From NCBI RefSeq assembly GCF_035984545.1, contig NZ_JAXCHP010000001.1, forward strand, positions 2,790,001-2,854,000: a DNA stretch of 64,000 bases, given 5' to 3'. Origin of the DNA: Cryobacterium sp. GrIS_2_6. Lineage in GTDB: Bacteria; Actinomycetota; Actinomycetes; Actinomycetales; Microbacteriaceae. A program made the translations under genes and the position numbers. Each line of letters starts with the position of its first letter. Position 1 is the first letter of the stretch. Positions 1-64,000 of this stretch are shown in pieces. Under the pieces are notes generated by a model, which made no database searches, had not been told where the DNA came from, and saw only the letters and a list, made by a program, of their open reading frames with translations.

Positions 1-95
1 TTGTCACGCCGATGACTGTCGTGAGCGGCAAAGTCGGGCCTGGGACTATCGTTTCCGGACCTACCGCAGAGGTCGTCGGAATGCGTTTTGCATAA
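1..95 (+). CDS. C-terminal end of a hexapeptide-repeat acyltransferase (partial)
   Basis: The gene enters from outside the window and ends with TAA at 93-95. The readable tail is about 30 residues and contains VVSGKVGPGTIVSGPTAEVV. That pattern matches the last coil and the 'G.PA.V' closing loop of left-handed beta-helix O-acetyltransferases. The family transfers acetyl groups from acetyl-CoA to sugars and is common in exopolysaccharide loci, which agrees with the genes that follow. The TTG start of the next gene lies 8 nt inside this gene, suggesting translational coupling. Only the tail is visible, so the substrate cannot be told. Confidence 0.6.
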   Translation, partial: VTPMTVVSGKVGPGTIVSGPTAEVVGMRFA

Positions 96-1344
96 TCTCA
101 GCTGGAAAGAATTTTGGGTTCGGGCGGTTCGTTGGAAACGCCGACAAAGCCAGTTCCAGACCCACGTGACGTTCCGACCCTCTATCGACGCTGCGCCATT
201 GAGAATCGTCAACGTCGTCACTCTAGCCAGCCAGTCCGGCCGATACGGCGGTCCGCTCGAGGTGGCGCTTAGCCAGACTTCAATCGCAGCCGAACTCGGG
301 TTTGAATCAGTATTGGTTTGCGGATTCGTCGGTGGCGACTACCCGCAAGCGCTGTCGCTCAGAGGCGACGTCCGTTTGCGCAGAGTTCATCAGCTGATTC
401 CGAAATCCAATTTCACTGGGCTGCATTCATGGGCGCTATTCCGAAGCCAAGTCCGAGAGATTCGAGTCGCGGACATCGTACATATTGGCATATCGAGAGA
501 ATTCGTACCGATATCGGCCCTCCTCATCGCGCGAATATACAGAAAAAACATTGTGCTTCAGCCGCACGGAATGTTGACCTCTCGAACGAGCGTGGCCCAT
601 CACGCTGTAGACCTATTCCTACGCCCAGCAATTGGCTTCCACGCGACATTTGCAGCTCTCACTGTCGTTGAGGCGAACCAGCTCCGTTCCTGGGCAGGAG
701 GTCTTAAACCACGTATTTTCATCCTCGGCAACCCAGTGCCGGACGACGTGGCAACACTGACGGACTGCACTGAGTCCGACGGCAATATGCACGAAGTGCT
801 GTTCCTCGCTCGACTTCACCCACGGAAGCGAGTTGGTCTCTTTCTAGATGCAGCACATTTTGCGGAAGACGCGGGCTGGAATGACCACTACGTGGTCGTG
901 GGACCAGACGAGGGCGAATTGCCCCTAGTCCTCTCTGCTCAAGCACGGTCGCGAAATATCTGTTACGAGGGTCCGCTGGCAGGCGCCGAAGTCACGCGTC
1001 GGATTCAACGGGCCAAGGTATTCGTGCTGTCCTCTGAGAACGAACCATGGGGCCACGCGTTGACCGCAGCCCTCGCACTTGGCAAACCTGTCGTAGTGAC
1101 TGCGTCAACGGCACTGTCTAGTGACATTGAGAAATTTGGAGCGGGGCGGGTAGTCAGTGACGATAGCCCTCACGCTTTGGCCCGCGCTGTTCACGAATTA
1201 TTGGACAATCCGGAGCATTATCAGTCCGCGCAGGCTGGCGCAACAAGGCTTACCGAGGCACTGCTCAACTCCCAGCACTACAACGACTCGCTTCGCGGAC
1301 TATACGCACAGCGATTCGCCAAGGGGACGACTGGTCATGAATGA
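88..1344 (+). CDS. glycosyltransferase family 4 (GT-B fold)
   Basis: A 418-residue protein without membrane segments, expected to add a sugar from a nucleotide donor to a lipid-linked polysaccharide precursor in the cytoplasm. After a basic N-terminal stretch, the N-terminal domain begins with LRIVNVVTLASQSGRYGGP at about residue 38, the usual glycine-rich acceptor loop. The donor domain starts with VLFLARLHPRKRV near residue 235. The EX7E-type motif is in SSENEPWGHALTAALALGKP near residue 315. The TTG start overlaps the preceding gene by 8 nt. An ATG at 1337, 8 nt before the end, opens the next frame. Base composition is lower in GC than the right part of the window. Confidence 0.85.
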   Translation: MHNLSWKEFWVRAVRWKRRQSQFQTHVTFRPSIDAAPLRIVNVVTLASQSGRYGGPLEVALSQTSIAAELGFESVLVCGFVGGDYPQALSLRGDVRLRRVHQLIPKSNFTGLHSWALFRSQVREIRVADIVHIGISREFVPISALLIARIYRKNIVLQPHGMLTSRTSVAHHAVDLFLRPAIGFHATFAALTVVEANQLRSWAGGLKPRIFILGNPVPDDVATLTDCTESDGNMHEVLFLARLHPRKRVGLFLDAAHFAEDAGWNDHYVVVGPDEGELPLVLSAQARSRNICYEGPLAGAEVTRRIQRAKVFVLSSENEPWGHALTAALALGKPVVVTASTALSSDIEKFGAGRVVSDDSPHALARAVHELLDNPEHYQSAQAGATRLTEALLNSQHYNDSLRGLYAQRFAKGTTGHE

Positions 1345-1519
1345 TTTTGACGACGGCGCACTAACGCTTGTGCCAATAGAAGCTGCAGGGGGATCCCAAT
1401 CGAATTTCATGGTCCGACCACAGGAATACGGCAAATCCCGAACCTGCTCTGGGTTACCAACGTTGCCGCCCCCTATCGACGCCCAGTCTGGGACGCTCTC
1501 GCAAAACAGGTCAACTTGA
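1337..1519 (+). other. disrupted 5' segment of the following glycosyltransferase gene
   Basis: An ATG at 1337 overlaps the upstream gene's stop in the way genes in this cluster usually couple, but its frame runs only to 1519. The following glycosyltransferase has clear N-terminal homology (NLLWVTNVAAPYRRPVWDAL) from 1441 in another frame. That frame is open from 1351 yet has no ATG, GTG or TTG before 1516. The simplest reading is one gene starting at 1337 with a single-base indel between about 1409 and 1440. A start at CTG 1444 is the other possibility. Confidence 0.5.
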
Positions 1520-2574
1520 CCGTTGCGCTACTCGAGAGCAATCGTCGCCTACTCCGGGACGGGCGCAGGGGATCGGACTGGGCCAGCTTCGAAAGTGCAA
1601 ACTACGCAATGGAGCATGTTCCGACATTCAGGATTGCGATCGGGGAATCCACGTACTTCGCAATTCGTGGAACCCTCCGGATGCGTGCCGGTGAATACTC
1701 CGCCGTTCTACTCGGCGGCTGGGAGTCTCCGGCCTTCTGGCAGGCTCTCTTCCTCGCTAGACGCCTACATATTCGAAGTGTCGGGTTTTACGAGTCCACG
1801 CTTCGCACAAATCGATTCAGGAGAGGCCCCATTTCCTGGGCGCGGGCCTGGTTCTTCCGAAGACTCGACGGTGTTGTCGTACCTGGGGAGGCAGCCGAGC
1901 AAGCAGTTCTAGCAATGGGGGTCAATCCAAGCAATATTTATGTCGGCTTCAACGCAATCGACGTGAGCCGTTTCCACCTCGAAAGCTCTCAGCGGCGAGA
2001 GACAACGGCGCAGGTAGCAGAAATCGGACACCGCTTCATCTACGTCGGTCAGCTAATTCCACGCAAGAATCTGACGGCAATGATGGAGGCTTTTGCCCGA
2101 ATGCGAGAGCCGTCGGACCAACTCACGATCCTTGGGTCGGGGGAGTCGGAATCCGAGCTGAAAGCACTCGGAGCATCGCTCAAGATCCTGCCTCAACTGA
2201 CCTTCCTAGGGGACCTTCCCAATAGTGAAATCCCAGCCCTTCTAGCCAGCCAGGACACTCTGATTCTCGTTTCAATTGAGGAAGTTTGGGGACTGGTCAT
2301 CAATGAAGCGCTGGCTTCTGGTATACACGTCGTTGTCAGCGACGTATCCGGTGTCGCGGCCTCCGTCGCCAGAATGACCGGTGTCTTCATTTGCGGGATC
2401 CAACCGGACGCTATCGAGGGCGCTATGCGACGCAGCAAGGAAGGCTGGAAGGGTCCGATCTTCAACCCGGAGATCCTGACGCATACTCCGGTGGCGTTCG
2501 CGGAAGTCTTCGCGATCGCCCTCCACGTTGAGCAAGGCTCTACGGCGACCAAAGCGGAAAGTAAACTCGGATGA
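1516..2574 (+). CDS. glycosyltransferase family 4, true start uncertain
   Basis: A GT-B glycosyltransferase of 352 residues as counted from TTG 1516. The donor-binding domain begins with RFIYVGQLIPRKNLTAMMEA near residue 173. The EX7E-type motif lies in VSIEEVWGLVINEALASGIH near residue 254, with the following VVSDVSG loop intact. TTG 1516 has no ribosome-binding site, and about 25 residues of good N-terminal sequence lie upstream in the same frame from 1441, so the listed start is too short or the gene carries a frameshift. The GT-B acceptor domain would be complete only with that upstream part. It lies in the plus-strand exopolysaccharide gene set. Confidence 0.7.
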   Translation: MTVALLESNRRLLRDGRRGSDWASFESANYAMEHVPTFRIAIGESTYFAIRGTLRMRAGEYSAVLLGGWESPAFWQALFLARRLHIRSVGFYESTLRTNRFRRGPISWARAWFFRRLDGVVVPGEAAEQAVLAMGVNPSNIYVGFNAIDVSRFHLESSQRRETTAQVAEIGHRFIYVGQLIPRKNLTAMMEAFARMREPSDQLTILGSGESESELKALGASLKILPQLTFLGDLPNSEIPALLASQDTLILVSIEEVWGLVINEALASGIHVVVSDVSGVAASVARMTGVFICGIQPDAIEGAMRRSKEGWKGPIFNPEILTHTPVAFAEVFAIALHVEQGSTATKAESKLG

Positions 2575-2639
2575 AGGTACAACCTCTCAGCAGAGTCAAG
2601 AGTGTTCTTTGGCCAGTCTCAACATGGTGGAAGAAATGA
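2571..2639 (+). CDS. possible 22-residue peptide coupled by ATGA
   Basis: ATG 2571 overlaps the glycosyltransferase stop as ATGA and reads a short basic, tryptophan-rich peptide (about 22 residues, containing VKSVLWPVSTWWKK) to TGA 2637-2639. No second frame downstream clearly continues it, so it is either a real coupled small ORF or the start of a decayed gene between the glycosyltransferase and the acyltransferase. The 70 nt after it hold no recognisable gene. Confidence 0.25.
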   Translation: MKVQPLSRVKSVLWPVSTWWKK

Positions 2640-2712
2640 ACCCCGGGGAACTGCTCAGCCCACAAGCTTCATTTCTGGAAGAGAACTTCCTCTTACATGA
2701 GGCTGGTCCCCG

Positions 2713-3348
2713 TTGAAGCGATATTTGTCTCTCTTGTTCGGCGAATTCCGCATCTCGATCATGCGAACTACATGTTGCTTTGCGATGGGGCGCAAAATCC
2801 TTGTGGGTAGAGGATTCCGCATTATTGGCCTGCAAAATGTTGCCCTACTCGCCGGCGCACGCCTATCGTTGGGCACTCTTCCCTACGGATTCGCCGATTC
2901 CAAAGAGCGCGGGATTTTGCGCATTCGGGGTCGACTATCCGTTGCACAGGGGGTTGCGATCGGCGTCGGGAGCCGCCTAGATGTTGGCTCAGGAGCGAAA
3001 TTAGAGATCGGCGAGAACACGTATCTTTCCCCTGGCGTCAAAGTAATAATCACGAAGGGGCTCCTCTTCGGAAATGGCTGTGCCGTCGGATGGAACGCCC
3101 AGTTCTTAGATAGTGACTTCCACCAGATCGGCTCGATAGGCGAGCCATTTTCGGAGATGGCGGCGCCGATCAAGATCGGGCATCATGTCTGGATTGGCAG
3201 CCATGCCAAGGTATTCAAAGGAGTGACCATCGCTGACGGGTGCGTCGTCGCTGGAAACTCGACCGTCACAAAGAGTTTTGAAATTCCGAATTCGCTTATT
3301 GGTGGCACTCCGGCTCGTGTCCTGCGCGCCAATATCCGGTGGAGGTAA
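2713..3348 (+). CDS. hexapeptide-repeat (LbH) acyltransferase
   Basis: A 211-residue member of the left-handed beta-helix acyltransferases, likely an O-acetyl- or succinyl-transferase decorating the exopolysaccharide repeat unit. Imperfect hexapeptide coils run from about residue 70 to 195. The family signature is seen in the block NGCAVGWNAQFLDSDFHQIG, which has the His usually placed in the active site, and in PIKIGHHVWIGSHAKVFKGV. The C-terminus has the closing SLIGGTPARVLR. The TTG start at 2713 is the most upstream plausible one; an ATG at 2761 is an alternative. It lies between glycosyltransferase and polymerase genes, consistent with surface sugar modification. Confidence 0.8.
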   Translation: MKRYLSLLFGEFRISIMRTTCCFAMGRKILVGRGFRIIGLQNVALLAGARLSLGTLPYGFADSKERGILRIRGRLSVAQGVAIGVGSRLDVGSGAKLEIGENTYLSPGVKVIITKGLLFGNGCAVGWNAQFLDSDFHQIGSIGEPFSEMAAPIKIGHHVWIGSHAKVFKGVTIADGCVVAGNSTVTKSFEIPNSLIGGTPARVLRANIRWR

Positions 3349-3460
3349 GCCGACTCACCCGAATCGCTACCTCCATGTTTCTCGACCCATCGCAGATCAC
3401 CAACGGGCGTGGCGCCGACGGGGAGACAACGGGGTCAGTTTGCAGGGTGCCGATTCAGAT

Positions 3461-3487
3461 GGTTCCCCTTGTTCGGGGGGTTGAACC
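3461..3487. other. interrupted stem-loop in the acyltransferase-polymerase gap
   Basis: Outer arms GGTTC and GAACC enclose CCC/GGG pairs with a small bulge and a GTTC loop. No T-run follows on the plus strand, so an intrinsic terminator is not supported. The 157-nt gap around it shows no other gene. Confidence 0.3.
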
Positions 3488-3526
3488 GGGCATCAACCAG
3501 GCCCGTTGCCACGTAGGCTCGAAATT

Positions 3527-4954
3527 ATGTCTTGGGGGAATCAAAATCGCATGTATAACCTTCAGCTGAAATTCATCGCGCTTTGCGTTCCTGTGGTTTG
3601 CCTGGTGACGCTCGGCGCTATCAATGCCACAGTGGTTATCCCCATCGCAGTCGGGCTCTCGGTAGCCTTACTCGTATCCCTGCGCTGGTCCGGTTTAGTC
3701 GCGCCGCTACTCATAGTCTGCGCGCTGCCCCTGATGCGGCCAAGCATCCTCGGCGAGAGCACCTCACTACTTGCTGCCGTCCTCGTCGGCGCCGCCGCGC
3801 TCATCACCGTTGTTGAGGACCACGGCCGTGTAAAACTCTTCGGAAGAGACTCTGCCCCGCTGCGGCGGGTCTCGCTGTGGGCCGGCTTGGCTTACTTGTG
3901 GTTACTTGTGAGAGCGGCCTTGTTTGATCCTCAGTCCGCTGTTGTCACCATCGCGCAAGGCGGAGCATTGTTGGTCGGGACGGTGTTATTCGCATCCATC
4001 GTGCTCGCCGATCCCAGACGCGCGCGAACGGCGGGCCGACTCTTTGTAAGCCTCATTGCAGCACTCTCGCTGTCGTACGTAGTGACGTTCGCAGTGTGGT
4101 CTGTGGGCGGCATGGGGAGCGGACAGGTTGCGCAGATAACAGTCGGCTCTTGGCCCGGCCTCCAACCCGTTTACTTTCCCTTCACCCCAACCCTTAGTCA
4201 ATCAAATATCAATGGAATAGTTATTCCGCGATTCGTCGGCATTGGGCGGGAACCCGGTTGGATGGCTCTCTACAGCGCGGTAGCCTTCTTTCTTGCCCCA
4301 GCGGTCGGCTGTAAGAGCAAGTGGCTGCGCCTAGTTATTCTTGTCTCGATCATCGCACCACTCTCTACCGCAGGGTTCGGGTCCTTCGCAGTTGCAGCGG
4401 TAGTCGCCTGGATCGTGTCGCGTCGGGCCAAGACGGCATTGGGAGGCTACATCCGGCTGGCCTTCTCTGCAGCCCTCCTCGGATTTTCCCTTTGGCTCGC
4501 CATCGTCGCCCCGGTCCTCGGGTTATCTGCAAAAGCCAGTCTCAACATCGTTTCTCTGGACGAGCGCACCGCGGCCACCCTCGACGGGCTACACGCTCTC
4601 TTGACCTCGCCGTTCTCGGGCGGCATACAATCGAGCAACATCGGAGCAGTCAATCTGATCGCAGCGATTGCGTCATTCGGCGTCCCGTTCTCTTTCGCGA
4701 TCGCGTTGGCGATTCTTTCCCCGCTCATAGGCCGTTGGCAATTACTCGCACCGATCGCTACAGTCATCTTCATCACACTAATCGCCTCCCAGCCGGCCCT
4801 CGATTCAACCGCTGTCTTCATGCTGGTTGCTTTGGCAGTAGCTCAATTTCGGACCCCCGACTCGGCCGAAGTCCCCGAGGCAGCGGTGACGGCGTTCACT
4901 GCCAGCGTTCCACTGTTAACGCCGACCGAAAATAGGGCCAGTATCGCCGATTGA
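3527..4954 (+). CDS. Wzy-like exopolysaccharide polymerase, C-terminus altered by IS insertion
   Basis: A strongly hydrophobic protein of about 475 residues with roughly 10-12 membrane segments and a long loop carrying FVGIGREPGWMALYSAVAFF. The 'REPGW' arrangement is typical of O-antigen polymerase/ligase family proteins, which polymerise lipid-linked repeat units outside the membrane. Start candidates are TTG 3506, ATG 3527 and ATG 3551; the last has GGGGGA about 10 nt upstream. The last 13 codons (LLTPTENRASIAD) are read from the terminal repeat of an IS21-type element. Joining the flanks across one copy of TCCAC restores the frame for 23 further codons to TAA 7122-7124. Only the short hydrophilic tail is changed, so activity may persist. 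Confidence 0.75.
   Translation: MSWGNQNRMYNLQLKFIALCVPVVCLVTLGAINATVVIPIAVGLSVALLVSLRWSGLVAPLLIVCALPLMRPSILGESTSLLAAVLVGAAALITVVEDHGRVKLFGRDSAPLRRVSLWAGLAYLWLLVRAALFDPQSAVVTIAQGGALLVGTVLFASIVLADPRRARTAGRLFVSLIAALSLSYVVTFAVWSVGGMGSGQVAQITVGSWPGLQPVYFPFTPTLSQSNINGIVIPRFVGIGREPGWMALYSAVAFFLAPAVGCKSKWLRLVILVSIIAPLSTAGFGSFAVAAVVAWIVSRRAKTALGGYIRLAFSAALLGFSLWLAIVAPVLGLSAKASLNIVSLDERTAATLDGLHALLTSPFSGGIQSSNIGAVNLIAAIASFGVPFSFAIALAILSPLIGRWQLLAPIATVIFITLIASQPALDSTAVFMLVALAVAQFRTPDSAEVPEAAVTAFTASVPLLTPTENRASIAD
4909..4913. repeat. left copy of the IS target-site duplication (TCCAC)
   Basis: TCCAC directly precedes the TGTT end of the IS21-type element and is repeated directly after its right end at 7049-7053. 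Five base pairs is within the usual 4-8 bp range for this family. Confidence 0.85.
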
Positions 4955-4967
4955 AAACAGGGCCACC
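4914..4967 (+). repeat. left terminal inverted repeat of the IS21-type element
   Basis: Begins TGTTAACGCCGACC and contains two AGGGCCA-type motifs about 26 nt apart. It pairs with the right end at 6995-7048 (45/54 identities). Its first 41 nt encode the replacement C-terminus of the Wzy-like protein. Confidence 0.85.
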
Positions 4968-4990
4968 GACCATTATGGAAGGTGATCAAT

Positions 4991-6229
4991 ATGGATGATT
5001 GGGCGAAGATACGCCAACTGTTTTCCACGGGCCAGTACTCGAAGCGGGAGATCGGCCGGCTCGTCGGGGTGTCCCGGGGAACGGTGGATCGGGCGTTGGA
5101 AACGGACCGGCTCCCGAAGTACCAGCGGCCCGCGGTCGGGTCGAGTTTTGATGCGTTCGCCCCGCAGGTTCGGGTGTTGTTGGCCGTGACGCCGACGATG
5201 GCCGCGTCCACGCTCGCGGAGCGGGTTGGCTGGCTCGGGTCGGCGTCGGTGTTCCGGGACAAAGTCGCGGGGATCCGGCCGGAGTACGTGCCGCCGGACC
5301 CCGCGGACCGGCTCGTGCACGAGCCCGGACAGCAGGTCCAGTGCGACTTGTGGTTCCCGCACGAGGACCTCCCGCTCGGCCACGGGCAGCAGGGCGCGCC
5401 GCCGGTGCTGGTGATGACGTCCACGTTCTCCGGGTTCTTCCAAGCCCTGATGCTGCCGTCTCGGAAAACACCGGACCTGCTCGGCGGGATGTGGTCCCTG
5501 CTCCAGGCCGCCCGCGCGGTCCCGCGACGGTTGCTCTGGGACAACGAGTCCGGCATCGGCCGCGGCAAGCTCACCGAGCCTACTGCCGCGTTCGCGGGCA
5601 CCCTCGGCACCGAGGTCAAGCTCCTCAAGGCCCGGGATCCGGAGTCCAAGGGTATGGTCGAGCGGCGGAACCGGTTCTTCCGGTCCTCGTTCATGCCGGG
5701 CCGGGTGTTCGTGTCCCCGCAGGACTTCAACGAGCAGCTCGCGTCCTGGCTGCCGGTGGCCAACGCGCGTCACTCCCGGTCCCGGCGCGCCCGCCCGGTC
5801 GACCTGATCGACCAGGACCGGGCCGCGATGCGCCCGTTGTCGCCGGTGGCGCCGGACGTGTTGTTCCGGAACACGGTGCGTCTGCCGCGGGATTACTACG
5901 TCAGGGTGCACTCCAACGACTACTCCGTCGCGCCGGCCCTGATCGGCAGGCTCGTGGACGTGACCGCTGACCTTGAGCAGGTCCACGTCGCCCACAACGG
6001 TGTCACCGTCACCTCTCACGACCGGGCCTGGGCCCGGCAGCTGACCATCACCGACCCCGACCATGTCATCCAGGCGGCCGTGCTCCGGCGTCAGTTCCAG
6101 AGCCTGCACCGCCATCACCGGCCCCAGGCCCACGTCGCGTTCGTCGAGTCGGCGAGCCTGTCGGACTATGACGATGTGTTCGGTGTCGATATCGGTCCCG
6201 GCCTGATCGAGTTGGGGAGGCTCGCGTGA
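4991..6229 (+). CDS. istA: IS21-family transposase IstA
   Basis: A DDE transposase of about 412 residues. An N-terminal helix-turn-helix lies in YSKREIGRLVGVSRGTVDRA. The rve core has acidic residues visible in QVQCDLWFP, in LLWDNESGIGRG, and in KGMVERRNRFFRSSF (the catalytic Glu). ATG 4991 is preferred because GGAAGG lies 8 nt upstream; a GTG at 4982 is in frame but falls inside that site. The stop overlaps the start of istB as GTGA, so the two are translationally coupled. IstA recognises the terminal repeats and carries out strand transfer, with IstB as helper. Confidence 0.95.
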   Translation: MDDWAKIRQLFSTGQYSKREIGRLVGVSRGTVDRALETDRLPKYQRPAVGSSFDAFAPQVRVLLAVTPTMAASTLAERVGWLGSASVFRDKVAGIRPEYVPPDPADRLVHEPGQQVQCDLWFPHEDLPLGHGQQGAPPVLVMTSTFSGFFQALMLPSRKTPDLLGGMWSLLQAARAVPRRLLWDNESGIGRGKLTEPTAAFAGTLGTEVKLLKARDPESKGMVERRNRFFRSSFMPGRVFVSPQDFNEQLASWLPVANARHSRSRRARPVDLIDQDRAAMRPLSPVAPDVLFRNTVRLPRDYYVRVHSNDYSVAPALIGRLVDVTADLEQVHVAHNGVTVTSHDRAWARQLTITDPDHVIQAAVLRRQFQSLHRHHRPQAHVAFVESASLSDYDDVFGVDIGPGLIELGRLA

Positions 6230-6981
6230 GCGGCGCGGCGTCTCAGATCGAGTACTACGCCCGCGCGTTGCGCGCCCCGAGGATCGGTGACGCGTTCCGG
6301 CGCCTGGGCGATCAGGCCCGCGACGCGGGCTGGTCCCACGAGGAATACCTTGCCGCGGTCCTCTCCCGCGAGGTCTCGGAGCGGGAAGCGTCCGGCGCGG
6401 CCCTGCGGATCAAAGCGGCCCGGTTCCCCGGCCACAAGACCCTAGAGGACTTCAACTTCGATCACCAGCCCTCCGCGGACCGGAACCTGATCGCCCACCT
6501 CGGCACGAGCGTGTTCGTCACAGAGGCGAAGAACATCGTGCTCCTCGGGCCGCCCGGCACGGGCAAGACCCACCTCGCCGTCGCTCTGGGCGTCCAGGCC
6601 GCCAAACACGGCCACCGTGTCCTCTTCGACACCGCGACAGGCTGGGTCGCCCGACTCCAAGAGGCCCATTCCCGCGGCAAGCTCGCCGCGGAACTGATCC
6701 GGCTCCGCCGTTACAGCGTGCTGATCTGCGACGAAGTCGGCTACATCCCGTTCGACCAGGACGCGGCGAACCTGTTCTTCCAGCTCGTCGCGAGCCGCTA
6801 CGAACACGCGTCCTTGATCCTGACGAGCAACCTGTCATTCGGACGCTGGGGCGAGGTCTTCGGCGACCCCACCGTCGCGTCCGCGATGATCGACCGCATC
6901 GTCCACCACGCCGACGTCCTCAGCCTCAAAGGCAACAGCTACCGGCTCAAAAGCCACCAGCCCGCCGCCGATACGGCATAG
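6226..6981 (+). CDS. istB: IS21-family helper ATPase IstB
   Basis: A DnaC/DnaA-like AAA+ ATPase of 251 residues. Walker A is LLGPPGTGKTHLAVALG near residue 106, and Walker B is in VLICDEVGYIPFDQDA near residue 165. A sensor-type LILTSN motif follows near residue 200. The family stimulates transposition and target selection by IstA. The GTG start overlaps the istA stop. After the stop at 6981 only the right terminal repeat remains before the element ends. Confidence 0.95.
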   Translation: MSGAASQIEYYARALRAPRIGDAFRRLGDQARDAGWSHEEYLAAVLSREVSEREASGAALRIKAARFPGHKTLEDFNFDHQPSADRNLIAHLGTSVFVTEAKNIVLLGPPGTGKTHLAVALGVQAAKHGHRVLFDTATGWVARLQEAHSRGKLAAELIRLRRYSVLICDEVGYIPFDQDAANLFFQLVASRYEHASLILTSNLSFGRWGEVFGDPTVASAMIDRIVHHADVLSLKGNSYRLKSHQPAADTA

Positions 6982-6994
6982 TAGAAACACACAT

Positions 6995-7048
6995 GGTGGT
7001 CCTGCTTTCAAACGGCACTATTGGCCCTGTTTTGGGTCGGCGTCAACA
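6995..7048 (-). repeat. right terminal inverted repeat of the IS21-type element
   Basis: Read on the minus strand it begins TGTTGACGCCGACC and carries two AGGNCCA motifs. It matches the left end at 45 of 54 positions. Confidence 0.85.
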
Positions 7049-7053
7049 TCCAC
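7049..7053. repeat. right copy of the IS target-site duplication (TCCAC)
   Basis: Identical to 4909-4913 and directly adjacent to the right end of the element. Confidence 0.85.
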
Positions 7054-7124
7054 ACGAGGCCCACCCAAGAATGGCCCCGGTAGATCGACTTGATGTTCCA
7101 ATGGACGGGCACATGTTCCGGTAA
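7054..7124 (+). pseudogene. severed 3' end of the Wzy-like gene
   Basis: Joining base 4913 to 7054, that is removing the element and one TCCAC, continues the polymerase frame without a stop for 23 codons (starting HEAHPRMAPVDR) to TAA 7122-7124. This is the original C-terminus before insertion. The 115 nt from here to the converging GT2 gene hold no other feature that I can see. Confidence 0.75.
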
Positions 7125-7239
7125 GGAGCCGCGCACCGAGAGCGCCCTGCGGGCGTCCATTAGGAATGGATCCGATGATCTGAGCGAGTGCATGATCGTC
7201 GGTGCCTTCGGAGGACTTTTCGAGGAGTCAGAATACGGC

Positions 7240-8295
7240 TTACAGAATCTCGATTCGCTGACGAGGTGCCTTAGGCAGGTTAGAACCGCGCAATGCGCGA
7301 TAGCTCTCCCGCTCCGCATTCTTGTAGAAGTCGTTGAGGAAGTCGAATCGGCTCTGTTGAACGATTGAACGCAGAGCTCGGGTGGAACCTGCATCTAACG
7401 GCGAAGAAAAGGAAATCGATGTATATCCACTTCTCCAACTCCGCTCGCCCCAGGCTCGTGCGGCCAGATCGTGGTCATCATCGCCAAGAAAAAAGTGGTC
7501 TGCATCAAGACCACCAAGAGCCTCATACCGTGCTTTTTCAAAGGCGAGGGGCCCGCGCATGACCGTTTCGTGCAAGTACACCCATCGCCTCTCCAAACTC
7601 ACGGCGGGAAGTTCAATCAGGTTACCGACACGACCCACTGAGTTGGAAAGCGCGAGTTCCCAAGCAGAAGCCGCATACCAGCCGCGGCGTCTATGAACGG
7701 CCCGATAGGCGAGGTAGGCAAGTGATCTCGACTTTCCCAAGAGCATGGCACGAGTCGAACGTCGACCTGGATAGTCAAGGCTGTGCGCGCCCCTTCCGCT
7801 CAACAGGAACAGGCTCGGAACCGCCTCGAGCACTTCAACCATTGTGCTGTCAAATGAAACTTCGTCGATGAGCATGTCAGCTTGAATTTCGATCACGTAC
7901 GCGCCTGATGACAGCGCAATACCGATCGAGTCGCATATGGTCTCAAATAGACCGTTTGGGGTCAGGACGATAGTGACGCCGCTCACTGAGCCTTGCGAAT
8001 AGTCCAAGTTCTGGGCCCAGGAAGCCACTTCCTCGGCTGATCCATCCGTACAATCGTCCAAAACTACAACGAATTCGCCTTGAAGTTTCGACGAGGTTCT
8101 AGCGGCCTCTAGATTTGTTCGGATGCGCGTGACCTGGTTGTGAACCGGGACTACAAACGAAACGACTGCCGAACGCTCAGCAACGTATCCGTAACGCACG
8201 ATCCTTAGCGGGCTGCTCGGGTCGAATGCGCCGGAATGTTCAACGAGGTCCCCGAGGACAGCTTCCGTCTCCGTGGTGGAGGGGTCATATGGCAA
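7240..8295 (-). CDS. glycosyltransferase family 2 (GT-A fold)
   Basis: A 351-residue protein. A GT-A nucleotide-binding start lies at FVVPVHNQVTRIRTNLEA near residue 52, with VVVLDDCTDGS after it. There is a metal-binding-type acidic motif (EIQADML) near residue 137 and a late acidic motif FFLGDDDHDLAARAWG near residue 272, as in inverting GT2 enzymes. It would extend the repeat unit on the cytoplasmic face. The TTG start at 8295 has AGGAGT about 11 nt upstream, and that site overlaps the stop of the preceding GT4 gene, so the two are in one operon. It converges with the IS-interrupted polymerase gene. Confidence 0.8.
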   Translation of the reverse strand: MPYDPSTTETEAVLGDLVEHSGAFDPSSPLRIVRYGYVAERSAVVSFVVPVHNQVTRIRTNLEAARTSSKLQGEFVVVLDDCTDGSAEEVASWAQNLDYSQGSVSGVTIVLTPNGLFETICDSIGIALSSGAYVIEIQADMLIDEVSFDSTMVEVLEAVPSLFLLSGRGAHSLDYPGRRSTRAMLLGKSRSLAYLAYRAVHRRRGWYAASAWELALSNSVGRVGNLIELPAVSLERRWVYLHETVMRGPLAFEKARYEALGGLDADHFFLGDDDHDLAARAWGERSWRSGYTSISFSSPLDAGSTRALRSIVQQSRFDFLNDFYKNAERESYRALRGSNLPKAPRQRIEIL

Positions 8296-8306
8296 GGTAT
8301 TGATTC

Positions 8307-9314
8307 TTACTCCTTAGGACGTAGAACCGAGGCGATGACGTCGTCATAAGCCTGTCGACACTGCACGATCCCGGAAACTGCCCGTACCTGCGTCGCATTG
8401 GCATAGGCGCGCGCGACACAGTCTGTGAAGGAACTCACCACGATCTCGAGCGCTGCAGCCGCCGCCAGAGGATCACCGTCGTCGAAGACGGCGGCGGGTA
8501 GGTGGTCGGGCAATGTTAAAGCCACACTCTTCGAACAAACAATCGGCACTCCGACGGCAGCAGCCTCTAGGAGACCAATGCTGTGGGCTTCGCGGGTTGA
8601 TGTATGAAAGTAGATGTCTGTTTCTAGAAGCACTTGGCCGGCGACGGTGGTTGGTCCACGAAACGAGATCGGTGAAAGCGTGGGAAGGTGATATTTCCTG
8701 CGAGCATCCTCATCGAAGGGGCCCCACCAATCAAATTCGACGTCACCGTGAATCTTCAAGAATTCCTCGGCAGCAGAAATCCAGAGGCGTGGCTCTTTTT
8801 GATCGGTAACGCGCGCAATCTCTGAAATCCTGCGAACCCTGCTTGCGTGAAATTCCTTCAGCGGCAACTTATCTGAAATTCCGTTTGGAATCACCGAGAC
8901 AGGAACTCGATCAGAAAAATGTCGCCGATAGTCCGCTGCTTGGCCAGCGCTCACAGTAACGACAGCTGCGGTCCACCTCCTTAGGATCTTCTCCGCAATA
9001 AGGAGTTTGAGAGCCTTGTGGTCGTCTTGTGCACTGTGAATGACGGAAATCACAGGAATACTTCGAAGAAATTGAGACCGAGCGTACACGCCTGGTATCG
9101 CAGAGTGGGCAACTATTACTTCCGGGCCAAAGAAACGGATCTCTTTGCGAAGCTCACTCCACCGACGGAAGCGCCCTCCCGCCCTGCCTGGATCGACGTA
9201 AACCGTTTTGGCGACGATTCCTTCGTCTTCCCAAGCGTCTTGGAGAGCTGCGACGAGTGATTCCGCCCCACCAATTCGGGGGCTCAATAGAACTTGAAGA
9301 ATACGAATACTCAA
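8307..9314 (-). CDS. glycosyltransferase family 4
   Basis: A GT-B glycosyltransferase of about 335 residues. The acceptor loop is ILQVLLSPRIGGAESLVAAL at the N-terminus. The donor side has HTSTREAHSIGLLEAAAVGV near residue 240, with the expected E-X7-E spacing. I prefer TTG 9314 because it overlaps the flippase stop as TTGA and has GGAAGG 10 nt upstream; a GTG at 9332 would add six residues. It belongs to the minus-strand exopolysaccharide operon and acts before flipping. Confidence 0.82.
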   Translation of the reverse strand: MSIRILQVLLSPRIGGAESLVAALQDAWEDEGIVAKTVYVDPGRAGGRFRRWSELRKEIRFFGPEVIVAHSAIPGVYARSQFLRSIPVISVIHSAQDDHKALKLLIAEKILRRWTAAVVTVSAGQAADYRRHFSDRVPVSVIPNGISDKLPLKEFHASRVRRISEIARVTDQKEPRLWISAAEEFLKIHGDVEFDWWGPFDEDARRKYHLPTLSPISFRGPTTVAGQVLLETDIYFHTSTREAHSIGLLEAAAVGVPIVCSKSVALTLPDHLPAAVFDDGDPLAAAAALEIVVSSFTDCVARAYANATQVRAVSGIVQCRQAYDDVIASVLRPKE

Positions 9315-10573
9315 GCGCGGCGACCCTTCCACCTTGTCGGATGGCTTCGGAGCGCAACGAGCGTTAGACCGATCAGCGGGAGCAACTGAACACTGGATGA
9401 TGCCAATGCTGCGCCCACGGCACCAAATACAGCGGTGAGTGAGGCCACGGCCGCGAGTTGGGCGACAGCCGCGACAAACAAGATGTAGGAGACAATTCTG
9501 TCCTTGCCCCGTGCCTGCAAAAAGACAGCCAAAGTCTGATTTGCGATTCCGGGGATTGTCCCCAATGCGAGAAGTTGAAGCACGGGAATCGCGCCGTCAT
9601 AGTCCGAACCGAGCAGGAGGGGGACAGCGAAAGGAGCTAGACAGACCGCCAACAGGGCGCCACCCATAGCGGTTAGAGGCAACCACAGTGCCCGCCTAAT
9701 TGTTGGCCAGGCGATCTGCCAAGTTGTCGCAGCAGCCACAAATGGAACAGCTGCCGATGAAAATGCGTTCGTCAAGAGACCCAAGGGTTGAGTCCACCGG
9801 TTGACCGCGCCAAAGATTCCGACCGTGTGCGACCCACCTATGCCGCCGATTACCTGCATCTCAAGTGACTGAATACCACCGGCGACACCTGCAAGGCCAT
9901 AGTACTTCGAGCCCCTCCAGGGGTTGACGGTAATTCTCCAGCCAAGCATCAGCCGCTCACCGCGAGGCAGGAGAGCCAAGCAGAGAATTGACCCTACACA
10001 AGAACCGACGAAAAGTGAGCACCAAAGGGCGGTCAACGCATCAACACGGACTACATATACCAACGTGGCCAAAGTGACCAATCCTGCCATTCGATCCGCG
10101 AGCACAGTAATCGAGACGATGCCAATTTTGCCCAGCCTTCGTGGCCCAACTTGCGCCGTCTGGGACGTCAGAGTTGCGAGTGCGATCGGGCCTGAGACCC
10201 AAAGCGACTGGTCCGGCACGAAGACAAGAGCTGAAGTCCACATTGAGAGCGAGATCGCGGCAATTCCAATTTTCGCTGACGCTCGATCGCCCAGCTGGAT
10301 GGTGTTCAGTCGGCCGCTCGCTCCCTCACGAATCCAGAGCGAATTCGATCCGAAGTCCAAGAATGTGCAGACTGTCATTCCCAATGCGATCGCAACGATT
10401 ATCGATCCATAGTCTTCTGGGCCGCTGAGCCTAGCAACGAGAATGTACATCGCCGCGAGAACAACTTGCGCGATGCCCGTAGCGCCGGCGAGACCAACGG
10501 ACTTCAGTCCGATTCCCGCACTCCGCGCTGGGACATTCGCTCGATCCTCTACGTTGCGCTCCGTGCGGCTCAA
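9311..10573 (-). CDS. Wzx-type polysaccharide flippase (MOP superfamily)
   Basis: About 420 residues with roughly 12 hydrophobic segments, starting around GLKSVGLAGATGIAQVVLAA and ending in a basic tail. This fits the polysaccharide transporter family that moves undecaprenyl-linked repeat units across the membrane. The frame is open further upstream, but TTG 10573 overlaps the preceding stop as TTGA and has GGAG 8 nt before it, so I take it as the start. Its place among glycosyltransferases in a WbaP/Wzz locus supports the role. Specific catalytic residues are not known for this family. Confidence 0.82.
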   Translation of the reverse strand: MSRTERNVEDRANVPARSAGIGLKSVGLAGATGIAQVVLAAMYILVARLSGPEDYGSIIVAIALGMTVCTFLDFGSNSLWIREGASGRLNTIQLGDRASAKIGIAAISLSMWTSALVFVPDQSLWVSGPIALATLTSQTAQVGPRRLGKIGIVSITVLADRMAGLVTLATLVYVVRVDALTALWCSLFVGSCVGSILCLALLPRGERLMLGWRITVNPWRGSKYYGLAGVAGGIQSLEMQVIGGIGGSHTVGIFGAVNRWTQPLGLLTNAFSSAAVPFVAAATTWQIAWPTIRRALWLPLTAMGGALLAVCLAPFAVPLLLGSDYDGAIPVLQLLALGTIPGIANQTLAVFLQARGKDRIVSYILFVAAVAQLAAVASLTAVFGAVGAALASSSVQLLPLIGLTLVALRSHPTRWKGRRA

Positions 10574-11661
10574 AGTAGCGACTCCACAAAGCCAGTAACG
10601 CCCAAATCCCGAACTCGCTCTGGGCGGGGCAGGATGCGGCATTCCCTCATCGCCGCTGACATCGGCCCAATCGATAGTTCACACCACGTAGCAGACTCTG
10701 GATACTTAGCAACGTCTCGCCGAAGCGACGATGCACCAGCGGCCAGGATGCGGGTCCCACACGCGGCAGCCTTTCCTAGAAGCCCGCTCGGACCCTCGTT
10801 GGAATGCGCAAGAACAACGCAGTCTAGAAGTCCGACGGCCGCATCGAGGTCCCGCTCTTCGAGGATCCCGTCCACGACCCGAACCTGTACGCCCGTCGTC
10901 GTCAACGTCGCGATGAGGTATTCGAGCGCCGAGCGCGCATCCTCGTCAACGCGGCCGGCCACGAGAAGCCCAACGGGCGTACCACCCATCCGCTTTACAG
11001 CGTCAGCAACGAAAGAGAGGTTCTTGCGGACGGAGATGACACCAAGAACTCCGAACCAGTAAAGGTCGGAATCCATGTCCCACGCCTTGGCGACGCGCAT
11101 CTTGTCCTGTTCGTCCGCATGAATCGTAACCGGATCGAGGGCAACTCGCACCTTGGATGTGCCCGCCCACGTCGCGCTCTTCAGCAGCGAAAGTCGGACG
11201 TTCGAAGTTCGACGGGCGCGAGCAAAGAAGTATGACCTAAGGAGCGTCTTTGCGAGTTGGACTCCGGGCAGACGTTGAGGTTGCGCGCGCTCCCTCATGA
11301 CTAGAAGAGACACCTCTCCGGAGCCTGCCCAGGATCCAGCACGCCCAAGTTCGATCGCGAATCTATCGCCGTCGGGAATTACCGTGAGGGTTGCTCCCAC
11401 TACCCGTGAGAGTCGTTCGACCTCGCCCTGACTAAAGTCCGTCGTTTCAAGTACCGTTACACGGTTGAGTAGGTCGCGGAGGTGAATCTGCGTTTCCGCA
11501 CCCGATTCTGTGGCCTTTCCGAGAACTAGACATACTCTGCGCCCCAGCAGGAGGCAGTGTTCAGCCAGAATCCGAACGTAGTACAAGCGGTGACCGTCAG
11601 GATTCTTTTCTACGATCATCGTGCATTCGGCCAATTCGGTACCTTTAGTTGATTCGGACAT
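10570..11661 (-). CDS. glycosyltransferase, GT4-like
   Basis: About 363 residues when started at ATG 11661, 27 nt after the stop of the WbaP-type gene; the frame is open to 11763 but that part overlaps the upstream gene. The C-terminal half has a GT-B donor domain: LYWFGVLGVISVRKNLSFVA, then AHSNEGPSGLLGKAAACGTR with the acidic/glycine pattern of GT4 enzymes. The N-terminal half (PDGHRLYYVRILAEHCLLL) is less typical. The final TGA overlaps the flippase TTG. A role in extending the repeat unit is inferred from context. Confidence 0.7.
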   Translation of the reverse strand: MSESTKGTELAECTMIVEKNPDGHRLYYVRILAEHCLLLGRRVCLVLGKATESGAETQIHLRDLLNRVTVLETTDFSQGEVERLSRVVGATLTVIPDGDRFAIELGRAGSWAGSGEVSLLVMRERAQPQRLPGVQLAKTLLRSYFFARARRTSNVRLSLLKSATWAGTSKVRVALDPVTIHADEQDKMRVAKAWDMDSDLYWFGVLGVISVRKNLSFVADAVKRMGGTPVGLLVAGRVDEDARSALEYLIATLTTTGVQVRVVDGILEERDLDAAVGLLDCVVLAHSNEGPSGLLGKAAACGTRILAAGASSLRRDVAKYPESATWCELSIGPMSAAMRECRILPRPERVRDLGVTGFVESLL

Positions 11662-11687
11662 GAGCTCTTGCTCGCAACACGACGATT

Positions 11688-13241
11688 TCAAATCGCCCCA
11701 TCTGAGCTGAACACAGCCTTGAAGGTTCTCCACAGAATCACGATGTCGCCAGTGAAAGACCAATTCTCAACGTAGTAAAGATCTAACCGGAGGCTATCTT
11801 CCCACGACAGATTCGATCTGCCGCTAACCTGCCACAGGCCACTCATTCCGGGCTTAACGAATAGACGCCGTGTCGCGGCGGAATCGTAGAGGGCGACTTC
11901 CCCCCCGCGCTGAGGACGCGGGCCCACAAGACTCATATCCCCTTTCACGACGTTGAAAAGTTGCAATAGTTCGTCGAGAGAATACCGACGCAGGAATCCA
12001 CCAATTTTCGTGAACCGTGGATCGTTGGCGACTTTGAACAGCGGTTGATCAATCGTTCCTTGCGCCTTGAGCAAGGCGACCAACTGGGCGTCCGCATTAA
12101 CTGTCATGGAACGGAACTTGAGCATGCGGAATGGCTCGCCATTGAGGCCAACTCGTTCCTGCCGAAAGATGACCGGCCCGACACTAGTCAAACTGACCAG
12201 GGCCGCAATACCTATGAGAAGGGGAGAAAATAGAGCCAGAAGAGTGATCGATCCGACAATATCCAGACTCCGTTTGGCGAAATTCTTGAGACCGTCGTAG
12301 GTCGGTGTCTCCACGTGAATCAGCGGTAGGCCAGCTACCGGACGCGCATGGATCCGAGGACCACCGATGTCCGTGAGGGCAGGGGCCATGACGAGGTGCT
12401 GGCGCCCAGGTTCGAGACTCCAGCTCAGTTCGCGAATGCGTGCGGCCGGCAGGTCATCACTGCTCGTGATAACGACTGTGTCGGCTCCTGTGAGTGCCAG
12501 CGCGGCCTGCAGCTCGTCGAAATCACCGACCACCGGAACTGTAGTGCCGGGGAGGTGTTCCAATCCGGCCGGTCGCGGCACGCACGCGCCGACAACCCTA
12601 TATCCAGCCTCGGTTGAGGATCTCAAGACTTCTGCAAGATGGGTCGCTGAGTGAACCGACCCGACGAGGAGCACGGTCGAAGAAAAGGTTCCTCGTTCGC
12701 GTTGCACCCCGAGCCACTGACGCCACATCCACCTGGCAAAGACCAGCACTGCCACGCCGATCGGGAAGGCGATGAGGATATAGCCGCGGGCGACATCCAC
12801 TTTAAAGAGGAATGCGATGATGGCGAGCAAGCCGAACAAGCGCAGGGACGCATTGGCGATGAGTTTGTACTCGTCTGGGCCGGTTCCGAGCACCCGGTAC
12901 CCCCGGCTGCCGTAGATCGTGAGCATCAGCACCCAGCAGAGGATCAGGACCACGGACACTGCGGTGTAGTTCACCGCGAGGTCGAGCGAGGTTCGACGGA
13001 TGGACAGGTCGGCGGAGTCAAGGCCGAACCAGAAGAACTGAACGCCGAAGACGACCCAGACCAATACGAGGAAGTCGGTGATGGCTAGCCGGAGTGCGTA
13101 GACGGTGCGCCAGTCGCGGGACACTGACTTCGCAGGTCGCGCAGGTGCCCGCACTGCCAGCGGTATGACGTTCTCGCTCATGTCCCCCCGGACGGATGCA
13201 GACCAGGAAGACTCCAATTGGCCTACAGGATCGATGTGCAT
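11688..13241 (-). CDS. WbaP-type exopolysaccharide initiating sugar-phosphate transferase
   Basis: A 517-residue polyprenyl-phosphate hexose-1-phosphate transferase. Four N-terminal membrane segments span about residues 45-170. A CoA-binding-like central domain has LLVGSVHSATHLAEVL. A fifth hydrophobic segment (SITLLALFSPLLIGIAALVS) precedes the catalytic Bac_transf domain, which has FRQERVGLNGEPFRMLKFRS, RRYSLDELLQLFNVVKGDMS and GPRP. All the usual landmarks are intact. The enzyme loads the first sugar phosphate onto undecaprenyl phosphate. An ATG at 13181 is an alternative start. The gap upstream has a palindromic G/C tract (13271-13291). Confidence 0.9.
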   Translation of the reverse strand: MHIDPVGQLESSWSASVRGDMSENVIPLAVRAPARPAKSVSRDWRTVYALRLAITDFLVLVWVVFGVQFFWFGLDSADLSIRRTSLDLAVNYTAVSVVLILCWVLMLTIYGSRGYRVLGTGPDEYKLIANASLRLFGLLAIIAFLFKVDVARGYILIAFPIGVAVLVFARWMWRQWLGVQRERGTFSSTVLLVGSVHSATHLAEVLRSSTEAGYRVVGACVPRPAGLEHLPGTTVPVVGDFDELQAALALTGADTVVITSSDDLPAARIRELSWSLEPGRQHLVMAPALTDIGGPRIHARPVAGLPLIHVETPTYDGLKNFAKRSLDIVGSITLLALFSPLLIGIAALVSLTSVGPVIFRQERVGLNGEPFRMLKFRSMTVNADAQLVALLKAQGTIDQPLFKVANDPRFTKIGGFLRRYSLDELLQLFNVVKGDMSLVGPRPQRGGEVALYDSAATRRLFVKPGMSGLWQVSGRSNLSWEDSLRLDLYYVENWSFTGDIVILWRTFKAVFSSDGAI

Positions 13242-13270
13242 CGCTCAGGGATAAGCTTACAAACGGAGGC

Positions 13271-13291
13271 TACCCCCCATTGAGGGGGGTA
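13271..13291. promoter_or_regulatory. palindromic G-tract, candidate operator before the WbaP gene
   Basis: A perfect inverted repeat TACCCCCC-N5-GGGGGGTA lies 30-50 bp upstream of the ATG at 13241. Its minus-strand half reads AATGGGGGG, which also occurs twice before the Wzz-kinase gene (16650 and 16673). No T-run follows on the minus strand, so a terminator for the Asp-box gene is less likely, though on the plus strand it is followed by TAAAAA. Confidence 0.4.
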
Positions 13292-13348
13292 AAAACCTGA
13301 TAGGAGATACTTCCGGTGTTTAGCGGCTTCACTCCCCGAGATATGGGC

Positions 13349-14365
13349 TTACTTGAAAGTCGCGCCCGCGTCGGTCGAGCGCACGACGGTGTCGCCCGCC
13401 CAGAGCCAGATGGTGCTGCCGGCCTCCGAGACAGCGACGGTTCCGGGGAGGGCGGCGGCCGCGGTGCTCGTGGTGTGGCAGCCAGCGACCGTGGCAACAA
13501 GTGCGTCGGTGACGGTGAGCAGTTGCGTGCCGGCGCAGTCGGGGCGGCCGGCCGAGACCACAAGGTAGCCCGTGCTGGCGCGGGCGAGGGCGATCGCGCC
13601 GGGGGGGGTTGCCGGGGCGGACCAGGTCGCGGCGGCATCCGTCGTAGTGAAGAGGCGGCCGTCGGCGCAGAGCGCAGCGGCGACCTTGTCGCCCTTAGGC
13701 GCGAGCGCGACGACGGCGTCGCAGGGAGCGGCGTGGTCGGCGCCCGGGGCGTGCACGCGGGCGCGGTTGGCGGGGTCGACATACCAGCTGGTGGCGACCT
13801 TCTCCGGGTAGGCCTTGTAGTTGTCGCCGGAGACGAAGGTCTTGACGACCTGGGGTGCGCAGTTGGACTTGGCGAGGCCGAGGAGTTCGACGGTGGTTGC
13901 GCTCGTGACGGTGAGGCTTTGCGGGGCGGTTACGTCGGTGGGGCCGCTCGCGTCGGTGGTGTCCCAGGTGGCGCCGGAGTCGGTGGTGAGTTGCGGGGCG
14001 GCCGTGGTGGCGGGGCAGGCGCCGGTTTGGGCACGCCAGGCGGTGGTCGCGTCCACCGCGACAAGGAGGTGAGTGGCAGGGACGGGCAGGATGGTTCCGC
14101 TGCTCGCGGTTGTGCTGGCGGGGGTGGGGGTCGCAGCCGGTGTCGCGCTGGGCGTCGCGGCCGGGGTCGTCGATGCGGTGGGCACGGTCGTGGCGCCGTA
14201 GGACGGGATAATGCGGGGCGTGCCACCGGTGGCGGAGGCGCGGGTGGAGTTGATAGCCCAGATGATCAGCAGGATGTCGAAGGCGATGAAGACGGCCACG
14301 CCGATGTAGACCCAGACGCGGCGGCGGGAGCTGTCCCGGGGCGTGTAACGGGTTTTGCGGGCCAT
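13349..14365 (-). CDS. membrane-anchored Asp-box (BNR-like) beta-propeller protein
   Basis: A 338-residue protein with a basic N-terminus, one membrane segment (VWVYIGVAVFIAFDILLIIW, about residues 17-36), then a Thr/Ala/Pro-rich linker to about residue 88. The extracellular part has repeated Asp-box motifs (TTDSGATWD, TTTDAAATWS, STDAGATFK), which cap blades of sialidase-like propellers. Paired cysteines suggest disulphides outside the cell. Function is unknown; it may bind the exported polysaccharide. It starts 2 nt after the phosphatase stop, so it is co-transcribed with the phosphatase and the kinase. Confidence 0.75.
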   Translation of the reverse strand: MARKTRYTPRDSSRRRVWVYIGVAVFIAFDILLIIWAINSTRASATGGTPRIIPSYGATTVPTASTTPAATPSATPAATPTPASTTASSGTILPVPATHLLVAVDATTAWRAQTGACPATTAAPQLTTDSGATWDTTDASGPTDVTAPQSLTVTSATTVELLGLAKSNCAPQVVKTFVSGDNYKAYPEKVATSWYVDPANRARVHAPGADHAAPCDAVVALAPKGDKVAAALCADGRLFTTTDAAATWSAPATPPGAIALARASTGYLVVSAGRPDCAGTQLLTVTDALVATVAGCHTTSTAAAALPGTVAVSEAGSTIWLWAGDTVVRSTDAGATFK

Positions 14366-14367
14366 GG

Positions 14368-15081
14368 TCAGACCCTCATTCCGAGTGAACCCGCTAGGGC
14401 GGTGGCGATGGTCCTGACTGCGGCGTCGATCGCGACGCCGACTCGGTCGTAGGTGGCCTGGGAGCGCCGGTAGGGGTCCTCGATGTCGTCGTCAGCCGGG
14501 GCGGCGGGCGGCGGGGTGAGGCCCCGGCTCGCGGCGACCTCGGCGATGTAGGCGCGGAGGGTGCTGGCGGGGTTGGCAGCCGCATCGACGAGGGACACGG
14601 CGTGGGCGGCCGTGGGAGCGGCGGCATCCGTTCGGGTGCGCTCGGCGGCGGCGTGTACGGCGGCGGCCTGCTCGGCCTCGGCGAGGCCCGCGGTGAGGCG
14701 GGCGAGCTGGTTGAGCGTGAAGGCGTAGCGGGAGGCGCGGGGGTGCAGGGAGACGACCTCGCTGCGGTGCTCGCGGGCGGCGGTGACCACGAGGTCGGCG
14801 TCGGCGACGAGCTTCGCGGTGAGCTGGCGGGCGTGGTGCGCCTCGGGGTGGCCGCCGTAGTGGATGGAGAGGGCGGCGGCTTCGTCGGGCATGCCCTCGC
14901 CGACCATGGCGTAGGTGCCGGCGCTCAGCACTCGGGCGGGAACGCCGGCCGCGGTGAGGCGGGCGGCGAGCAGCTGCTCGGCGAGCGGCGACCGGCAGAT
15001 GTTGCCGGTGCAGACGACGAGAATCGTGAACGGAGGCTCGGCGGGGGCTGTACTCCCGGTCGGGACTGAGTCAATCGTCAA
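14368..15081 (-). CDS. low-molecular-weight protein tyrosine phosphatase (Wzb-like)
   Basis: A 237-residue protein with the signature CTGNICRS at residues 24-31, i.e. C-X5-R-S with the nucleophile Cys24 and Arg30. The general-acid region is the later EDPY motif before RRSQATYDRV. It is longer than the usual 150 residues because of an Ala-rich insert in the middle. Such enzymes remove phosphate from the tyrosine cluster of BY-kinases and so control polymer length and export. The TTG start overlaps the kinase stop as TTGA and has AGAAGG 7 nt upstream. Coupling to the kinase supports this role. Confidence 0.88.
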   Translation of the reverse strand: MTIDSVPTGSTAPAEPPFTILVVCTGNICRSPLAEQLLAARLTAAGVPARVLSAGTYAMVGEGMPDEAAALSIHYGGHPEAHHARQLTAKLVADADLVVTAAREHRSEVVSLHPRASRYAFTLNQLARLTAGLAEAEQAAAVHAAAERTRTDAAAPTAAHAVSLVDAAANPASTLRAYIAEVAASRGLTPPPAAPADDDIEDPYRRSQATYDRVGVAIDAAVRTIATALAGSLGMRV

Positions 15082-16520
15082 TTGCGCACCTTCTGCTTAG
15101 GCCCCCTCTTTCGGGGGGTCTGGTCCAGAGTATCGGTTTCGCCGTACCCGTAGCCATACCCGTAGCCATAGCCGCCGTAGCCGTACGCGTCGGCGCCGGT
15201 CGTCGGCAGCATCGTGAGCACAAGACCCGAGACGGAGGCGCCCACATTACCCAGGGCGGCGATCGCGGCGGTGAGCTGGCCCTTCTGCACACGGCCGGCC
15301 GCGGCCACGATGATGGCGCCGCCGACGTTCTTGGCGAGGATGGCGGCATCCGTCACCGGGAGGAGCGGCGGGGCGTCGAAGATGACGACGTCGAACTTGT
15401 CGTTGAACTCGCCGATGAAGTAGGACATGCGGGCGGAGCCGAGCAATTCGCTCGGGTTCGGCGGCACCTGGCCGGCGGGGAGGACGAAGAGCTGGGCCTT
15501 GCCCCAGGGCTGGATGATGTCGGCGAGCTCGGCGCGGCCGACGAGGAGGTCGGTGAGGCCGACGGTGCCATCGACGCCCATGTAGTCGGCCATCTTCGGG
15601 CGGCGCAGGTCGGCGTCGATGAGCAGCACGCGCGCGCCGGAGTCAGCGAGGGCGATCGCGAGGTTGGCGGCGGTCGTGCTCTTTCCCTCGCTCTGGATGG
15701 AGGAGGTGATGACGAAGCTGCGGTCGGTGCGGCCAACGTCGAGGAACTGCAGGTTGGTGCGCAGGGTGCGGAAGCTCTCGGCGCGGGGGCTGCGCGGGTC
15801 GACGTGCACGATCAGGGGGCGTTCGCTCGCCTTCGCATCGAAGACGATGCCGCCGAGGATGGGGATGTCGGTGATCTGCTCCACATCGCGTTCGCTGCGG
15901 ATGCGGGTGTCAAGGGTCTGGCGGAGCACCGCGGCGCCGACACCGAGGGCCAGGCCCACAAGCAGGCCGAGCGCGATATTAAGAGGTACGTTCGGGCTGA
16001 CCGGAACGCTCGGCACGGTGGCCTCCTGCGCGCGGGTGAGCTTGACCGGGGAGACCGGCTCGGCGCCGGTGGCCGTGGATGCGGGGGTCTCGATGGTCTG
16101 CACGACGGCGGTGAGACTCAGCGACGTGGCGTTGGCGATGTCGGCGGCACGCACGGGGTCGGTGTCGATGACGGTGATCTCGATGATCGAGGTATCGAGC
16201 GGGGCGGCCGCGGTGATCTGCTTGGAGAGGACATCGGCGGGGATGCCGAGTTCGAGGCTCGCGATCACAGGCAGGAGCACGATCGGGGTCGCGACCAGGT
16301 CGGAGTAGGTCTTGACCCGCTGCACGGTGAAGCTGTTGCCCTGGGCGAGGTCGCTCGTGGTGCCGGTGGACTGGGTGGAGACGAAGACCTTGGCGGTGGC
16401 GCTGAACTTCGGGGTCTGCACGATCGACGCGGTAGCGGCGGCGGCGACGCCGACGAGCGCGAGGATGAGGATCATCACCCAGCTCTTGCGGAGGATGCGA
16501 ATGTAGTCGCGAAGTTCCAC
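15078..16520 (-). CDS. Wzz chain-length regulator fused to BY-kinase
   Basis: A 480-residue polysaccharide co-polymerase. Membrane segments at about residues 15-35 and 175-195 flank an extracellular Wzz domain. The cytoplasmic BY-kinase follows, with Walker A in SSIQSEGKSTTAANLAIAL (about 270), Walker A' in VLLIDADLRRPKMADY and Walker B in FDVVIFDAPPLLPVTD. The tail is a run of alternating Tyr and Gly (about residues 449-464), the usual autophosphorylation cluster, ending in a basic stretch. GTG 16520 has GGAAGG 7 nt upstream. It is first in the operon with its phosphatase and acts with Wzy/Wzx to set chain length. Confidence 0.92.
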   Translation of the reverse strand: MELRDYIRILRKSWVMILILALVGVAAAATASIVQTPKFSATAKVFVSTQSTGTTSDLAQGNSFTVQRVKTYSDLVATPIVLLPVIASLELGIPADVLSKQITAAAPLDTSIIEITVIDTDPVRAADIANATSLSLTAVVQTIETPASTATGAEPVSPVKLTRAQEATVPSVPVSPNVPLNIALGLLVGLALGVGAAVLRQTLDTRIRSERDVEQITDIPILGGIVFDAKASERPLIVHVDPRSPRAESFRTLRTNLQFLDVGRTDRSFVITSSIQSEGKSTTAANLAIALADSGARVLLIDADLRRPKMADYMGVDGTVGLTDLLVGRAELADIIQPWGKAQLFVLPAGQVPPNPSELLGSARMSYFIGEFNDKFDVVIFDAPPLLPVTDAAILAKNVGGAIIVAAAGRVQKGQLTAAIAALGNVGASVSGLVLTMLPTTGADAYGYGGYGYGYGYGYGETDTLDQTPRKRGPKQKVRN

Positions 16521-16649
16521 TAGGCGGCCTTCCCTGTGTTGACTTACCGTGCGCGTGTGCGGTGGTGCGCGAGGGCACAGCAGATGCCCCCTTCGTCATG
16601 GTGTCACAGGTGCACCGTGCCGTTGGGCTAGGACTGGGCAATCTGCCTG

Positions 16650-16681
16650 AATGGGGGTCAGAATACTGAGCAAATGGGGGG
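16650..16681. promoter_or_regulatory. two AATGGGGG direct repeats, candidate operator
   Basis: AATGGGGG at 16650-16657 and AATGGGGGG at 16673-16681 are 23 bp apart, about two helical turns, in the divergent gap between the Wzz-kinase (minus) and the GGDEF-EAL gene (plus). The same word forms half of the palindrome at 13271-13291. No convincing -10/-35 pair was found in this gap by eye. Confidence 0.35.
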
Positions 16682-16710
16682 TGCTGGTGACGGGACGGTA
16701 GGCTCGCAGA

Positions 16711-18549
16711 ATGGGCGCGTCACTGGGGAACCGCAGGAAACAGCTGGGTGAATCGCTCGGTCGATTCTTCCGCGCCGAACTGATGGCCACGTTCCACCCG
16801 GGGATGTTCGACAACCCGAAGGTGGCCGGGCTGCTGCTCGGCAGCCTGACGACGTTCGCATCCCTCGTGCTCTTCGTCTACGTAAGCACACCGGACGAGA
16901 GCGTGGCCCCACACGCGGGCCTGTTCGTCCTCATCGCGAGCGTTTCGCTGGCGGTCGGGCTGCTCTCGATGCTGTTCCGCCGGTTCTTCACCCGGGCCGT
17001 GCGCAAGGTCGTGCTCACGTTCGTGCTGGTCGACACCGCCGTCAGCGTCTACCTGACCGACACCACCTCTTCGGCCCTCGCGATGAGCACCTGGATTCTC
17101 GTGGTGCTGGCTCTCTCCTATATGTTCCTGCCGATCGTGCAATCGCTGCCGTTCGCCGTGGCCGGTACGGTACTGGTCACGACTGCCCTGTTCGTGCATC
17201 CGGGTATGCGCGGCATCGACCTGCTCCTGATCATCCCCGCGGCGATCATCGCGAATTTCGGGCTGCACTGGCTCGTGACGAGCGCTCTGAAGTCGGAGAC
17301 CGACGACCTGACCCGGCTCGGCAACCGGATCTACTTCAAACGCATCCTCAACGATCACGTTCGAAGCGCCCCGCCCGGCGACGTGACGACGGTCGTGCTC
17401 GTGGACCTCGACCACTTCACCCTCACCAACGAGGTGCGGCAGCGGGCCTACGGCGACACGATTCTCATCGACTTCGCCGCCCGGTGCACACGGCTCGGCG
17501 GCCCGGACTCGGGCGCGGTCGTCGCCCGCACCGCCGGCGACGAATTCGCGATCCTGCTGCCGGGCATGACCACCTGGCAAGCCGAGGCCGCGGTCGAGGC
17601 GATGCGGGCGGATGTCCACGTGTTCTCCGCGGGCATCGCCGGCCACGAGCCGGGCGAGTCGGCCTCCGGGCTCCGCACGCGGGTGACCGAAGCGCTCTCG
17701 AGCGCCAAGCGGGCGGGGCGCGGAACCACCCGCATCCATGGGGGCCACTATGCGACGGCGACGGCGGTCGGCCAGGCGATCGCAAACGGCGAGTTCAGCC
17801 TCGTGTTCCAGCCGATCGTGGATCTGCGCACCCGGCGGGCCGTGGGCGCCGAGGCGCTGCTGCGCTGGACGCACCCGACCCGGGGCGCCATCTCGCCGGT
17901 CGAATTCATCCCGTTGTGCGAGGCGAGCGGTGCGATGCCGCGCCTGGGCGACTGGATCGTCGACACCGCCGTGACGATCGCGTCCTCGTGGACGATGCCG
18001 GTCGAGCCGGGTGCACCGCCGTTCTACGTGAGCGTGAACGCCTCGGGCATCGAACTCGGCGACCCGCACTACGCCGACCGGCTGCTCGCACTGTGCGCAG
18101 CCGCCGCGCTGCCGGCGGGCGCACTCAAGATCGAGCTCACCGAGAGCGACTACGTCGTGGAGTACGACGCGGTGCACGCGAACATGGCCCAGCTGCAGAC
18201 GTCGGGCATCCCGATCATGATCGACGACTTCGGCACAGGCTCGTCCAACCTCGAGCGGCTGAGCGAGGTGCGTGCGAACGTGCTGAAGATCGACCGTCGC
18301 TTCATCTCGGGGATCGACTGCGCCGCCGACGACGCCCCGCTCGTACAGTCGATCCTCGGGCTCGCCCGCGGGCTCGGCAGCAGCGTCATCGCCGAGGGCG
18401 TCGAAACGGATGTCCAGGCCGACTGGCTCGAAGAACACGCGTGCCGCTTCGCGCAGGGGTATTTGTTCTCCCGGCCCGTGGCATCCGCCGACCTTGCCGC
18501 CGTGTGCGCGGGGCTGAGCGCGCGCTCGGCGGCGCTGCGCCCGGAATAG
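16711..18549 (+). CDS. membrane GGDEF-EAL protein (c-di-GMP synthesis/hydrolysis)
   Basis: A 612-residue protein with about six N-terminal membrane segments (residues 50-195), a GGDEF domain and an EAL domain. The cyclase signature reads RTAGDEFAIL near residue 273, so the first Gly is Ala. The EAL domain looks active: AEALLRW near 380, IELTESD near 474, IDDFGTGSSNLERL near 503, LKIDRRFI and VIAEGVET near 560. The intact EAL and altered GGDEF suggest phosphodiesterase output, perhaps with regulatory GTP binding. It is divergent from the exopolysaccharide operon and so a likely c-di-GMP input to it (inference). Confidence 0.9.
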   Translation: MGASLGNRRKQLGESLGRFFRAELMATFHPGMFDNPKVAGLLLGSLTTFASLVLFVYVSTPDESVAPHAGLFVLIASVSLAVGLLSMLFRRFFTRAVRKVVLTFVLVDTAVSVYLTDTTSSALAMSTWILVVLALSYMFLPIVQSLPFAVAGTVLVTTALFVHPGMRGIDLLLIIPAAIIANFGLHWLVTSALKSETDDLTRLGNRIYFKRILNDHVRSAPPGDVTTVVLVDLDHFTLTNEVRQRAYGDTILIDFAARCTRLGGPDSGAVVARTAGDEFAILLPGMTTWQAEAAVEAMRADVHVFSAGIAGHEPGESASGLRTRVTEALSSAKRAGRGTTRIHGGHYATATAVGQAIANGEFSLVFQPIVDLRTRRAVGAEALLRWTHPTRGAISPVEFIPLCEASGAMPRLGDWIVDTAVTIASSWTMPVEPGAPPFYVSVNASGIELGDPHYADRLLALCAAAALPAGALKIELTESDYVVEYDAVHANMAQLQTSGIPIMIDDFGTGSSNLERLSEVRANVLKIDRRFISGIDCAADDAPLVQSILGLARGLGSSVIAEGVETDVQADWLEEHACRFAQGYLFSRPVASADLAAVCAGLSARSAALRPE

Positions 18550-18587
18550 GCGGGCCGGGCGCACGGCCCACACGATAGTTTGAGTGC

Positions 18588-19325
18588 ATGACCCCCGCCA
18601 CACCCGCAGCCCCCGCGACTCCCCCGGCCCGGCGCGTGCGCTGGGGCCTCGATGACGCGGCCGCCGGCGCGGTCGGGGCGATCCTGCTCGTGCTCGCGGC
18701 CGACTGGGCGCTCAGCCACGGCTACCTCACCGACCCGCGGCTCGTCGAGGTGCTCAGCTATCTGGTGGTGTGGGTGCCGCTGCTCGGAAGCGTGCTCGTG
18801 GCCTGTTACCTGCGCGGCTCCCGCTCGCTCGCCCGTGACTTCGGGCTGCGCTTCCACCCGCTCGACCTGCTCTGGGGGCTCACGATCGGGCTCCTGACCC
18901 GGGTGGTGGCGAGCCTGTTCGAGATCGCCGGCTACGGGCAGATGGGCACCGCGGGCGCCACGCTCGACGCCCCGGCGCACGACGCCTGGTGGATCGTGTT
19001 GTCGCTCCTAGCCCCGGTGCTGATCGCTCCCTTCATCGAGGAGCTGTTCTTCCGCGGCCTGATGCTGCGCGCGGTCGCCGCGGCAACGGATGCCCGCCGC
19101 CCGGTGGCCCTGTCCCTCGCGTGCGCGGTGAGTGCGCTCGTGTTCGCGCTGTTGCACGTGGTGGATGCCGGTTCGCCGACCGCCCTGTGGGTGGTCGGAG
19201 CCGGGACATTCGTGTTCGGGCTCGCGGCGGCATCCGTCACCGCGGTCACCGGGCGGCTCGGCGGGGCGATCGTCGCGCACGTGGTGTTCAACGGGCTCGT
19301 GATGGTGCCGGCTCTGCTCGGGTAG
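18588..19325 (+). CDS. CPBP family intramembrane metalloprotease
   Basis: A 245-residue polytopic protein with about eight hydrophobic segments. The CPBP/Abi motifs are present: EELFFRGLMLRAV near residue 150, FALLHVVDAG near 189 and the late HVVFNGLVMV near 227. These supply the Glu and His ligands of the family. Some members process prenylated or membrane proteins and some are linked to bacteriocin immunity; the substrate here is unknown. It starts 38 nt after the GGDEF-EAL gene on the same strand and may be co-transcribed. Confidence 0.85.
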   Translation: MTPATPAAPATPPARRVRWGLDDAAAGAVGAILLVLAADWALSHGYLTDPRLVEVLSYLVVWVPLLGSVLVACYLRGSRSLARDFGLRFHPLDLLWGLTIGLLTRVVASLFEIAGYGQMGTAGATLDAPAHDAWWIVLSLLAPVLIAPFIEELFFRGLMLRAVAAATDARRPVALSLACAVSALVFALLHVVDAGSPTALWVVGAGTFVFGLAAASVTAVTGRLGGAIVAHVVFNGLVMVPALLG

Positions 19326-19331
19326 CGGGCG

Positions 19332-19727
19332 TCAGCGGGCGCGGATTCGGCCGCGACGTGTGCGGCGGCGAGCGGCCCGGGCGGTGCGCCAGAAGATGAT
19401 CATGTCGCCCACGATCGACCAGTTCTCGATGTAGTACATGTCCAGGCGCAGCCGTTCTTCCCAGGGCAGGGTGGACTGCTCGTAGAGCTCGCCGAGGCCG
19501 GTCATGCCCGGCTTCATCAGGAATCGGCGGTGCTCGAGGCTGTCGAAGCCCGCAACCTCGTCCTCGAGCGGCGCGCGCGGTCCGACGAGCGACATCGTGC
19601 CGGTGAGCACGCTGACCAGTTGCGCGAATTCGTCGAGACCGAAGCGGCGCCGGCGCGCGCCGGGGCGCCGGGCATCCGCCGACCCGAAGCCGAGCAGGGT
19701 GAACAGGCGGCCGCCGCGGGCATGACA
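19332..19727 (-). pseudogene. remnant of a second WbaP-type sugar-phosphate transferase
   Basis: The frame open from a TAA near 19728 down to 19332 encodes the C-terminal catalytic part of a Bac_transf domain: RRFGLDEFAQLVSVLTGTMS, LVGPRAPLEDEV, FLMKPGMTGLGELYEQST and LDMYYIENWSIVGDMIIFWR. The membrane segments, CoA-binding-like domain and KFRSM motif are gone. A stretch just upstream in another frame (19733-19845, LLLRLDAGS) may be more of it. It parallels the intact gene at 11688-13241, so an earlier or replaced exopolysaccharide locus probably stood here. Confidence 0.75.
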
Positions 19728-19845
19728 TTAGGCGGGCGCGGCCTTCGTAAACCGGCGCGGGCGCCACGGATGCCGCCGGCCCGGTGAGGCTGCCGGCATC
19801 GAGTCTCAAGAGCAGGCTCTCGGGTACAGGGAAGAACGGGAGCAC

Positions 19846-19900
19846 TTAACGACGGATACCCCCTCGCCGAGGCGAGAGGGGCATCCGTTATGTGAGAACT
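19846..19900 (-). terminator. hairpin, copy A of a 55-nt repeat
   Basis: An inverted repeat with ACGGAT/ATCCGT ends and CCCCTCGCC/GGCGAGAGGGG inner arms around a tight loop. It shares both flanks (TTAACGACGGAT and GAGAACT) with the hairpin after rpoC. It lies 176 nt beyond the 3' end of the PAS-GGDEF-EAL gene, so it may end that transcript; the T-run is weak. The rest of 19728-20075 shows no gene. Confidence 0.5.
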
Positions 19901-20075
19901 CCGCGAGTGAGGCGCCGCTATGAAAACCGCTGATCCACCAGCAATCTCGCGAGGCTAGGACAGCACTGGAGCGCGGACCCGCCCGCCGGAACTCGGTGAG
20001 GGGATCTGCGTGCCGGCTCACCGATCGACCTCATTCGCGCGCCTCCCCGTACTCGACCGCTGGCGCGCGCGTCGG

Positions 20076-22973
20076 TCAGCGGTCGAAGCTCACGACGGGC
20101 AGCGGTGACGGGCCCGGCCTGGAGAAGAGGTAGCCCTGCCCGTAGCGGCAGCCCATGGACCGGAGCAGGTCGCGTTGGCCGGCCGACTCGATGCCCTCGG
20201 CGACGACGTCGAGTCTGAGCGAATCGGCAAGGCGCAGGATGCCCTCGACGATCGCGCGGTCGTGTTCGGAGCGTTCGAGGTCGCGCACGAAGGTGAGGTC
20301 GATCTTGAGCAGGTCGACGGTGAAGGCGCGGAGGTGCGTGAAGGAGGAATAGCCGGTGCCGAAGTCGTCGATCGCCAGTTTGACACCCAGTTCCCTCAGC
20401 TCCTGCAAGGTCCGGGCCGCGGAGTCGATCGCCTCGAGCACGGCGCTCTCCGTCAGTTCGATCCAGAGGCGCTCGGGAGGCAACCCGCTCTCCGCCAGCG
20501 CGCGTTTGACAACGACGCCGAAGTCATCCTGCGCGAACTGTCGTGGAGAGACGTTGACGCTCACCGCGAGGCCGCCGTCGAGGGTCACGGCCGCCCGGCA
20601 GGCCTGACCGAGAACGGTCACGCCGATGCCATTGATCAACCCGACTTCCTCTGCGATCGCGATGAACTCGCCCGGGTATACGATGCCGCGCTCGGGGCGG
20701 CGCCACCGGGCGAGAGCCTCGGTGGCGACGACCGTGTCCTCCTGGAGATCGACGATCGGCTGGTACCAGGTCTCGATCTCGCCGAGCTCGACGGCGTCGC
20801 GGAGGGCGAGCTCGGTGTCCAGCCGCCGGTCGATGCGGCCGCGCAGGTCGTCGTCGAAGACCTCGTAGCGGGCCCGGCCCCGACCCTTGGCCGAGTACAT
20901 GGCCTGGTCCGCGTTGCGGAGTAGCGCCTCTGCGTCGTCGTGGCCGACGCCGAAGGCGATGCCGATACTCGCGTCGACGGATGCGACCAGGTCCCCGATC
21001 CGGATCGGTTCGGCGATTGCCCGCTGCAGGTTGTCGGCGAGGGTGTTCACGTCCTGGCTGCTGGCCACGCCCGGACAGATGATCACGAATTCGTCTCCGC
21101 CGATGCGGGACACCGTATCGGTGGACCGCGCCTGCTGCCGGAGCCGCACCCCGACCTCGGTGAGCACGGCGTCCCCGATGTGGTGGCCAAGACTGTCGTT
21201 GACGAACTTGAACCGGTCCAGGTCAATGAACAGCACGGCCACGCCCTGCCCGTGCCGGGATGACTGCAACAGCGCCTGGTTGAGCCGGTCGAGAAGCAAC
21301 AGGCGGTTGGGCAGGTTGGTCAGCGGGTCGTGGAACGCGAGGTGCTCCACTCGGGCCTCGGCGAGGCGGCGGGCGGTGATGTCTTCCACCTGGTAGAGCA
21401 GTGCGCCAGCCTGCTCCCCGGCGGGGATCTCGGCGATACTCACCTTGACCCAGGTTTCCTCGTCGTCGACCCGGAGCATCCGCCGGTCCATGCGCTGCCG
21501 CGTGGAGGGCCCGTCGAACACCTCCGACGTGCGGTCGCCGGGCGCTCCGGCATCGAGCGGCATGAAGATGGCCTCAATGTGCTGGTCGACGACAACGGAT
21601 GCCGGCCCGGCGAGCTCGAACAGCCGCGGGTTGGCCGCCACCACCCTGCCGTCGAGATCCACGATCGCCGTGCCGAGCGGTGACGACGCGAACGCCGCCT
21701 CGAACCGTGCCCGCGCGGCCGAGACCGCCTGCTCCGCAGCGTGGAGCGCGGTCACGTCGGTGACCGTGGCCACGTGCCCGGTGACCTGACCGGCGTCCCG
21801 GATCGGCGCGGTGCTCACCTGTACCCAGTTGACCTGACCGCCCGGGGTGCGGAAGCGCATCATCGCCTCGTACGCAACCCCGGCGCCGATCGCGGCGGCC
21901 CAGTCGCGGCGCACGCGTTCGGAGTCGTCGGGGTGGATGGCGGTGGCCATCCCGTCCCGCTGGGACTGTTCCCTGGTGAGGCCGCTCAGGGCATGCCACT
22001 GGTCGTTGGCAGTGAGAAGTCCGCCCGCCGCGTCCATCTGCACGATGCCCACCGGGGCGATCGCGACGAGCGTGTGCAGCGTGTCGGCGACCTGCACGAG
22101 TTCACGGGTGCGGCTTTCCACCGCCGTCTCGAGGGCGTGGTTGGCCGCGTCCATCGCGACCATGGCGGAGTCGCGCTGCCGGTCGAGGTCGCGGAGCCTA
22201 CGGGAGGCCACCCAGCTCAGGCCGATGCCGACCACCGTCATCGTGGCGATCATGAAGGCGACACCGAGCACCGTGTCGAACCAGCCCTGTCGCTCGCCCC
22301 AGAGTCGCAGCCAGCCCAGCACGAAGGGGCCGAGCAGGAGGAGCGGAACGACGGGCCGGAGCAGCCGCCCTGAGCTACCCGGGTCGCGCAGCAATCCGAC
22401 GAGGCCGTTGTCGGGCCGGGTGAGAAGGATCGAGACCGACGCGAACGCCACCGCAAGAGCGGTGATGAGAGCCATGCTCGTGTACCCGCCCAAGGTGTAG
22501 AGCGAGGACGCCCCGTAGGCGTAGCCGAGCAGTGCGAGCAGGCTCACGGTCAGCGAGCCGAAGGCGAGGCCGAGCATCCAGGACGCCCGCGGCAGCAGGC
22601 TCGCGCAGACGGCGATGCCCATAAGTATCAGTGAAACGGCCGTCGCCGGCGCCATGCGCGGATCCTGACCGCCGAAGGCGATGCCGGGCAGCAGTCTGTC
22701 GACGCCGAGCGTCACGCCCAGAATGTCTTCGGCGAGGGTGAGGGCGCCGAGCAGGGCGACGGGAAGCCCCAGGACCAGGGCCACCCGACGCCGCTCGAGC
22801 AGGAACAGGGCCAGCGACAGCATGATGAGAGCCAAGGCCGGCGTCGGCTTCATCGACCAGGGGCCGGCGAATGGGGCCGGCAGGGTGCTCGCACCGAGAT
22901 ACCAGCCTGCGAGCACCATGAGTCCCATCGCCCCGGTGACGGCCGCGCTGATGCGTGCCAGTAGAAGTTGCAT
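20076..22973 (-). CDS. membrane PAS-GGDEF-EAL protein
   Basis: A 965-residue c-di-GMP enzyme. Seven or eight membrane segments occupy about residues 5-270, followed by a helical linker. Two PAS-like domains lie around residues 295-420 and 425-540. GGDEF has an intact RIGGDEFVIICPG near residue 622. EAL is intact too: TEALARWRRPERG near 751, IELTESAV, AIDDFGTGYSSFTHLR, LKIDLTFVRDLE, VVAEGIES and GYLFSRPG at the end. Both activities look possible, with PAS domains sensing redox or a ligand. It follows rpoC on the same strand beyond a terminator, so it is a separate unit. Confidence 0.92.
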   Translation of the reverse strand: MQLLLARISAAVTGAMGLMVLAGWYLGASTLPAPFAGPWSMKPTPALALIMLSLALFLLERRRVALVLGLPVALLGALTLAEDILGVTLGVDRLLPGIAFGGQDPRMAPATAVSLILMGIAVCASLLPRASWMLGLAFGSLTVSLLALLGYAYGASSLYTLGGYTSMALITALAVAFASVSILLTRPDNGLVGLLRDPGSSGRLLRPVVPLLLLGPFVLGWLRLWGERQGWFDTVLGVAFMIATMTVVGIGLSWVASRRLRDLDRQRDSAMVAMDAANHALETAVESRTRELVQVADTLHTLVAIAPVGIVQMDAAGGLLTANDQWHALSGLTREQSQRDGMATAIHPDDSERVRRDWAAAIGAGVAYEAMMRFRTPGGQVNWVQVSTAPIRDAGQVTGHVATVTDVTALHAAEQAVSAARARFEAAFASSPLGTAIVDLDGRVVAANPRLFELAGPASVVVDQHIEAIFMPLDAGAPGDRTSEVFDGPSTRQRMDRRMLRVDDEETWVKVSIAEIPAGEQAGALLYQVEDITARRLAEARVEHLAFHDPLTNLPNRLLLLDRLNQALLQSSRHGQGVAVLFIDLDRFKFVNDSLGHHIGDAVLTEVGVRLRQQARSTDTVSRIGGDEFVIICPGVASSQDVNTLADNLQRAIAEPIRIGDLVASVDASIGIAFGVGHDDAEALLRNADQAMYSAKGRGRARYEVFDDDLRGRIDRRLDTELALRDAVELGEIETWYQPIVDLQEDTVVATEALARWRRPERGIVYPGEFIAIAEEVGLINGIGVTVLGQACRAAVTLDGGLAVSVNVSPRQFAQDDFGVVVKRALAESGLPPERLWIELTESAVLEAIDSAARTLQELRELGVKLAIDDFGTGYSSFTHLRAFTVDLLKIDLTFVRDLERSEHDRAIVEGILRLADSLRLDVVAEGIESAGQRDLLRSMGCRYGQGYLFSRPGPSPLPVVSFDR

Positions 22974-23112
22974 GCTGCCCTCGTGCTCGCGAGACGCGGA
23001 AATACCTGCGCCCCATCACAGGGTACCCGGCGCGGCCCAGCGCGTCACACCACCGCTTCCGTCGAGAATTGCCCGGCGCGCCGAGTGTCGCCGGCGCTCC
23101 AGCGACGGGGCG

Positions 23113-23167
23113 TTAACGACGGATGCCCCCCTCACCGAAGTGAGAGGGGCATCCGTCTGAGAGAACT
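23113..23167 (-). terminator. rpoBC terminator hairpin, copy B of a 55-nt repeat
   Basis: A near-perfect hairpin (GACGGATGCCCC and CTCAC arms around a small loop) 6 nt after the rpoC stop on the minus strand, followed by TCGTTAAC. It matches the element at 19846-19900 over about 55 nt including flanks. Confidence 0.75.
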
Positions 23168-23172
23168 ACACG

Positions 23173-27084
<3,912 letters not shown>

Positions 27085-27131
27085 TTTCTCTCCTTGAAGA
27101 GTGTTCGGAGTATTTGTCATTCTGCCCGGCC

Positions 27132-30100
27132 CTAGATGTCGTCGATCGAGGATGATTCGAAGCGGGTGGAAATGTTGATGCCGAGCTCTTCCGCAGCGCG
27201 GAACACCTCGTCATCCGTGTCGCGCAGGCTGACGGCGGTTCCGTCCGAGGACAACACCTCGACGTTCAGGCACAGGGACTGCATTTCCTTGATGAGGACC
27301 TTGAAGCTCTCGGGGATGCCCGGCTCCTGGATGTTCTCACCCTTGACGATGGCCTCGTACACCTTGACGCGGCCGAGGATGTCGTCGCTCTTGATGGTCA
27401 GGAGCTCCTGCAGGGCGTACGCGGCACCGTATGCCTCGAGCGCCCAGACCTCCATCTCACCGAATCGCTGTCCACCGAACTGCGCCTTACCACCCAGCGG
27501 CTGCTGCGTGATCATGGAGTACGGACCGGTCGAACGAGCGTGGATCTTGTCGTCGACGAGGTGGTGCAGCTTCAGGATGTACATGTAGCCGACCGAGATC
27601 GGGTTCGGGAACGGCTCGCCGGAGCGGCCGTCGAACAGCTGCGTCTTTCCGGTGGAGTCGATCAGTCGCACGCCGTCGCGGGTCTTCGTCGTCGAGTCGA
27701 GGAGACCCTCGATCTCGATCTCGAACGCGCCGTCGAACACCGGGGTGGAGACCTTGGTGTTCGGTGCGGCGTGGTGCGCCTGCTCGGGCAGGTTGGCGGC
27801 CCACTTGGGCTTGCCTTCCACGTCCCAGCCCTGCTTCGCGATCCAGCCGAGGTGCGTTTCGAGCACCTGGCCGAAGTTCATGCGACCGGGGATACCGAGC
27901 GGGTTGAGGATGATGTCGACCGGGGTACCGTCGGCGAGGAACGGCATGTCCTCGATCGGCAGGATGCGGGAAATAACACCCTTGTTGCCGTGACGGCCGG
28001 CGAGCTTGTCACCCTCGGTGATCTTGCGCTTCTGGGCGATGAAGACGGCAACACGCTGGTTGACGCCAGAGCCGAGCTCGTCGTCGCCATCCTGCGAGTC
28101 GAACACCTTGACGCCGATGATCGTTCCGCGCTCACCGTGGGGCACCTTGAGCGAGGTGTCGCGAACTTCGCGGCTCTTCTCGTTGAAGATGGCGCGCAGC
28201 AGGCGTTCCTCGGCGGAAAGCTCGGTCTCGCCCTTCGGCGTGACCTTTCCGACCAGGATGTCGCCGGGGCGAACCTCGGCGCCGATGCGGATGATGCCAC
28301 GCTCGTCCAGGTCTGCAAGCAGGTCCGGGGAGACGTTCGGCAGGTCGCGGGTGATCTCTTCCTTGCCGAGCTTCGTGTCGCGGGCGTCGACCTCGTATTC
28401 CTCGATGTGAATCGAGGAGAGGGTGTCGTCCTTGACCAGGTTCTGGCTCAGGATGATCGCGTCCTCGTAGTTGTAGCCTTCCCACGGCATGAATGCCACG
28501 AGGAGGTTCTTACCGAGGGCGAGCTCTCCGTTGTCGGTGGCGGGACCGTCGGCGATGACCTCGCCGGCTTCGATCCGCTCACCTGCGGTGACCATGACGC
28601 GGTTGTTGTAGCTCGTGCCCTGGTTGGAGCGCGCGAACTTGCGCATGTAGTAGTCCTGCGTGCCACCCTCGTCAAGCTGGATGGTGACGACGTCGGCCGA
28701 AACCTCCATCACCACACCCGACTTGTCGGCGGTGATGACGTCGCCGGCGTCGATGGCCGCGAAGACCTCCATGCCGGTACCGACGAGCGGGCTGTCACTC
28801 ATGAGGAGAGGAACGGCCTGGCGCTGCATGTTCGCACCCATGAGGGCGCGGTTCGCATCGTCGTGCTCGAGGAACGGGATGAGGGAGGTCGCGACGGACA
28901 CCATCTGGCGCGGGGAGACATCCATGTAGCCGATGTCTTCTGCGGGGAAGAGGTCGACCTCGCCACCCTTCTTACGCGCGAGGACCCGGGGCTCGGCGAA
29001 CCGGGCGTCCTTGGTCAGCGGCGCGTTGGCCTGGGCGACGATGAACTCGTCTTCTTCGCTCGCGGTCAGGTAGTCGATGGTCGTCGTGATGACGCCGTCG
29101 ACGACGCGACGGTACGGGGTCTCGATGAAACCGAAGGCGTTGATCCGCGCGAACGAGGCGAGCGAACCGATCAGGCCGATGTTCGGGCCTTCCGGGGTTT
29201 CAATCGGGCACATGCGGCCGTAGTGCGAGGGGTGAACGTCTCGCACCTCGACGCCGGCGCGGTCACGGGACAGACCACCCGGGCCCAGCGCGGACAGGCG
29301 ACGCTTGTGCGTCAGTCCGGCGAGCGGGTTGTTCTGGTCCATGAACTGCGACAGCTGGCTGGTTCCGAAGAACTCCTTGATCGCGGCGACGACGGGGCGC
29401 ACGTTGATCAGGGTCTGCGGGGTGATCGCTTCGATGTCCTGCGTGGTCATGCGCTCGCGGACGACGCGCTCCATGCGGGACAGGCCGGTGCGGACCTGGT
29501 TCTGGATGAGCTCGCCGACGGCGCGGATACGACGGTTACCGAAGTGGTCGATGTCGTCGATGTCGATGCGGATGTCGGTGGGGACGCCCTCACGGATGCC
29601 GGAGATCGTGGTCTGGTTGTCGTGAAGGGCAACCAGGTACTTGATCGTGGCGAGGATGTCTTCGAGGGTCAGCACGGAGGAGCTGAGCGGCGCTTCGATG
29701 CCGAGCTTGCGGTTGATCTTGTAACGACCAACCTTGGCCAGGTCGTAACGCTTGGAGTTGAAGAAGAAGTTGTCGAGGAGCGCGCGGGCTGCCTCGGCGG
29801 CGACCTGCTCTCCGGGGCGCAGCTTGCGGTAGATGTCCTTGAGGGCTTCTTCCTTGGTGAGGATGTTGTCCTTCTCAAGGGTGAGCTCGATGGACGCGAA
29901 GCCCTTGAACTCTTCGAGGATCTGCTCGCTCGTGAGGCCGAGTGCCTTGAGGAACACGGTCACGGACTGCTTGCGCTTGCGGTCGATGCGAACGCCGACC
30001 TGGTCGCGCTTGTCGATCTCGAATTCGAGCCAGGCTCCACGGCTCGGGATGACGCGGGCGGAGTAGATGTCCTTATCGGAGGTCTTCTCCTGCTCGCGGT

Positions 30101-30623
30101 TGAAGTACACACCGGGCGAGCGCACGAGCTGTGAAACGACGACACGCTCGGTGCCGTTGATCACGAAGGTGCCCTTGGGGGTCATCAGCGGGAAGTCACC
30201 CATGAACACGGTCTGGGTCTTGATCTCACCGGTGAGGTGGTTCATGAACTCAGCGTTCACATAGAGGGGTGCGGAATAGGTCTTGCCCTTTTCCTTGCAC
30301 TCGTCAATGGTGTACTTCTCAGGCTCGAGCTCGGGGTTGGTGAACGACAGCTGCATCGTTTCGCCGAGGTCCTCGATCGGGGAGATCTCTTCGAAGATCT
30401 CGTCGAGCCCGGTGCGGGTCGGGAGGTCCTGGCGACCTTGCGCCTGACCTTCTTCGACACGCTTCTTCCACTTGTCGTTTCCGACAAGCCAATCGAAGGA
30501 CTCCGTCTGCAAGGCGAGCAGGTCCGGGACCGTCAGATTGTCTGTGATCTTTGCGAACGACAGACGCCCTGCAGCGCGGCCGTTCTTGGGTGAGTTGGTG
30601 GTTGCGTTGCGCGCAGCAGCCAA
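27132..30623 (-). CDS. rpoB: RNA polymerase beta subunit
   Basis: 1163 residues with the protrusion, lobe, fork, hybrid-binding and clamp regions in order. The rifampicin-binding region around residues 418-450 ([20 protein letters not shown], then [11 protein letters not shown]) has wild-type residues at the common resistance positions. The catalytic-region sequences [13 protein letters not shown] and [12 protein letters not shown] are intact. The TTG start has GGAGG 8 nt upstream. It forms an operon with rpoC, driven by the promoter at 30790-30818 and preceded by a leader of about 160 nt with nested stems. Confidence 0.97.
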
Positions 30624-30682
30624 GGAAATAACCTCCGTAGACCCCGTCAGGTCTAGTCACTGTTAGTAATGAATTCCGAGTA

Positions 30683-30780
30683 CGCTCCCCAGACCCTCAG
30701 TTTGAAACGAGGTATGCCTCAAGGTGGCTTGAGCACGCAAAGCCGACCGCAATATGAAGGCATAGATTTGTCTGGGAGCG
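30683..30780 (-). other. structured 5' leader of rpoB
   Basis: An outer stem pairs 30770-30780 with 30683-30694 (GTCTGGGAGCG against CGCTCCCCAGAC, one bulged base). An inner perfect hairpin CTCAAG-GTGG-CTTGAG sits at 30718-30733. Both lie within the untranslated region between the predicted promoter and the rpoB start. They could tune transcript stability, attenuation or translation. Confidence 0.45.
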
Positions 30781-30789
30781 CAAAGATCA

Positions 30790-30818
30790 ACTATAGGCTG
30801 TCTTTCCCCCTCTGTCCA
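30790..30818 (-). promoter_or_regulatory. rpoB promoter (sigma70-type)
   Basis: On the minus strand TGGACA (30818-30813), a 17-nt spacer and TATAGT (30795-30790) form a near-consensus primary sigma promoter. Transcription would start near 30783, giving a leader of about 160 nt before the TTG start of rpoB. Confidence 0.7.
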
Positions 30819-30882
30819 CCCCAATCTTGACCTTCACCATTTTCTCAGGTATAACCCGCCGCATCCGCCACCCCCGCTCTTT

Positions 30883-30943
30883 CGCGAAAGCGGGTGAATC
30901 GTCGTTATGGCGCGCTCTAACCGACGATTCACCCGCTTTCGCG
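30883..30943. repeat. perfect 22-bp inverted repeat, hairpin element
   Basis: Arms of 22 nt at 30883-30904 and 30922-30943 are exact reverse complements (outer end CGCGAAAGCGGG, inner end GAATCGTCG), around a 17-nt loop containing TTATGGCGC. It lies in the divergent gap upstream of the rpoB promoter and before the methyltransferase-like gene. No T-run follows, so it is not a standard terminator. Its left part resembles 39807-39840. Confidence 0.7.
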
Positions 30944-30998
30944 GCCCGGGCACGGGGGTGCGCGGGGGTGCGCGGGGAGACTGGGGGAGACTGGGGGG

Positions 30999-31868
30999 AT
31001 GAGCAGGTCAGAAGTGCAGCATCCGTCGGTCACGTTGAAGCTGAGCGGGTTGACCGCGGAAATCGTGCCGGACCGGTTCGTTCCGGGGAGCTTCGAGCTC
31101 ATCGTCGACGGCACGCCGCAGTCGCACGTGAACATCGACAACCCGGACGAGTTGTTCTTCGAGTACGTGCAGCGGATCGGGCATGTCATCGACCTGCTTG
31201 GGGACGTGGGCGAAGCGATCACGGCCGTACACCTCGGTGCGGGTGCGCTCACGCTCCCCCGGTACGTCGAGGCGACGCGGCCCGGCTCGCGGCAGCAGGT
31301 CGTCGAGATCGAGAGCGACCTGATCGACTTCGTGCGGGCCGAACTGCCCTGGGACAAGCGCGCGAACCTGCGGGTGCGGCACGGCGACGCCCGCGAGGTG
31401 CTCGCCAAGCTGCCGGCCGGGCTGCACGGCACGACCGACCTCGTCGTCGTCGACATCTTCTCGGGGGCGCGCACCCCTGCCCACGTGACAAGCCGCGAAT
31501 TCTACGAGCTCGCCCGGCCGCTGCTGAGCCCACGCGGGGTGCTCGTCGTGAACGTCGCCGACGGGCCGGGGCTCGCCTTCGCGCGCGCGCAGGCCGCGAC
31601 GCTCTCCGCGGTGTTCCCGCACGTGATCGGCCTCGCCGAGACCCAGGTGCTCAAGGGGCGCCGGTTCGGCAACATCGTGCTCGTCGCGACGCTCTCGCCG
31701 GTCGACCTGACTTGGGTGCCGCGGCTGCTCGCCGGCGGGCCGCACCCGGCCAAGGTCGTCGAGGGCGCGGAGCTGCGCCAGTTCATGGCGACCGCGCTCG
31801 TGACCACGGATGCGACGGCGACGCCGTCCCCGCTGCCCGGCCGCACGGTGTTCCAGATCGGCAACTGA
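30999..31868 (+). CDS. spermidine synthase-like SAM-dependent methyltransferase-fold protein
   Basis: A 289-residue protein with a Rossmann core resembling spermidine synthase: a short N-terminal beta region, then VHLGAGALTLPRYVEATRPG (motif I) near residue 80, QQVVEIESDLIDFVRAELP (the acidic motif II) near 100, HGDAREVLAKLP near 130, and DLVVVDIFSGARTPAH near 149. Whether it makes polyamines is doubtful, as many actinobacterial homologues are annotated only by fold. The start follows a G-run at a short distance. It is divergent from rpoB. Confidence 0.75.
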   Translation: MSRSEVQHPSVTLKLSGLTAEIVPDRFVPGSFELIVDGTPQSHVNIDNPDELFFEYVQRIGHVIDLLGDVGEAITAVHLGAGALTLPRYVEATRPGSRQQVVEIESDLIDFVRAELPWDKRANLRVRHGDAREVLAKLPAGLHGTTDLVVVDIFSGARTPAHVTSREFYELARPLLSPRGVLVVNVADGPGLAFARAQAATLSAVFPHVIGLAETQVLKGRRFGNIVLVATLSPVDLTWVPRLLAGGPHPAKVVEGAELRQFMATALVTTDATATPSPLPGRTVFQIGN

Positions 31869-32033
31869 GCCCGAGCGTGACATGAACGTTTGGTGACGTT
31901 GCGGCACCACGAAGGGGCCCCCGGCGACGGAGACAAATCGTTGCAATAAAAAGCCCGATCGAGGCCGAAAATACCACTAGGCTCCGAGACACTGTCGTGC
32001 ACGGTAGCGCGCTGATCTCCGGGGGTCCGAGCG

Positions 32034-35000
32034 ATGTCTGCTGTCGAGTTCGAACGTGTGTCCTTTTCCGAGCGACTACGCCGCAGCGTGTCGCCAATGA
32101 TGCTGCTGCGCACTGCGGGCGTTGCCGCTGCCTCCGTGGCCGCCGGCCCCCTCCTGCTGATGGCCTTCCTCCTGCTCGGTGGTACCTTCGTCGGCGGTCG
32201 GCTGGCCGAAACGGCAGACGGCGCACGCGTCTGGGCCACGATCGTCACCACGCTCATCACCGTCGTCAGTGCCGCCCTCCTGGTCTTCGGGATCGTCGCG
32301 GTCGGCGTCCTGCACCGTCGGGCCCACCTCCCCCAGGGCGTTCGCGCGAGCGCGCCCCGGGTCAGCCGCTCTCTGCTCGGCGCGGCGCGCGCCTTTCCCC
32401 GGCTCGCGCTGGCCCTGCTGCTGACGCTCGTCGCTCTGGTGCTCGTCACGATCCTGGCGCTTCCCGCGAGCGCTGCGGCGCTGATCCTGGCCGGTGTCCT
32501 GTTCGTGCGGAGCGCCCGCGTGCGCGAGCCGGAGGGGACGCGATTCACCCGCGGCACGCGCATCGCCCTCGTGGCCGCCATCCCGTCCGTTCCGACGCTG
32601 GCCCTGCTCCTCCTCCTGCCCGCCCTGCTCGCGGCCACCCTCAACGCTCCCCGCTCCCTCCGAGCGCTTGTCCGCACGGCGATCATCGGCCTGCGCCAGC
32701 GCCTGGTCCCCCTGCTTCTCTTCGTCGTCGTGGGCGCCGGAGTATCCGCTGGCCTCACCTGGGCCGGCACCGCTGCATCGCGCGCGATCGACGGCGACGG
32801 CACCAGCGCCACCGGGCTGCTCGTGCTCGCGGCGATCCTCGCGGCACTCCTCGCCCTCACCGGGGCGGCCCTCGCCGTCATCGTCGCGGCCGTGCCAGGC
32901 GCATCCGCCGCGACGACCGCGGGCATGAGCGCACCGCGCCGCCCGTGGCGGCGCACCCTGCCCCTGACGGCCGCCGGCGGCCGGGTCGCCATGCTCGTGG
33001 TCGTCGCCCTCATCGCCGGCGTCGTTCCGGCCGTCACCGTGACGGCACCCGCCCAGGCGGCCAGCGTCACCCCGTCGACGGCGGTCGCCCCCGCAATGAT
33101 CGAACCCGTGCTCACCATCGGATTCGACGGCTATGGCGCGACACCCGTCCTCTCGGCAGAGGTCACCGTGCCGGACGGCGACCCGATGGGCACCGTGCAG
33201 TTCCTCGACGGCGCCGTCCCCCTCGGCGCCCGGGTCGCCCTGGCCCTCGCGCCCGGCGACCCGCACGTCGCCCGCGCCTCCCTGAACGGCATAGTTCCCC
33301 TCGATCCGGGCTCGCATCCGCTCAGCTTCAGCTTCGAACCGGCCGGTACCGCCGTCGCCGCCGGCACCTCGAACGTGCACATCTGGTCGTTCCTCGCCGA
33401 CACCGAGGTCACCATCAGCACGGATGCCGGCGCCGCGGTGAACGGACCGGCGACCGTGACCGTGACGGTCGCGCCGACCTACGCCACGTCGATGAAGCCG
33501 GACGGAACCGTCGACCTCACCATCGACGGGACCACCGAGACTCTCACGCTCGTCGACGGCTCGGCGGAGAAGCAGGTCACCCTCCTTCTCGATCCGTACA
33601 TCACCGCCGACTCCTCGGGATCCGCCCTGTTCAAGCCCAGCTCCGGCCACTACCAGGTCGGCGCGGTCATCGTCCCTGACCAGACCCAGATCGTCGCCAC
33701 CGTCTACAACCCGCCGTTCACCCTCGGGACGGTGATCAACGCCTCCGCCGTTGTGACGGCGCCGAACGCCGACTACGGCACCGTCGTGAAGGGGACGATC
33801 CAGGTCTGGGCGGGCCAGACCCTGCTCACCGAGTCGTCCAAGCTGACCCAGACGCTCAGCATCCCCACGACCGCCCTCCACGCGGGAAGCAGCGCCCTGC
33901 GCTTCGTCTTCGTTCCGGGCACCGGATTCGAGGCCTCCGAGACCACCTCGACGATCGCCATCGCCCCGGCCCGTACGAGCGTCTCCGCCGCCCTGCAGCC
34001 GGCCTCCTCACCGACCCTGGTGCCGCACGGAAGCGCCCACGCGGTGACCGTCGACGTCACCTCGGACCTGGACGGACCGCGCACGGTCGAGGTGCGCAAC
34101 ACCCGCACCTCCGCCCTCGTGGCCACCGGCACCGTCACCGTCACTGACCAGCACGGCACCGGCAGCGTCGTTCTCACGGGACTCCTGCCGATCGGCAGCT
34201 ACACGCTGGCGGCGACCGTGGTCGGCGACGCCGATCACGCCCCGGCCACATCCGCCGGACAGAGCGTCTCGATCGGCGCCGGGCTCACCAGCACCATGCT
34301 CACTATCTCGGCCGGGGCCGTGACGGTCGACACGGTGGAGATCGGCACCCCCGTCACGCTCGTCGCCGCGACGACGGCGGCCGCAGGCGAGCCGACCCTG
34401 CCAGGGGCCGTGACCTTCACGCTGCCGGACCGCTCCTCCGCACGAGTGGACCTCGCCGCCGACGGCACGGCCCGCTACACGTTCACTCCGACCCAGGCGA
34501 GCACTTTCGCCGTGCAGGCCTCCTACTTCGACACGACGTTTCAGTACGAGCCGTCGAACGCGACCGGTGCACTGACGGTCGCCCGGGCGATCGCCTCGGC
34601 CCCTGTCTTCGGTTGGACGGGCGACCTCACCCCGAGCGACCGCACCCTCAGCCTCACCTATGCGTCGGCACCGAACCGCGCCGTTCCGACCGGCGGCATC
34701 CGCATCCTGGATGCCTCCGGCGGCATAATCGCCACGGGCAACCTGGCAGACGGCTCGGTCACCCTGCGGCTGTCCACGCCTGGTGCGCACCCCGTGCTCC
34801 GCGCCGAGTACACCGGCGACGGCCTCTATGCCACGCGCACCGACGTGCTGCCGGTCTCCGAGCTGCAGAACTACACCCCCTCGATCACCGTCGGCTCCCC
34901 GGCGTCTGCGCCGCTCGGCACCGCCTTCCCGGTGACGGTCGACCTCAGCGGCGTTCCGCTCGACCTCGTGACCCAGGTGAACCTCACGGCGACGGACCCG

Positions 35001-38000
35001 GATGCCAGGGTCAGCGACCTCGGCACAATCACCCTCGATGCGTCCGGCCACGGCACGGCAGCGCCCACCCTGCTCGTGGCCGGGGCCCGCGGCATCCGTG
35101 CGGTGGTCACCTTCACCGCGGCCAGCGAACTGGCGCCTGCCGCTTCGGACCCCGCCGTCACGACGGTGCAGCCGGTTCCCGTCCCCCAGCTCACGGTCTC
35201 CCGGACCGACCCCGGCGCAGCGCTCGTCGCCGGCACGTCCGTCGAGCTGACCGTCACCGCCGCCTGGCTCTCCTTTTCGTCGACGGGACTCGCCGCCGGC
35301 ACACGAGCGGATCTCCTGGACGCCACCGGCACGGTCATCGGCACCACGCAACTGTTCCGGTCCCCGGGGGGACTGAGCGGAACCGTGACCGTCGCCAACC
35401 TCCGCGGAGGCACCCTGACCGTGCACGCCAGTGTCGAGTACGGGCCGTTGAGGGCCACCACGTCGAGCCCGGTCCTCGACATCGCGGTCAGCGCGCCCAC
35501 GACCGACCTGTCCCTGGCCGTTCAGCCGGTCACGGTCGGCGACAGCCTCACGGTCACGGTCACGGCCGAGCCGAGCGGCACCCTGACGGGGTCCTCCCGT
35601 TCGGTGCCGGCCACGGTCACCGTGCTGGGCACCGACTATCCCCTGAACCTGACCCGCAGCGGCGCCACCGGGTTCTTCCGCGGCACGGTCGCGGTCCCCA
35701 CCCTGCACGCCGGCTCCCTCGCCGTGGCCGCGTCCACACCGGGTGACGGTGTCGACGCGAGTGCCGCGACCGCCGTCCTGACCGCCATCGTGGTCAAACG
35801 CGCCACGAGCGTCGCGGTGGTCGTTCCGGACGGGGCGCGCGCGGGCGACGCCCTCCCGATCTCCGCCCGGGTGCTGCAGGCCGGCTCCCAGACCAGCCCC
35901 GCGCCCACCGGCACGATCATCCTCACCGGTTGGGACGACATCCTCTGCGCCGCGGACGGGACCGGCGGATGCACCCTGCCCGGGGCTTCCGTGGGGATGG
36001 GCGAGAACACCCTGTACGCGCGCTACGACGGCGACGCCGACAACGAAGCGTCGCACAGTGTGACGCAATTCACCGCGTCGGCCCGGGGCACGAACCTAGC
36101 GGTGACGTTCTCCCCGACCCCCGACCAGTGGGTGTACGGGGAGCCGATCACCGCCAGTTGGACCACCACGACGACCGGTGCCGCCGCCGTGGGACGGGTG
36201 TACTTCGACCTCCCCGGCGTCGGATGCAACGGGCCCGCGCTCGCGGGCAGCTGCACGCTCACCCCGGTGACGACCGCCCAGTCGGCACCCGTCAGCACCG
36301 AGTACAGCGTCACCTTCATCTCCCGAGACGACGCCCCCGGCGCCGTCGTGAGCGGATCGGCCGACGCCAGGCTGTGTGCATACCCGATCGTCTTCGGAAC
36401 CATCGAGTACGGCACCGCCGAACGCTGCGGCAGGGACGGGCAGGGCGTCGTCACCGGCAGCCTGCTGCGCGCCACGGCATACGCGCATCCCGACTACGCC
36501 GTCGACAGCTGGACGATCGACGGCTCGATGCGTCTTGCGCAGGGACGGTCCTTCCTGTTTGTCGTGACCGGATTCATCCAGGTCGGCTACACCGAGCACT
36601 ACGCGCCGACCTGCTTCACCCTGAAGCTGACCCCCACGGTGGACTGGGGCCTGCTCGACCCCTACGCGCAGGGCTGGGCGCGCGCAATGACCCGGCCGAA
36701 CTGCGCGAGTCCGTACGCGTCCACTCCCCAGGAGCTGGCAGACCAGAAGGCCGGCTTCCCCCGCTACGCGGCGGGCACCGTTGTGGACATGATGCTCGTC
36801 CCCGCCAATTTTCCCGGAGATTCCGGAGCCACCGAGTTCATTCTCGACACTCTCACCGGAGCCACCCGCACCGGCGACCTCTACGCCCAGGTCGTGATGG
36901 ACGCCGATCGAGCGGTCACCGCCACATTCCGCGTCAAGGCCTGCACTGTGGTCGACCTCCCCGTCACCGAGGGCGGCAGCGTCGTGGTGACGGCCGCCGA
37001 CCGGCCATACAGCAGCTGGGGACTGCAGCCCTTGTCCGGAGCATGCACCGTCGGCGGCGAGGCCGGGTACGTTCCCGGAACGAAGATCACCGTCGTGGCC
37101 ACGGCGAAGCCCACCGCCACGTTCGGTTCCTGGCTCGGCGGCTCGTCACGCGACAACACCCCGACGACGCTGCTGGCGGCTCCGACCGGACAGCTACTCA
37201 CGAGCGGTGCCACCACCGCCACAACACAACTCACCGTGCCCTGGGCGGACAGGTTCCAGGTCGGCGCCCAGTTCAGCATGGTCAAGTGCGTGACGGTCAC
37301 CGTCGTCTCCAAAGCGATTCGAGACTACTTCAACGGACGCTATGGCACGCCCGTCGGCGCCTCGTGGGCACACGACGGCCCCCTCACGCAGTGCGGCGAC
37401 GTCGCATCCACGGCCACGACCAGCAACAGCGCACTCGGCGGCTACCACGTGGTCACCACCACGGATTCGATGGTCGCCACGGGACGCCTGCACCTGACCA
37501 CGACGGAGCCGGAGTACGGCATCATGGGCTGGCGCGGCTACACCGGCAACACCGCCTCGGTGCGCTGGAGCAGCAGCAGCGAGCAGGGTGTCGTCTGGAA
37601 CGGCAGCCAGGGGACTTCCGGGGGAACGGAGATCGACCTCGCGCGGGTCAACAGCGCCATCACGCTGACAGCCGGCTGGTACAACACGAGCTGCAAGCCG
37701 CCCATCGTGAACCTTCCGCAGGGCGGCTCATACATGATCGCCCCCCTGTCAGCCGACGAGAGTTTCTGCGAACGCGCCGGCGAACTGCCCCGGGGCCAGG
37801 CCGGCTACCTGCTGCCCGCCGCCATCGCCGGGTCCCCCAATCTCGTGCCGATCACGAGCCTGGTGAACGCCTCGGGCCTGGACGAAATGGCGGAGTTCGG
37901 CGCCTCCCAGGGCTTCTTCGAAGGTCGCGCCAAGGTCTATGGCGGCGGCACCTATCGCCTCGAGTACTGCGCGCCCATCGGGCTGAACGTTCGGGTCATC

Positions 38001-39074
38001 GACGATTCGGGCCAGGCATCCGCACTCGACCAGGAGACCGCCAAGAAGATCGTCGTCGACGACGGCGGATGCCCGCCGCTGTATTCCCGACCGGGCCGCA
38101 GCGTAGGCACCGCCGTGACCGTTGCGGGGCAGTTCACCTATTCGGTTGCGGGAAGCACCGACGGCACCGGCCCGACACGCGTCGTGGATGCCCACGGCAA
38201 CGTCTCCGGCCTGAACGCCCTCGACCTGAAGGTCATCTGCTATTCGATCTCCGGGAGGGACCTGTCGGCGACCACGCCCGGCAACTGCCCGGGAGGGGCC
38301 GGCAACCGGTACAAGCGCGGGACCACCGTGCAGCTGCAGGCAGAAGGCATCGAAGGCAACCGCTTCGACGGCTGGGACTACGCCGACGCGTCGAGGGACC
38401 AGACCGCGTGGGTGATCATGGACAGGGACCGCTACGTCGAGGCCAAGGTGCACCGCTACAGCACCGCCGAGAAGGTCGGCAACTGGTTCAGTTCGATCAG
38501 CCAGCGGATGCTCGCCGCCGTGATCACCGTCGCGACAGGGGTGTCCCTCGCCCAGTTGATGGTCGCCAAGGTCGCCGCCGTCGGGCTGAAGCTCGCGGCA
38601 GCCGGCCTCCGGGCCGCGGGAGCCGGTGGTGCGGTCGCCGATGCGATCGACAAGGCCGGAACGGTCATCCAGGCACAGGTCGACCTCGCGATGCTCGCGA
38701 CGAAGTGCCTCAACGACTGGGCGAACGGCACGGGCGAGATCCTCACCCTGCCGTCCTCGACCAGCGCGACTCCCACGCTGGGCGCCGGCGCGGGGCTCGG
38801 CCCGAACGCGACGGCCGAGGATATCTTCAACGCCGCCAAGGCCGACCTCCAGACCCGGATCGCCTCGAAAACGGGGTACAGCGGCGCGGTGCCGATCGGG
38901 GCGGTGACCGGTGACGTGGGAACGTTCATTAATATCGTCGGATCGTTCGGCGAGAACCTCAGCATGTACGGCTCTGATGCTGCGACGAACTGGAGCAGCT
39001 ACGCGTCGTCGATGAAGGCGTGCATGGCCTCCGGAGTCGACTCGTACGTCAAGGACACGTACACGGGGTACTAG
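32034..39074 (+). CDS. giant surface protein: polytopic membrane domain plus Ig-like and Cys-rich ectodomain
   Basis: 2346 residues. About seven hydrophobic segments lie between residues 22 and 335, the last ending in APAQAAS like a signal cleavage site. A long exported Thr/Ala/Val-rich region follows, built of repeated Ig-like beta domains; typical strands are MGTVQFLDGAVPLG near 386 and TGTIILTGWDD near 1292. From about residue 1395 the domains become cysteine-bearing and resemble divergent InlB-type B repeats (WLGG, GWRGYTG, GWDYAD with DRAVTATF-type ends). Near 2155-2200 a hydrophobic Ala/Val helical region (LAAVITVATGVSLAQLMVA) precedes a Ser/Thr linker and a helical tail. No LPXTG sorting signal is present. 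Function is unknown; adhesion or wall binding is possible. Confidence 0.75.
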   Translation: MSAVEFERVSFSERLRRSVSPMMLLRTAGVAAASVAAGPLLLMAFLLLGGTFVGGRLAETADGARVWATIVTTLITVVSAALLVFGIVAVGVLHRRAHLPQGVRASAPRVSRSLLGAARAFPRLALALLLTLVALVLVTILALPASAAALILAGVLFVRSARVREPEGTRFTRGTRIALVAAIPSVPTLALLLLLPALLAATLNAPRSLRALVRTAIIGLRQRLVPLLLFVVVGAGVSAGLTWAGTAASRAIDGDGTSATGLLVLAAILAALLALTGAALAVIVAAVPGASAATTAGMSAPRRPWRRTLPLTAAGGRVAMLVVVALIAGVVPAVTVTAPAQAASVTPSTAVAPAMIEPVLTIGFDGYGATPVLSAEVTVPDGDPMGTVQFLDGAVPLGARVALALAPGDPHVARASLNGIVPLDPGSHPLSFSFEPAGTAVAAGTSNVHIWSFLADTEVTISTDAGAAVNGPATVTVTVAPTYATSMKPDGTVDLTIDGTTETLTLVDGSAEKQVTLLLDPYITADSSGSALFKPSSGHYQVGAVIVPDQTQIVATVYNPPFTLGTVINASAVVTAPNADYGTVVKGTIQVWAGQTLLTESSKLTQTLSIPTTALHAGSSALRFVFVPGTGFEASETTSTIAIAPARTSVSAALQPASSPTLVPHGSAHAVTVDVTSDLDGPRTVEVRNTRTSALVATGTVTVTDQHGTGSVVLTGLLPIGSYTLAATVVGDADHAPATSAGQSVSIGAGLTSTMLTISAGAVTVDTVEIGTPVTLVAATTAAAGEPTLPGAVTFTLPDRSSARVDLAADGTARYTFTPTQASTFAVQASYFDTTFQYEPSNATGALTVARAIASAPVFGWTGDLTPSDRTLSLTYASAPNRAVPTGGIRILDASGGIIATGNLADGSVTLRLSTPGAHPVLRAEYTGDGLYATRTDVLPVSELQNYTPSITVGSPASAPLGTAFPVTVDLSGVPLDLVTQVNLTATDPDARVSDLGTITLDASGHGTAAPTLLVAGARGIRAVVTFTAASELAPAASDPAVTTVQPVPVPQLTVSRTDPGAALVAGTSVELTVTAAWLSFSSTGLAAGTRADLLDATGTVIGTTQLFRSPGGLSGTVTVANLRGGTLTVHASVEYGPLRATTSSPVLDIAVSAPTTDLSLAVQPVTVGDSLTVTVTAEPSGTLTGSSRSVPATVTVLGTDYPLNLTRSGATGFFRGTVAVPTLHAGSLAVAASTPGDGVDASAATAVLTAIVVKRATSVAVVVPDGARAGDALPISARVLQAGSQTSPAPTGTIILTGWDDILCAADGTGGCTLPGASVGMGENTLYARYDGDADNEASHSVTQFTASARGTNLAVTFSPTPDQWVYGEPITASWTTTTTGAAAVGRVYFDLPGVGCNGPALAGSCTLTPVTTAQSAPVSTEYSVTFISRDDAPGAVVSGSADARLCAYPIVFGTIEYGTAERCGRDGQGVVTGSLLRATAYAHPDYAVDSWTIDGSMRLAQGRSFLFVVTGFIQVGYTEHYAPTCFTLKLTPTVDWGLLDPYAQGWARAMTRPNCASPYASTPQELADQKAGFPRYAAGTVVDMMLVPANFPGDSGATEFILDTLTGATRTGDLYAQVVMDADRAVTATFRVKACTVVDLPVTEGGSVVVTAADRPYSSWGLQPLSGACTVGGEAGYVPGTKITVVATAKPTATFGSWLGGSSRDNTPTTLLAAPTGQLLTSGATTATTQLTVPWADRFQVGAQFSMVKCVTVTVVSKAIRDYFNGRYGTPVGASWAHDGPLTQCGDVASTATTSNSALGGYHVVTTTDSMVATGRLHLTTTEPEYGIMGWRGYTGNTASVRWSSSSEQGVVWNGSQGTSGGTEIDLARVNSAITLTAGWYNTSCKPPIVNLPQGGSYMIAPLSADESFCERAGELPRGQAGYLLPAAIAGSPNLVPITSLVNASGLDEMAEFGASQGFFEGRAKVYGGGTYRLEYCAPIGLNVRVIDDSGQASALDQETAKKIVVDDGGCPPLYSRPGRSVGTAVTVAGQFTYSVAGSTDGTGPTRVVDAHGNVSGLNALDLKVICYSISGRDLSATTPGNCPGGAGNRYKRGTTVQLQAEGIEGNRFDGWDYADASRDQTAWVIMDRDRYVEAKVHRYSTAEKVGNWFSSISQRMLAAVITVATGVSLAQLMVAKVAAVGLKLAAAGLRAAGAGGAVADAIDKAGTVIQAQVDLAMLATKCLNDWANGTGEILTLPSSTSATPTLGAGAGLGPNATAEDIFNAAKADLQTRIASKTGYSGAVPIGAVTGDVGTFINIVGSFGENLSMYGSDAATNWSSYASSMKACMASGVDSYVKDTYTGY

Positions 39075-39118
39075 CGGGGTGCGGCGAGCGGACCGGGGCG
39101 GGGCCGGAAAGTTCGCCG

Positions 39119-39136
39119 GCACACCCCCGTACGGGT
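39119..39136. other. small hairpin after the giant gene
   Basis: Arms ACACCC and GGGTGT flank CCGTAC, about 45 nt after the stop of the giant gene. No T-run follows, so terminator function is unproven. Confidence 0.25.
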
Positions 39137-39202
39137 GTCGCCGCGGCATGGTCGGGATATCCTGTGAGGGAACCCGATCGTCCGCGGCACACCCGGCCGC
39201 CC

Positions 39203-39748
39203 TTGCCTCTGGATTACACCCTGCCCATCATCATTGGTTACGACGCCGTCACTCTCCGTGAGAAAGTCGACCTGCTCGCCGCCGGGCAGCGCCTCGACGA
39301 ACTCGGCGAGTTGCGCAGCCTGTCCGCGCTCAACGAGAAGATCGCGCTGCTGCGCCTGATCGGACGCCTCGACGAGGCCTTCGACATGGCGAACGCCGCC
39401 CTGCGCCAGGCCCGGTTCACCGGTTCCCGGGAGGAACTCGCGGCCAGCCGCATCCGCCGGGCCCAGGTGATGCAGTTCCAGGGCAAGCTCGATGAGGCCG
39501 CGAGCGAGCTCACCCACTGCGTCCTCGAGGCCGAGACGCACGGGTGGAGCGCGGTTGCGGCCTTCGCCCGGGAGAACCGCGGGAAGGTCCTGTTCGAGCA
39601 GGGCGACCTCGAGGGTGCCCTCACCGACCTCACCGCTGCCGTGTTCCTGCGGGAGAAGGCCGGGGCATCCGTCGAGCAGCTCGAAGGGTCTCTTGTCGCC
39701 GTCGCGGTCGTCGAGTCCATCATCGCCGAGCGGGGCCCGAGCCGCTAA
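39203..39748 (+). CDS. helical TPR-like protein
   Basis: About 181 residues, mostly helical with repeated pairs such as EKIALLRLIGRLDEAFDMAN, QVMQFQGKLDEAASELTHCV and GKVLFEQGDLEGALTDLTAA, which fit tetratricopeptide-like helix pairs. These usually mediate protein contacts; no catalytic motif is visible. The frame is open upstream to 39020 but that overlaps the giant gene. TTG 39203 or GTG 39164 are the possible starts, and neither has a strong ribosome-binding site. A partner cannot be named. Confidence 0.65.
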   Translation: MPLDYTLPIIIGYDAVTLREKVDLLAAGQRLDELGELRSLSALNEKIALLRLIGRLDEAFDMANAALRQARFTGSREELAASRIRRAQVMQFQGKLDEAASELTHCVLEAETHGWSAVAAFARENRGKVLFEQGDLEGALTDLTAAVFLREKAGASVEQLEGSLVAVAVVESIIAERGPSR

Positions 39749-39806
39749 CCGCACACCGCCCGCCCTGCAAACCGCGCCCGCGCCGCAACCTCACTCGCGT
39801 AACCGG

Positions 39807-39840
39807 TCTCGCGAGAGTGCGGTTTTGGCCCTTATGGCGC
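39807..39840 (+). repeat. half-copy of the hairpin element found beside rpoB
   Basis: Over 34 nt without gaps it shares TNTCGCGANAG at the start and TTATGGCGC at the end with 30880-30913 (23 identities by eye). The right arm is degenerate; only TAAGGGC and TCCGCA just downstream could pair with it. Confidence 0.35.
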
Positions 39841-40304
39841 CGGGTAAGGGCAGATTCCGCATCGTCGGGGCCGTCGCCCGGGACGCCCTCCCCTGGTGCA
39901 ACCGGTGTGCCGAGTCCTGGCCCCGGGGGCCAACCGGGTGACCCGAGCACCGGACCCGGCCCGGGCCCCGGTGAGGGCGCGGGCCCGGTCGAGCCGGTCG
40001 GTGGCCCAATCGTGCTTGCCTCCGGCCTCGAGGTGCCGTGGTCGATCCTTTCTGGCGGGTCGACTCCTCAACAGGTTCGGCGAGCGCGTGGTTCGTCAAC
40101 ACCTACGGCCGACTGCGTGACGTGGTGCCCGGCCCGGATGGCACACTGTGGTTTGTGACGAACAACACGGATGGCCGCGGCACCCGAGCCGCCGGCGACG
40201 ACAGTCTCTACTCGGTTCGAGTGGAGCAGCCCACGCCCCTGGCGCGCGACATTCGGGTGGCGCCACGAGCGAACGAGCCCGCCGGATTTGCGGCGGCGCC
40301 CTGA
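39840..40304 (+). pseudogene. remnant of a PQQ-dependent sugar dehydrogenase (GSDH-type)
   Basis: One frame reads a Gly/Pro-rich linker followed by PVEPVGGPIVLASGLEVPWS near 39988-40050, the usual first propeller strand of soluble glucose/sorbosone dehydrogenases. A different frame from about 40083 reads TYGRLRDVVPGPDGTLWFVT and NNTDGRGTR, the usual C-terminal end of the same family, to TGA 40302-40304. The roughly 300 residues normally between them are missing and the frames disagree. The gene is dead; its stop overlaps the next start as TGATG. Confidence 0.65.
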
Positions 40305-40798
40305 TGGCGGACCTCACCCGCGTGCGGCGCTGGGCCGAAGCGCTCATCGACCTGCACCTCGACGCCGGCTGGACCTTCGCGTTCGACAACGCCAAGAAAC
40401 GCGCCGGGCTGTGCAACTTCACGGCGAAACGCATCACCGTCTCGCGTTACCTCGCCTCCGGGTACGAGGACGACGAGGTGCACCAGATCCTGCTGCACGA
40501 GGTCGGTCACGCGCTCGCCGGCCCGCGCGCCGGCCACGGCCCGAAGTGGAAGTCCATCGCCCGGGACCTGGGCTACGACGGCAAACGCACGCACGACGGC
40601 GAGATCGCCAACGAGCTCGCCCCGTGGGTGGGCGTCTGCCCGGCCGGGCACATCCACTATCGCTACCGGAGGCCGACGCACGCCCTCGCCTGCGGGCTGT
40701 GCGGGCGCGGCTTCAACAGTGACCACCTCGTCACCTGGACGAGCCGGGAGATCACAGCGGCTGCTCGGCGGCGCGCCGCGGCGTCGGCCGGCCTGTAG
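40304..40798 (+). CDS. SprT-like zinc metalloprotease domain protein
   Basis: 164 residues. LLHEVGHALAGPRAGHGPKW near residue 62 contains HExxH plus the downstream His, as in SprT/Spartan-like domains. A C-terminal zinc ribbon is suggested by CPAGHIHYRYRRPTHALACG and CGRGF. Eukaryotic relatives cleave DNA-protein crosslinks; bacterial roles are little known. The ATG overlaps the stop of the decayed dehydrogenase as TGATG. Confidence 0.8.
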   Translation: MADLTRVRRWAEALIDLHLDAGWTFAFDNAKKRAGLCNFTAKRITVSRYLASGYEDDEVHQILLHEVGHALAGPRAGHGPKWKSIARDLGYDGKRTHDGEIANELAPWVGVCPAGHIHYRYRRPTHALACGLCGRGFNSDHLVTWTSREITAAARRRAAASAGL

Positions 40799-40933
40799 GC
40801 CGGACAGGGAGGCCGGCCGACGCCGCGGCGCGCCGTGGCGGCTGATCGGGCCGGTGCTCGCCGGAGCGACGCCGGTGCCGACGCTGACGCTCCCGGCCGA
40901 CGGCATCCGCTGGCTTACGCGGCCGCCGGAATG

Positions 40934-41743
40934 TCAGCCGGAGAGGCCCATGGCCTCGGACACGAGCCCGACGATGCCGAAGAAGGCTGCGCCGCCGCCG
41001 ATGAAGATCGCGAGCGGAACGTAAATGCGGCGCTGGCGGCTGGCCGCACGGACCTCGGCATCGAGGGCCTGGAAGCGTTCGATCAGGTCGTCGCCGGTTT
41101 CGACGGGCACGTTCGCCCACATCGCCGGGTTGTCGAACAGGTCGGTGAACCGGCCGCACTCGTTCTGGTCGAGGACGACCGGGAGCCCTTCGAGCCAGCC
41201 GACGAGGTCGTCGACGCCGAGCACCGTGACGAACGGCGGGCGAGCCCTGACCTTGACGTCCCGGGCGCCGACGAAGACCACAGTCGGCCGGACCGGTGCG
41301 GTCTGGGCGCGCCGGTCGCTCATCAGGTCGGTGACATGGTTCGCCTCGAATTCGGCGTGGCGGAGGTAGGGCACCGTGCGCCCGTTGACGGTCAGCACGG
41401 CCTTGTCGACGACGATGCGTGCCGCGGGGTGCTGTTTCGCGTTGACCGTGATCACGCCACCCGGGCCGACGATCAGGTGATCGATATCCCAGCCCTCGAG
41501 GCCGATCGGAAGCGCGTGAAAGATCGTCCAGTCGGAGCTGAGCGCCTCGAGACTCTTCCCGACAGCGATCTCGCCGAGCGCAGCGAAGTACCAGCCCTCG
41601 CAGCGCTTGCCGAGCGGGGAGCGCCCGCGGAAACGGTGCCACGGGGAACGCACCGGCGTTCCGGTCTGTTCGCGCAGTAGCTTGTCGATCACGGATTCCG
41701 CCGTGCGCCGCCTGTACATGCCGCCGCCGCTGAGCCTCACCAT
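40934..41743 (-). CDS. NERD-domain protein with C-terminal membrane anchor
   Basis: 269 residues. The nuclease-related domain spans about residues 52-160: GEIAVGKSLEALSSDWTIFH, then GWDIDHLIVGPGGVITVNAK with the Asp/Glu/Lys pattern of PD-(D/E)XK-like folds, then VVFVGAR. The C-terminus has one membrane segment (IYVPLAIFIGGGAAFFGIVG, about 243-262). Nuclease activity is predicted for the family but rarely shown. The 250-nt gap upstream holds only short GAACGCCC-type direct repeats near 41918-41944. Confidence 0.8.
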   Translation of the reverse strand: MVRLSGGGMYRRRTAESVIDKLLREQTGTPVRSPWHRFRGRSPLGKRCEGWYFAALGEIAVGKSLEALSSDWTIFHALPIGLEGWDIDHLIVGPGGVITVNAKQHPAARIVVDKAVLTVNGRTVPYLRHAEFEANHVTDLMSDRRAQTAPVRPTVVFVGARDVKVRARPPFVTVLGVDDLVGWLEGLPVVLDQNECGRFTDLFDNPAMWANVPVETGDDLIERFQALDAEVRAASRQRRIYVPLAIFIGGGAAFFGIVGLVSEAMGLSG

Positions 41744-41992
41744 GTCTGTCGGTCCGTTACTTTAACTACGCGCGATCGCAAATCCTGTCAGCCAATTGTC
41801 CCCCCGAACAAGGGCGCGTCCTTACTCAGCGGGAATATGCCGCATGGTCAGCCCAATCCCGGAACTTTTCCTGGGCGGGCCGACCGGCAGGCGGCGCAAG
41901 CGGATGCGACGGCGCGACCGAACGCCCGAACGCCCGAACGCCCGCGCGCCCGCGCACGGCCCGCGCGCACGCTGAGGATGGTGGAACGCGCA

Positions 41993-42295
41993 CTACTCCG
42001 AGACGGAGATTTCCTTCCAGAAGGCGACGTAGCCGCTGTAGTCCTGACCGACCCGGTCGAACGACGCGGGGTAGGGCTTCGGGTAGCTCCAGGCGCGGTC
42101 CTGCAGGAGGGCATCGCCGTCCTTGAGGCCGTAGTACTGGCACTCGCCCTTCCATGGGCAGGTGTACGGCGTCGCGCTCTCCACGAGGAAACCGGGCTTG
42201 AGGCTTTCCGGCGGGAAGTACCAGTTGCCCTCGATCTTGACGAGCTCGGACTGCGGGGCTTCGGCGATCGTGGTGCCGTTGAATACTGCCTTCAT
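41993..42295 (-). CDS. DUF427 domain protein
   Basis: 100 residues covering a complete DUF427 fold: VFNGTTIAEAPQSELVKIEG, then NWYFPPESLKPGFL, TPYTCPWKGECQYYGL and the closing YSGYVAFWKEISV. It has no membrane segment. The family is widespread in actinobacteria and its biochemical role is not established. The start is ATG 42295. It stands alone, with about 115 nt to the next gene. Confidence 0.85.
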   Translation of the reverse strand: MKAVFNGTTIAEAPQSELVKIEGNWYFPPESLKPGFLVESATPYTCPWKGECQYYGLKDGDALLQDRAWSYPKPYPASFDRVGQDYSGYVAFWKEISVSE

Positions 42296-42411
42296 GGGGT
42301 GCTCCTGGTTCGGTCGGTGAATCGGGGTGGTGCGAGGCGGTTGCGGATGCCGGTGGCCGGTCGGCGCGGACTGCCGGCGCTGAAATGCTGGACTGTACCC
42401 CTGCTCAAACG

Positions 42412-42993
42412 TCAGGCCGGAAACCGGAATTCCCGGACACAGCGAATCTCGGCGGATTGCCGGGCGGCATCCGTGGCCGTGTGCAGCCGGGCGAGATCGA
42501 TGGCGGCCCGAACCTCGTCGCCCCGACCGGCCACGCCGAGCGCGACAGCGGTCTCGGACGCGCTCACGAGGTGACGCAGGGCGCGATGGAGCCCGAGGAA
42601 TCCGGCGGAGGGGGCGGCAGCCTCCGGCGAACAGTGGTCGATTCCGAGGCGGGAGAGCTCGTCGATCACTTCCCCAGCCAGGAGGAAGTCTTCGACTGCC
42701 GGGCGCGGGGATCCGTCCCGGCGCTGCTCGCCGACGGCGATCACGGCGACGGAGAACCGGTCGGCCTTCTCGGACTGGCGCGCGAGCACCCACTCGGCGA
42801 CGCGCACCGGGTTGCCGAGGTCGGCCACGATCACAAGGTGCTCGCCAAGGGGCGTCGCCGGTTCCGTGTCGCCGACGGCGGGCAGGGCATCCGCGAGGAT
42901 GATCACGTCCGCATCCCCGGCGAGCGCCTGGAACCCGGCGAAACCGACGTCGAAGCGGACCTGGTACTTCTGCTGCGGCAGGAATTCACTCAC
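42412..42993 (-). CDS. ComB-like (2-phosphosulfolactate phosphatase family) protein
   Basis: 193 residues. The N-terminus YQVRFDVGFAGFQALAGDAD and the following VIILADAL resemble the ComB fold, and a middle segment HLVIVADLGNPVRVAEWVLA followed by VAVIAVGE fits too. The usual catalytic acidic residues are not all evident to me, so the phosphatase activity is uncertain. The organism has no other visible coenzyme M genes, so the reaction is probably different. It lies 19 nt downstream of the coiled-coil gene on the same strand. Confidence 0.55.
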   Translation of the reverse strand: MSEFLPQQKYQVRFDVGFAGFQALAGDADVIILADALPAVGDTEPATPLGEHLVIVADLGNPVRVAEWVLARQSEKADRFSVAVIAVGEQRRDGSPRPAVEDFLLAGEVIDELSRLGIDHCSPEAAAPSAGFLGLHRALRHLVSASETAVALGVAGRGDEVRAAIDLARLHTATDAARQSAEIRCVREFRFPA

Positions 42994-43012
42994 TGGGAAA
43001 GGCTACCCTCGG

Positions 43013-44284
43013 TCAGGCGAGGCGAGCGTCGTAGCGGGCGAGGGCGTCGGCATCCGTTGCGAGGGTCATCGCCCGGCGCGCGGCGTCGAGTGCGGTCACG
43101 GGGTCGGCTTCGGCCTCGGCGAGCGCGACGAGCCGCTCGGACTCGGCGAGGCGGGTCCGCGCCTCCGCACCGACTCGGCCGGGGTTGGCCGCGATGAAGC
43201 CGCGGGTCACGGTGCCCTGGCTGCGCGCGGCCAACAGCGCGCCGGAGAGCGCGGCCCGGGCGTTGTCGAGTCGCAGCTGCTGGTTGCGGGCCTCAGACCG
43301 GGTGACGTCGAGCCCGTCGAGCACCTCGCGCAGCCGGGCGACGTCGGCGGCCGGGTCGCTCACCCGCGATGGATGCCGCAACTCGGCCACGATCGCGTCG
43401 GCGGCGGTGATCACCCGGTTCAGGTCGGCTGCCGCGAGGGACTCCTCGTGCCCGTCGCGCAGGGTGCGCGCCTCTGATATCTCGGCGTCGGCGGAGTCGA
43501 GGGCGGCGCTGAGGGTCGCGTAGCCGATGTGGAGCTGGTCTTCTCCGGTCTCGATCGCGTCGAGGAGCTCGCCGGCGTGGAAGAGCCCGAGCTCCGCTGC
43601 CGCGAGCTCATCGCCGATCGGGTAGCCGGGGACGGCCGCGAGATGAGCGGCGGCGGCATCCGTGGCCTGTTTCGCCTGCCCGAGGGCAGTGCGGGCCTCG
43701 GCGACGTTGCCGCTGAACGCTGCGAGCGCGGTGGGGGCGTAACTGAGCCGGAGCCTGTCGATGCTCGCCGCGCCCGCTGCGACCCGGTCGGTCACCCGAT
43801 CGACGCGCCGGCTGAGCTGCTCGAGGAGGAGCGGGGCGTCGCGCTCGCGACCGCGGCGGGCGGTGAAGGCGCGGTCCTGTTCGGCGAGGCGGGTCGTCGC
43901 CTCCGCGGCGAGCGCGATGATCTGCTCGGTCCAGTGTCGGCGTTCGGACTCGGTGTCCGGAACACTGTCGTCGAGCTTCTGCTGCAGGGCGAAGGCATCG
44001 CGCAGCCGGCGACGGGAGAGTTCAAGGGCCGCGGCGAAGTCCCGGGTCGCCGCCTCGCCGAACTGGGCGACCGCGAACCCGAGTTCGTCTGTCGCGGCGC
44101 CGACCTGGTCATCGGCACGCACCAGGGAGATCGCCGCGGCGCGTGCGCGTTCGGTGGCGACCGCAGCTTCGGCCTGTTCGCGGTCGCGGCGACGACGACG
44201 AGCGGATGCGACGACGAGGCTCACCCCGAGGACCACGAACGCGAGAAGTATGGCCGAGGGCACCCACCAGAGATCGCCAGTCAT
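43013..44284 (-). CDS. membrane-anchored coiled-coil protein related to the tail of TPM proteins
   Basis: About 423 residues from ATG 44284; the frame is open further but that extension is compositionally a shadow. One membrane segment (WWVPSAILLAFVVLGVSLVV) near the N-terminus is followed by a basic stretch and a long Ala/Arg/Glu coiled coil. The part ELGFAVAQFGEAATRDFAAA, then LQQKLDDSVPDTESERRHW, resembles the region that follows the TPM domain in actinobacterial TPM-domain proteins, but the TPM domain itself is absent. An envelope-associated structural role is guessed only. It is probably co-transcribed with the ComB-like gene. Confidence 0.65.
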   Translation of the reverse strand: MTGDLWWVPSAILLAFVVLGVSLVVASARRRRRDREQAEAAVATERARAAAISLVRADDQVGAATDELGFAVAQFGEAATRDFAAALELSRRRLRDAFALQQKLDDSVPDTESERRHWTEQIIALAAEATTRLAEQDRAFTARRGRERDAPLLLEQLSRRVDRVTDRVAAGAASIDRLRLSYAPTALAAFSGNVAEARTALGQAKQATDAAAAHLAAVPGYPIGDELAAAELGLFHAGELLDAIETGEDQLHIGYATLSAALDSADAEISEARTLRDGHEESLAAADLNRVITAADAIVAELRHPSRVSDPAADVARLREVLDGLDVTRSEARNQQLRLDNARAALSGALLAARSQGTVTRGFIAANPGRVGAEARTRLAESERLVALAEAEADPVTALDAARRAMTLATDADALARYDARLA

Positions 44285-44349
44285 AGCCGCGAGTCTAATC
44301 AACGCGGCTGAGGCGAGCGGGAGCACCCGTGAATATGCCGTGCCGGCGC

Positions 44350-44784
44350 CTACATGCGGCGCATCTGCCGCCGGATCACGTCGTAGTCGTGCCGGGAGAT
44401 CTCGAGCAGCCCCCGGCGGAGCTGGTAGCCCCAGTCGGGATCCTCCCGGGTGAACTCGAGCACGTTCAGGAGCGGGCGGATCGACGTGCTGACGGCATCC
44501 GTGTCGTAGTCGATGCGCCGCCGCCACGGCACATAGGTGCCCGAGGGCGTCTCCGGGCTCCGGAATTCGTATGCGTTCCCCTCGGCGACGAACCCGATTG
44601 CGGTGAACTCGCGCAGCAGCTCGCCCTCGACGGCGGTCTTCGGCGAGTAGTACACGACCCCGTCGCTCTCCCGCATGCCCTCGAGCGTGGTGCGCAGCCG
44701 GTAGCCGGCCTGCGCGAAGCCCATGGCGACGCCCCGCCGCACGTTATCGCGCTGCGCGACCCCGAGCCAGTACCGAATTGCCAC
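44350..44784 (-). CDS. EVE (PUA-like) domain protein, UPF0310-type
   Basis: 144 residues covering an EVE domain: YWLGVAQRDNVRRGVAMGFA at the N-terminus, GMRESDGVVYYSPKT near 37, LLREFTAIGFVAEGNAYEF near 55, and YVPWRRRIDYDTD near 84. EVE domains share the PUA-like fold and several bind modified bases in RNA or DNA. It is divergent from the SRPBCC-type gene. Confidence 0.85.
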   Translation of the reverse strand: MAIRYWLGVAQRDNVRRGVAMGFAQAGYRLRTTLEGMRESDGVVYYSPKTAVEGELLREFTAIGFVAEGNAYEFRSPETPSGTYVPWRRRIDYDTDAVSTSIRPLLNVLEFTREDPDWGYQLRRGLLEISRHDYDVIRRQMRRM

Positions 44785-44826
44785 TCCTCAGTTGTACTGC
44801 ATGCCCCAGCGCCACAGACTGGGAGC

Positions 44827-45393
44827 ATGCGTGTTCTCCTGAAACAAATCCTCGATTGCCCGCCGGATGCCGCGTGGCGCGCCCTGCAGAGCCCCGCCGT
44901 CTTCCGCGAGGTGAGTTCGCCCCTCATCAGCGTGGAGTCGCTCGAGGCCGACGGCTTCCCCTCGATCTGGGAGCCCGGCGAGCACCCGGTCGAGCTGAGC
45001 GCGCTCGGCCTCCTGCCGATGGGCAAGCAGGTGATCCGGCTGCAGATGTCTACCGAGCGACGCGACGGCGTGCGCATCGTGCGCGACACTGGCCGAGGTA
45101 TCTCCGGGGCCCTCGAAGCCGTGACGCTCTGGGACCACCGGATGGCCGTGTCGGCAGACCCGGCCGGCACCGGCAAGACGCTCTACCGCGACCAGCTCAT
45201 CTTCCGCACCGGCGCGCTCACCCTGCCGAGCTGGCCGGTGTTCTGGACGATGTGGCAGTGGCGGATGCTGCAACTCAAGCGGCTGGCCCCGACCTGGCGT
45301 TTCGACGTGGGCATCGACGCGGTCGACGCCGCGGCATCCGCTGGCCCTGACGAATCCGACGGAGATTCTGCGCCGACGGAGGCATCGGCATGA
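44827..45393 (+). CDS. SRPBCC-like lipid-binding-fold protein
   Basis: 188 residues. The N-terminus VLLKQILDCPPDAAWRALQS and the end of the domain fit the helix-grip pattern of SRPBCC/polyketide-cyclase-like proteins. There is no obvious catalytic motif. A short acidic Ala/Asp/Glu tail follows about residue 165. ATG 44827 is used; the frame is open upstream but that lies over the divergent EVE gene. Its last bases overlap the DUF1684 start as ATGA. Confidence 0.65.
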   Translation: MRVLLKQILDCPPDAAWRALQSPAVFREVSSPLISVESLEADGFPSIWEPGEHPVELSALGLLPMGKQVIRLQMSTERRDGVRIVRDTGRGISGALEAVTLWDHRMAVSADPAGTGKTLYRDQLIFRTGALTLPSWPVFWTMWQWRMLQLKRLAPTWRFDVGIDAVDAAASAGPDESDGDSAPTEASA

Positions 45394-46028
45394 GCTCGAC
45401 GCTGGGCGCCCTGCAGCTCGCCGACTGGCGCCGCCGCGTGACCGGCCTGTATGCAGGCGTGCGCCAGCTGAGCGTGCAGAACCCTGCGGCGGGGCACGAG
45501 CTCTGGCGGAGCGGGCGCGACGACCTGTTCGCGGGGCATCCGTCGTCGCCCCTGCTGCCCGACGATCGGTCCGCGTTCACTGGGCTCACGGTCGCGCCGT
45601 ACGACCCGGACTGGCGTTTCGAAGTCGAGGTGCACCGGGCGCCGGAGCCGCACCGGATCGCGGTCGGCACAGGGACGGACGGCACCGTGCCGTTCGACCT
45701 GGTCGGCATCGTGCGGCTGCCCTACCTCGGCCCGATCGACCTGTGGCGACTGGGCAGCTATGGCGGCGGCCTGTTCCTGCCGCTCAAGGACGGTCTCGCC
45801 GGACGCCCCGGCGGAACCTACGGCGGCGGGCGCTACCTGCTCGACACGATCAAGGGTGCAGACCTCGGACCGGGGGTCGGGGACGACACCCTGATCCTCG
45901 ACTTCAATTTCGCATACAACCCGTCCTGCGCCTATGACCCGATGTGGGCCTGCCCGCTCGCGCAAGCCGGCAACACGGTCGCGGTGGACGTTCCCGTCGG
46001 CGAGTTCTACACGGGCGACCGCGACTAG
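45390..46028 (+). CDS. DUF1684 protein
   Basis: 212 residues covering a full DUF1684 domain. After an N-terminal helix come GHELWRSGRDDLFAGHPSSP, then YDPDWRFEVEVHRAPEP, LPYLGPIDLWRLGSYGGGLF, and the conserved DFNFAYNPSCAYDPMWACPL with VPVGEFY at the end. The two Cys and Asn-Pro motif are well conserved in the family, whose function is unknown. It starts by ATGA overlap with the SRPBCC-like gene. Confidence 0.85.
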   Translation: MSSTLGALQLADWRRRVTGLYAGVRQLSVQNPAAGHELWRSGRDDLFAGHPSSPLLPDDRSAFTGLTVAPYDPDWRFEVEVHRAPEPHRIAVGTGTDGTVPFDLVGIVRLPYLGPIDLWRLGSYGGGLFLPLKDGLAGRPGGTYGGGRYLLDTIKGADLGPGVGDDTLILDFNFAYNPSCAYDPMWACPLAQAGNTVAVDVPVGEFYTGDRD

Positions 46029-46300
46029 AACGCACCGACCGGGGGTTTCCTGGGAGGGTGCTTGACAGCATCCGCTAGACTGAGGGAACTTGCGAATGCA
46101 TCGCTGCGCTCGCTGCGTCGTAGAACGCCCTCTTCTTGTTGCGGCGGCACACCTTCCCGGTGGGCCGAGCGCATATTGCGAATGAACATTCTTACGGCGA
46201 ACGAATGTGCCCATCGGCACCTTCGCCATGTGAATCCTCCTGGCTCCGAAGCCTGCATTCCCTCACTCGGGGTGCGCACACGGTTCGACGGAGGGCTCTG
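46029..46300 (+). promoter_or_regulatory. long leader region before the DEAD-box helicase
   Basis: A 270-nt stretch without a convincing gene. It holds TTGACA at 46062 and TAGACT at 46076 (too close to be one promoter), small inverted repeats such as GAATG-AA-CATTC near 46179-46190, and ends in a strong GGAGGG site used by the short ORF at 46301. Long leaders are common for cold-inducible RNA helicase genes, which fits. Confidence 0.4.
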
Positions 46301-46327
46301 ATGCCTGAAAGGCAACACTTTGTCTGA
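46301..46327 (+). CDS. eight-residue leader peptide (MPERQHFV) overlapping the helicase start
   Basis: ATG 46301 has GGAGGG 5 nt upstream, the best ribosome-binding site in the region, and reads MPERQHFV to TGA 46325-46327. The stop lies just past the TTG start of the helicase (46320), so ribosomes could reinitiate. It looks like a translational-coupling or regulatory peptide. Confidence 0.45.
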   Translation: MPERQHFV

Positions 46328-48011
46328 AATTTCCTTCGGCGCGCTTGGCGTGCCGGCTCCCCTCGTTGCCGTTCTCACGGCGCAGGGAATCGACAGTCCC
46401 TTCCCGATCCAGGTCGATACCCTCCCCGACACCCTCAAGGGCCGTGACGTGCTCGGTCGCGGCAAGACCGGCTCCGGCAAGACCCTCGCGTTCGCCATCC
46501 CGATGGCCGCGCGCCTCGGCGGCAAGCTCGCCGGCGGCAAGCGTCGCCCGGGCCGCCCGCTCGGCCTGATCCTCGCGCCGACCCGCGAGCTCGCCACCCA
46601 GATCACCACCGCACTGACCCCCTTCGCCGAGGCATACGGCCTCAACACGACGACCATCTTCGGCGGCGTCTCCCAGGGCCGTCAGGTCTCCGCGCTCAAG
46701 GCGGGCGTCGACATCGTCGTCGCCTGCCCCGGACGCCTCGAAGACCTGATGAAGCAGGGCTACGTCAACCTCGACTCCGTCGAGATCACCGTGCTCGACG
46801 AGGCCGACCACATGGCCGACCTCGGCTTCCTCCCCGTCGTCACCCGCATCCTCGACAAGACGCCGAACGGCGGCCAGCGCCTGCTGTTCTCGGCCACCCT
46901 GGACAACGGCGTCGACAAGATCGTCCGCAAGTTCCTCCACAACGAGGTGCTGCACTCGGTCGACGACTCGAACAGCATCGTCTCCGCGATGACGCACCAC
47001 GTTTTCGAGGTCGACAACGCCGAACAGAAGAAGGCCCTGATCGAGAAGCTGGCCTCCGGAACCGGACGCCGCATCCTCTTCATGCGCACCAAGCACCACG
47101 CGAAGAAGCTCGCCAAGGCACTCACCGAGGCGGGCATCCCCTCGGTCGACCTGCACGGCAACCTCTCGCAGGTCGCCCGTGACCGCAACCTCGCCGCGTT
47201 CAGCAACGGTGACGTGAGCGTGCTCGTCGCAACGGATGTCGCCGCTCGCGGCGTGCACGTCGACGACATCGAACTCGTCATCCACGTCGACCCGCCGGCA
47301 GAGCACAAGGCGTACACGCACCGCTCCGGCCGCACCGCCCGCGCCGGGCACGCCGGTGACGTCGTCACCCTCGTGCTCCCGGAGCAGCGTCGCGACACCG
47401 CAGACCTGCTGCGCAAGGCCGCCATCAAGGTGACCCCGCAGCGCGTGACCGCGGACTCCCCCGCCGTCGCCGCCCTCGTCGGCGAGGTTGCCGCGTACGT
47501 CAAGCCGGCGCCGCGCACCGAGCAGCCGCACCAGCAGCAGCAGCGCCAGTCCCAGGGCGGACGCTCGCAGGGCGGTCGCTCGCAGGGCGGCCGTTCTGAG
47601 GGGGGCCGTTCGCAGGGCGGCCGTTCTGAGGGGGGTCGCTCGCAGGGCGGTCGTTCCTCGTCCTCAGACGGCGGACGCTCGCAGGGCGGCAGCCGTTCCT
47701 ACGCCTCCTCGTCGTCATCCGACACCTCGCGCTCGTCCGACGGGCAGCGCTCGCGCGGCCGTGACGACCGCGACGGCGCCAGCACCGCCCCCGTTCGCGG
47801 AAACCGCGGCAGCCGCAGCAACGACGCCGCCTCGGCCGGCGGAGCACGCCAGGAGCACTCGGGCCGCCCCGCGGCATCCGGTCGCAGCCACGCCCCGCAG
47901 GGCTCCGGTCGCTCCGGCGGCATTCAGGTCGGCGGACTCGTCCGCGGATCCGGCTCGGGCGCCGGCGCCGGCGGCGCCCGTCGCTCGGCCCCGCGCCGCG
48001 CGCAGGGCTAA
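46320..48011 (+). CDS. DEAD-box ATP-dependent RNA helicase with RGG-like tail
   Basis: 563 residues. Domain 1: GKTGSGKT (about 48), PTRELATQI, GGVSQ, DEADHMAD near 160 and SATLD near 190. Domain 2: RILFMRTK, VLVATDVAARGVHVDDIEL and HRSGRTARAGH near 340. From about residue 402 the tail is low-complexity: SQGGR/SEGGR repeated about eight times, then Ser-, Arg- and Gly-rich sequence. Such tails bind RNA and can drive condensates. TTG 46320 has AAAGG 7 nt upstream and overlaps the leader peptide. Likely roles are ribosome assembly or mRNA unwinding at low temperature. Confidence 0.92.
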   Translation: MSEISFGALGVPAPLVAVLTAQGIDSPFPIQVDTLPDTLKGRDVLGRGKTGSGKTLAFAIPMAARLGGKLAGGKRRPGRPLGLILAPTRELATQITTALTPFAEAYGLNTTTIFGGVSQGRQVSALKAGVDIVVACPGRLEDLMKQGYVNLDSVEITVLDEADHMADLGFLPVVTRILDKTPNGGQRLLFSATLDNGVDKIVRKFLHNEVLHSVDDSNSIVSAMTHHVFEVDNAEQKKALIEKLASGTGRRILFMRTKHHAKKLAKALTEAGIPSVDLHGNLSQVARDRNLAAFSNGDVSVLVATDVAARGVHVDDIELVIHVDPPAEHKAYTHRSGRTARAGHAGDVVTLVLPEQRRDTADLLRKAAIKVTPQRVTADSPAVAALVGEVAAYVKPAPRTEQPHQQQQRQSQGGRSQGGRSQGGRSEGGRSQGGRSEGGRSQGGRSSSSDGGRSQGGSRSYASSSSSDTSRSSDGQRSRGRDDRDGASTAPVRGNRGSRSNDAASAGGARQEHSGRPAASGRSHAPQGSGRSGGIQVGGLVRGSGSGAGAGGARRSAPRRAQG

Positions 48012-48033
48012 GCAGCACGAGCACGACACCCAC

Positions 48034-48067
48034 CGGGCCGGACTCCACCAGGAGTCCGGCCCGTTTG
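48034..48067 (+). terminator. intrinsic terminator after the helicase gene
   Basis: A 13-bp perfect stem CGGGCCGGACTCC / GGAGTCCGGCCCG around ACCA, followed by TTTGTCT, 22 nt after the helicase stop. Confidence 0.85.
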
Positions 48068-48123
48068 TCTGCCCGCACCGGGCGCGGTAAACCGGTGTCC
48101 CCCGGCTGGGTTAGGGTCAGATT

Positions 48124-48618
48124 ATGGACACCACCACCGTCGTTGTTCGGCCCGTCGAAGAAGCGGACGCCGAGAGTCTGGGCCGTGTACACGCCCTCTG
48201 CTGGCACGAAACCTACGACCACCTGCTGAGCCAGGCGGCCCTTTCCCAGCTGCGGCCGCAGCGCCTCGCCGCCATGTGGCGCCGGTTCACCACCCAGGGA
48301 GCGGAATACCGCCAGGTCGTCGCACTCGTCGACGGAGAGGTCGTCGGCTTCGCCGGCAGCGGACCCGCCCGCGACGAGAACGCCCCCGCCGCCCACGAGC
48401 TGTACTTCATGTACCTGCTCGAGGACAAGCACGGAAGCGGCATCGGCCAGAAGCTCTTCGACGCGGTCGTCGACCCCGGGCCCTCCTACCTCTGGGTCGC
48501 CGCGGTCAACCCGCGTGCCCACGCCTTCTACGCCCGCAACGGCTACGCCGCCGACGGTCACGAGCAGGTGCAGGAAGTACTCGGCGAGCAGCTGCACGAG
48601 GTCCGCCTGGTCCGGTAG
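48124..48618 (+). CDS. GNAT family N-acetyltransferase
   Basis: 164 residues with the GNAT order: VVVRPVEEADAESLGRVHAL at the start, VVALVDGEVVGFAGSGPA near 60, the acetyl-CoA loop LEDKHGSGIGQKLFDAVV near 99, and YLWVAAVNPRAHAFYARNGY near 122. The substrate is unknown. It stands between a terminator and a convergent histidine kinase gene. Confidence 0.88.
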   Translation: MDTTTVVVRPVEEADAESLGRVHALCWHETYDHLLSQAALSQLRPQRLAAMWRRFTTQGAEYRQVVALVDGEVVGFAGSGPARDENAPAAHELYFMYLLEDKHGSGIGQKLFDAVVDPGPSYLWVAAVNPRAHAFYARNGYAADGHEQVQEVLGEQLHEVRLVR

Positions 48619-48657
48619 GTCTCGCCGCAGGCGGATGCCCGGCGCGCGTCGCTCGCG

Positions 48658-50088
48658 TCAGCGTGCGACGGGCCCGTCGCCCACCGGCAGCATCACGGCG
48701 AAACACGCGCCGCCCTCGGCAGCGGACTGCACCGTGATCGTGCCGCCCATCCTGGTCACCAGCCGGGCGGCGATCGACAGGCCCAGGCCCGTGTTGACCG
48801 GGCGGATGTCGCGGTACCTGGCTCGCAGGACTCCGCGCTCGAACGCGACGGCGGCATCCGATGTGCTCAAGCCAGGGCCGCTGTCGCGTACCTCGACCCG
48901 TACGCGTCGGCCGTCGACCTGGCGAGCCGCGAGTACGACCTCGCCGCCGGCCGGCGTTGCGCGCAATGCGTTCTCGAGCAGGCCGTCGACGATCTGGCGC
49001 AGGCGCATGCCGTCGGTCACGATCGTGAGGTCACCCGGCACCGCGCCCGCACCCGCACCGTCCCCCGCACCGTCCCCCGGCCCGTCGACGCGCAGCGCGA
49101 CGCCGAGCTGGGTGCATTGACCCTGCCAGGCGAGCGCGGCCTGCGCGAGCACTCCGCCGACGTCGATCGGCTGCAGGTGCACGGTGAAGTCATCGGCTTC
49201 GAGGCGGGCGAGTTCGAGCAGGTCACTCACGAAACGGTCAACGCGTTTCGTCTCCGCGACCAGGACTTCACCGACCGCCGCGCTGCCGCTTGCCGGAATC
49301 ACGCCCTCGGCGAGGGCCTCCGCGTACCCGCGGATCGCGGTCAACGGCGTGCGGATCTCGTGCGACACCGAGAGCAGGAACTCCCGTTGACGGGTCTCGC
49401 TCGTACCCAGCGCGTGGTCGAGGGCACGGAGCGAGCGGGACACGTCGTCGATCTCCGGAATGCCCTGGGCCGCGAGGAGTACGCCGCGTTCACCGTCGGC
49501 GAGCCGCCGGGCGGCTCGTGCGGTCCGCTCCAGGGGTCGCGCCAACCGCCGGGACAGGAACAGTCCGGCGAGCACGGCCACGACGAGCCCGACGAGCACG
49601 GCCAGCAGGATGCGTCCGGCGACGAGTCTGCCCGAGTCGGTGATGTCCGCAACGCGCACGAAGCCCACGAGCCCACCGCCTCCCGCGAGCGGCCGCGCTT
49701 CCACCACGTACGACTCACCCCGGATCTGCAGCGACGTCGACACCGAGCGGCCGGCATCCAGTACCTGGGTGATGCGGCTCTTGACGTCCTGCGTGACCGT
49801 GAGCGCGCCCGAACCTGTTTCCGGCACCTTCCCGTCGGCGCCGACCAACACAAAGCGCTCGCCGCGTGCGCCGAGGAGGGTGTCGTCCTTGAGCAGGATG
49901 CGCAGGGTCGAGAGCGGCCGCTCGCTCAGCGCGGTCGTCCGTGCGCCGAGGTCCGCCTGGGCCTGCGTCGTGACGAGGGTCTGCACGAGTTGCAGGGACA
50001 CGACGGCAGTGACGAGAACCGCAACGAACGCCACGCCCACCGTGACGAGCAGGATCCTGCCGCCGAGTGACGCGAACCAGCGCCGCAC
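48658..50088 (-). CDS. sensor histidine kinase (OmpR-type system)
   Basis: 476 residues. One membrane segment near residues 10-35, an extracellular sensor of about 130 residues, a second segment near 157-178 and a HAMP linker (SRRLARPLERTARAARRLAD). The phosphoacceptor box is LLSVSHEIRTPLTAIRGYAE (His near 242). The ATPase domain has LLENALRATPAGGEVVL (N box), VRDSGPGL (G1) and NTGLGLSIAARLVTRMGG (G2). GTG 50088 follows the regulator's stop by 3 nt, so they form one operon. The signal is unknown. Confidence 0.93.
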   Translation of the reverse strand: MRRWFASLGGRILLVTVGVAFVAVLVTAVVSLQLVQTLVTTQAQADLGARTTALSERPLSTLRILLKDDTLLGARGERFVLVGADGKVPETGSGALTVTQDVKSRITQVLDAGRSVSTSLQIRGESYVVEARPLAGGGGLVGFVRVADITDSGRLVAGRILLAVLVGLVVAVLAGLFLSRRLARPLERTARAARRLADGERGVLLAAQGIPEIDDVSRSLRALDHALGTSETRQREFLLSVSHEIRTPLTAIRGYAEALAEGVIPASGSAAVGEVLVAETKRVDRFVSDLLELARLEADDFTVHLQPIDVGGVLAQAALAWQGQCTQLGVALRVDGPGDGAGDGAGAGAVPGDLTIVTDGMRLRQIVDGLLENALRATPAGGEVVLAARQVDGRRVRVEVRDSGPGLSTSDAAVAFERGVLRARYRDIRPVNTGLGLSIAARLVTRMGGTITVQSAAEGGACFAVMLPVGDGPVAR

Positions 50089-50091
50089 CGC

Positions 50092-50787
50092 TCAGCCCTC
50101 CTGGCCGGCGACGGAATACCCGACGCCGCGGACCGTGCGGATCGGATTTCCCTCGCCGAGCTTGGCCCGCAGTTGGGCGACGTGCACGTCGACCGTCCTG
50201 CTCGCACTGTAGTCCGCGATTCCCCAGACCAGGGAGAGCAGTTCCTCCCGCGAATACACCCGTCCGGGCCGGGCCATCAGCTGGGCGAGCAGGTCGAATT
50301 CGGTCGCGGTCAGGTCCACGCGGATGCCGCCGCGCGCGACCATGCGCGTCGCCGGGTCGAGCGTCACATCCTCCACCCGCAGCACCGCGTCGCCGATGAG
50401 ACCCGAGGAGCGGCGCACGATCCCCTTCACCCGCGCGACGAGTTCCCTCGGCGAAAACGGCTTGGTCACGTAGTCGTCCGCACCCAGTTCGATGCCGAGC
50501 ACCCGGTCGACCTCGTCGTCGCGTGCAGTGACGAAGAGCACGGGTGTCCAGTCCCCCGCCTCGCGCATGGCCCGGCACACCTCGATCCCGTCGAGCCCGG
50601 GCAGGCCGACATCAAGGATCACCGCGGCCGGCCGCAACCGGCGAACCTGCTCGAGTCCCGCGCGGCCGTCGGACTCCAGATGCACGGTGAAACCGGCGCG
50701 CACGAGGTACAGGCGTTCGATGTCCGCGATTGCGGGGTCGTCTTCGACGACCAGCACCAGCCCTTTGTCGTCGCCCACAGCTTCCAT
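50092..50787 (-). CDS. OmpR-family response regulator
   Basis: 231 residues. The receiver domain has VLVVEDDPAIADIERLYLVR, the phosphoacceptor Asp in ILDVGLPGLDGIEV (about residue 58), FVTARDDE and the Lys of YVTKPFSPRELVARVK near 108. A winged-helix output domain follows from about 130 (ATEFDLLAQLMARPGRVYSR, then RTVDVHVAQLRAKLGEGNPI). It pairs with the kinase downstream and is divergent from the secreted protein at 50941, a natural regulation target. Confidence 0.93.
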   Translation of the reverse strand: MEAVGDDKGLVLVVEDDPAIADIERLYLVRAGFTVHLESDGRAGLEQVRRLRPAAVILDVGLPGLDGIEVCRAMREAGDWTPVLFVTARDDEVDRVLGIELGADDYVTKPFSPRELVARVKGIVRRSSGLIGDAVLRVEDVTLDPATRMVARGGIRVDLTATEFDLLAQLMARPGRVYSREELLSLVWGIADYSASRTVDVHVAQLRAKLGEGNPIRTVRGVGYSVAGQEG

Positions 50788-50940
50788 TAAGCCAGTAGGC
50801 GCCGGTTGCTGCGAACCGGGCGGGCGGATGCCGGACTCGCCTTACGTTTTCCGTACATTTCCCGAACACGGCGTTTGCGTGCGCCTGCCACTGTGGCTTC
50901 ACCGCCGGGACCCTCCCGGTCCAGCGAAAGGCAGGAAAAT

Positions 50941-51453
50941 ATGAATGCATTCACGAAGCGAGCCACGACCGTTGTCGCTGCGGGGACGCTCAGCCTCGGC
51001 CTGATTGCAGGCGGCACGTTCGCGGTCGGCGCGGCGAGCGCGGCCGAGATGCCCACGACCGTTGCAGCGTCCTCGGTATCGGGGTCCACCGTCGCCGGTT
51101 CACTCGCGACCGCCGTGTCTGCATCCGCCAACACCGCTGTCGCCGCGGACGAGACGGTGAAGACCGTTGCCCAGTTGCGCGCGGACCTGCGCGCGGCGCT
51201 CAAGCTCGACGCGGCCGCACGCCCCGCGGCCATCGCCGCCATTCGCACGGACGTCCTCGCCGGAGCATACGGCGCGCAGGCCAGCCAGTACCTCACGAAG
51301 ATCGAGGCCGCGGCCGCCGACAAGTCCAAGGCCGACGTGCCGAAGCGGTGGCGCCACGCCCTGCGCCACCTTGTGCGCGCCGACGTGAAGGCACACCAGC
51401 AGACCGCCCCTGGCACGTCCACGCCGGCCCCCACTCCGACAGCCGGTTCGTAG
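50941..51453 (+). CDS. secreted helical protein of unknown function
   Basis: 170 residues with a classical signal peptide: basic MNAFTKRATT, a hydrophobic core (VVAAGTLSLGLIAGGTFAVG) and a likely cut at AASAAE near residue 35. The mature part is Ala/Thr/Ser-rich, then helical (VAQLRADLRAALKLDAAARP), ending in a His/Lys-rich stretch and a Pro/Thr tail. AGGAAAAT precedes the ATG at 50941. No sorting motif or domain is recognised. Its divergent position beside a two-component system suggests control by it. Confidence 0.75.
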   Translation: MNAFTKRATTVVAAGTLSLGLIAGGTFAVGAASAAEMPTTVAASSVSGSTVAGSLATAVSASANTAVAADETVKTVAQLRADLRAALKLDAAARPAAIAAIRTDVLAGAYGAQASQYLTKIEAAAADKSKADVPKRWRHALRHLVRADVKAHQQTAPGTSTPAPTPTAGS

Positions 51454-51507
51454 CGGAGGGCGTGGCGGGTGCGACGGCCGCGGCGGGCGGCTCGCCCACC
51501 GGACGCG

Positions 51508-52095
51508 TCAGCGCAGCTGGCCGACCGAAGCGAGCGCCATCCGCAGCAGGGAGCCGCGGCCGCCCTCCATCTCGGCGGACACAGCCTCGGATGCCGCCTC
51601 GAGCGGCGTCATCCAGGTGAGTTCGAGGGCGTCCTGGCGGGGGTCGCAGGTGCCGGTGACGGGCACGACGTAGGCCAGCGAGACGGCGTGCTGGCGCTCA
51701 TCCGTGAAGGCGGTGATGCCGGGCAGCGGGAAATACTCTGCGACGGAGAATGGCACCGGGCTCGCGGGCAGCTGCGGGAACGCCATCGGCCCGAGGTCCT
51801 TCTCGAGGTGCCGGAACAGCGCATCGCGCAAGGTCTCGCCGTACAGCACGCGCCCGGAGACCAGGGTGCGCGTCATCTCGCCGGTCGGCCGGGCACGCAG
51901 CAGCACGCCGAGCTCGACGACCTGGCCGAGCCCGTCGACCCGCACGGGGACGGCCTCGATGTACAGGATCGGCAGGCGCCGGCGGATGTCCGCGAGCTCG
52001 ACATCGCTCAGCCAGCCCTGGTTCTGGTTGGGTGGCTGGATGTTCTCGGGGCCAGGCGTCCAGTCCGGGTCGGGGTCAGGGGTGCGCACGCTCAT
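51508..52095 (-). CDS. NUDIX-like hydrolase family protein (DUF4916-type)
   Basis: 195 residues. After a Pro-rich start and NQGWLSDVELADIRRRLPIL, the core has LGQVVELGVLLRARPTGEMT and then GRVLYGETLRDALFRHLEKD, followed by LG. The last is a degenerate Nudix box with the Gly, Glu and Arg in place but not all catalytic Glu residues. The fold seems right but hydrolase activity is uncertain. ATG 52095 is the sensible start; the upstream open frame is a shadow. It converges with the secreted-protein gene. Confidence 0.72.
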   Translation of the reverse strand: MSVRTPDPDPDWTPGPENIQPPNQNQGWLSDVELADIRRRLPILYIEAVPVRVDGLGQVVELGVLLRARPTGEMTRTLVSGRVLYGETLRDALFRHLEKDLGPMAFPQLPASPVPFSVAEYFPLPGITAFTDERQHAVSLAYVVPVTGTCDPRQDALELTWMTPLEAASEAVSAEMEGGRGSLLRMALASVGQLR

Positions 52096-52288
52096 GCCTT
52101 CATTCTCCCCTAACCGGCGAGCCGATGCGCCATACCCGTTTCCGGGGGCGGTCGCGCCCGTCGCTGCCGGCGAGCCGGACCCGCCAGCGCGGGAGGCGCA
52201 TTCGGGTCCTGGGCAGTGAAAGGTCCGGGGCAGTGAAAGTATTGACCGGTCGACGCACCAGGCCTCGACGCCCGGCAGGAGGACCGAC

Positions 52289-53002
52289 ATGGACGAGACC
52301 CGAAACGGCGCAGGAGACCCGGTGGAACCGGTCGCCCTGCCGATCGATCCCGGCGCAGTGCTCTGGTCGGCGTCCGAAGCCGACCGGGTCGGGCGCCCGC
52401 TGCTCCTGATCCTTCACGGCTACGGCTCCCACGAGGGTGACCTGTTCTCGCTCGCGCCGCACCTGCCGCTCAAGCCGGTCCTCGCGGCGCTGCGGGCGCC
52501 ACTTCCGGTCGGCGACGGCTGGGCCTGGTTCCCGGTCGGCATGCCCGGCGGCCTGGTCAACCCGAGCGCCCCGAACGCATCCGCTATCGAGGCGGCAGCG
52601 GACGGCGTGCTCGCCTGGCTCGACGCGCTCGTCGTGCCGCCGGCATCCGTCGGGCTGCTCGGCTTCTCCCAGGGCGGCGCGATGGCGCTGCAGCTTCTGC
52701 GCCAGGCGCCCGACCGATTCGCATTCGCGGTGCAGCTCTCGGGTTTCGTCGCCGCGGCGCCGCAGCCCGGCGACGCCGACCTCGCCGAGCGACCCGTTCC
52801 GGTGTTCTGGGGCCGAGGCACGGCCGACCCGGTGATCCAGGCGGATGCCGTCGGCCGCACCCAGGACTGGCTGCCCGGCCACTCGGTGCTCACCGAGCGC
52901 ATCTACGAGGGCATGGGCCACTCGATCTCGCAGGGCGAACTCTCCGACATCGTCGGATTCCTACGCACGCAGTACGCTGACGCGCCCGCGGACGTAGCCT
53001 GA
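52289..53002 (+). CDS. alpha/beta-hydrolase esterase (carboxylesterase/phospholipase type)
   Basis: 237 residues. LLLILHGYGSHEGDLFSLAP provides the oxyanion-hole HGYG near residue 42, the nucleophile is Ser in VGLLGFSQGGAMALQLL near residue 129, an acidic residue is in GRGTADPVIQ near 178, and the His is in YEGMGHSISQGELSDIV near 212. All three catalytic residues are visible. It likely hydrolyses short-chain esters or lysophospholipids. The 89-bp palindromic element at 53012 follows directly. Confidence 0.88.
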   Translation: MDETRNGAGDPVEPVALPIDPGAVLWSASEADRVGRPLLLILHGYGSHEGDLFSLAPHLPLKPVLAALRAPLPVGDGWAWFPVGMPGGLVNPSAPNASAIEAAADGVLAWLDALVVPPASVGLLGFSQGGAMALQLLRQAPDRFAFAVQLSGFVAAAPQPGDADLAERPVPVFWGRGTADPVIQADAVGRTQDWLPGHSVLTERIYEGMGHSISQGELSDIVGFLRTQYADAPADVA

Positions 53003-53011
53003 CCCACTCGC

Positions 53012-53100
53012 CTAACCAATTCGACGGAGTTTTTGCCCGGAAAGCGCTAAAAACACGCTCGTACGTCCTAGAAAATCAAAAAGTCCGTCGAATTGGTTAG
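53012..53100. repeat. palindromic repeat element, copy E1
   Basis: An 89-bp element whose ends are perfect 17-nt inverted repeats (CTAACCAATTCGACGGA at 53012-53028 and its complement at 53084-53100). Pairing extends about 7 more bases with one mismatch through TTTTTG/CAAAAA. It fills the gap between two convergent genes. A second element with the same arms is at 62691-62779. Confidence 0.8.
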
Positions 53101-53117
53101 GGCACAGCGCGTGAGGG

Positions 53118-53558
53118 TTAGCGCTTCTTCGCGGCGGCTTTCTCGTTCTGGGCGGCAAACCGGGCGGCGTGCGCGGCCTTGCGTGCGCGCTCGGCGTCGC
53201 GGTCCTTGACGCGGATCTGCTCCTCACGCACCTCGAACTGGGTAGCGCGCTCGGTGACGAGCCACGCCGGCGGCTGCTGCAGCAACGCGAGGATCTCGGC
53301 GCTCGTGAGCGGCTCGGTGACCTTGCCGCGCGCGAGCCCGGAGATCGAGACGCCGAGTTTCGCGGCGACGACCTGCTTGGGGTGCGGGCCATTGGCGCGC
53401 AGCAGGGCGAGCCACTCCGGCGGGTTCGTGTCGAGTTCGGTGAGCTCGGTGCGCGAGATCAGGGTGTTCTGGAACTCCTCGGGGGCTGCCTCGAGCAGAA
53501 TCCCGAGTTTCTGGGCCGCCGTTGCGGGCTTCATGGTCTGGGTCTTCTTCTCGCTCAT
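53118..53558 (-). CDS. DUF5997 family protein
   Basis: 146 residues. The conserved part is ATAAQKLGILLEAAPEEFQN near residue 12, NPPEWLALLRANGPHPKQVV near 44, KLGVSISGLARGKVTEPLTS near 65, and LLQQPPAWLVTE near 90. The ending is a basic, Ala-rich helix. The family is limited to actinobacteria and its role is unknown; the GVSISGLARG segment looks like a short DNA-binding helix pair but this is a guess. It is divergent from the LysR-like gene, a recurring pairing in related genomes as far as I recall. Confidence 0.8.
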   Translation of the reverse strand: MSEKKTQTMKPATAAQKLGILLEAAPEEFQNTLISRTELTELDTNPPEWLALLRANGPHPKQVVAAKLGVSISGLARGKVTEPLTSAEILALLQQPPAWLVTERATQFEVREEQIRVKDRDAERARKAAHAARFAAQNEKAAAKKR

Positions 53559-53638
53559 CAGTCCAGCGTATAGCCTGAGAGCACCACCGCTTCGGCGGTT
53601 CATAACGGTGCGCCGCCCCGCGCGCCACAAAAGAGAGG

Positions 53639-54436
53639 ATGCCGGTGACCTTTTCCATCGCCTTCGCCGCCGGCGTCACGCCGACCAAGTGGACCCGCGC
53701 CTGGGCAGAACGGCGCCCCGACCAGCCCCTCGAGGTCTTCCGCACCACGCCGGACGAGCAGTCTGCCGTCCTCCGCGACGGCCGCGCCCAGGTCAGCATC
53801 GTGCGCCTCCCGATCGACGAACACGACCTGAGCCTGATCGCGCTCTACCGGGAAATCCCGGTCGTCGTCGCCGCGAAGGACCACTTCATCGCCGACGCGG
53901 ACAGTCTCCTCGTCGCCGACCTCGCCGACGAGCACCTGCTGCAGGACCCCGACGCCGTTCCCGAGTGGCGCGACGTCGCGACCGAGGTGCGCGAGGGCAT
54001 CCGCCGCCCGCTCGCCGCCGTGCGCGACATGGACGAGACCATGGAGCTCGTCGCCGCGGGCGTCGGCATCGTGATCGTGCCGCATTCGATCGCCCGGCTG
54101 CACAGCCGCAAGGACCTCGTCTCCCGACCCGTCGAGGACGTCGCCGAGAGCCAGGTCTCCCTCGCCTGGCTCGCCGCAGAGACGACCGAGGACATCGAAG
54201 AATTCATCGGCATCGTGCGCGGCCGCACGAAGGCGAGTTCCCGGGTCGACTCGTTGCCTGCCGGCGGCGAGAAGGTCAAGAAGGAGAAGAAGACCGACAA
54301 GGCCAAGGCCGCCGCGAAGGCGTTGCGCGTCGCCGCCGCGAAGGCAAAGCCCGCCGTGGCCAAGAAGACCCAGTCCGCGCCCGGCCGCACCCGCAGCACC
54401 GCGAACCTCAAGCTCGGCAAGCGCACCGGCCGCTGA
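53639..54436 (+). CDS. LysR-type substrate-binding domain protein lacking the HTH
   Basis: 265 residues. The protein begins directly with the effector domain (FSIAFAAGVTPTKWTRAWAE), continues with QVSIVRLPIDEHDLSLIALY, then IPVVVAAKDHF and AAGVGIVIVPHSIARLHSRK near 138, and reaches about residue 200. There is no N-terminal helix-turn-helix. From about 210 the tail is rich in Lys and Ala (KVKKEKKTDKAKAAAKALRV, then more), as in DNA-binding histone-like tails. It could act with DUF5997, which is encoded divergently. Function is not established. Confidence 0.78.
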   Translation: MPVTFSIAFAAGVTPTKWTRAWAERRPDQPLEVFRTTPDEQSAVLRDGRAQVSIVRLPIDEHDLSLIALYREIPVVVAAKDHFIADADSLLVADLADEHLLQDPDAVPEWRDVATEVREGIRRPLAAVRDMDETMELVAAGVGIVIVPHSIARLHSRKDLVSRPVEDVAESQVSLAWLAAETTEDIEEFIGIVRGRTKASSRVDSLPAGGEKVKKEKKTDKAKAAAKALRVAAAKAKPAVAKKTQSAPGRTRSTANLKLGKRTGR

Positions 54437-54520
54437 GCCGCGCAGCCCGCGCCGGCAGCGGCAGCGGCAGCGGCAGCGGATGCCGCGCGCGGCCATCGCA
54501 TCCGCCGCGATTGGTTCTTC

Positions 54521-54622
54521 GCGCGCCAACTGCGCCGCTTCGCGCCAGGCACGCGTGGCGCGAAGCGGCGCAACTGGCGCGCGGACCGACGCGGCTGGCG
54601 CGAAGCGGCGCAACTGGCGCGC
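54521..54622. repeat. triple 27-nt repeat: one inverted, two direct copies
   Basis: The unit TGGCGCGAAGCGGCGCAACT plus GGCGCGC occurs at 54556-54582 and 54596-54622 (40 bp apart), and in inverted form at 54521-54547 with two mismatches. The inverted and first direct copies can form a long hairpin around 8 nt. It lies in the gap between two convergent genes (54437-54650), where a GGCAGC-type microrepeat also occurs near 54450. No gene is seen there. Confidence 0.75.
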
Positions 54623-54650
54623 GATCTCGGCAGCGCAGCGGATGTCGGGC

Positions 54651-55355
54651 TCAGGCGGGCGCGACCGGCTGCCGGAGGACGGTCTTGAGCTTGTCCGGGG
54701 CGCTTCGCCGCGGGTCGCCGAGGTAGACCTCGTGGTGCAGCCCGTTCGGGCGCAGACCATGCTGGGCCAGGAACTCCCCGTGCAGCCGCGCGAGTGCCGG
54801 CCCCTCGTCTTCGTAGGGTCCGACGTGCAGCAGCTGAGCGCAGAGGCCCTCGTCGAGGGACTCGATGCGCACGCTCGCGAGGGCCGGAAGCTTCTTCTTC
54901 GCCCTGGTCGCCGTCACGGCCTCGTCGATTGCGGCATCCGTCACCCACTCGGGCTGGCTGATCAGCATCGTCCAGCTCCAGGAGGCCTTGTCGCCGGCCG
55001 CGAACGCGGCATAGCCGGCCGGGTCATCGGCGTACCAGAGTCCTTCGAGCGGGGCGACGACGAGGTCACGCCCGAGGCCGCGCTTGGCCGCGAACTTGAT
55101 CGCGTACGCAACGGCATAAAGCGCCTCGACGGCCTCGGTGTATGCGGGCGCGACGTTCGGGTCGCCGCGTCCGTCGACCGCGATGAACCGTTGCACGGGA
55201 ACCTCGATCAGCTCCCAGTCGCGGTTCGTCGGCGCATACAGGGGCTTGTCCTCCCGCTTCACGTCGTACGGTCCCGTCACCCGCGGTGCGGTGTTCCGCG
55301 GCGCACGCAACTGACCGGTGCGCCGGTCGGTCGTGAACGGTACCTCGTCACTCAT
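54651..55355 (-). CDS. GyrI-like small-molecule-binding domain protein
   Basis: 234 residues from ATG 55355; the frame is open further upstream but over the VOC gene. The protein has [20 protein letters not shown] near residue 39, [20 protein letters not shown] near 74, then [12 protein letters not shown] near 116, and [20 protein letters not shown] near 173 followed by [11 protein letters not shown], as in GyrI/AraC effector-binding-like domains. These bind small aromatic or cationic compounds or inhibit gyrase. The start overlaps the VOC stop by 8 nt. Confidence 0.82.
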
Positions 55356-55791
55356 CGGGCTGTGCCGACTCCTCCAGCACCGAATCTTCGAGCACCGAGA
55401 GGATGTTGCCGGCCGGGTCAGTGAACCAGGCAATCGTCGGTCCGTACCCGCGCATGATGCCCTTCTCGTCCTGGGGCGAGCCCTCGTACCGTTCGAAGAC
55501 CACCCCGCGGGCCATGAGCGTGTCGACGGCGGCGTCGATGTTGCCGACAGCAAGGTTGAGCATCGTGTACGTCGCCGGCGCGTGGTCGGCCTTCGGATAG
55601 ACGATCACGTGCGCCCCGCCGGGCAACTCGATGCGCAGCAGTCCCATCCCGCCGTCGGTCACCTCGAGTCCGAGCGTGCCGCCGTAGAAGGCGCGGGCGG
55701 CCTCGATGTCGGGGACAGCGAAACCGCTGAACACGTCGAGGATGCCGATGCCCCGGTCGGTTGTCGCCGTTCCGGTCTCTGAGTCAGTCAT
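55348..55791 (-). CDS. VOC family (glyoxalase/bleomycin-resistance-like) protein
   Basis: 147 residues with one vicinal-oxygen-chelate domain made of two beta-alpha-beta-beta-beta units: [20 protein letters not shown] and [17 protein letters not shown], then [20 protein letters not shown] and [18 protein letters not shown]. Family members bind a metal and act as isomerases, dioxygenases or drug-binding proteins; which applies is not clear. It is in an operon with the GyrI-like gene, so a small-molecule sensing or resistance module is plausible. Confidence 0.85.
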
Positions 55792-55872
55792 GTCGAACTC
55801 CCTTGCTCGAACGGATGGAACAGGTTAGTCGGTGGAACAGGTGAGTCGCTGGATCACGCCGGTCGTGTCACG

Positions 55873-56703
55873 TTACCGCGAACTGATCGACGCGAACTTG
55901 CGGATGCAGAGCGGCACGAACACGACGAGCATGACGGTGATGCCGATCAGCACCGTCTGGATCGGGTGCTGCATGGTCCAGATGTCGGGCACGGGCGCGG
56001 TGCCCTCGTTGCCGAAGAGCTGCCGTGCCGCCTGCACGAGCGAGGAGACCGGGTTCCACTCCGCGAAGATCCGCAGCGGGGTCGGCAGGGTGTCGCTCGG
56101 CACGAAGGCGTTCGAGACGAAGGTGAGCGGGAACAGGATGAGGAACGAGGCGTTATTGATCACCTCGGGGCTCTTCACGCTCATTCCGAGCAGCGCCATC
56201 AGCCAGCTGAACGCGTAGCTGAACAGGAGCAACAGCCCGACGCCGGCCAGGAACTCGGCCGGCGAGGAGTTCACCCGCCAGCCGACGGCGAGGCCGGTGG
56301 CCATCATGATGACCATCGAGATGGTGTTGAGCACGAGGTCGCTGTTCGTGCGGCCGATCAGCACCGCGGACGAGCTCATCGGCAGGCTGCGGAACCGGTC
56401 GATGATGCCCTCCTTGAGGTCGAGCGCCATCGCAGAACCGGAGAACGTCGACCCGAACACGACGGTCTGGGCGAAGATGCCCGCCATCAGGAACTGGGTG
56501 TAGTCGGTGCCCTGCACCTGAATCGCCCCGCCGTAGACCTGGCTGAAGAGCAACACGAACATGACCGGCTGGATCACGGCGAAGACGAGCATGTCCGGGG
56601 AGCGCTTGATCTTGATGAGGTTGCGCTTGGTGACGGTCCAGCCGTCGGAGTACCAGAGCGAGAACGGGTTCCAGCTCGGCAGGGTCGTGGAAATCGCGCT
56701 CAT
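55873..56703 (-). CDS. ABC-2 type transporter permease (DrrB-like)
   Basis: 276 residues with six membrane segments. The start is SDGWTVTKRNLIKIKRSPDM, then LVFAVIQPVMFVLLFSQVYG, and the ABC-2 signature region LDLKEGIIDRFRSLPMSSSA near residue 86. It pairs with the ATPase encoded upstream, whose stop it overlaps by 4 nt. Such pairs export drugs or lipids. It is probably repressed by the divergent TetR protein. Confidence 0.9.
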   Translation of the reverse strand: MSAISTTLPSWNPFSLWYSDGWTVTKRNLIKIKRSPDMLVFAVIQPVMFVLLFSQVYGGAIQVQGTDYTQFLMAGIFAQTVVFGSTFSGSAMALDLKEGIIDRFRSLPMSSSAVLIGRTNSDLVLNTISMVIMMATGLAVGWRVNSSPAEFLAGVGLLLLFSYAFSWLMALLGMSVKSPEVINNASFLILFPLTFVSNAFVPSDTLPTPLRIFAEWNPVSSLVQAARQLFGNEGTAPVPDIWTMQHPIQTVLIGITVMLVVFVPLCIRKFASISSR

Positions 56704-57725
56704 CGGGTCTTCACCGCCTCCTTCGAGTCGAGGGCGTCGTCATCCGCTGCGCCATGCGCCTTGTCGGCCTTGTGCCCGGTGAGCTTGAGGAACACGTCGT
56801 CGAGCGTCGGACGGCGCATGCCGGCGTCGTGCAGCTCGATGCCGGCGTCCCCGAGTGCCGCGAGCACGAGCTGCAGCGCGCGCGGGCCGTCGGTCACCGC
56901 GACCTCGAGGCCGCGGCCGTCGCTCGTGACGCTCGGTTCGCCGTCGCCGAAGCGGGCGAGGATGCCGCGAGCCGCCTCGCTCGCGCCGGCGCCGGCGTCG
57001 ACGAGCGCGACTTCGAGGCGGTGGCCGCCGATCTGCGCCTTGAGCTGATCGGAGGTGCCCTCGGCGATGACCCGGCCGTCGTCGACCACGACGATGTCGT
57101 CGGCGAGCTGGTCGGCCTCCTCGAGGTACTGGGTCGTGAGCAGCACGGTCGTGCCGTCGGCGACGAGCCGCTTGATCACGTTCCAGAGCGCGATGCGACT
57201 ACGCGGGTCGAGCCCGGTGGTCGGCTCGTCGAGGAAGAGCACCTTGGGGTTGATCACGAGCGCGCCCGCGAGGTCGATCCGCCGGCGCATGCCGCCGGAG
57301 AACCCCTTGACCGGTCGGTTGCCTGCCGCGGTGAGCTCGAAGAGATCGATGAGTTCCTGGGCGCGACGCCGGGACTCGCTCGCACCGAGGTGGTAGAGCC
57401 GGCCGACCATCTCGAGGTTCTCGAAGCCGGTCAGGTTCTCGTCGACGGCCGAGTACTGGCCGGACACCCCGATGATCCGGCGCACGGCCTTCGGGTCGGC
57501 GACGACGTCGATGCCGTCGACGAACGCTGTTCCGGAGTCCGGCCGGATCAGCGTCGTGAGCATCTTCACGACGGTGGTCTTGCCTGCGCCGTTCGGACCG
57601 AGCAGGGCCTTGACGCTGCCCCGCGGCACCGAGAGGTCGAGCCCGGCGAGCGCATGCACCGGCCCGCTCTTGGAGCGGTAGGTCTTGGTCAGGCCCGTGG
57701 CCTCGATGATCGTCATCGTGTTCAT
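56700..57725 (-). CDS. ABC transporter ATPase (DrrA/NatA-like)
   Basis: About 341 residues. Walker A is LLGPNGAGKTTVVKMLTTLI, the signature is VKGFSGGMRRRIDLAGALV, Walker B is PKVLFLDEPTTGLDPRSRIA and the switch His lies in TVLLTTQYLEEADQ (Gln in place of His). A C-terminal domain of about 100 residues follows, as in daunorubicin-resistance ATPases. ATG 57725 or 57716 are the likely starts; the open frame reaches 57752, but that would run into the operator region. Partner of the permease downstream. Confidence 0.9.
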   Translation of the reverse strand: MNTMTIIEATGLTKTYRSKSGPVHALAGLDLSVPRGSVKALLGPNGAGKTTVVKMLTTLIRPDSGTAFVDGIDVVADPKAVRRIIGVSGQYSAVDENLTGFENLEMVGRLYHLGASESRRRAQELIDLFELTAAGNRPVKGFSGGMRRRIDLAGALVINPKVLFLDEPTTGLDPRSRIALWNVIKRLVADGTTVLLTTQYLEEADQLADDIVVVDDGRVIAEGTSDQLKAQIGGHRLEVALVDAGAGASEAARGILARFGDGEPSVTSDGRGLEVAVTDGPRALQLVLAALGDAGIELHDAGMRRPTLDDVFLKLTGHKADKAHGAADDDALDSKEAVKTR

Positions 57726-57732
57726 CCCCGCG

Positions 57733-57765
57733 GTATTGTGGACGTTGTACACATTGTGGATCCAG
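57733..57765. promoter_or_regulatory. candidate TetR operator in the ABC/TetR divergent gap
   Basis: The word ATTGTGGA is repeated at 57735-57742 and 57753-57760 (18-bp period) around a central TGTACA palindrome at 57746-57751. The region overlaps where promoters for both divergent genes must lie, as usual for autoregulated TetR pairs. Confidence 0.4.
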
Positions 57766-57785
57766 CGTAACGAGGCGGCCTCACT

Positions 57786-58502
57786 TTGACAACCACGAAC
57801 ACCGATTCAGCCACCGAAGGCCATGGTCGCACGACCTACCGACACGGCGACCTGAGGCGTGCCCTGATCGACGCCGGCCTCGAGCTCGCCCGGTCCGGCG
57901 GCCCGTCCGCCGTCGTGCTCCGCGAGGCGACTCGCCGTGCCGGGGTCACCCCGAACGCCGCCTACCGTCACTTCGCCGACCGGAGTGCGCTCCTCGAGGC
58001 GGTCTGCTCGGAGTGCCAGTCCGGCGTCGCCCGCGCGATCGAGGACGGGCAGGCGGCGCTCCCAGCCCCGCCCGCGGCATCCGCCGCGCCCGCAATCGCC
58101 CAGGCGGATGCCGCTCCGGCGCCGGCCCCGGCCCTCACCGCGGCGACGGCCCGGCTCCGGTTCCGCGCCGTCGGCACCGGTTACCTGCGTTTCGCCCTGG
58201 CCGAACCGGGGCTTTTCCGCACCGCGTTCACAGCCTCGTCCGACCTCGAGAGCGCGACGAGCGCTGCACGGGCCGGTGCGCGCGGGCTGACCCCGTTCCA
58301 ACTGCTCGGCGAGGCGCTCGACGACCTCGTGACCACCGGGGTTCTCCCCGCCGAGCGCCGACCGGGCGCCGAGTTCCTGGCCTGGTCTGCGGTGCACGGC
58401 CTCGCCTCGCTCCTGCTCGACGGCCCGCTCCGCGCCCTGCCCGCCGCCGCGACAGAGGCGCTCATCGGCCGCGTCGTCACCATGGTCGAGCAGGGCCTGT
58501 AG
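57786..58502 (+). CDS. TetR/AcrR family transcriptional regulator
   Basis: 238 residues. The N-terminal HTH is LREATRRAGVTPNAAYRHFA followed by DRSALLEAV, at about residues 43-72. An Ala/Pro-rich linker separates it from an all-helical ligand-binding half (RFRAVGTGYLRFALAEPGLF near 128), similar to the WHG-type C-terminal domain. TTG 57786 has no clear ribosome-binding site, so the transcript may be leaderless. It likely represses the divergent ABC exporter and itself. Confidence 0.87.
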   Translation: MTTTNTDSATEGHGRTTYRHGDLRRALIDAGLELARSGGPSAVVLREATRRAGVTPNAAYRHFADRSALLEAVCSECQSGVARAIEDGQAALPAPPAASAAPAIAQADAAPAPAPALTAATARLRFRAVGTGYLRFALAEPGLFRTAFTASSDLESATSAARAGARGLTPFQLLGEALDDLVTTGVLPAERRPGAEFLAWSAVHGLASLLLDGPLRALPAAATEALIGRVVTMVEQGL

Positions 58503-58513
58503 CCGCGAGCGCG

Positions 58514-59806
58514 CTACTCGTAGCGGAGGGACCCGATCGGGTCCTGCCGCGCGGCGCGCCAGGCCGGCAGGGTGCCGGCGAGGAACGCGATGCCCATCAC
58601 GATCAGGATGATCGTGATGATCGACGCCGGAGTGAACGAGATCAGCTGGAGGCCGGGCAGGTCGGCGAACAGCCTGGTTGAGAGCGCGCGGCTCACGACG
58701 GTGCCCACGATCATGGCGATGCCGGCGCCGATCGCGCTGCCGAGGAAGCCGATGAACGCGGCCTCGATGCTGAACAGGCCGAAGATCCGGCCGGCGCCCA
58801 TACCCATCGCCTTCATCAGGCCGATCTCGCGGGTGCGCTCCTGCACGCTCATCAGGAGCGTGTTGACGATGCCGAAGCTCGCGGCGAGCAGGGCGATCAC
58901 GGCGAACGCGTTGAGCACGAGCACGATCGCATCGATCACCGACTTGAAGGTGCCGATCTGGTCGGCGACCGTCTTGGCGGTGAAACCGGCGTCGGTGAAG
59001 CGGGCCTGGAGCGCGGTGACCTCGCTCGCCGAGGCGTTCGCGTCGAAGTGCACGACGGCCTGGGCGTAGCTGTCCTTCGCGGTCGCGCTGCGTCCGACAC
59101 TCTGCGCTTCGTAGAGCGCGGTCGTGAGCGCCGCATTGGCGGTCGCGTTCCCTGTCGCTCCGAGTCCCGCTTCCGAGACCCCGACGACGGTCGCATCGAT
59201 GACGCTCGACGTTCCCGCGGCAGACGTGATGCCGATCTGCACGGTGGTGCCGATCGCATCCGCGTCGCTCGCGAACCCGAGCGGTGCGACGAACGACACC
59301 GGCAGCGCGATCTGCAGCTCTGACGATGCCGGGTCGAGCTGGGCGCCCGCGGACAGCTGCAGGGTCGTCCCGGTGACGAAGCTGCCGAGCCCGAGCCGGT
59401 ATTTCTTGCTGCTGCCCGTCGTCACGTAGTCCGGGGTGGCCGAGAGGCTCGGCTCGACGGAGGTGACCCCGTCGATGGCGGCGATCGTGGTGAGGTCCGT
59501 GGACGTGATCGCGGCGACCGTCGTGCTGCCCGGTCCCGCCGCGGCGCGGCTGGTGATCTGGTCTGCCGAGTATTCCTGCGGGCCGGTCGCTGTCGCATCC
59601 GCCGACACCTTCGTCACCGTGAGCACGTCGTTCGCGCCGATGGATGCGACGGTGTCGGTGATGTAGGCGTTGATCCCTGTGCCGAGGCCGTTTGTGATGG
59701 TGAGCGTGAACGCGCCGATGAAGATCGCGAGCACGGTGAGGGTGGTGCGGAGGCGGCTGCGGAAGCTGTTGCCGATGGCCGAGCCGACGACGTCGATGGC
59801 CCTCAT
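58514..59806 (-). CDS. MacB-like ABC transporter permease (FtsX family)
   Basis: 430 residues from ATG 59806. One membrane segment (TTLTVLAIFIGAFTLTITNG, about 22-41), a large external MacB_PCD domain of about 240 residues, then three more segments. The FtsX motif region MSVQERTREIGLMKAMGMGA is near residue 320 and the end is GTLPAWRAARQDPIGSLRYE. Such permeases couple ATP hydrolysis to mechanical work in the periplasm or envelope, or export peptides. The ATG overlaps the ATPase stop by 4 nt. The much longer open frame upstream is spurious. Confidence 0.9.
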   Translation of the reverse strand: MRAIDVVGSAIGNSFRSRLRTTLTVLAIFIGAFTLTITNGLGTGINAYITDTVASIGANDVLTVTKVSADATATGPQEYSADQITSRAAAGPGSTTVAAITSTDLTTIAAIDGVTSVEPSLSATPDYVTTGSSKKYRLGLGSFVTGTTLQLSAGAQLDPASSELQIALPVSFVAPLGFASDADAIGTTVQIGITSAAGTSSVIDATVVGVSEAGLGATGNATANAALTTALYEAQSVGRSATAKDSYAQAVVHFDANASASEVTALQARFTDAGFTAKTVADQIGTFKSVIDAIVLVLNAFAVIALLAASFGIVNTLLMSVQERTREIGLMKAMGMGAGRIFGLFSIEAAFIGFLGSAIGAGIAMIVGTVVSRALSTRLFADLPGLQLISFTPASIITIILIVMGIAFLAGTLPAWRAARQDPIGSLRYE

Positions 59807-60501
59807 GCTGCGACCCGGGCTTCCTCGGCGACGACGAGGCCGTCGCGAATGTAGATCCGTCGGTCGCAGCGGGCGGCGAGGTCCTCGTCGTGGGTCACGA
59901 TGATCAGCGTGATGCCCTGGTCGCGGTTGAGCCCGAAAAGGATGTCCTCGACGATCGTGCCGGTGGCACTGTCGAGGTTGCCGGTGGGTTCGTCGGCGAA
60001 GATGATCCGCGGATCGTTGACCAGGGCGCGTGCGATCACCGCTCGCTGCTTCTGGCCGCCGGAGAGTGCGTTGGCCTTGCTCCTCGCCTTGTCGTCGAGC
60101 TCGAGGCGTTCGAGCGCCGCGTGGCCGCGCAGCTTGCGACCTCGGGAACCGACCCCGGCGATCTTGAGCGGCAACACGACGTTCTCGAGCACGGACGCCC
60201 CCGGCGTGAGGAAGAACTGCTGGAAGACGAACCCGAAGGTCTTGTTGCGCGTCTCGTTGAGGCGCTTGCCCCTCAGGGTCGAGGTGTCGCTGCCGCCGAG
60301 CTGCACGGTGCCGGTGCTCGGCTTGTCGAGCAGGGCGAGCAAGTGCATCAGGGTGGACTTGCCCGAGCCGCTCTTCCCGACGATGGCGACCGATTCGCCG
60401 GCGAAGATCTCCAGGGTGACCCCCTTCAACGCGTCGAATCGGTTCTGGCCGCGACCATACGACTTCTTCAGGTCGTAGGCGGCGAGGATGGGGTGGGACA
60501 T
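59803..60501 (-). CDS. MacB/LolD-like ABC transporter ATPase
   Basis: 232 residues. Walker A is VAIVGKSGSGKSTLMHLLAL, the signature is NALSGGQKQRAVIARALVND, Walker B is RIIFADEPTGNLDSATGTIV and the H-loop is TLIIVTHDEDLAARCDRRIY. The LNETRNKTFGFVFQQFFLTP Q-loop region is typical of the MacB/LolD class. ATG 60501 has GGAGG 8 nt upstream. It works with the permease downstream and is divergent from a NarL-type two-component system, its probable regulator. Confidence 0.92.
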   Translation of the reverse strand: MSHPILAAYDLKKSYGRGQNRFDALKGVTLEIFAGESVAIVGKSGSGKSTLMHLLALLDKPSTGTVQLGGSDTSTLRGKRLNETRNKTFGFVFQQFFLTPGASVLENVVLPLKIAGVGSRGRKLRGHAALERLELDDKARSKANALSGGQKQRAVIARALVNDPRIIFADEPTGNLDSATGTIVEDILFGLNRDQGITLIIVTHDEDLAARCDRRIYIRDGLVVAEEARVAA

Positions 60502-60553
60502 CGTGTTTTCCTCCGTGTGCTGTGGCGCTCTGGGTGCGCCGGGCCGGGCGTGG

Positions 60554-60595
60554 CGGATGCCGCGAGTCGGCACTGTCCCAGCGTCGCGGCATCCG
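60554..60595 (-). other. 12-bp inverted repeat in the ABC operon leader
   Basis: CGGATGCCGCGA at 60554-60565 and TCGCGGCATCCG at 60584-60595 are perfect complements around 18 nt. It uses the locally abundant GGATGCC word. It could form an RNA hairpin in the leader of the ABC operon. Confidence 0.4.
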
Positions 60596-60630
60596 TCGCG
60601 CGGGGCATCCTCCTGCGGCAGCAACCTGCC

Positions 60631-60648
60631 GTACCGCGGGCGCGGTAC
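60631..60648. promoter_or_regulatory. 18-bp palindrome, candidate response-regulator operator
   Basis: GTACCGCGGGCGCGGTAC is a perfect palindrome with an 8-bp half-site, 57 nt upstream of the histidine kinase start and 130 nt upstream of the divergent ABC operon. Its position suits a site for the adjacent NarL-type regulator controlling both units. Confidence 0.45.
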
Positions 60649-60704
60649 GACCCCTCCTCCCACGGGAGGATGCCGCAGCCCGGTGCAGGGGGCATCCTTG
60701 AAAG

Positions 60705-61973
60705 ATGACCTCGATGTACAGCCATGCGCACGTGCCGCGCTGGGCCGCCGACGTGCTGGTCAGCCTCGCCGTTCTGGGAAGCGCGTTCGTGCCGGCCGGC
60801 CAGTACGCCAGAGTCGCGTCGAGCCCCACCGGCGTGCTGATCGCCCTCGCAGCGGTCATCGTGCTGCTGCCGCGCCGCCGCTGGCCGCTGCCGGCACTCG
60901 CGGCGTGCGTCGCCCTGTTCGTGCTCGCCGGCGCCCTCGGCGTGCTCAATCCGGCGTTCTCCCTCGCGACGGCGATCGCGGTCTGGAACGTCGCCATCCG
61001 CACCGACCGGCGCACGACGCTCATCGCCACGGCGATCGCCGCGGCCACGCTCGTCGGCACGAGCCTCGCCGTCACAACGGCCGAACTGCTCGACGCCCGC
61101 GTGGTGCAGTATGCGGCGGTCATCGCCTTCGCCGGTGCTGCGGGGGACGCGATGCGGTCGCGCCGCGCATACATCATGGCGATCACCGAACGCGCCAGGA
61201 ACGCGGAGGAGACCCGCGAGTCCGAGGCGCTGCGCCGGGTCGCCGAGGACCGCCTGCGCATCGCCCGCGAGCTGCACGACGCCGTCGCCCACCAGATGGC
61301 CGTGATCAACCTGCACGCCGGGGTCGCCGCCCAGGCCCTCCCCGACCGCCCGGCCGATGCGCAGGACTCGCTCACGACGATCCGCCAGGCCGCGCAGGCG
61401 GTGCTGCGCGAGATCGGCACCCTGCTCGCCGTGCTCAGGGACGACTCTGCCGGCCGCCCCCGCCCCCCGGCCGCCGAGATCGGCCTCGGCCGCGTCGACG
61501 CGCTCCTGGCCGACTTCGCCCGCGACGGCCTCGCCGTGACGGTGAGTGCGCGCGGCGCGGGCACCCGGCTGTCGGCCCCCGTCGACACCATCGCCTACCG
61601 GATCGTGCAGGAGGCGCTCACCAATGCGCACAAGCACGGCGCTGGCCACACCGCAGAGCTCCGCATCAGCTACGGCAGCGGCAGCGTCGACATCGAGGTC
61701 GAGAATCCGGTCGCGTTCCACGTGCTCCACCCCGCAGCGGATGCCCCGGCCGGCCACGGCCTCGTCGGCGTCGCCGAACGCGCGGGCACCATCGGCGGCA
61801 CGGTCGAGTTCGGCGTGCGTCCCCCGGACACCTTCCGCCTCGCCGTGAGCCTGCCGATATCGAGCGCCGGGGCGGATCCCTCCGCCGACATCCCGAACAC
61901 CGGGCCGCCGGCCCCTGCTCGCATCTCGGCCCCGACCTCGGTTCCGGACCCTGCAGCAGGAGCGACCTCGTGA
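60705..61973 (+). CDS. sensor histidine kinase (NarL-type, HisKA_3)
   Basis: 422 residues with about five membrane segments in the first 150. The dimerisation box is RLRIARELHDAVAHQMAVIN (His near residue 192) and the ATPase domain has AYRIVQEALTNAHKHG near 298 and GHGLVGVAERAGTIGG near 350. The sensor is thus membrane-embedded with no large external domain, as in kinases paired with bacitracin/antibiotic-type ABC exporters. The stop overlaps the regulator start as GTGA. The C-terminal 35 residues are a Pro/Ala/Ser tail. Confidence 0.92.
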   Translation: MTSMYSHAHVPRWAADVLVSLAVLGSAFVPAGQYARVASSPTGVLIALAAVIVLLPRRRWPLPALAACVALFVLAGALGVLNPAFSLATAIAVWNVAIRTDRRTTLIATAIAAATLVGTSLAVTTAELLDARVVQYAAVIAFAGAAGDAMRSRRAYIMAITERARNAEETRESEALRRVAEDRLRIARELHDAVAHQMAVINLHAGVAAQALPDRPADAQDSLTTIRQAAQAVLREIGTLLAVLRDDSAGRPRPPAAEIGLGRVDALLADFARDGLAVTVSARGAGTRLSAPVDTIAYRIVQEALTNAHKHGAGHTAELRISYGSGSVDIEVENPVAFHVLHPAADAPAGHGLVGVAERAGTIGGTVEFGVRPPDTFRLAVSLPISSAGADPSADIPNTGPPAPARISAPTSVPDPAAGATS

Positions 61974-62644
61974 TCAGGGTCCTGATCGCGGACGACCAGA
62001 CCCTGATCCGCACGGCCGTGCGCGAACTGGTCAGGCACGAGCCCGACCTCGAGGTCGTCGGCGAAGCCGCTGACGGGGCCGAAGCGCTCGCACAGTCCCG
62101 GCTTCTGCTGCCCGATGTCGTGCTGATGGACATCCGCATGCCAGTACTCGACGGCATCGAAGCGACCCGTGCGATCTGCGCGGATCCGGGGCTCTCGACC
62201 GTGCGCATCTTGATCCTGACGACCTTCGAAGAGGACGAATACGTCGTGCAGGCCCTTCGGGCAGGGGCCGGCGGCTTCGTCGGCAAGGGCACGGAGGCCG
62301 CCGACCTGATGCGGGCGATCCGCACGATCCACCAGGGCGACGCGCTGCTCTCCCCCACGGCGACGCAGAGCCTGATCCGCCGCTACGTGCTGCCGGCCGG
62401 GCCCGGGCGCGCAGCCGTGGTGCCGCCGAGCCTCGCGCACCTGACCGATCGGGAGCGGGAGGTCCTCACGCTCGTCGCGCGCGGGCAGTCGAACGAGGAG
62501 ATCGCGGCCCGCCTGTTCATCTCGCCGCTGACCGCGAAGACCCACATCAACCGGACCATGGCCAAGCTCTACGCCCACGACCGCGCGCAGCTCGTCGTCA
62601 TCGCTTACGAGAGCGGACTCCTCGTGCCGGGCACCGGCAGCTGA
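61970..62644 (+). CDS. NarL/FixJ-family response regulator
   Basis: 224 residues from GTG 61970, which has AGGAG 7 nt upstream; the long frame further upstream is spurious. The receiver has RVLIADDQTLIRTAVRELVR, the Asp of VLMDIRMPVLDGIEATRAIC near 54, ILILTTF and the Lys of GAGGFVGKGTEAADLMRAIR near 104. The C-terminal LuxR-type HTH is LTDREREVLTLVARGQSNEE followed by IAARLFISPLTAKTHINRTM. It probably controls the MacB-like ABC operon. Confidence 0.93.
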   Translation: MIRVLIADDQTLIRTAVRELVRHEPDLEVVGEAADGAEALAQSRLLLPDVVLMDIRMPVLDGIEATRAICADPGLSTVRILILTTFEEDEYVVQALRAGAGGFVGKGTEAADLMRAIRTIHQGDALLSPTATQSLIRRYVLPAGPGRAAVVPPSLAHLTDREREVLTLVARGQSNEEIAARLFISPLTAKTHINRTMAKLYAHDRAQLVVIAYESGLLVPGTGS

Positions 62645-62690
62645 CCCCGGTCGCGCGCGCCGCGGCATCCGCCACCCCGACACCGGCCCC

Positions 62691-62779
62691 GAACCAATTC
62701 GACGGAGATTTTCGGTTCTGAACCGGTTGATGAATACCGCCCACGTCTCAGAAATCCAAATACTCCGTCGAATTGGTTC
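62691..62779. repeat. palindromic repeat element, copy E2
   Basis: Ends are perfect 17-nt inverted repeats (GAACCAATTCGACGGAG at 62691-62707, complement at 62763-62779) enclosing a diverged middle that still shares ACGTC..AGAAA with copy E1. The right end abuts the truncated channel gene. 89 bp, the same length as E1. Confidence 0.8.
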
Positions 62780-63221
62780 CGCCATTGTTCGGGCATCGGT
62801 TCGGGACCTGCTCGTGCTCGTGCTGCCGGTGCTGCGTTCGTTGCGCCTGCTCCGCCTCGTGACCGGCCTCTCCGCCTTCCCTCGCTCGCCGGGGACAGCG
62901 ATGCGGTCCCGCGTCGGCATCTACGTCACGCCCGCGACCGTCCTTCTCGTGTTCCTGGCCTCCCTTTCAGTGCTCGACGCCGAGCGGCGCGCTCCCGGCG
63001 CGAACATCGCCTCGTTCGGCAACGCGCTCTGGTGGACCTTCGTCACGATCGCGACGGTCGGCTACGGCGACTTCACCCCCGTGACGATCGAAGGCCGGCT
63101 GGTCACGGTCGCCATCATGCTCGGCGGGATCGCCCTCATCGGGGCCGTCACGGCGACCGTTGCTTCGTGGGTCGTCGACCGCGTCGCCGATCTCACCCGC
63201 GACCAGGGCGCCGACAAGTGA
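62727..63221 (+). CDS. potassium channel, N-terminally truncated next to the E2 repeat
   Basis: 164 residues as read, with about 145 of channel homology. The S4-like segment VRDLLVLVLPVLRSLRLLRL is followed by the S5 helix, a pore loop with FVTIATVGYGDFTPV (TVGYGD selectivity filter) and the S6 helix GGIALIGAVTATVASWVVDR. The first three membrane helices and the cytoplasmic N-terminus usual for six-segment channels are missing. The first 20 residues are read from the E2 element; start ATGs are at 62727 and 62730 inside it. It is either a decayed gene or a novel short channel; tetramer assembly might remain possible. Confidence 0.65.
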   Translation: MMNTAHVSEIQILRRIGSAIVRASVRDLLVLVLPVLRSLRLLRLVTGLSAFPRSPGTAMRSRVGIYVTPATVLLVFLASLSVLDAERRAPGANIASFGNALWWTFVTIATVGYGDFTPVTIEGRLVTVAIMLGGIALIGAVTATVASWVVDRVADLTRDQGADK

Positions 63222-63291
63222 TGCGGCGCGCCGATTGAGGTCCCCGCGCCCCGCCGCCGCTACCGAATCCGCAGCCCGCTACAGAAACGGC

Positions 63292-63414
63292 GGGCGCGGG
63301 CTGCCGGAACCGGCGCGGCGGCGGATACATCTGGGCGCGGGCTGCCGGAACCGGCGCGGCGGCGGATACATCTGGGCGCGGCCTGCGAAAACCGGCGCGG
63401 CCGCGGATGCGTGT
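63292..63414. repeat. 41-bp tandem repeat, about three copies
   Basis: The unit begins GGGCGCGGGCTGCCGGAACC and ends GCGGATACATCT. Copies start at 63292, 63333 and 63374; the first two are nearly identical and the third is degenerate. It lies in the 205-nt gap between the channel fragment and the convergent transglutaminase gene. The rest of the gap shows no gene. Confidence 0.8.
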
Positions 63415-63426
63415 GGGGGCATCCGC

Positions 63427-64000
63427 TCAGTGCAGGCGCACCAGGGAGTACCGGTCGTCGCGCGGCAGGGTGTCCACGGTCGCGGTCACGGTCAGGTCGC
63501 GGAGGAATACCGCGCCGCCGACCGTGGTCAGGAAGGCGGTGTCCGCGGCGTCACGGCCGGTCGCGATGCGCAGGAGCGTCTGCCGTGGGGCGAGTCCGGT
63601 GGCGTCCACGACGTGCCAGGCGTCGTCGACGAAGACCTCGGCGACCGCGTGGAAGTCCATCGGCGAGAGCCCGGGCGCGTAGACCGAGACGACCCGGGCC
63701 GGCACGTCCCGCGCGCGCAGCAGCGCGACGACGAGGTGGGCGAAGTCCCGGCAAACGCCCTGCCGGTCGATCAGGGTGCGCACGGCGCCGTCGGTCGGCA
63801 GGCTCGACCCCGGTTCGTAGCGCAGCTTCCCGCCCACCCAGTCGGCCACCGCGTTCATGAGCACGGTGCCGGAGAGCCCGGCGAATTCGGCAGCGGCCGT
63901 GCCCCAGAGCCGGTCGGATTCGCAGTACCGGCTCGGGCGCAGGTAACGCACGAGGTCGATCTCCGAGTAGCCGGCGTCGCTCGTCTGCCCGGTCGCGGTC
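63427..64000 (-). CDS. transglutaminase-like cysteine protease family protein (partial, N-terminus off window)
   Basis: About 191 residues are visible. The frame continues past the end of the window (SEIDLVRYLRPSRY reads upstream of the GTG at 63951). The catalytic Cys is in RQGVCRDFAHLVVALLRARD, the His in MDFHAVAEVFVDDAWHVVDA with the following Asp in VVDATGLAP, as in bacterial transglutaminase-core proteins with peptidase or crosslinking activity. The C-terminal beta strands (TVTATVDTLPRDDRYSLVRL) close the domain. Often such genes sit beside circularly permuted ATP-grasp and alpha-E genes, which would be outside this window. Confidence 0.85.
   Translation of the reverse strand, partial: TATGQTSDAGYSEIDLVRYLRPSRYCESDRLWGTAAAEFAGLSGTVLMNAVADWVGGKLRYEPGSSLPTDGAVRTLIDRQGVCRDFAHLVVALLRARDVPARVVSVYAPGLSPMDFHAVAEVFVDDAWHVVDATGLAPRQTLLRIATGRDAADTAFLTTVGGAVFLRDLTVTATVDTLPRDDRYSLVRLH

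Follow-up and report, generated by a model that had tools for sequence, protein, structure and literature searches.

The window, by which we mean the whole 64,000-nucleotide stretch of Cryobacterium sp. GrIS_2_6 analysed here, contains two palindromic elements with common arms, E1 and E2 (Table 1). E1 (53012–53100) lies between two convergent genes, as a sequence-only reading of the same DNA had described it. Unlike E1, E2 (62691–62779) is flanked by tandem (+,+) genes.

Table 1. Features of the two palindromic elements and their neighbours (window positions).
Feature	Coordinates	Strand	Basis or remark
E1 left arm	53011..53035	.	CCTAACC + AATTCGACGGAG + TTTTTG; inverted-repeat search, family consensus
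E1 centre	53036..53076	.	41 bp; family-wide, sequence free and A/T runs phased at 10 bp
E1 right arm	53077..53101	.	left arm inverted
E2 left arm	62691..62713	.	
E2 centre	62714..62756	.	2 bp above the usual length
E2 right arm	62757..62779	.	
Gene left of E1	52289..53002	+	phospholipase/carboxylesterase (PF02230)
Gene right of E1	53118..53558	-	DUF5997 (PF19460), convergent
Gene left of E2	61970..62644	+	LuxR-type response regulator (PF00072, PF00196)
Gene right of E2	62814..63221	+	ion channel (PF07885)

With up to two mismatches, the arm word occurs four times in the window against 0.02 expected from shuffled sequences, which bears out the view that E1 and E2 are real inverted repeats with common arms. 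The arms of E1, previously put at 17 nt, do form a perfect inverted repeat, but its length is 18 nt (53011–53028/53084–53101); those of E2 are 17 nt (62691–62707/62763–62779). The length from one arm word to the other is 85 bp in E1 and 87 bp in E2, which makes E2 an off-length copy. The equal length of 89 bp reported earlier holds only by a count that added two flanking pairs to E1 but one to E2. In the family frame, from AATTCGACGGA to TCCGTCGAATT, the spans are 77 bp and 79 bp. Folded as single-stranded DNA, both elements are far more stable than their shuffles (z −7.48 for E1 and −7.50 for E2). The left arms taken alone (22 nt as DNA) give 0 kcal/mol in E1 and −2.1 kcal/mol (4 pairs) in E2, with z-scores of 0.88 and −0.95, and neither forms a small-hairpin unit of its own. 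Two other palindromes were seen in the window. The one at 30883–30943 has 22-nt arms starting CGCGAAAGCGGGTGAATCGTC, which recur in samples of the same genome (L332 4847, L334 17786) and thus represent a further repeat family; the one at 40769–40835 has 26-nt arms starting CGGCGCGCCGCGGCGTCGGCC.

The genome of E1 and E2 (G000) has about 40 copies in all, these two included. Over its 4.34 Mb the arm word has 79 matches at up to two mismatches, and the reversed control has none. When arms were paired at 70–104 bp in the fetched loci, 36 distinct uninterrupted elements were recovered, of which 33 are 85 or 86 bp long (85 bp in 23 and 86 bp in ten copies, with 84, 87 (E2) and 90 bp once each). Four more arm pairs lie about 1596 bp apart, each enclosing an IS, and three arm matches (in L041, L044 and L045) have no partner nearby. 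Across the genus, which is cold-loving, the exact pattern has 747 matches in 22 of 57 Cryobacterium genomes, with up to 134 per genome and none for the reversed control; the other 35 genomes have no exact match. All of the 80 matching stretches listed, among at least 120, belong to Cryobacterium. In samples of the family (199 genomes, 85 genera) and of the order (396 genomes, 109 genera), searched like the genus with exact 10-base arms that diverged arms would escape, the exact pattern was found only in the GrIS_2_6 genome; the other Cryobacterium genomes in these samples (three and two, respectively) gave no match. The proposal of a REP- or MITE-like family is thus supported: copies number in the dozens within the genome and in the hundreds across the genus, and E1 and E2 are not the isolated pair that would have spoken against it. 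The search that the same reading proposed among related Microbacteriaceae gave no match outside Cryobacterium in the family sample, and the family appears confined to Cryobacterium among the genomes sampled here. A single arm-like word in a viral contig had no second arm within 12 kb at up to two mismatches; we set it down to chance and dropped a phage origin. Among the publications found by our literature search, as far as their available sections go, we recognised none that reports this palindrome family; in the accessible part of a Cryobacterium genome paper (PMC7381226) both uses of 'palindromic' concern CRISPR.

We extracted 177 elements (35 from the own genome and 142 from others), which came to 175 after two alternative pairings of the same sites were accounted for; identical sequences were counted once, and orthologous copies of related species were all kept. 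Two nearly invariant inverted arms of about 21 bp bracket a centre of near-fixed length, and outside the own genome the two ends of an element can often be distinguished. The arms have the consensus C(G/T)AAC(C/G)AATTCGACGGAGATTTTG and an information content of 1.47–2.00 bits at positions −2 to 18 except for position 0 (0.79 bits). The span is 77 in 149 of the 175 elements, 78 in 21 and different in five. Because the pattern used to fetch the non-own loci allowed only spans of about 73–79 in the family frame, the own-genome count is the less biased evidence on length.

The centre (41 bp, positions 19–59) is free in sequence. Its A/T content peaks at positions 24, 34, 44 and 54 and its G/C content at 19–21, 28–30 and 37–41, the A/T runs recurring every 10.0 bp. 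The phase-locked 10-bp power is 1.264 in non-own copies (n=126; 200 shuffles gave a mean of 0.002 and a maximum of 0.012) and 0.917 in own copies (n=22; shuffle maximum 0.060), with values of 0.0002–0.0025 in the flanks. The runs may be of A or of T: position 34 has an A-run in 40 and a T-run in 61 of 127 copies, and position 44 in 64 and 35 of 127. Despite this interchange, each of the two runs has a preferred strand in oriented copies. In a calculation with wedge parameters, the predicted end-to-end ratio is 0.926 for 127 non-own copies (0.967 when centres are shuffled) and 0.923 for 22 own copies (0.964), a predicted curvature above that of the controls, yet modest. In 93 of 138 non-own elements the two arms differ at position 0, one having C and the other G, and this position is paired at a frequency of 0.26 against 0.47 expected; own-genome copies do not show such an asymmetry of the ends (11 of 32). 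The 84 non-own copies that could be oriented by position 0 have polar centres.

A structured RNA was among the explanations first offered for the conserved arms. A transcribed hairpin, whether a two-way terminator or a stabiliser of mRNA 3' ends, would agree with the strong predicted hairpins, with the location of copies at gene 3' ends, with the pairing of stem positions 13 and 16 above column expectation (z 3.2 and 2.1) and with the presence of other palindromes at the E1 and L013 sites of relatives. The centre, however, shows no extended pairing: its two halves pair at a frequency of 0.34, compared with 0.37 expected from column composition (n=149), and the deficit is strongest at positions 20/58 (z −4.3). 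A terminator scan found nothing at E1 or E2, where a GC stem with a T-run tail is absent, and the earlier remark that a T-run inside the stem does not make a normal terminator is upheld. The window has no Rfam match at the gathering cut-off, and at the E1 site at least five relatives (L217, L224, L227, L229 and L230) have less than 15 bp or nothing between the genes. Copies are not clearly biased in orientation with respect to transcription (non-own tandem copies: 15 against 25, and 27 symmetric; own copies: 1, 1 and 7). Neither the 10.0-bp phase nor the interchange of A and T nor the fixed length has an obvious reason at the level of RNA, and we hold an RNA element to be improbable. Conserved arms, a near-fixed length and phased, interchangeable A/T runs fit a protein on bent duplex DNA better than an RNA. 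The evidence points to an element at the level of DNA. Selection on the stem, as originally suggested, is thus part of the picture, in that the arms are kept, but length and helical phase are kept as well.

Comparison of orthologous sites anchored on their flanks yielded 55 pairs with an element in both members and 41 comparisons without a recognised element. We scored the 49 pairs with an equal span of 77, leaving out two that differ in length and four that are equal at another length. The mean identity of the arms is 0.980 (1.00 in 34 pairs), biased upwards by the recognition of elements through their arms (up to two mismatches per 11-base word), while the centres have 0.615 and the flanks 87.2%; random centres have 0.38, and the pairs are not independent, some sites being present in several species. 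In pairs such as L093/L111 and L191/L114 the arms are identical (1.00) and the centres near the random level (~0.38). Two further indications were tried and rejected. The A/T class is kept in 29 of 117 ortholog substitutions at A/T-run positions and in 63 of 136 at G/C positions, which gives the phasing no support. Compensating indels do not demonstrate selection on length, since unrelated pairs gain equally from gaps (311 of 400, versus 17 of 49 orthologs); the pair L089/L108 alone is suggestive of them.

Between loci of the own genome, copies are alike in their centres (best non-self identity 0.72, versus 0.556 for permuted columns; n=22), and this sharing of centre modules indicates dispersal by copying. 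When 14 own loci were compared with three close relatives (G016, G008 and G002), the element was present in 12 cases and missing in 16, one of these absences being judged on the left flank alone; L001, L005 and L022 were left out, as were single relatives at L007, L012, L016 and L017. The centre halves of the L002 copies of G000 and G008 have apparently been exchanged, and such half-swaps imply that conversion between copies could also keep the arms alike. At L010 the G016 copy has one eroded arm, and the L013 gap is occupied by a different palindrome in all three relatives. The E2 site has no element in any of the three, and its ion-channel gene is without about 75 N-terminal codons that they possess: the gain of E2 coincides with a 5' truncation of the adjoining gene. 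In both apparent gains of the own genome (E2 and the L013 site) DNA was replaced; no clean insertion and no target duplication was seen. E1 is carried at its site by G008 and G002 too. G016, which has a deletion there, has therefore most likely lost E1, and we ruled it out as an empty site. G030, G040 and G028 carry an element with an unrelated centre at this site, G009 a remnant, and further species other palindromes or none. Many relatives (L208–L219) have other GC-rich palindromes in the E1 gap, among them, in nine relatives, a type with the word GAATTGCCCC.

These comparisons also bear on a plain family of decaying MITEs, unconstrained at present, whose arms would be alike through recent spread, conversion or the method of finding them. 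The relatedness of copies within the own genome, the fast turnover and half-swaps among close relatives and the recognition of elements by their arms are what such a family would give. The ortholog pairs with identical arms and centres at the random level do not fit it, nor do the preserved length and the phasing kept in divergent copies. We rate this explanation slightly below the RNA element, as quite improbable.

The elements have a marked gene context. Among gaps of 90 bp or longer in the 8-kb loci from other genomes, an element is present in 39 of the 67 convergent, 61 of the 212 tandem and 10 of the 106 divergent ones, figures which come from a simple codon-usage gene caller and from loci chosen for the element, so that only the gap types can be compared with one another. 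Elements in convergent gaps lie at a median of 37/35 bp from the stops and those in tandem gaps at 40.5 bp, with a 10–90% range of −2 to 197. Eight gene calls enclose an element; three of them (L047, L054 and L189, all with span 77) were dropped as short and low-scoring. The remaining five copies are in frame within two protein genes of several species: L006 1505, L088 6627 and L194 7295 in a gene that, judged by eye, we take to be methyltransferase-like, and L029 1505 and L086 3235 in xylulokinase genes (identified by homologue search for L029 and by eye for L086). All five have a span of 78, compared with 16 of the 168 others (the dropped three included), and the one base above the usual 77 keeps the reading frame. 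Among 13 aligned xylulokinases, taken from the 120 homologues listed, the insert is intact, partly deleted, decayed or absent, and in some homologues the arms are decayed or gone.

The preference for convergent gaps would be expected if the element were a host architectural site that offers its arms at the 3' ends of genes as fixed sites for a nucleoid or topology protein (BIME-2 or gyrase-like), its mobility being historical, although avoidance of promoters would yield an equal bias. Arms that stay intact at many diverged ortholog sites speak in the same direction, subject to the arm-recognition bias. So do two element-free stretches of contig C1, of 967 kb (0.37–1.33 Mb) and 622 kb (2.85–3.47 Mb): with 40 elements placed at random, a largest gap of that size arises in 0.12% and such a second gap in 0.1% of placements. 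The sampled skew of the genome placed neither the replication origin nor the terminus. In E. coli, gyrase sites have two flanking regions of about 47 bp with AT/GC phasing, and they occur in BIME-2 more often than expected (PMC6379681, sections available). Their motif is a core between two periodic regions, whereas the Cryobacterium elements have a periodic middle between conserved arms. A site maintained for the host also sits poorly with the 16 of 28 site comparisons and the 35 of 57 genus genomes in which the element or its exact pattern is missing. We consider an architectural site unlikely.

The IS found between own-genome arm pairs is 1508 bp long, encodes an rve transposase (PF00665) and is present in five full copies; its NCBIfam IS3 score of 149.9 bits is under the cut-off of 160. 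Four of the five lie inside an element centre, after position 55 (54 once), with 3-bp duplications of TTC, GAA, AAA and TTC as read from the flanks. The fifth is 5 bp outside an element's arm word and has the same orientation with respect to the nearest arm. Of two copies read at contig ends in G016, one is likewise at position 55, and the other has no arm within 81 bp. Relatives of this IS adjoin other hairpins in G042 (L265, L266) and AACTGTT words in G042 and G017 (L274, L278), while the copy in G024 clearly adjoins neither; judging from these sequences, the IS group may target palindromes generally. We rejected the IS as parent of the family, since inside the centre it is bounded by ends of its own and by 3-bp duplications, and since its insertions are in four distinct elements. 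None of the own-genome arm pairs encloses an enzyme having the same ends as the element. A RAYT system was also discarded, PF01797 (RAYT-type, Y1 transposase) being found in 0 of 57 Cryobacterium genomes at E 0.001 by a search whose control was positive in 5 of 14 known genomes.

A second family of similar build was found in G039, a genome without a match to the first. Its palindromes, GCGAACCGTGAG...CTCACGGTTCGC (L279–L298; also L299–L317), number nine in the 400 kb sampled and all have a span of 59, with up to three arm mismatches and spans of 30–100 allowed. The exact pattern of this family occurs in 19 of 57 genomes, and 27 of 30 copies have a span of 55 in a shorter frame. Over positions 11–45, some of them on the arm side, the A/T power at 10.5–11 bp reaches 1.6, whereas no shuffle exceeds 0.04. 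A third arm type, TCAGGAGAT, was tried as an exact pattern and rejected, with two copies in 1 of 57 genomes. Possible members of a third family, with arms of the TCAGGAGAT kind, were noticed at L369 and L370 (G052) and at L123, L138 and L175.

As far as the available sections of the cited papers describe them, REPINs (REP doublets; Pseudomonas fluorescens SBW25) consist of two inverted invariant 16-bp words around a diverse spacer of preferred length, are extragenic, reach tens to hundreds of copies and persist long (PMC3116915, PMC8049555), and the free spacer is accounted for by its length and hairpin capacity (PMC3116915). The Cryobacterium elements share the inverted invariant words, the diverse spacer of preferred length, the extragenic location, the range of copy numbers and the long persistence. 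Unlike REPINs, they are without a RAYT-type gene (0 of 57 genomes), their spacer is unpaired (0.34 versus 0.37) and their arms are not small REP hairpins; the 10-bp A/T phasing goes unmentioned in the same sections of PMC3116915 and PMC8049555. MITEs, among them ERIC, RUP and NEMIS, are non-coding elements of 70–300 bp with terminal inverted repeats of 15–30 bp (PMC3733652, PMC10969869, sections available). The Cryobacterium elements are likewise short, bounded by terminal inverted repeats and non-coding, apart from the five in-frame copies within genes. The interiors of MITEs are conserved between copies, whereas those of the Cryobacterium elements vary freely; the own genome has no autonomous relative whose ends match, and neither of the two gains showed a target duplication. 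GTAG/CGTC REPs are described in the accessible part of PMC3733652, which also names RPE repeats, as high-copy palindromes located mainly behind coding regions, with units of 20–40 bp, stems of 5–13 bp and a terminal unpaired tag. The Cryobacterium elements share the high copy number and the usual place behind genes, and their arms contain CGTC, but the left arms form no small hairpin with an unpaired GTAG/CGTC end. Some copies of the Rickettsia palindromic elements, like some in Cryobacterium, lie in frame inside genes; the Cryobacterium copies are mostly intergenic and differ in sequence and host. ISs that target REPs include ISPsy8, ISPpu9 and others (PMC1525189, sections available). The Cryobacterium IS resembles them in its repeated insertion into a repeated palindrome; unlike ISPsy8 and ISPpu9, it is IS3-type, 1508 bp long and actinobacterial, and some of its relatives are at other palindromes in other Cryobacterium. 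Another IS that targets REPs is IS1397.

A REPIN-like mobile element agrees with the dispersal and polarity of the copies and with their presence at orthologous sites, while the lack of a Y1 transposase and of pairing in the spacer places it outside the REPIN family as defined. Our preferred reading, to which we assign a probability of about one half, is that E1 and E2 represent a REPIN-like mobile element which is non-autonomous, acts as double-stranded DNA and has its arms joined by a putative protein. This protein would bind both arms, and bending or wrapping of the intervening DNA would let them meet across about seven helical turns, counted end to end. Their meeting would help the element to propagate and may also benefit the host where genes end; both the mobilising enzyme and the host benefit are what we infer. 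A more tentative extension of this reading is a RAYT-less class of REPIN-like elements, in which the centre, free in sequence, fixed in length and A/T-phased, would be purely a shape code and would wrap on a dedicated putative protein that holds both arms, at least the AATTCGACGGAG, GAACCGTGAG and perhaps TCAGGAGAT arms would be read by variants of that protein, and the IS would land on the wrapped state.

The family offers hundreds of natural variants of a spacer that is unpaired and yet keeps its helical phase, and the choice between a single-strand hairpin and a bent duplex becomes a question that can be tested directly. It points to a putative mobilising or architectural protein in a genus in which no RAYT-type gene was detected, and also to a targeted IS.
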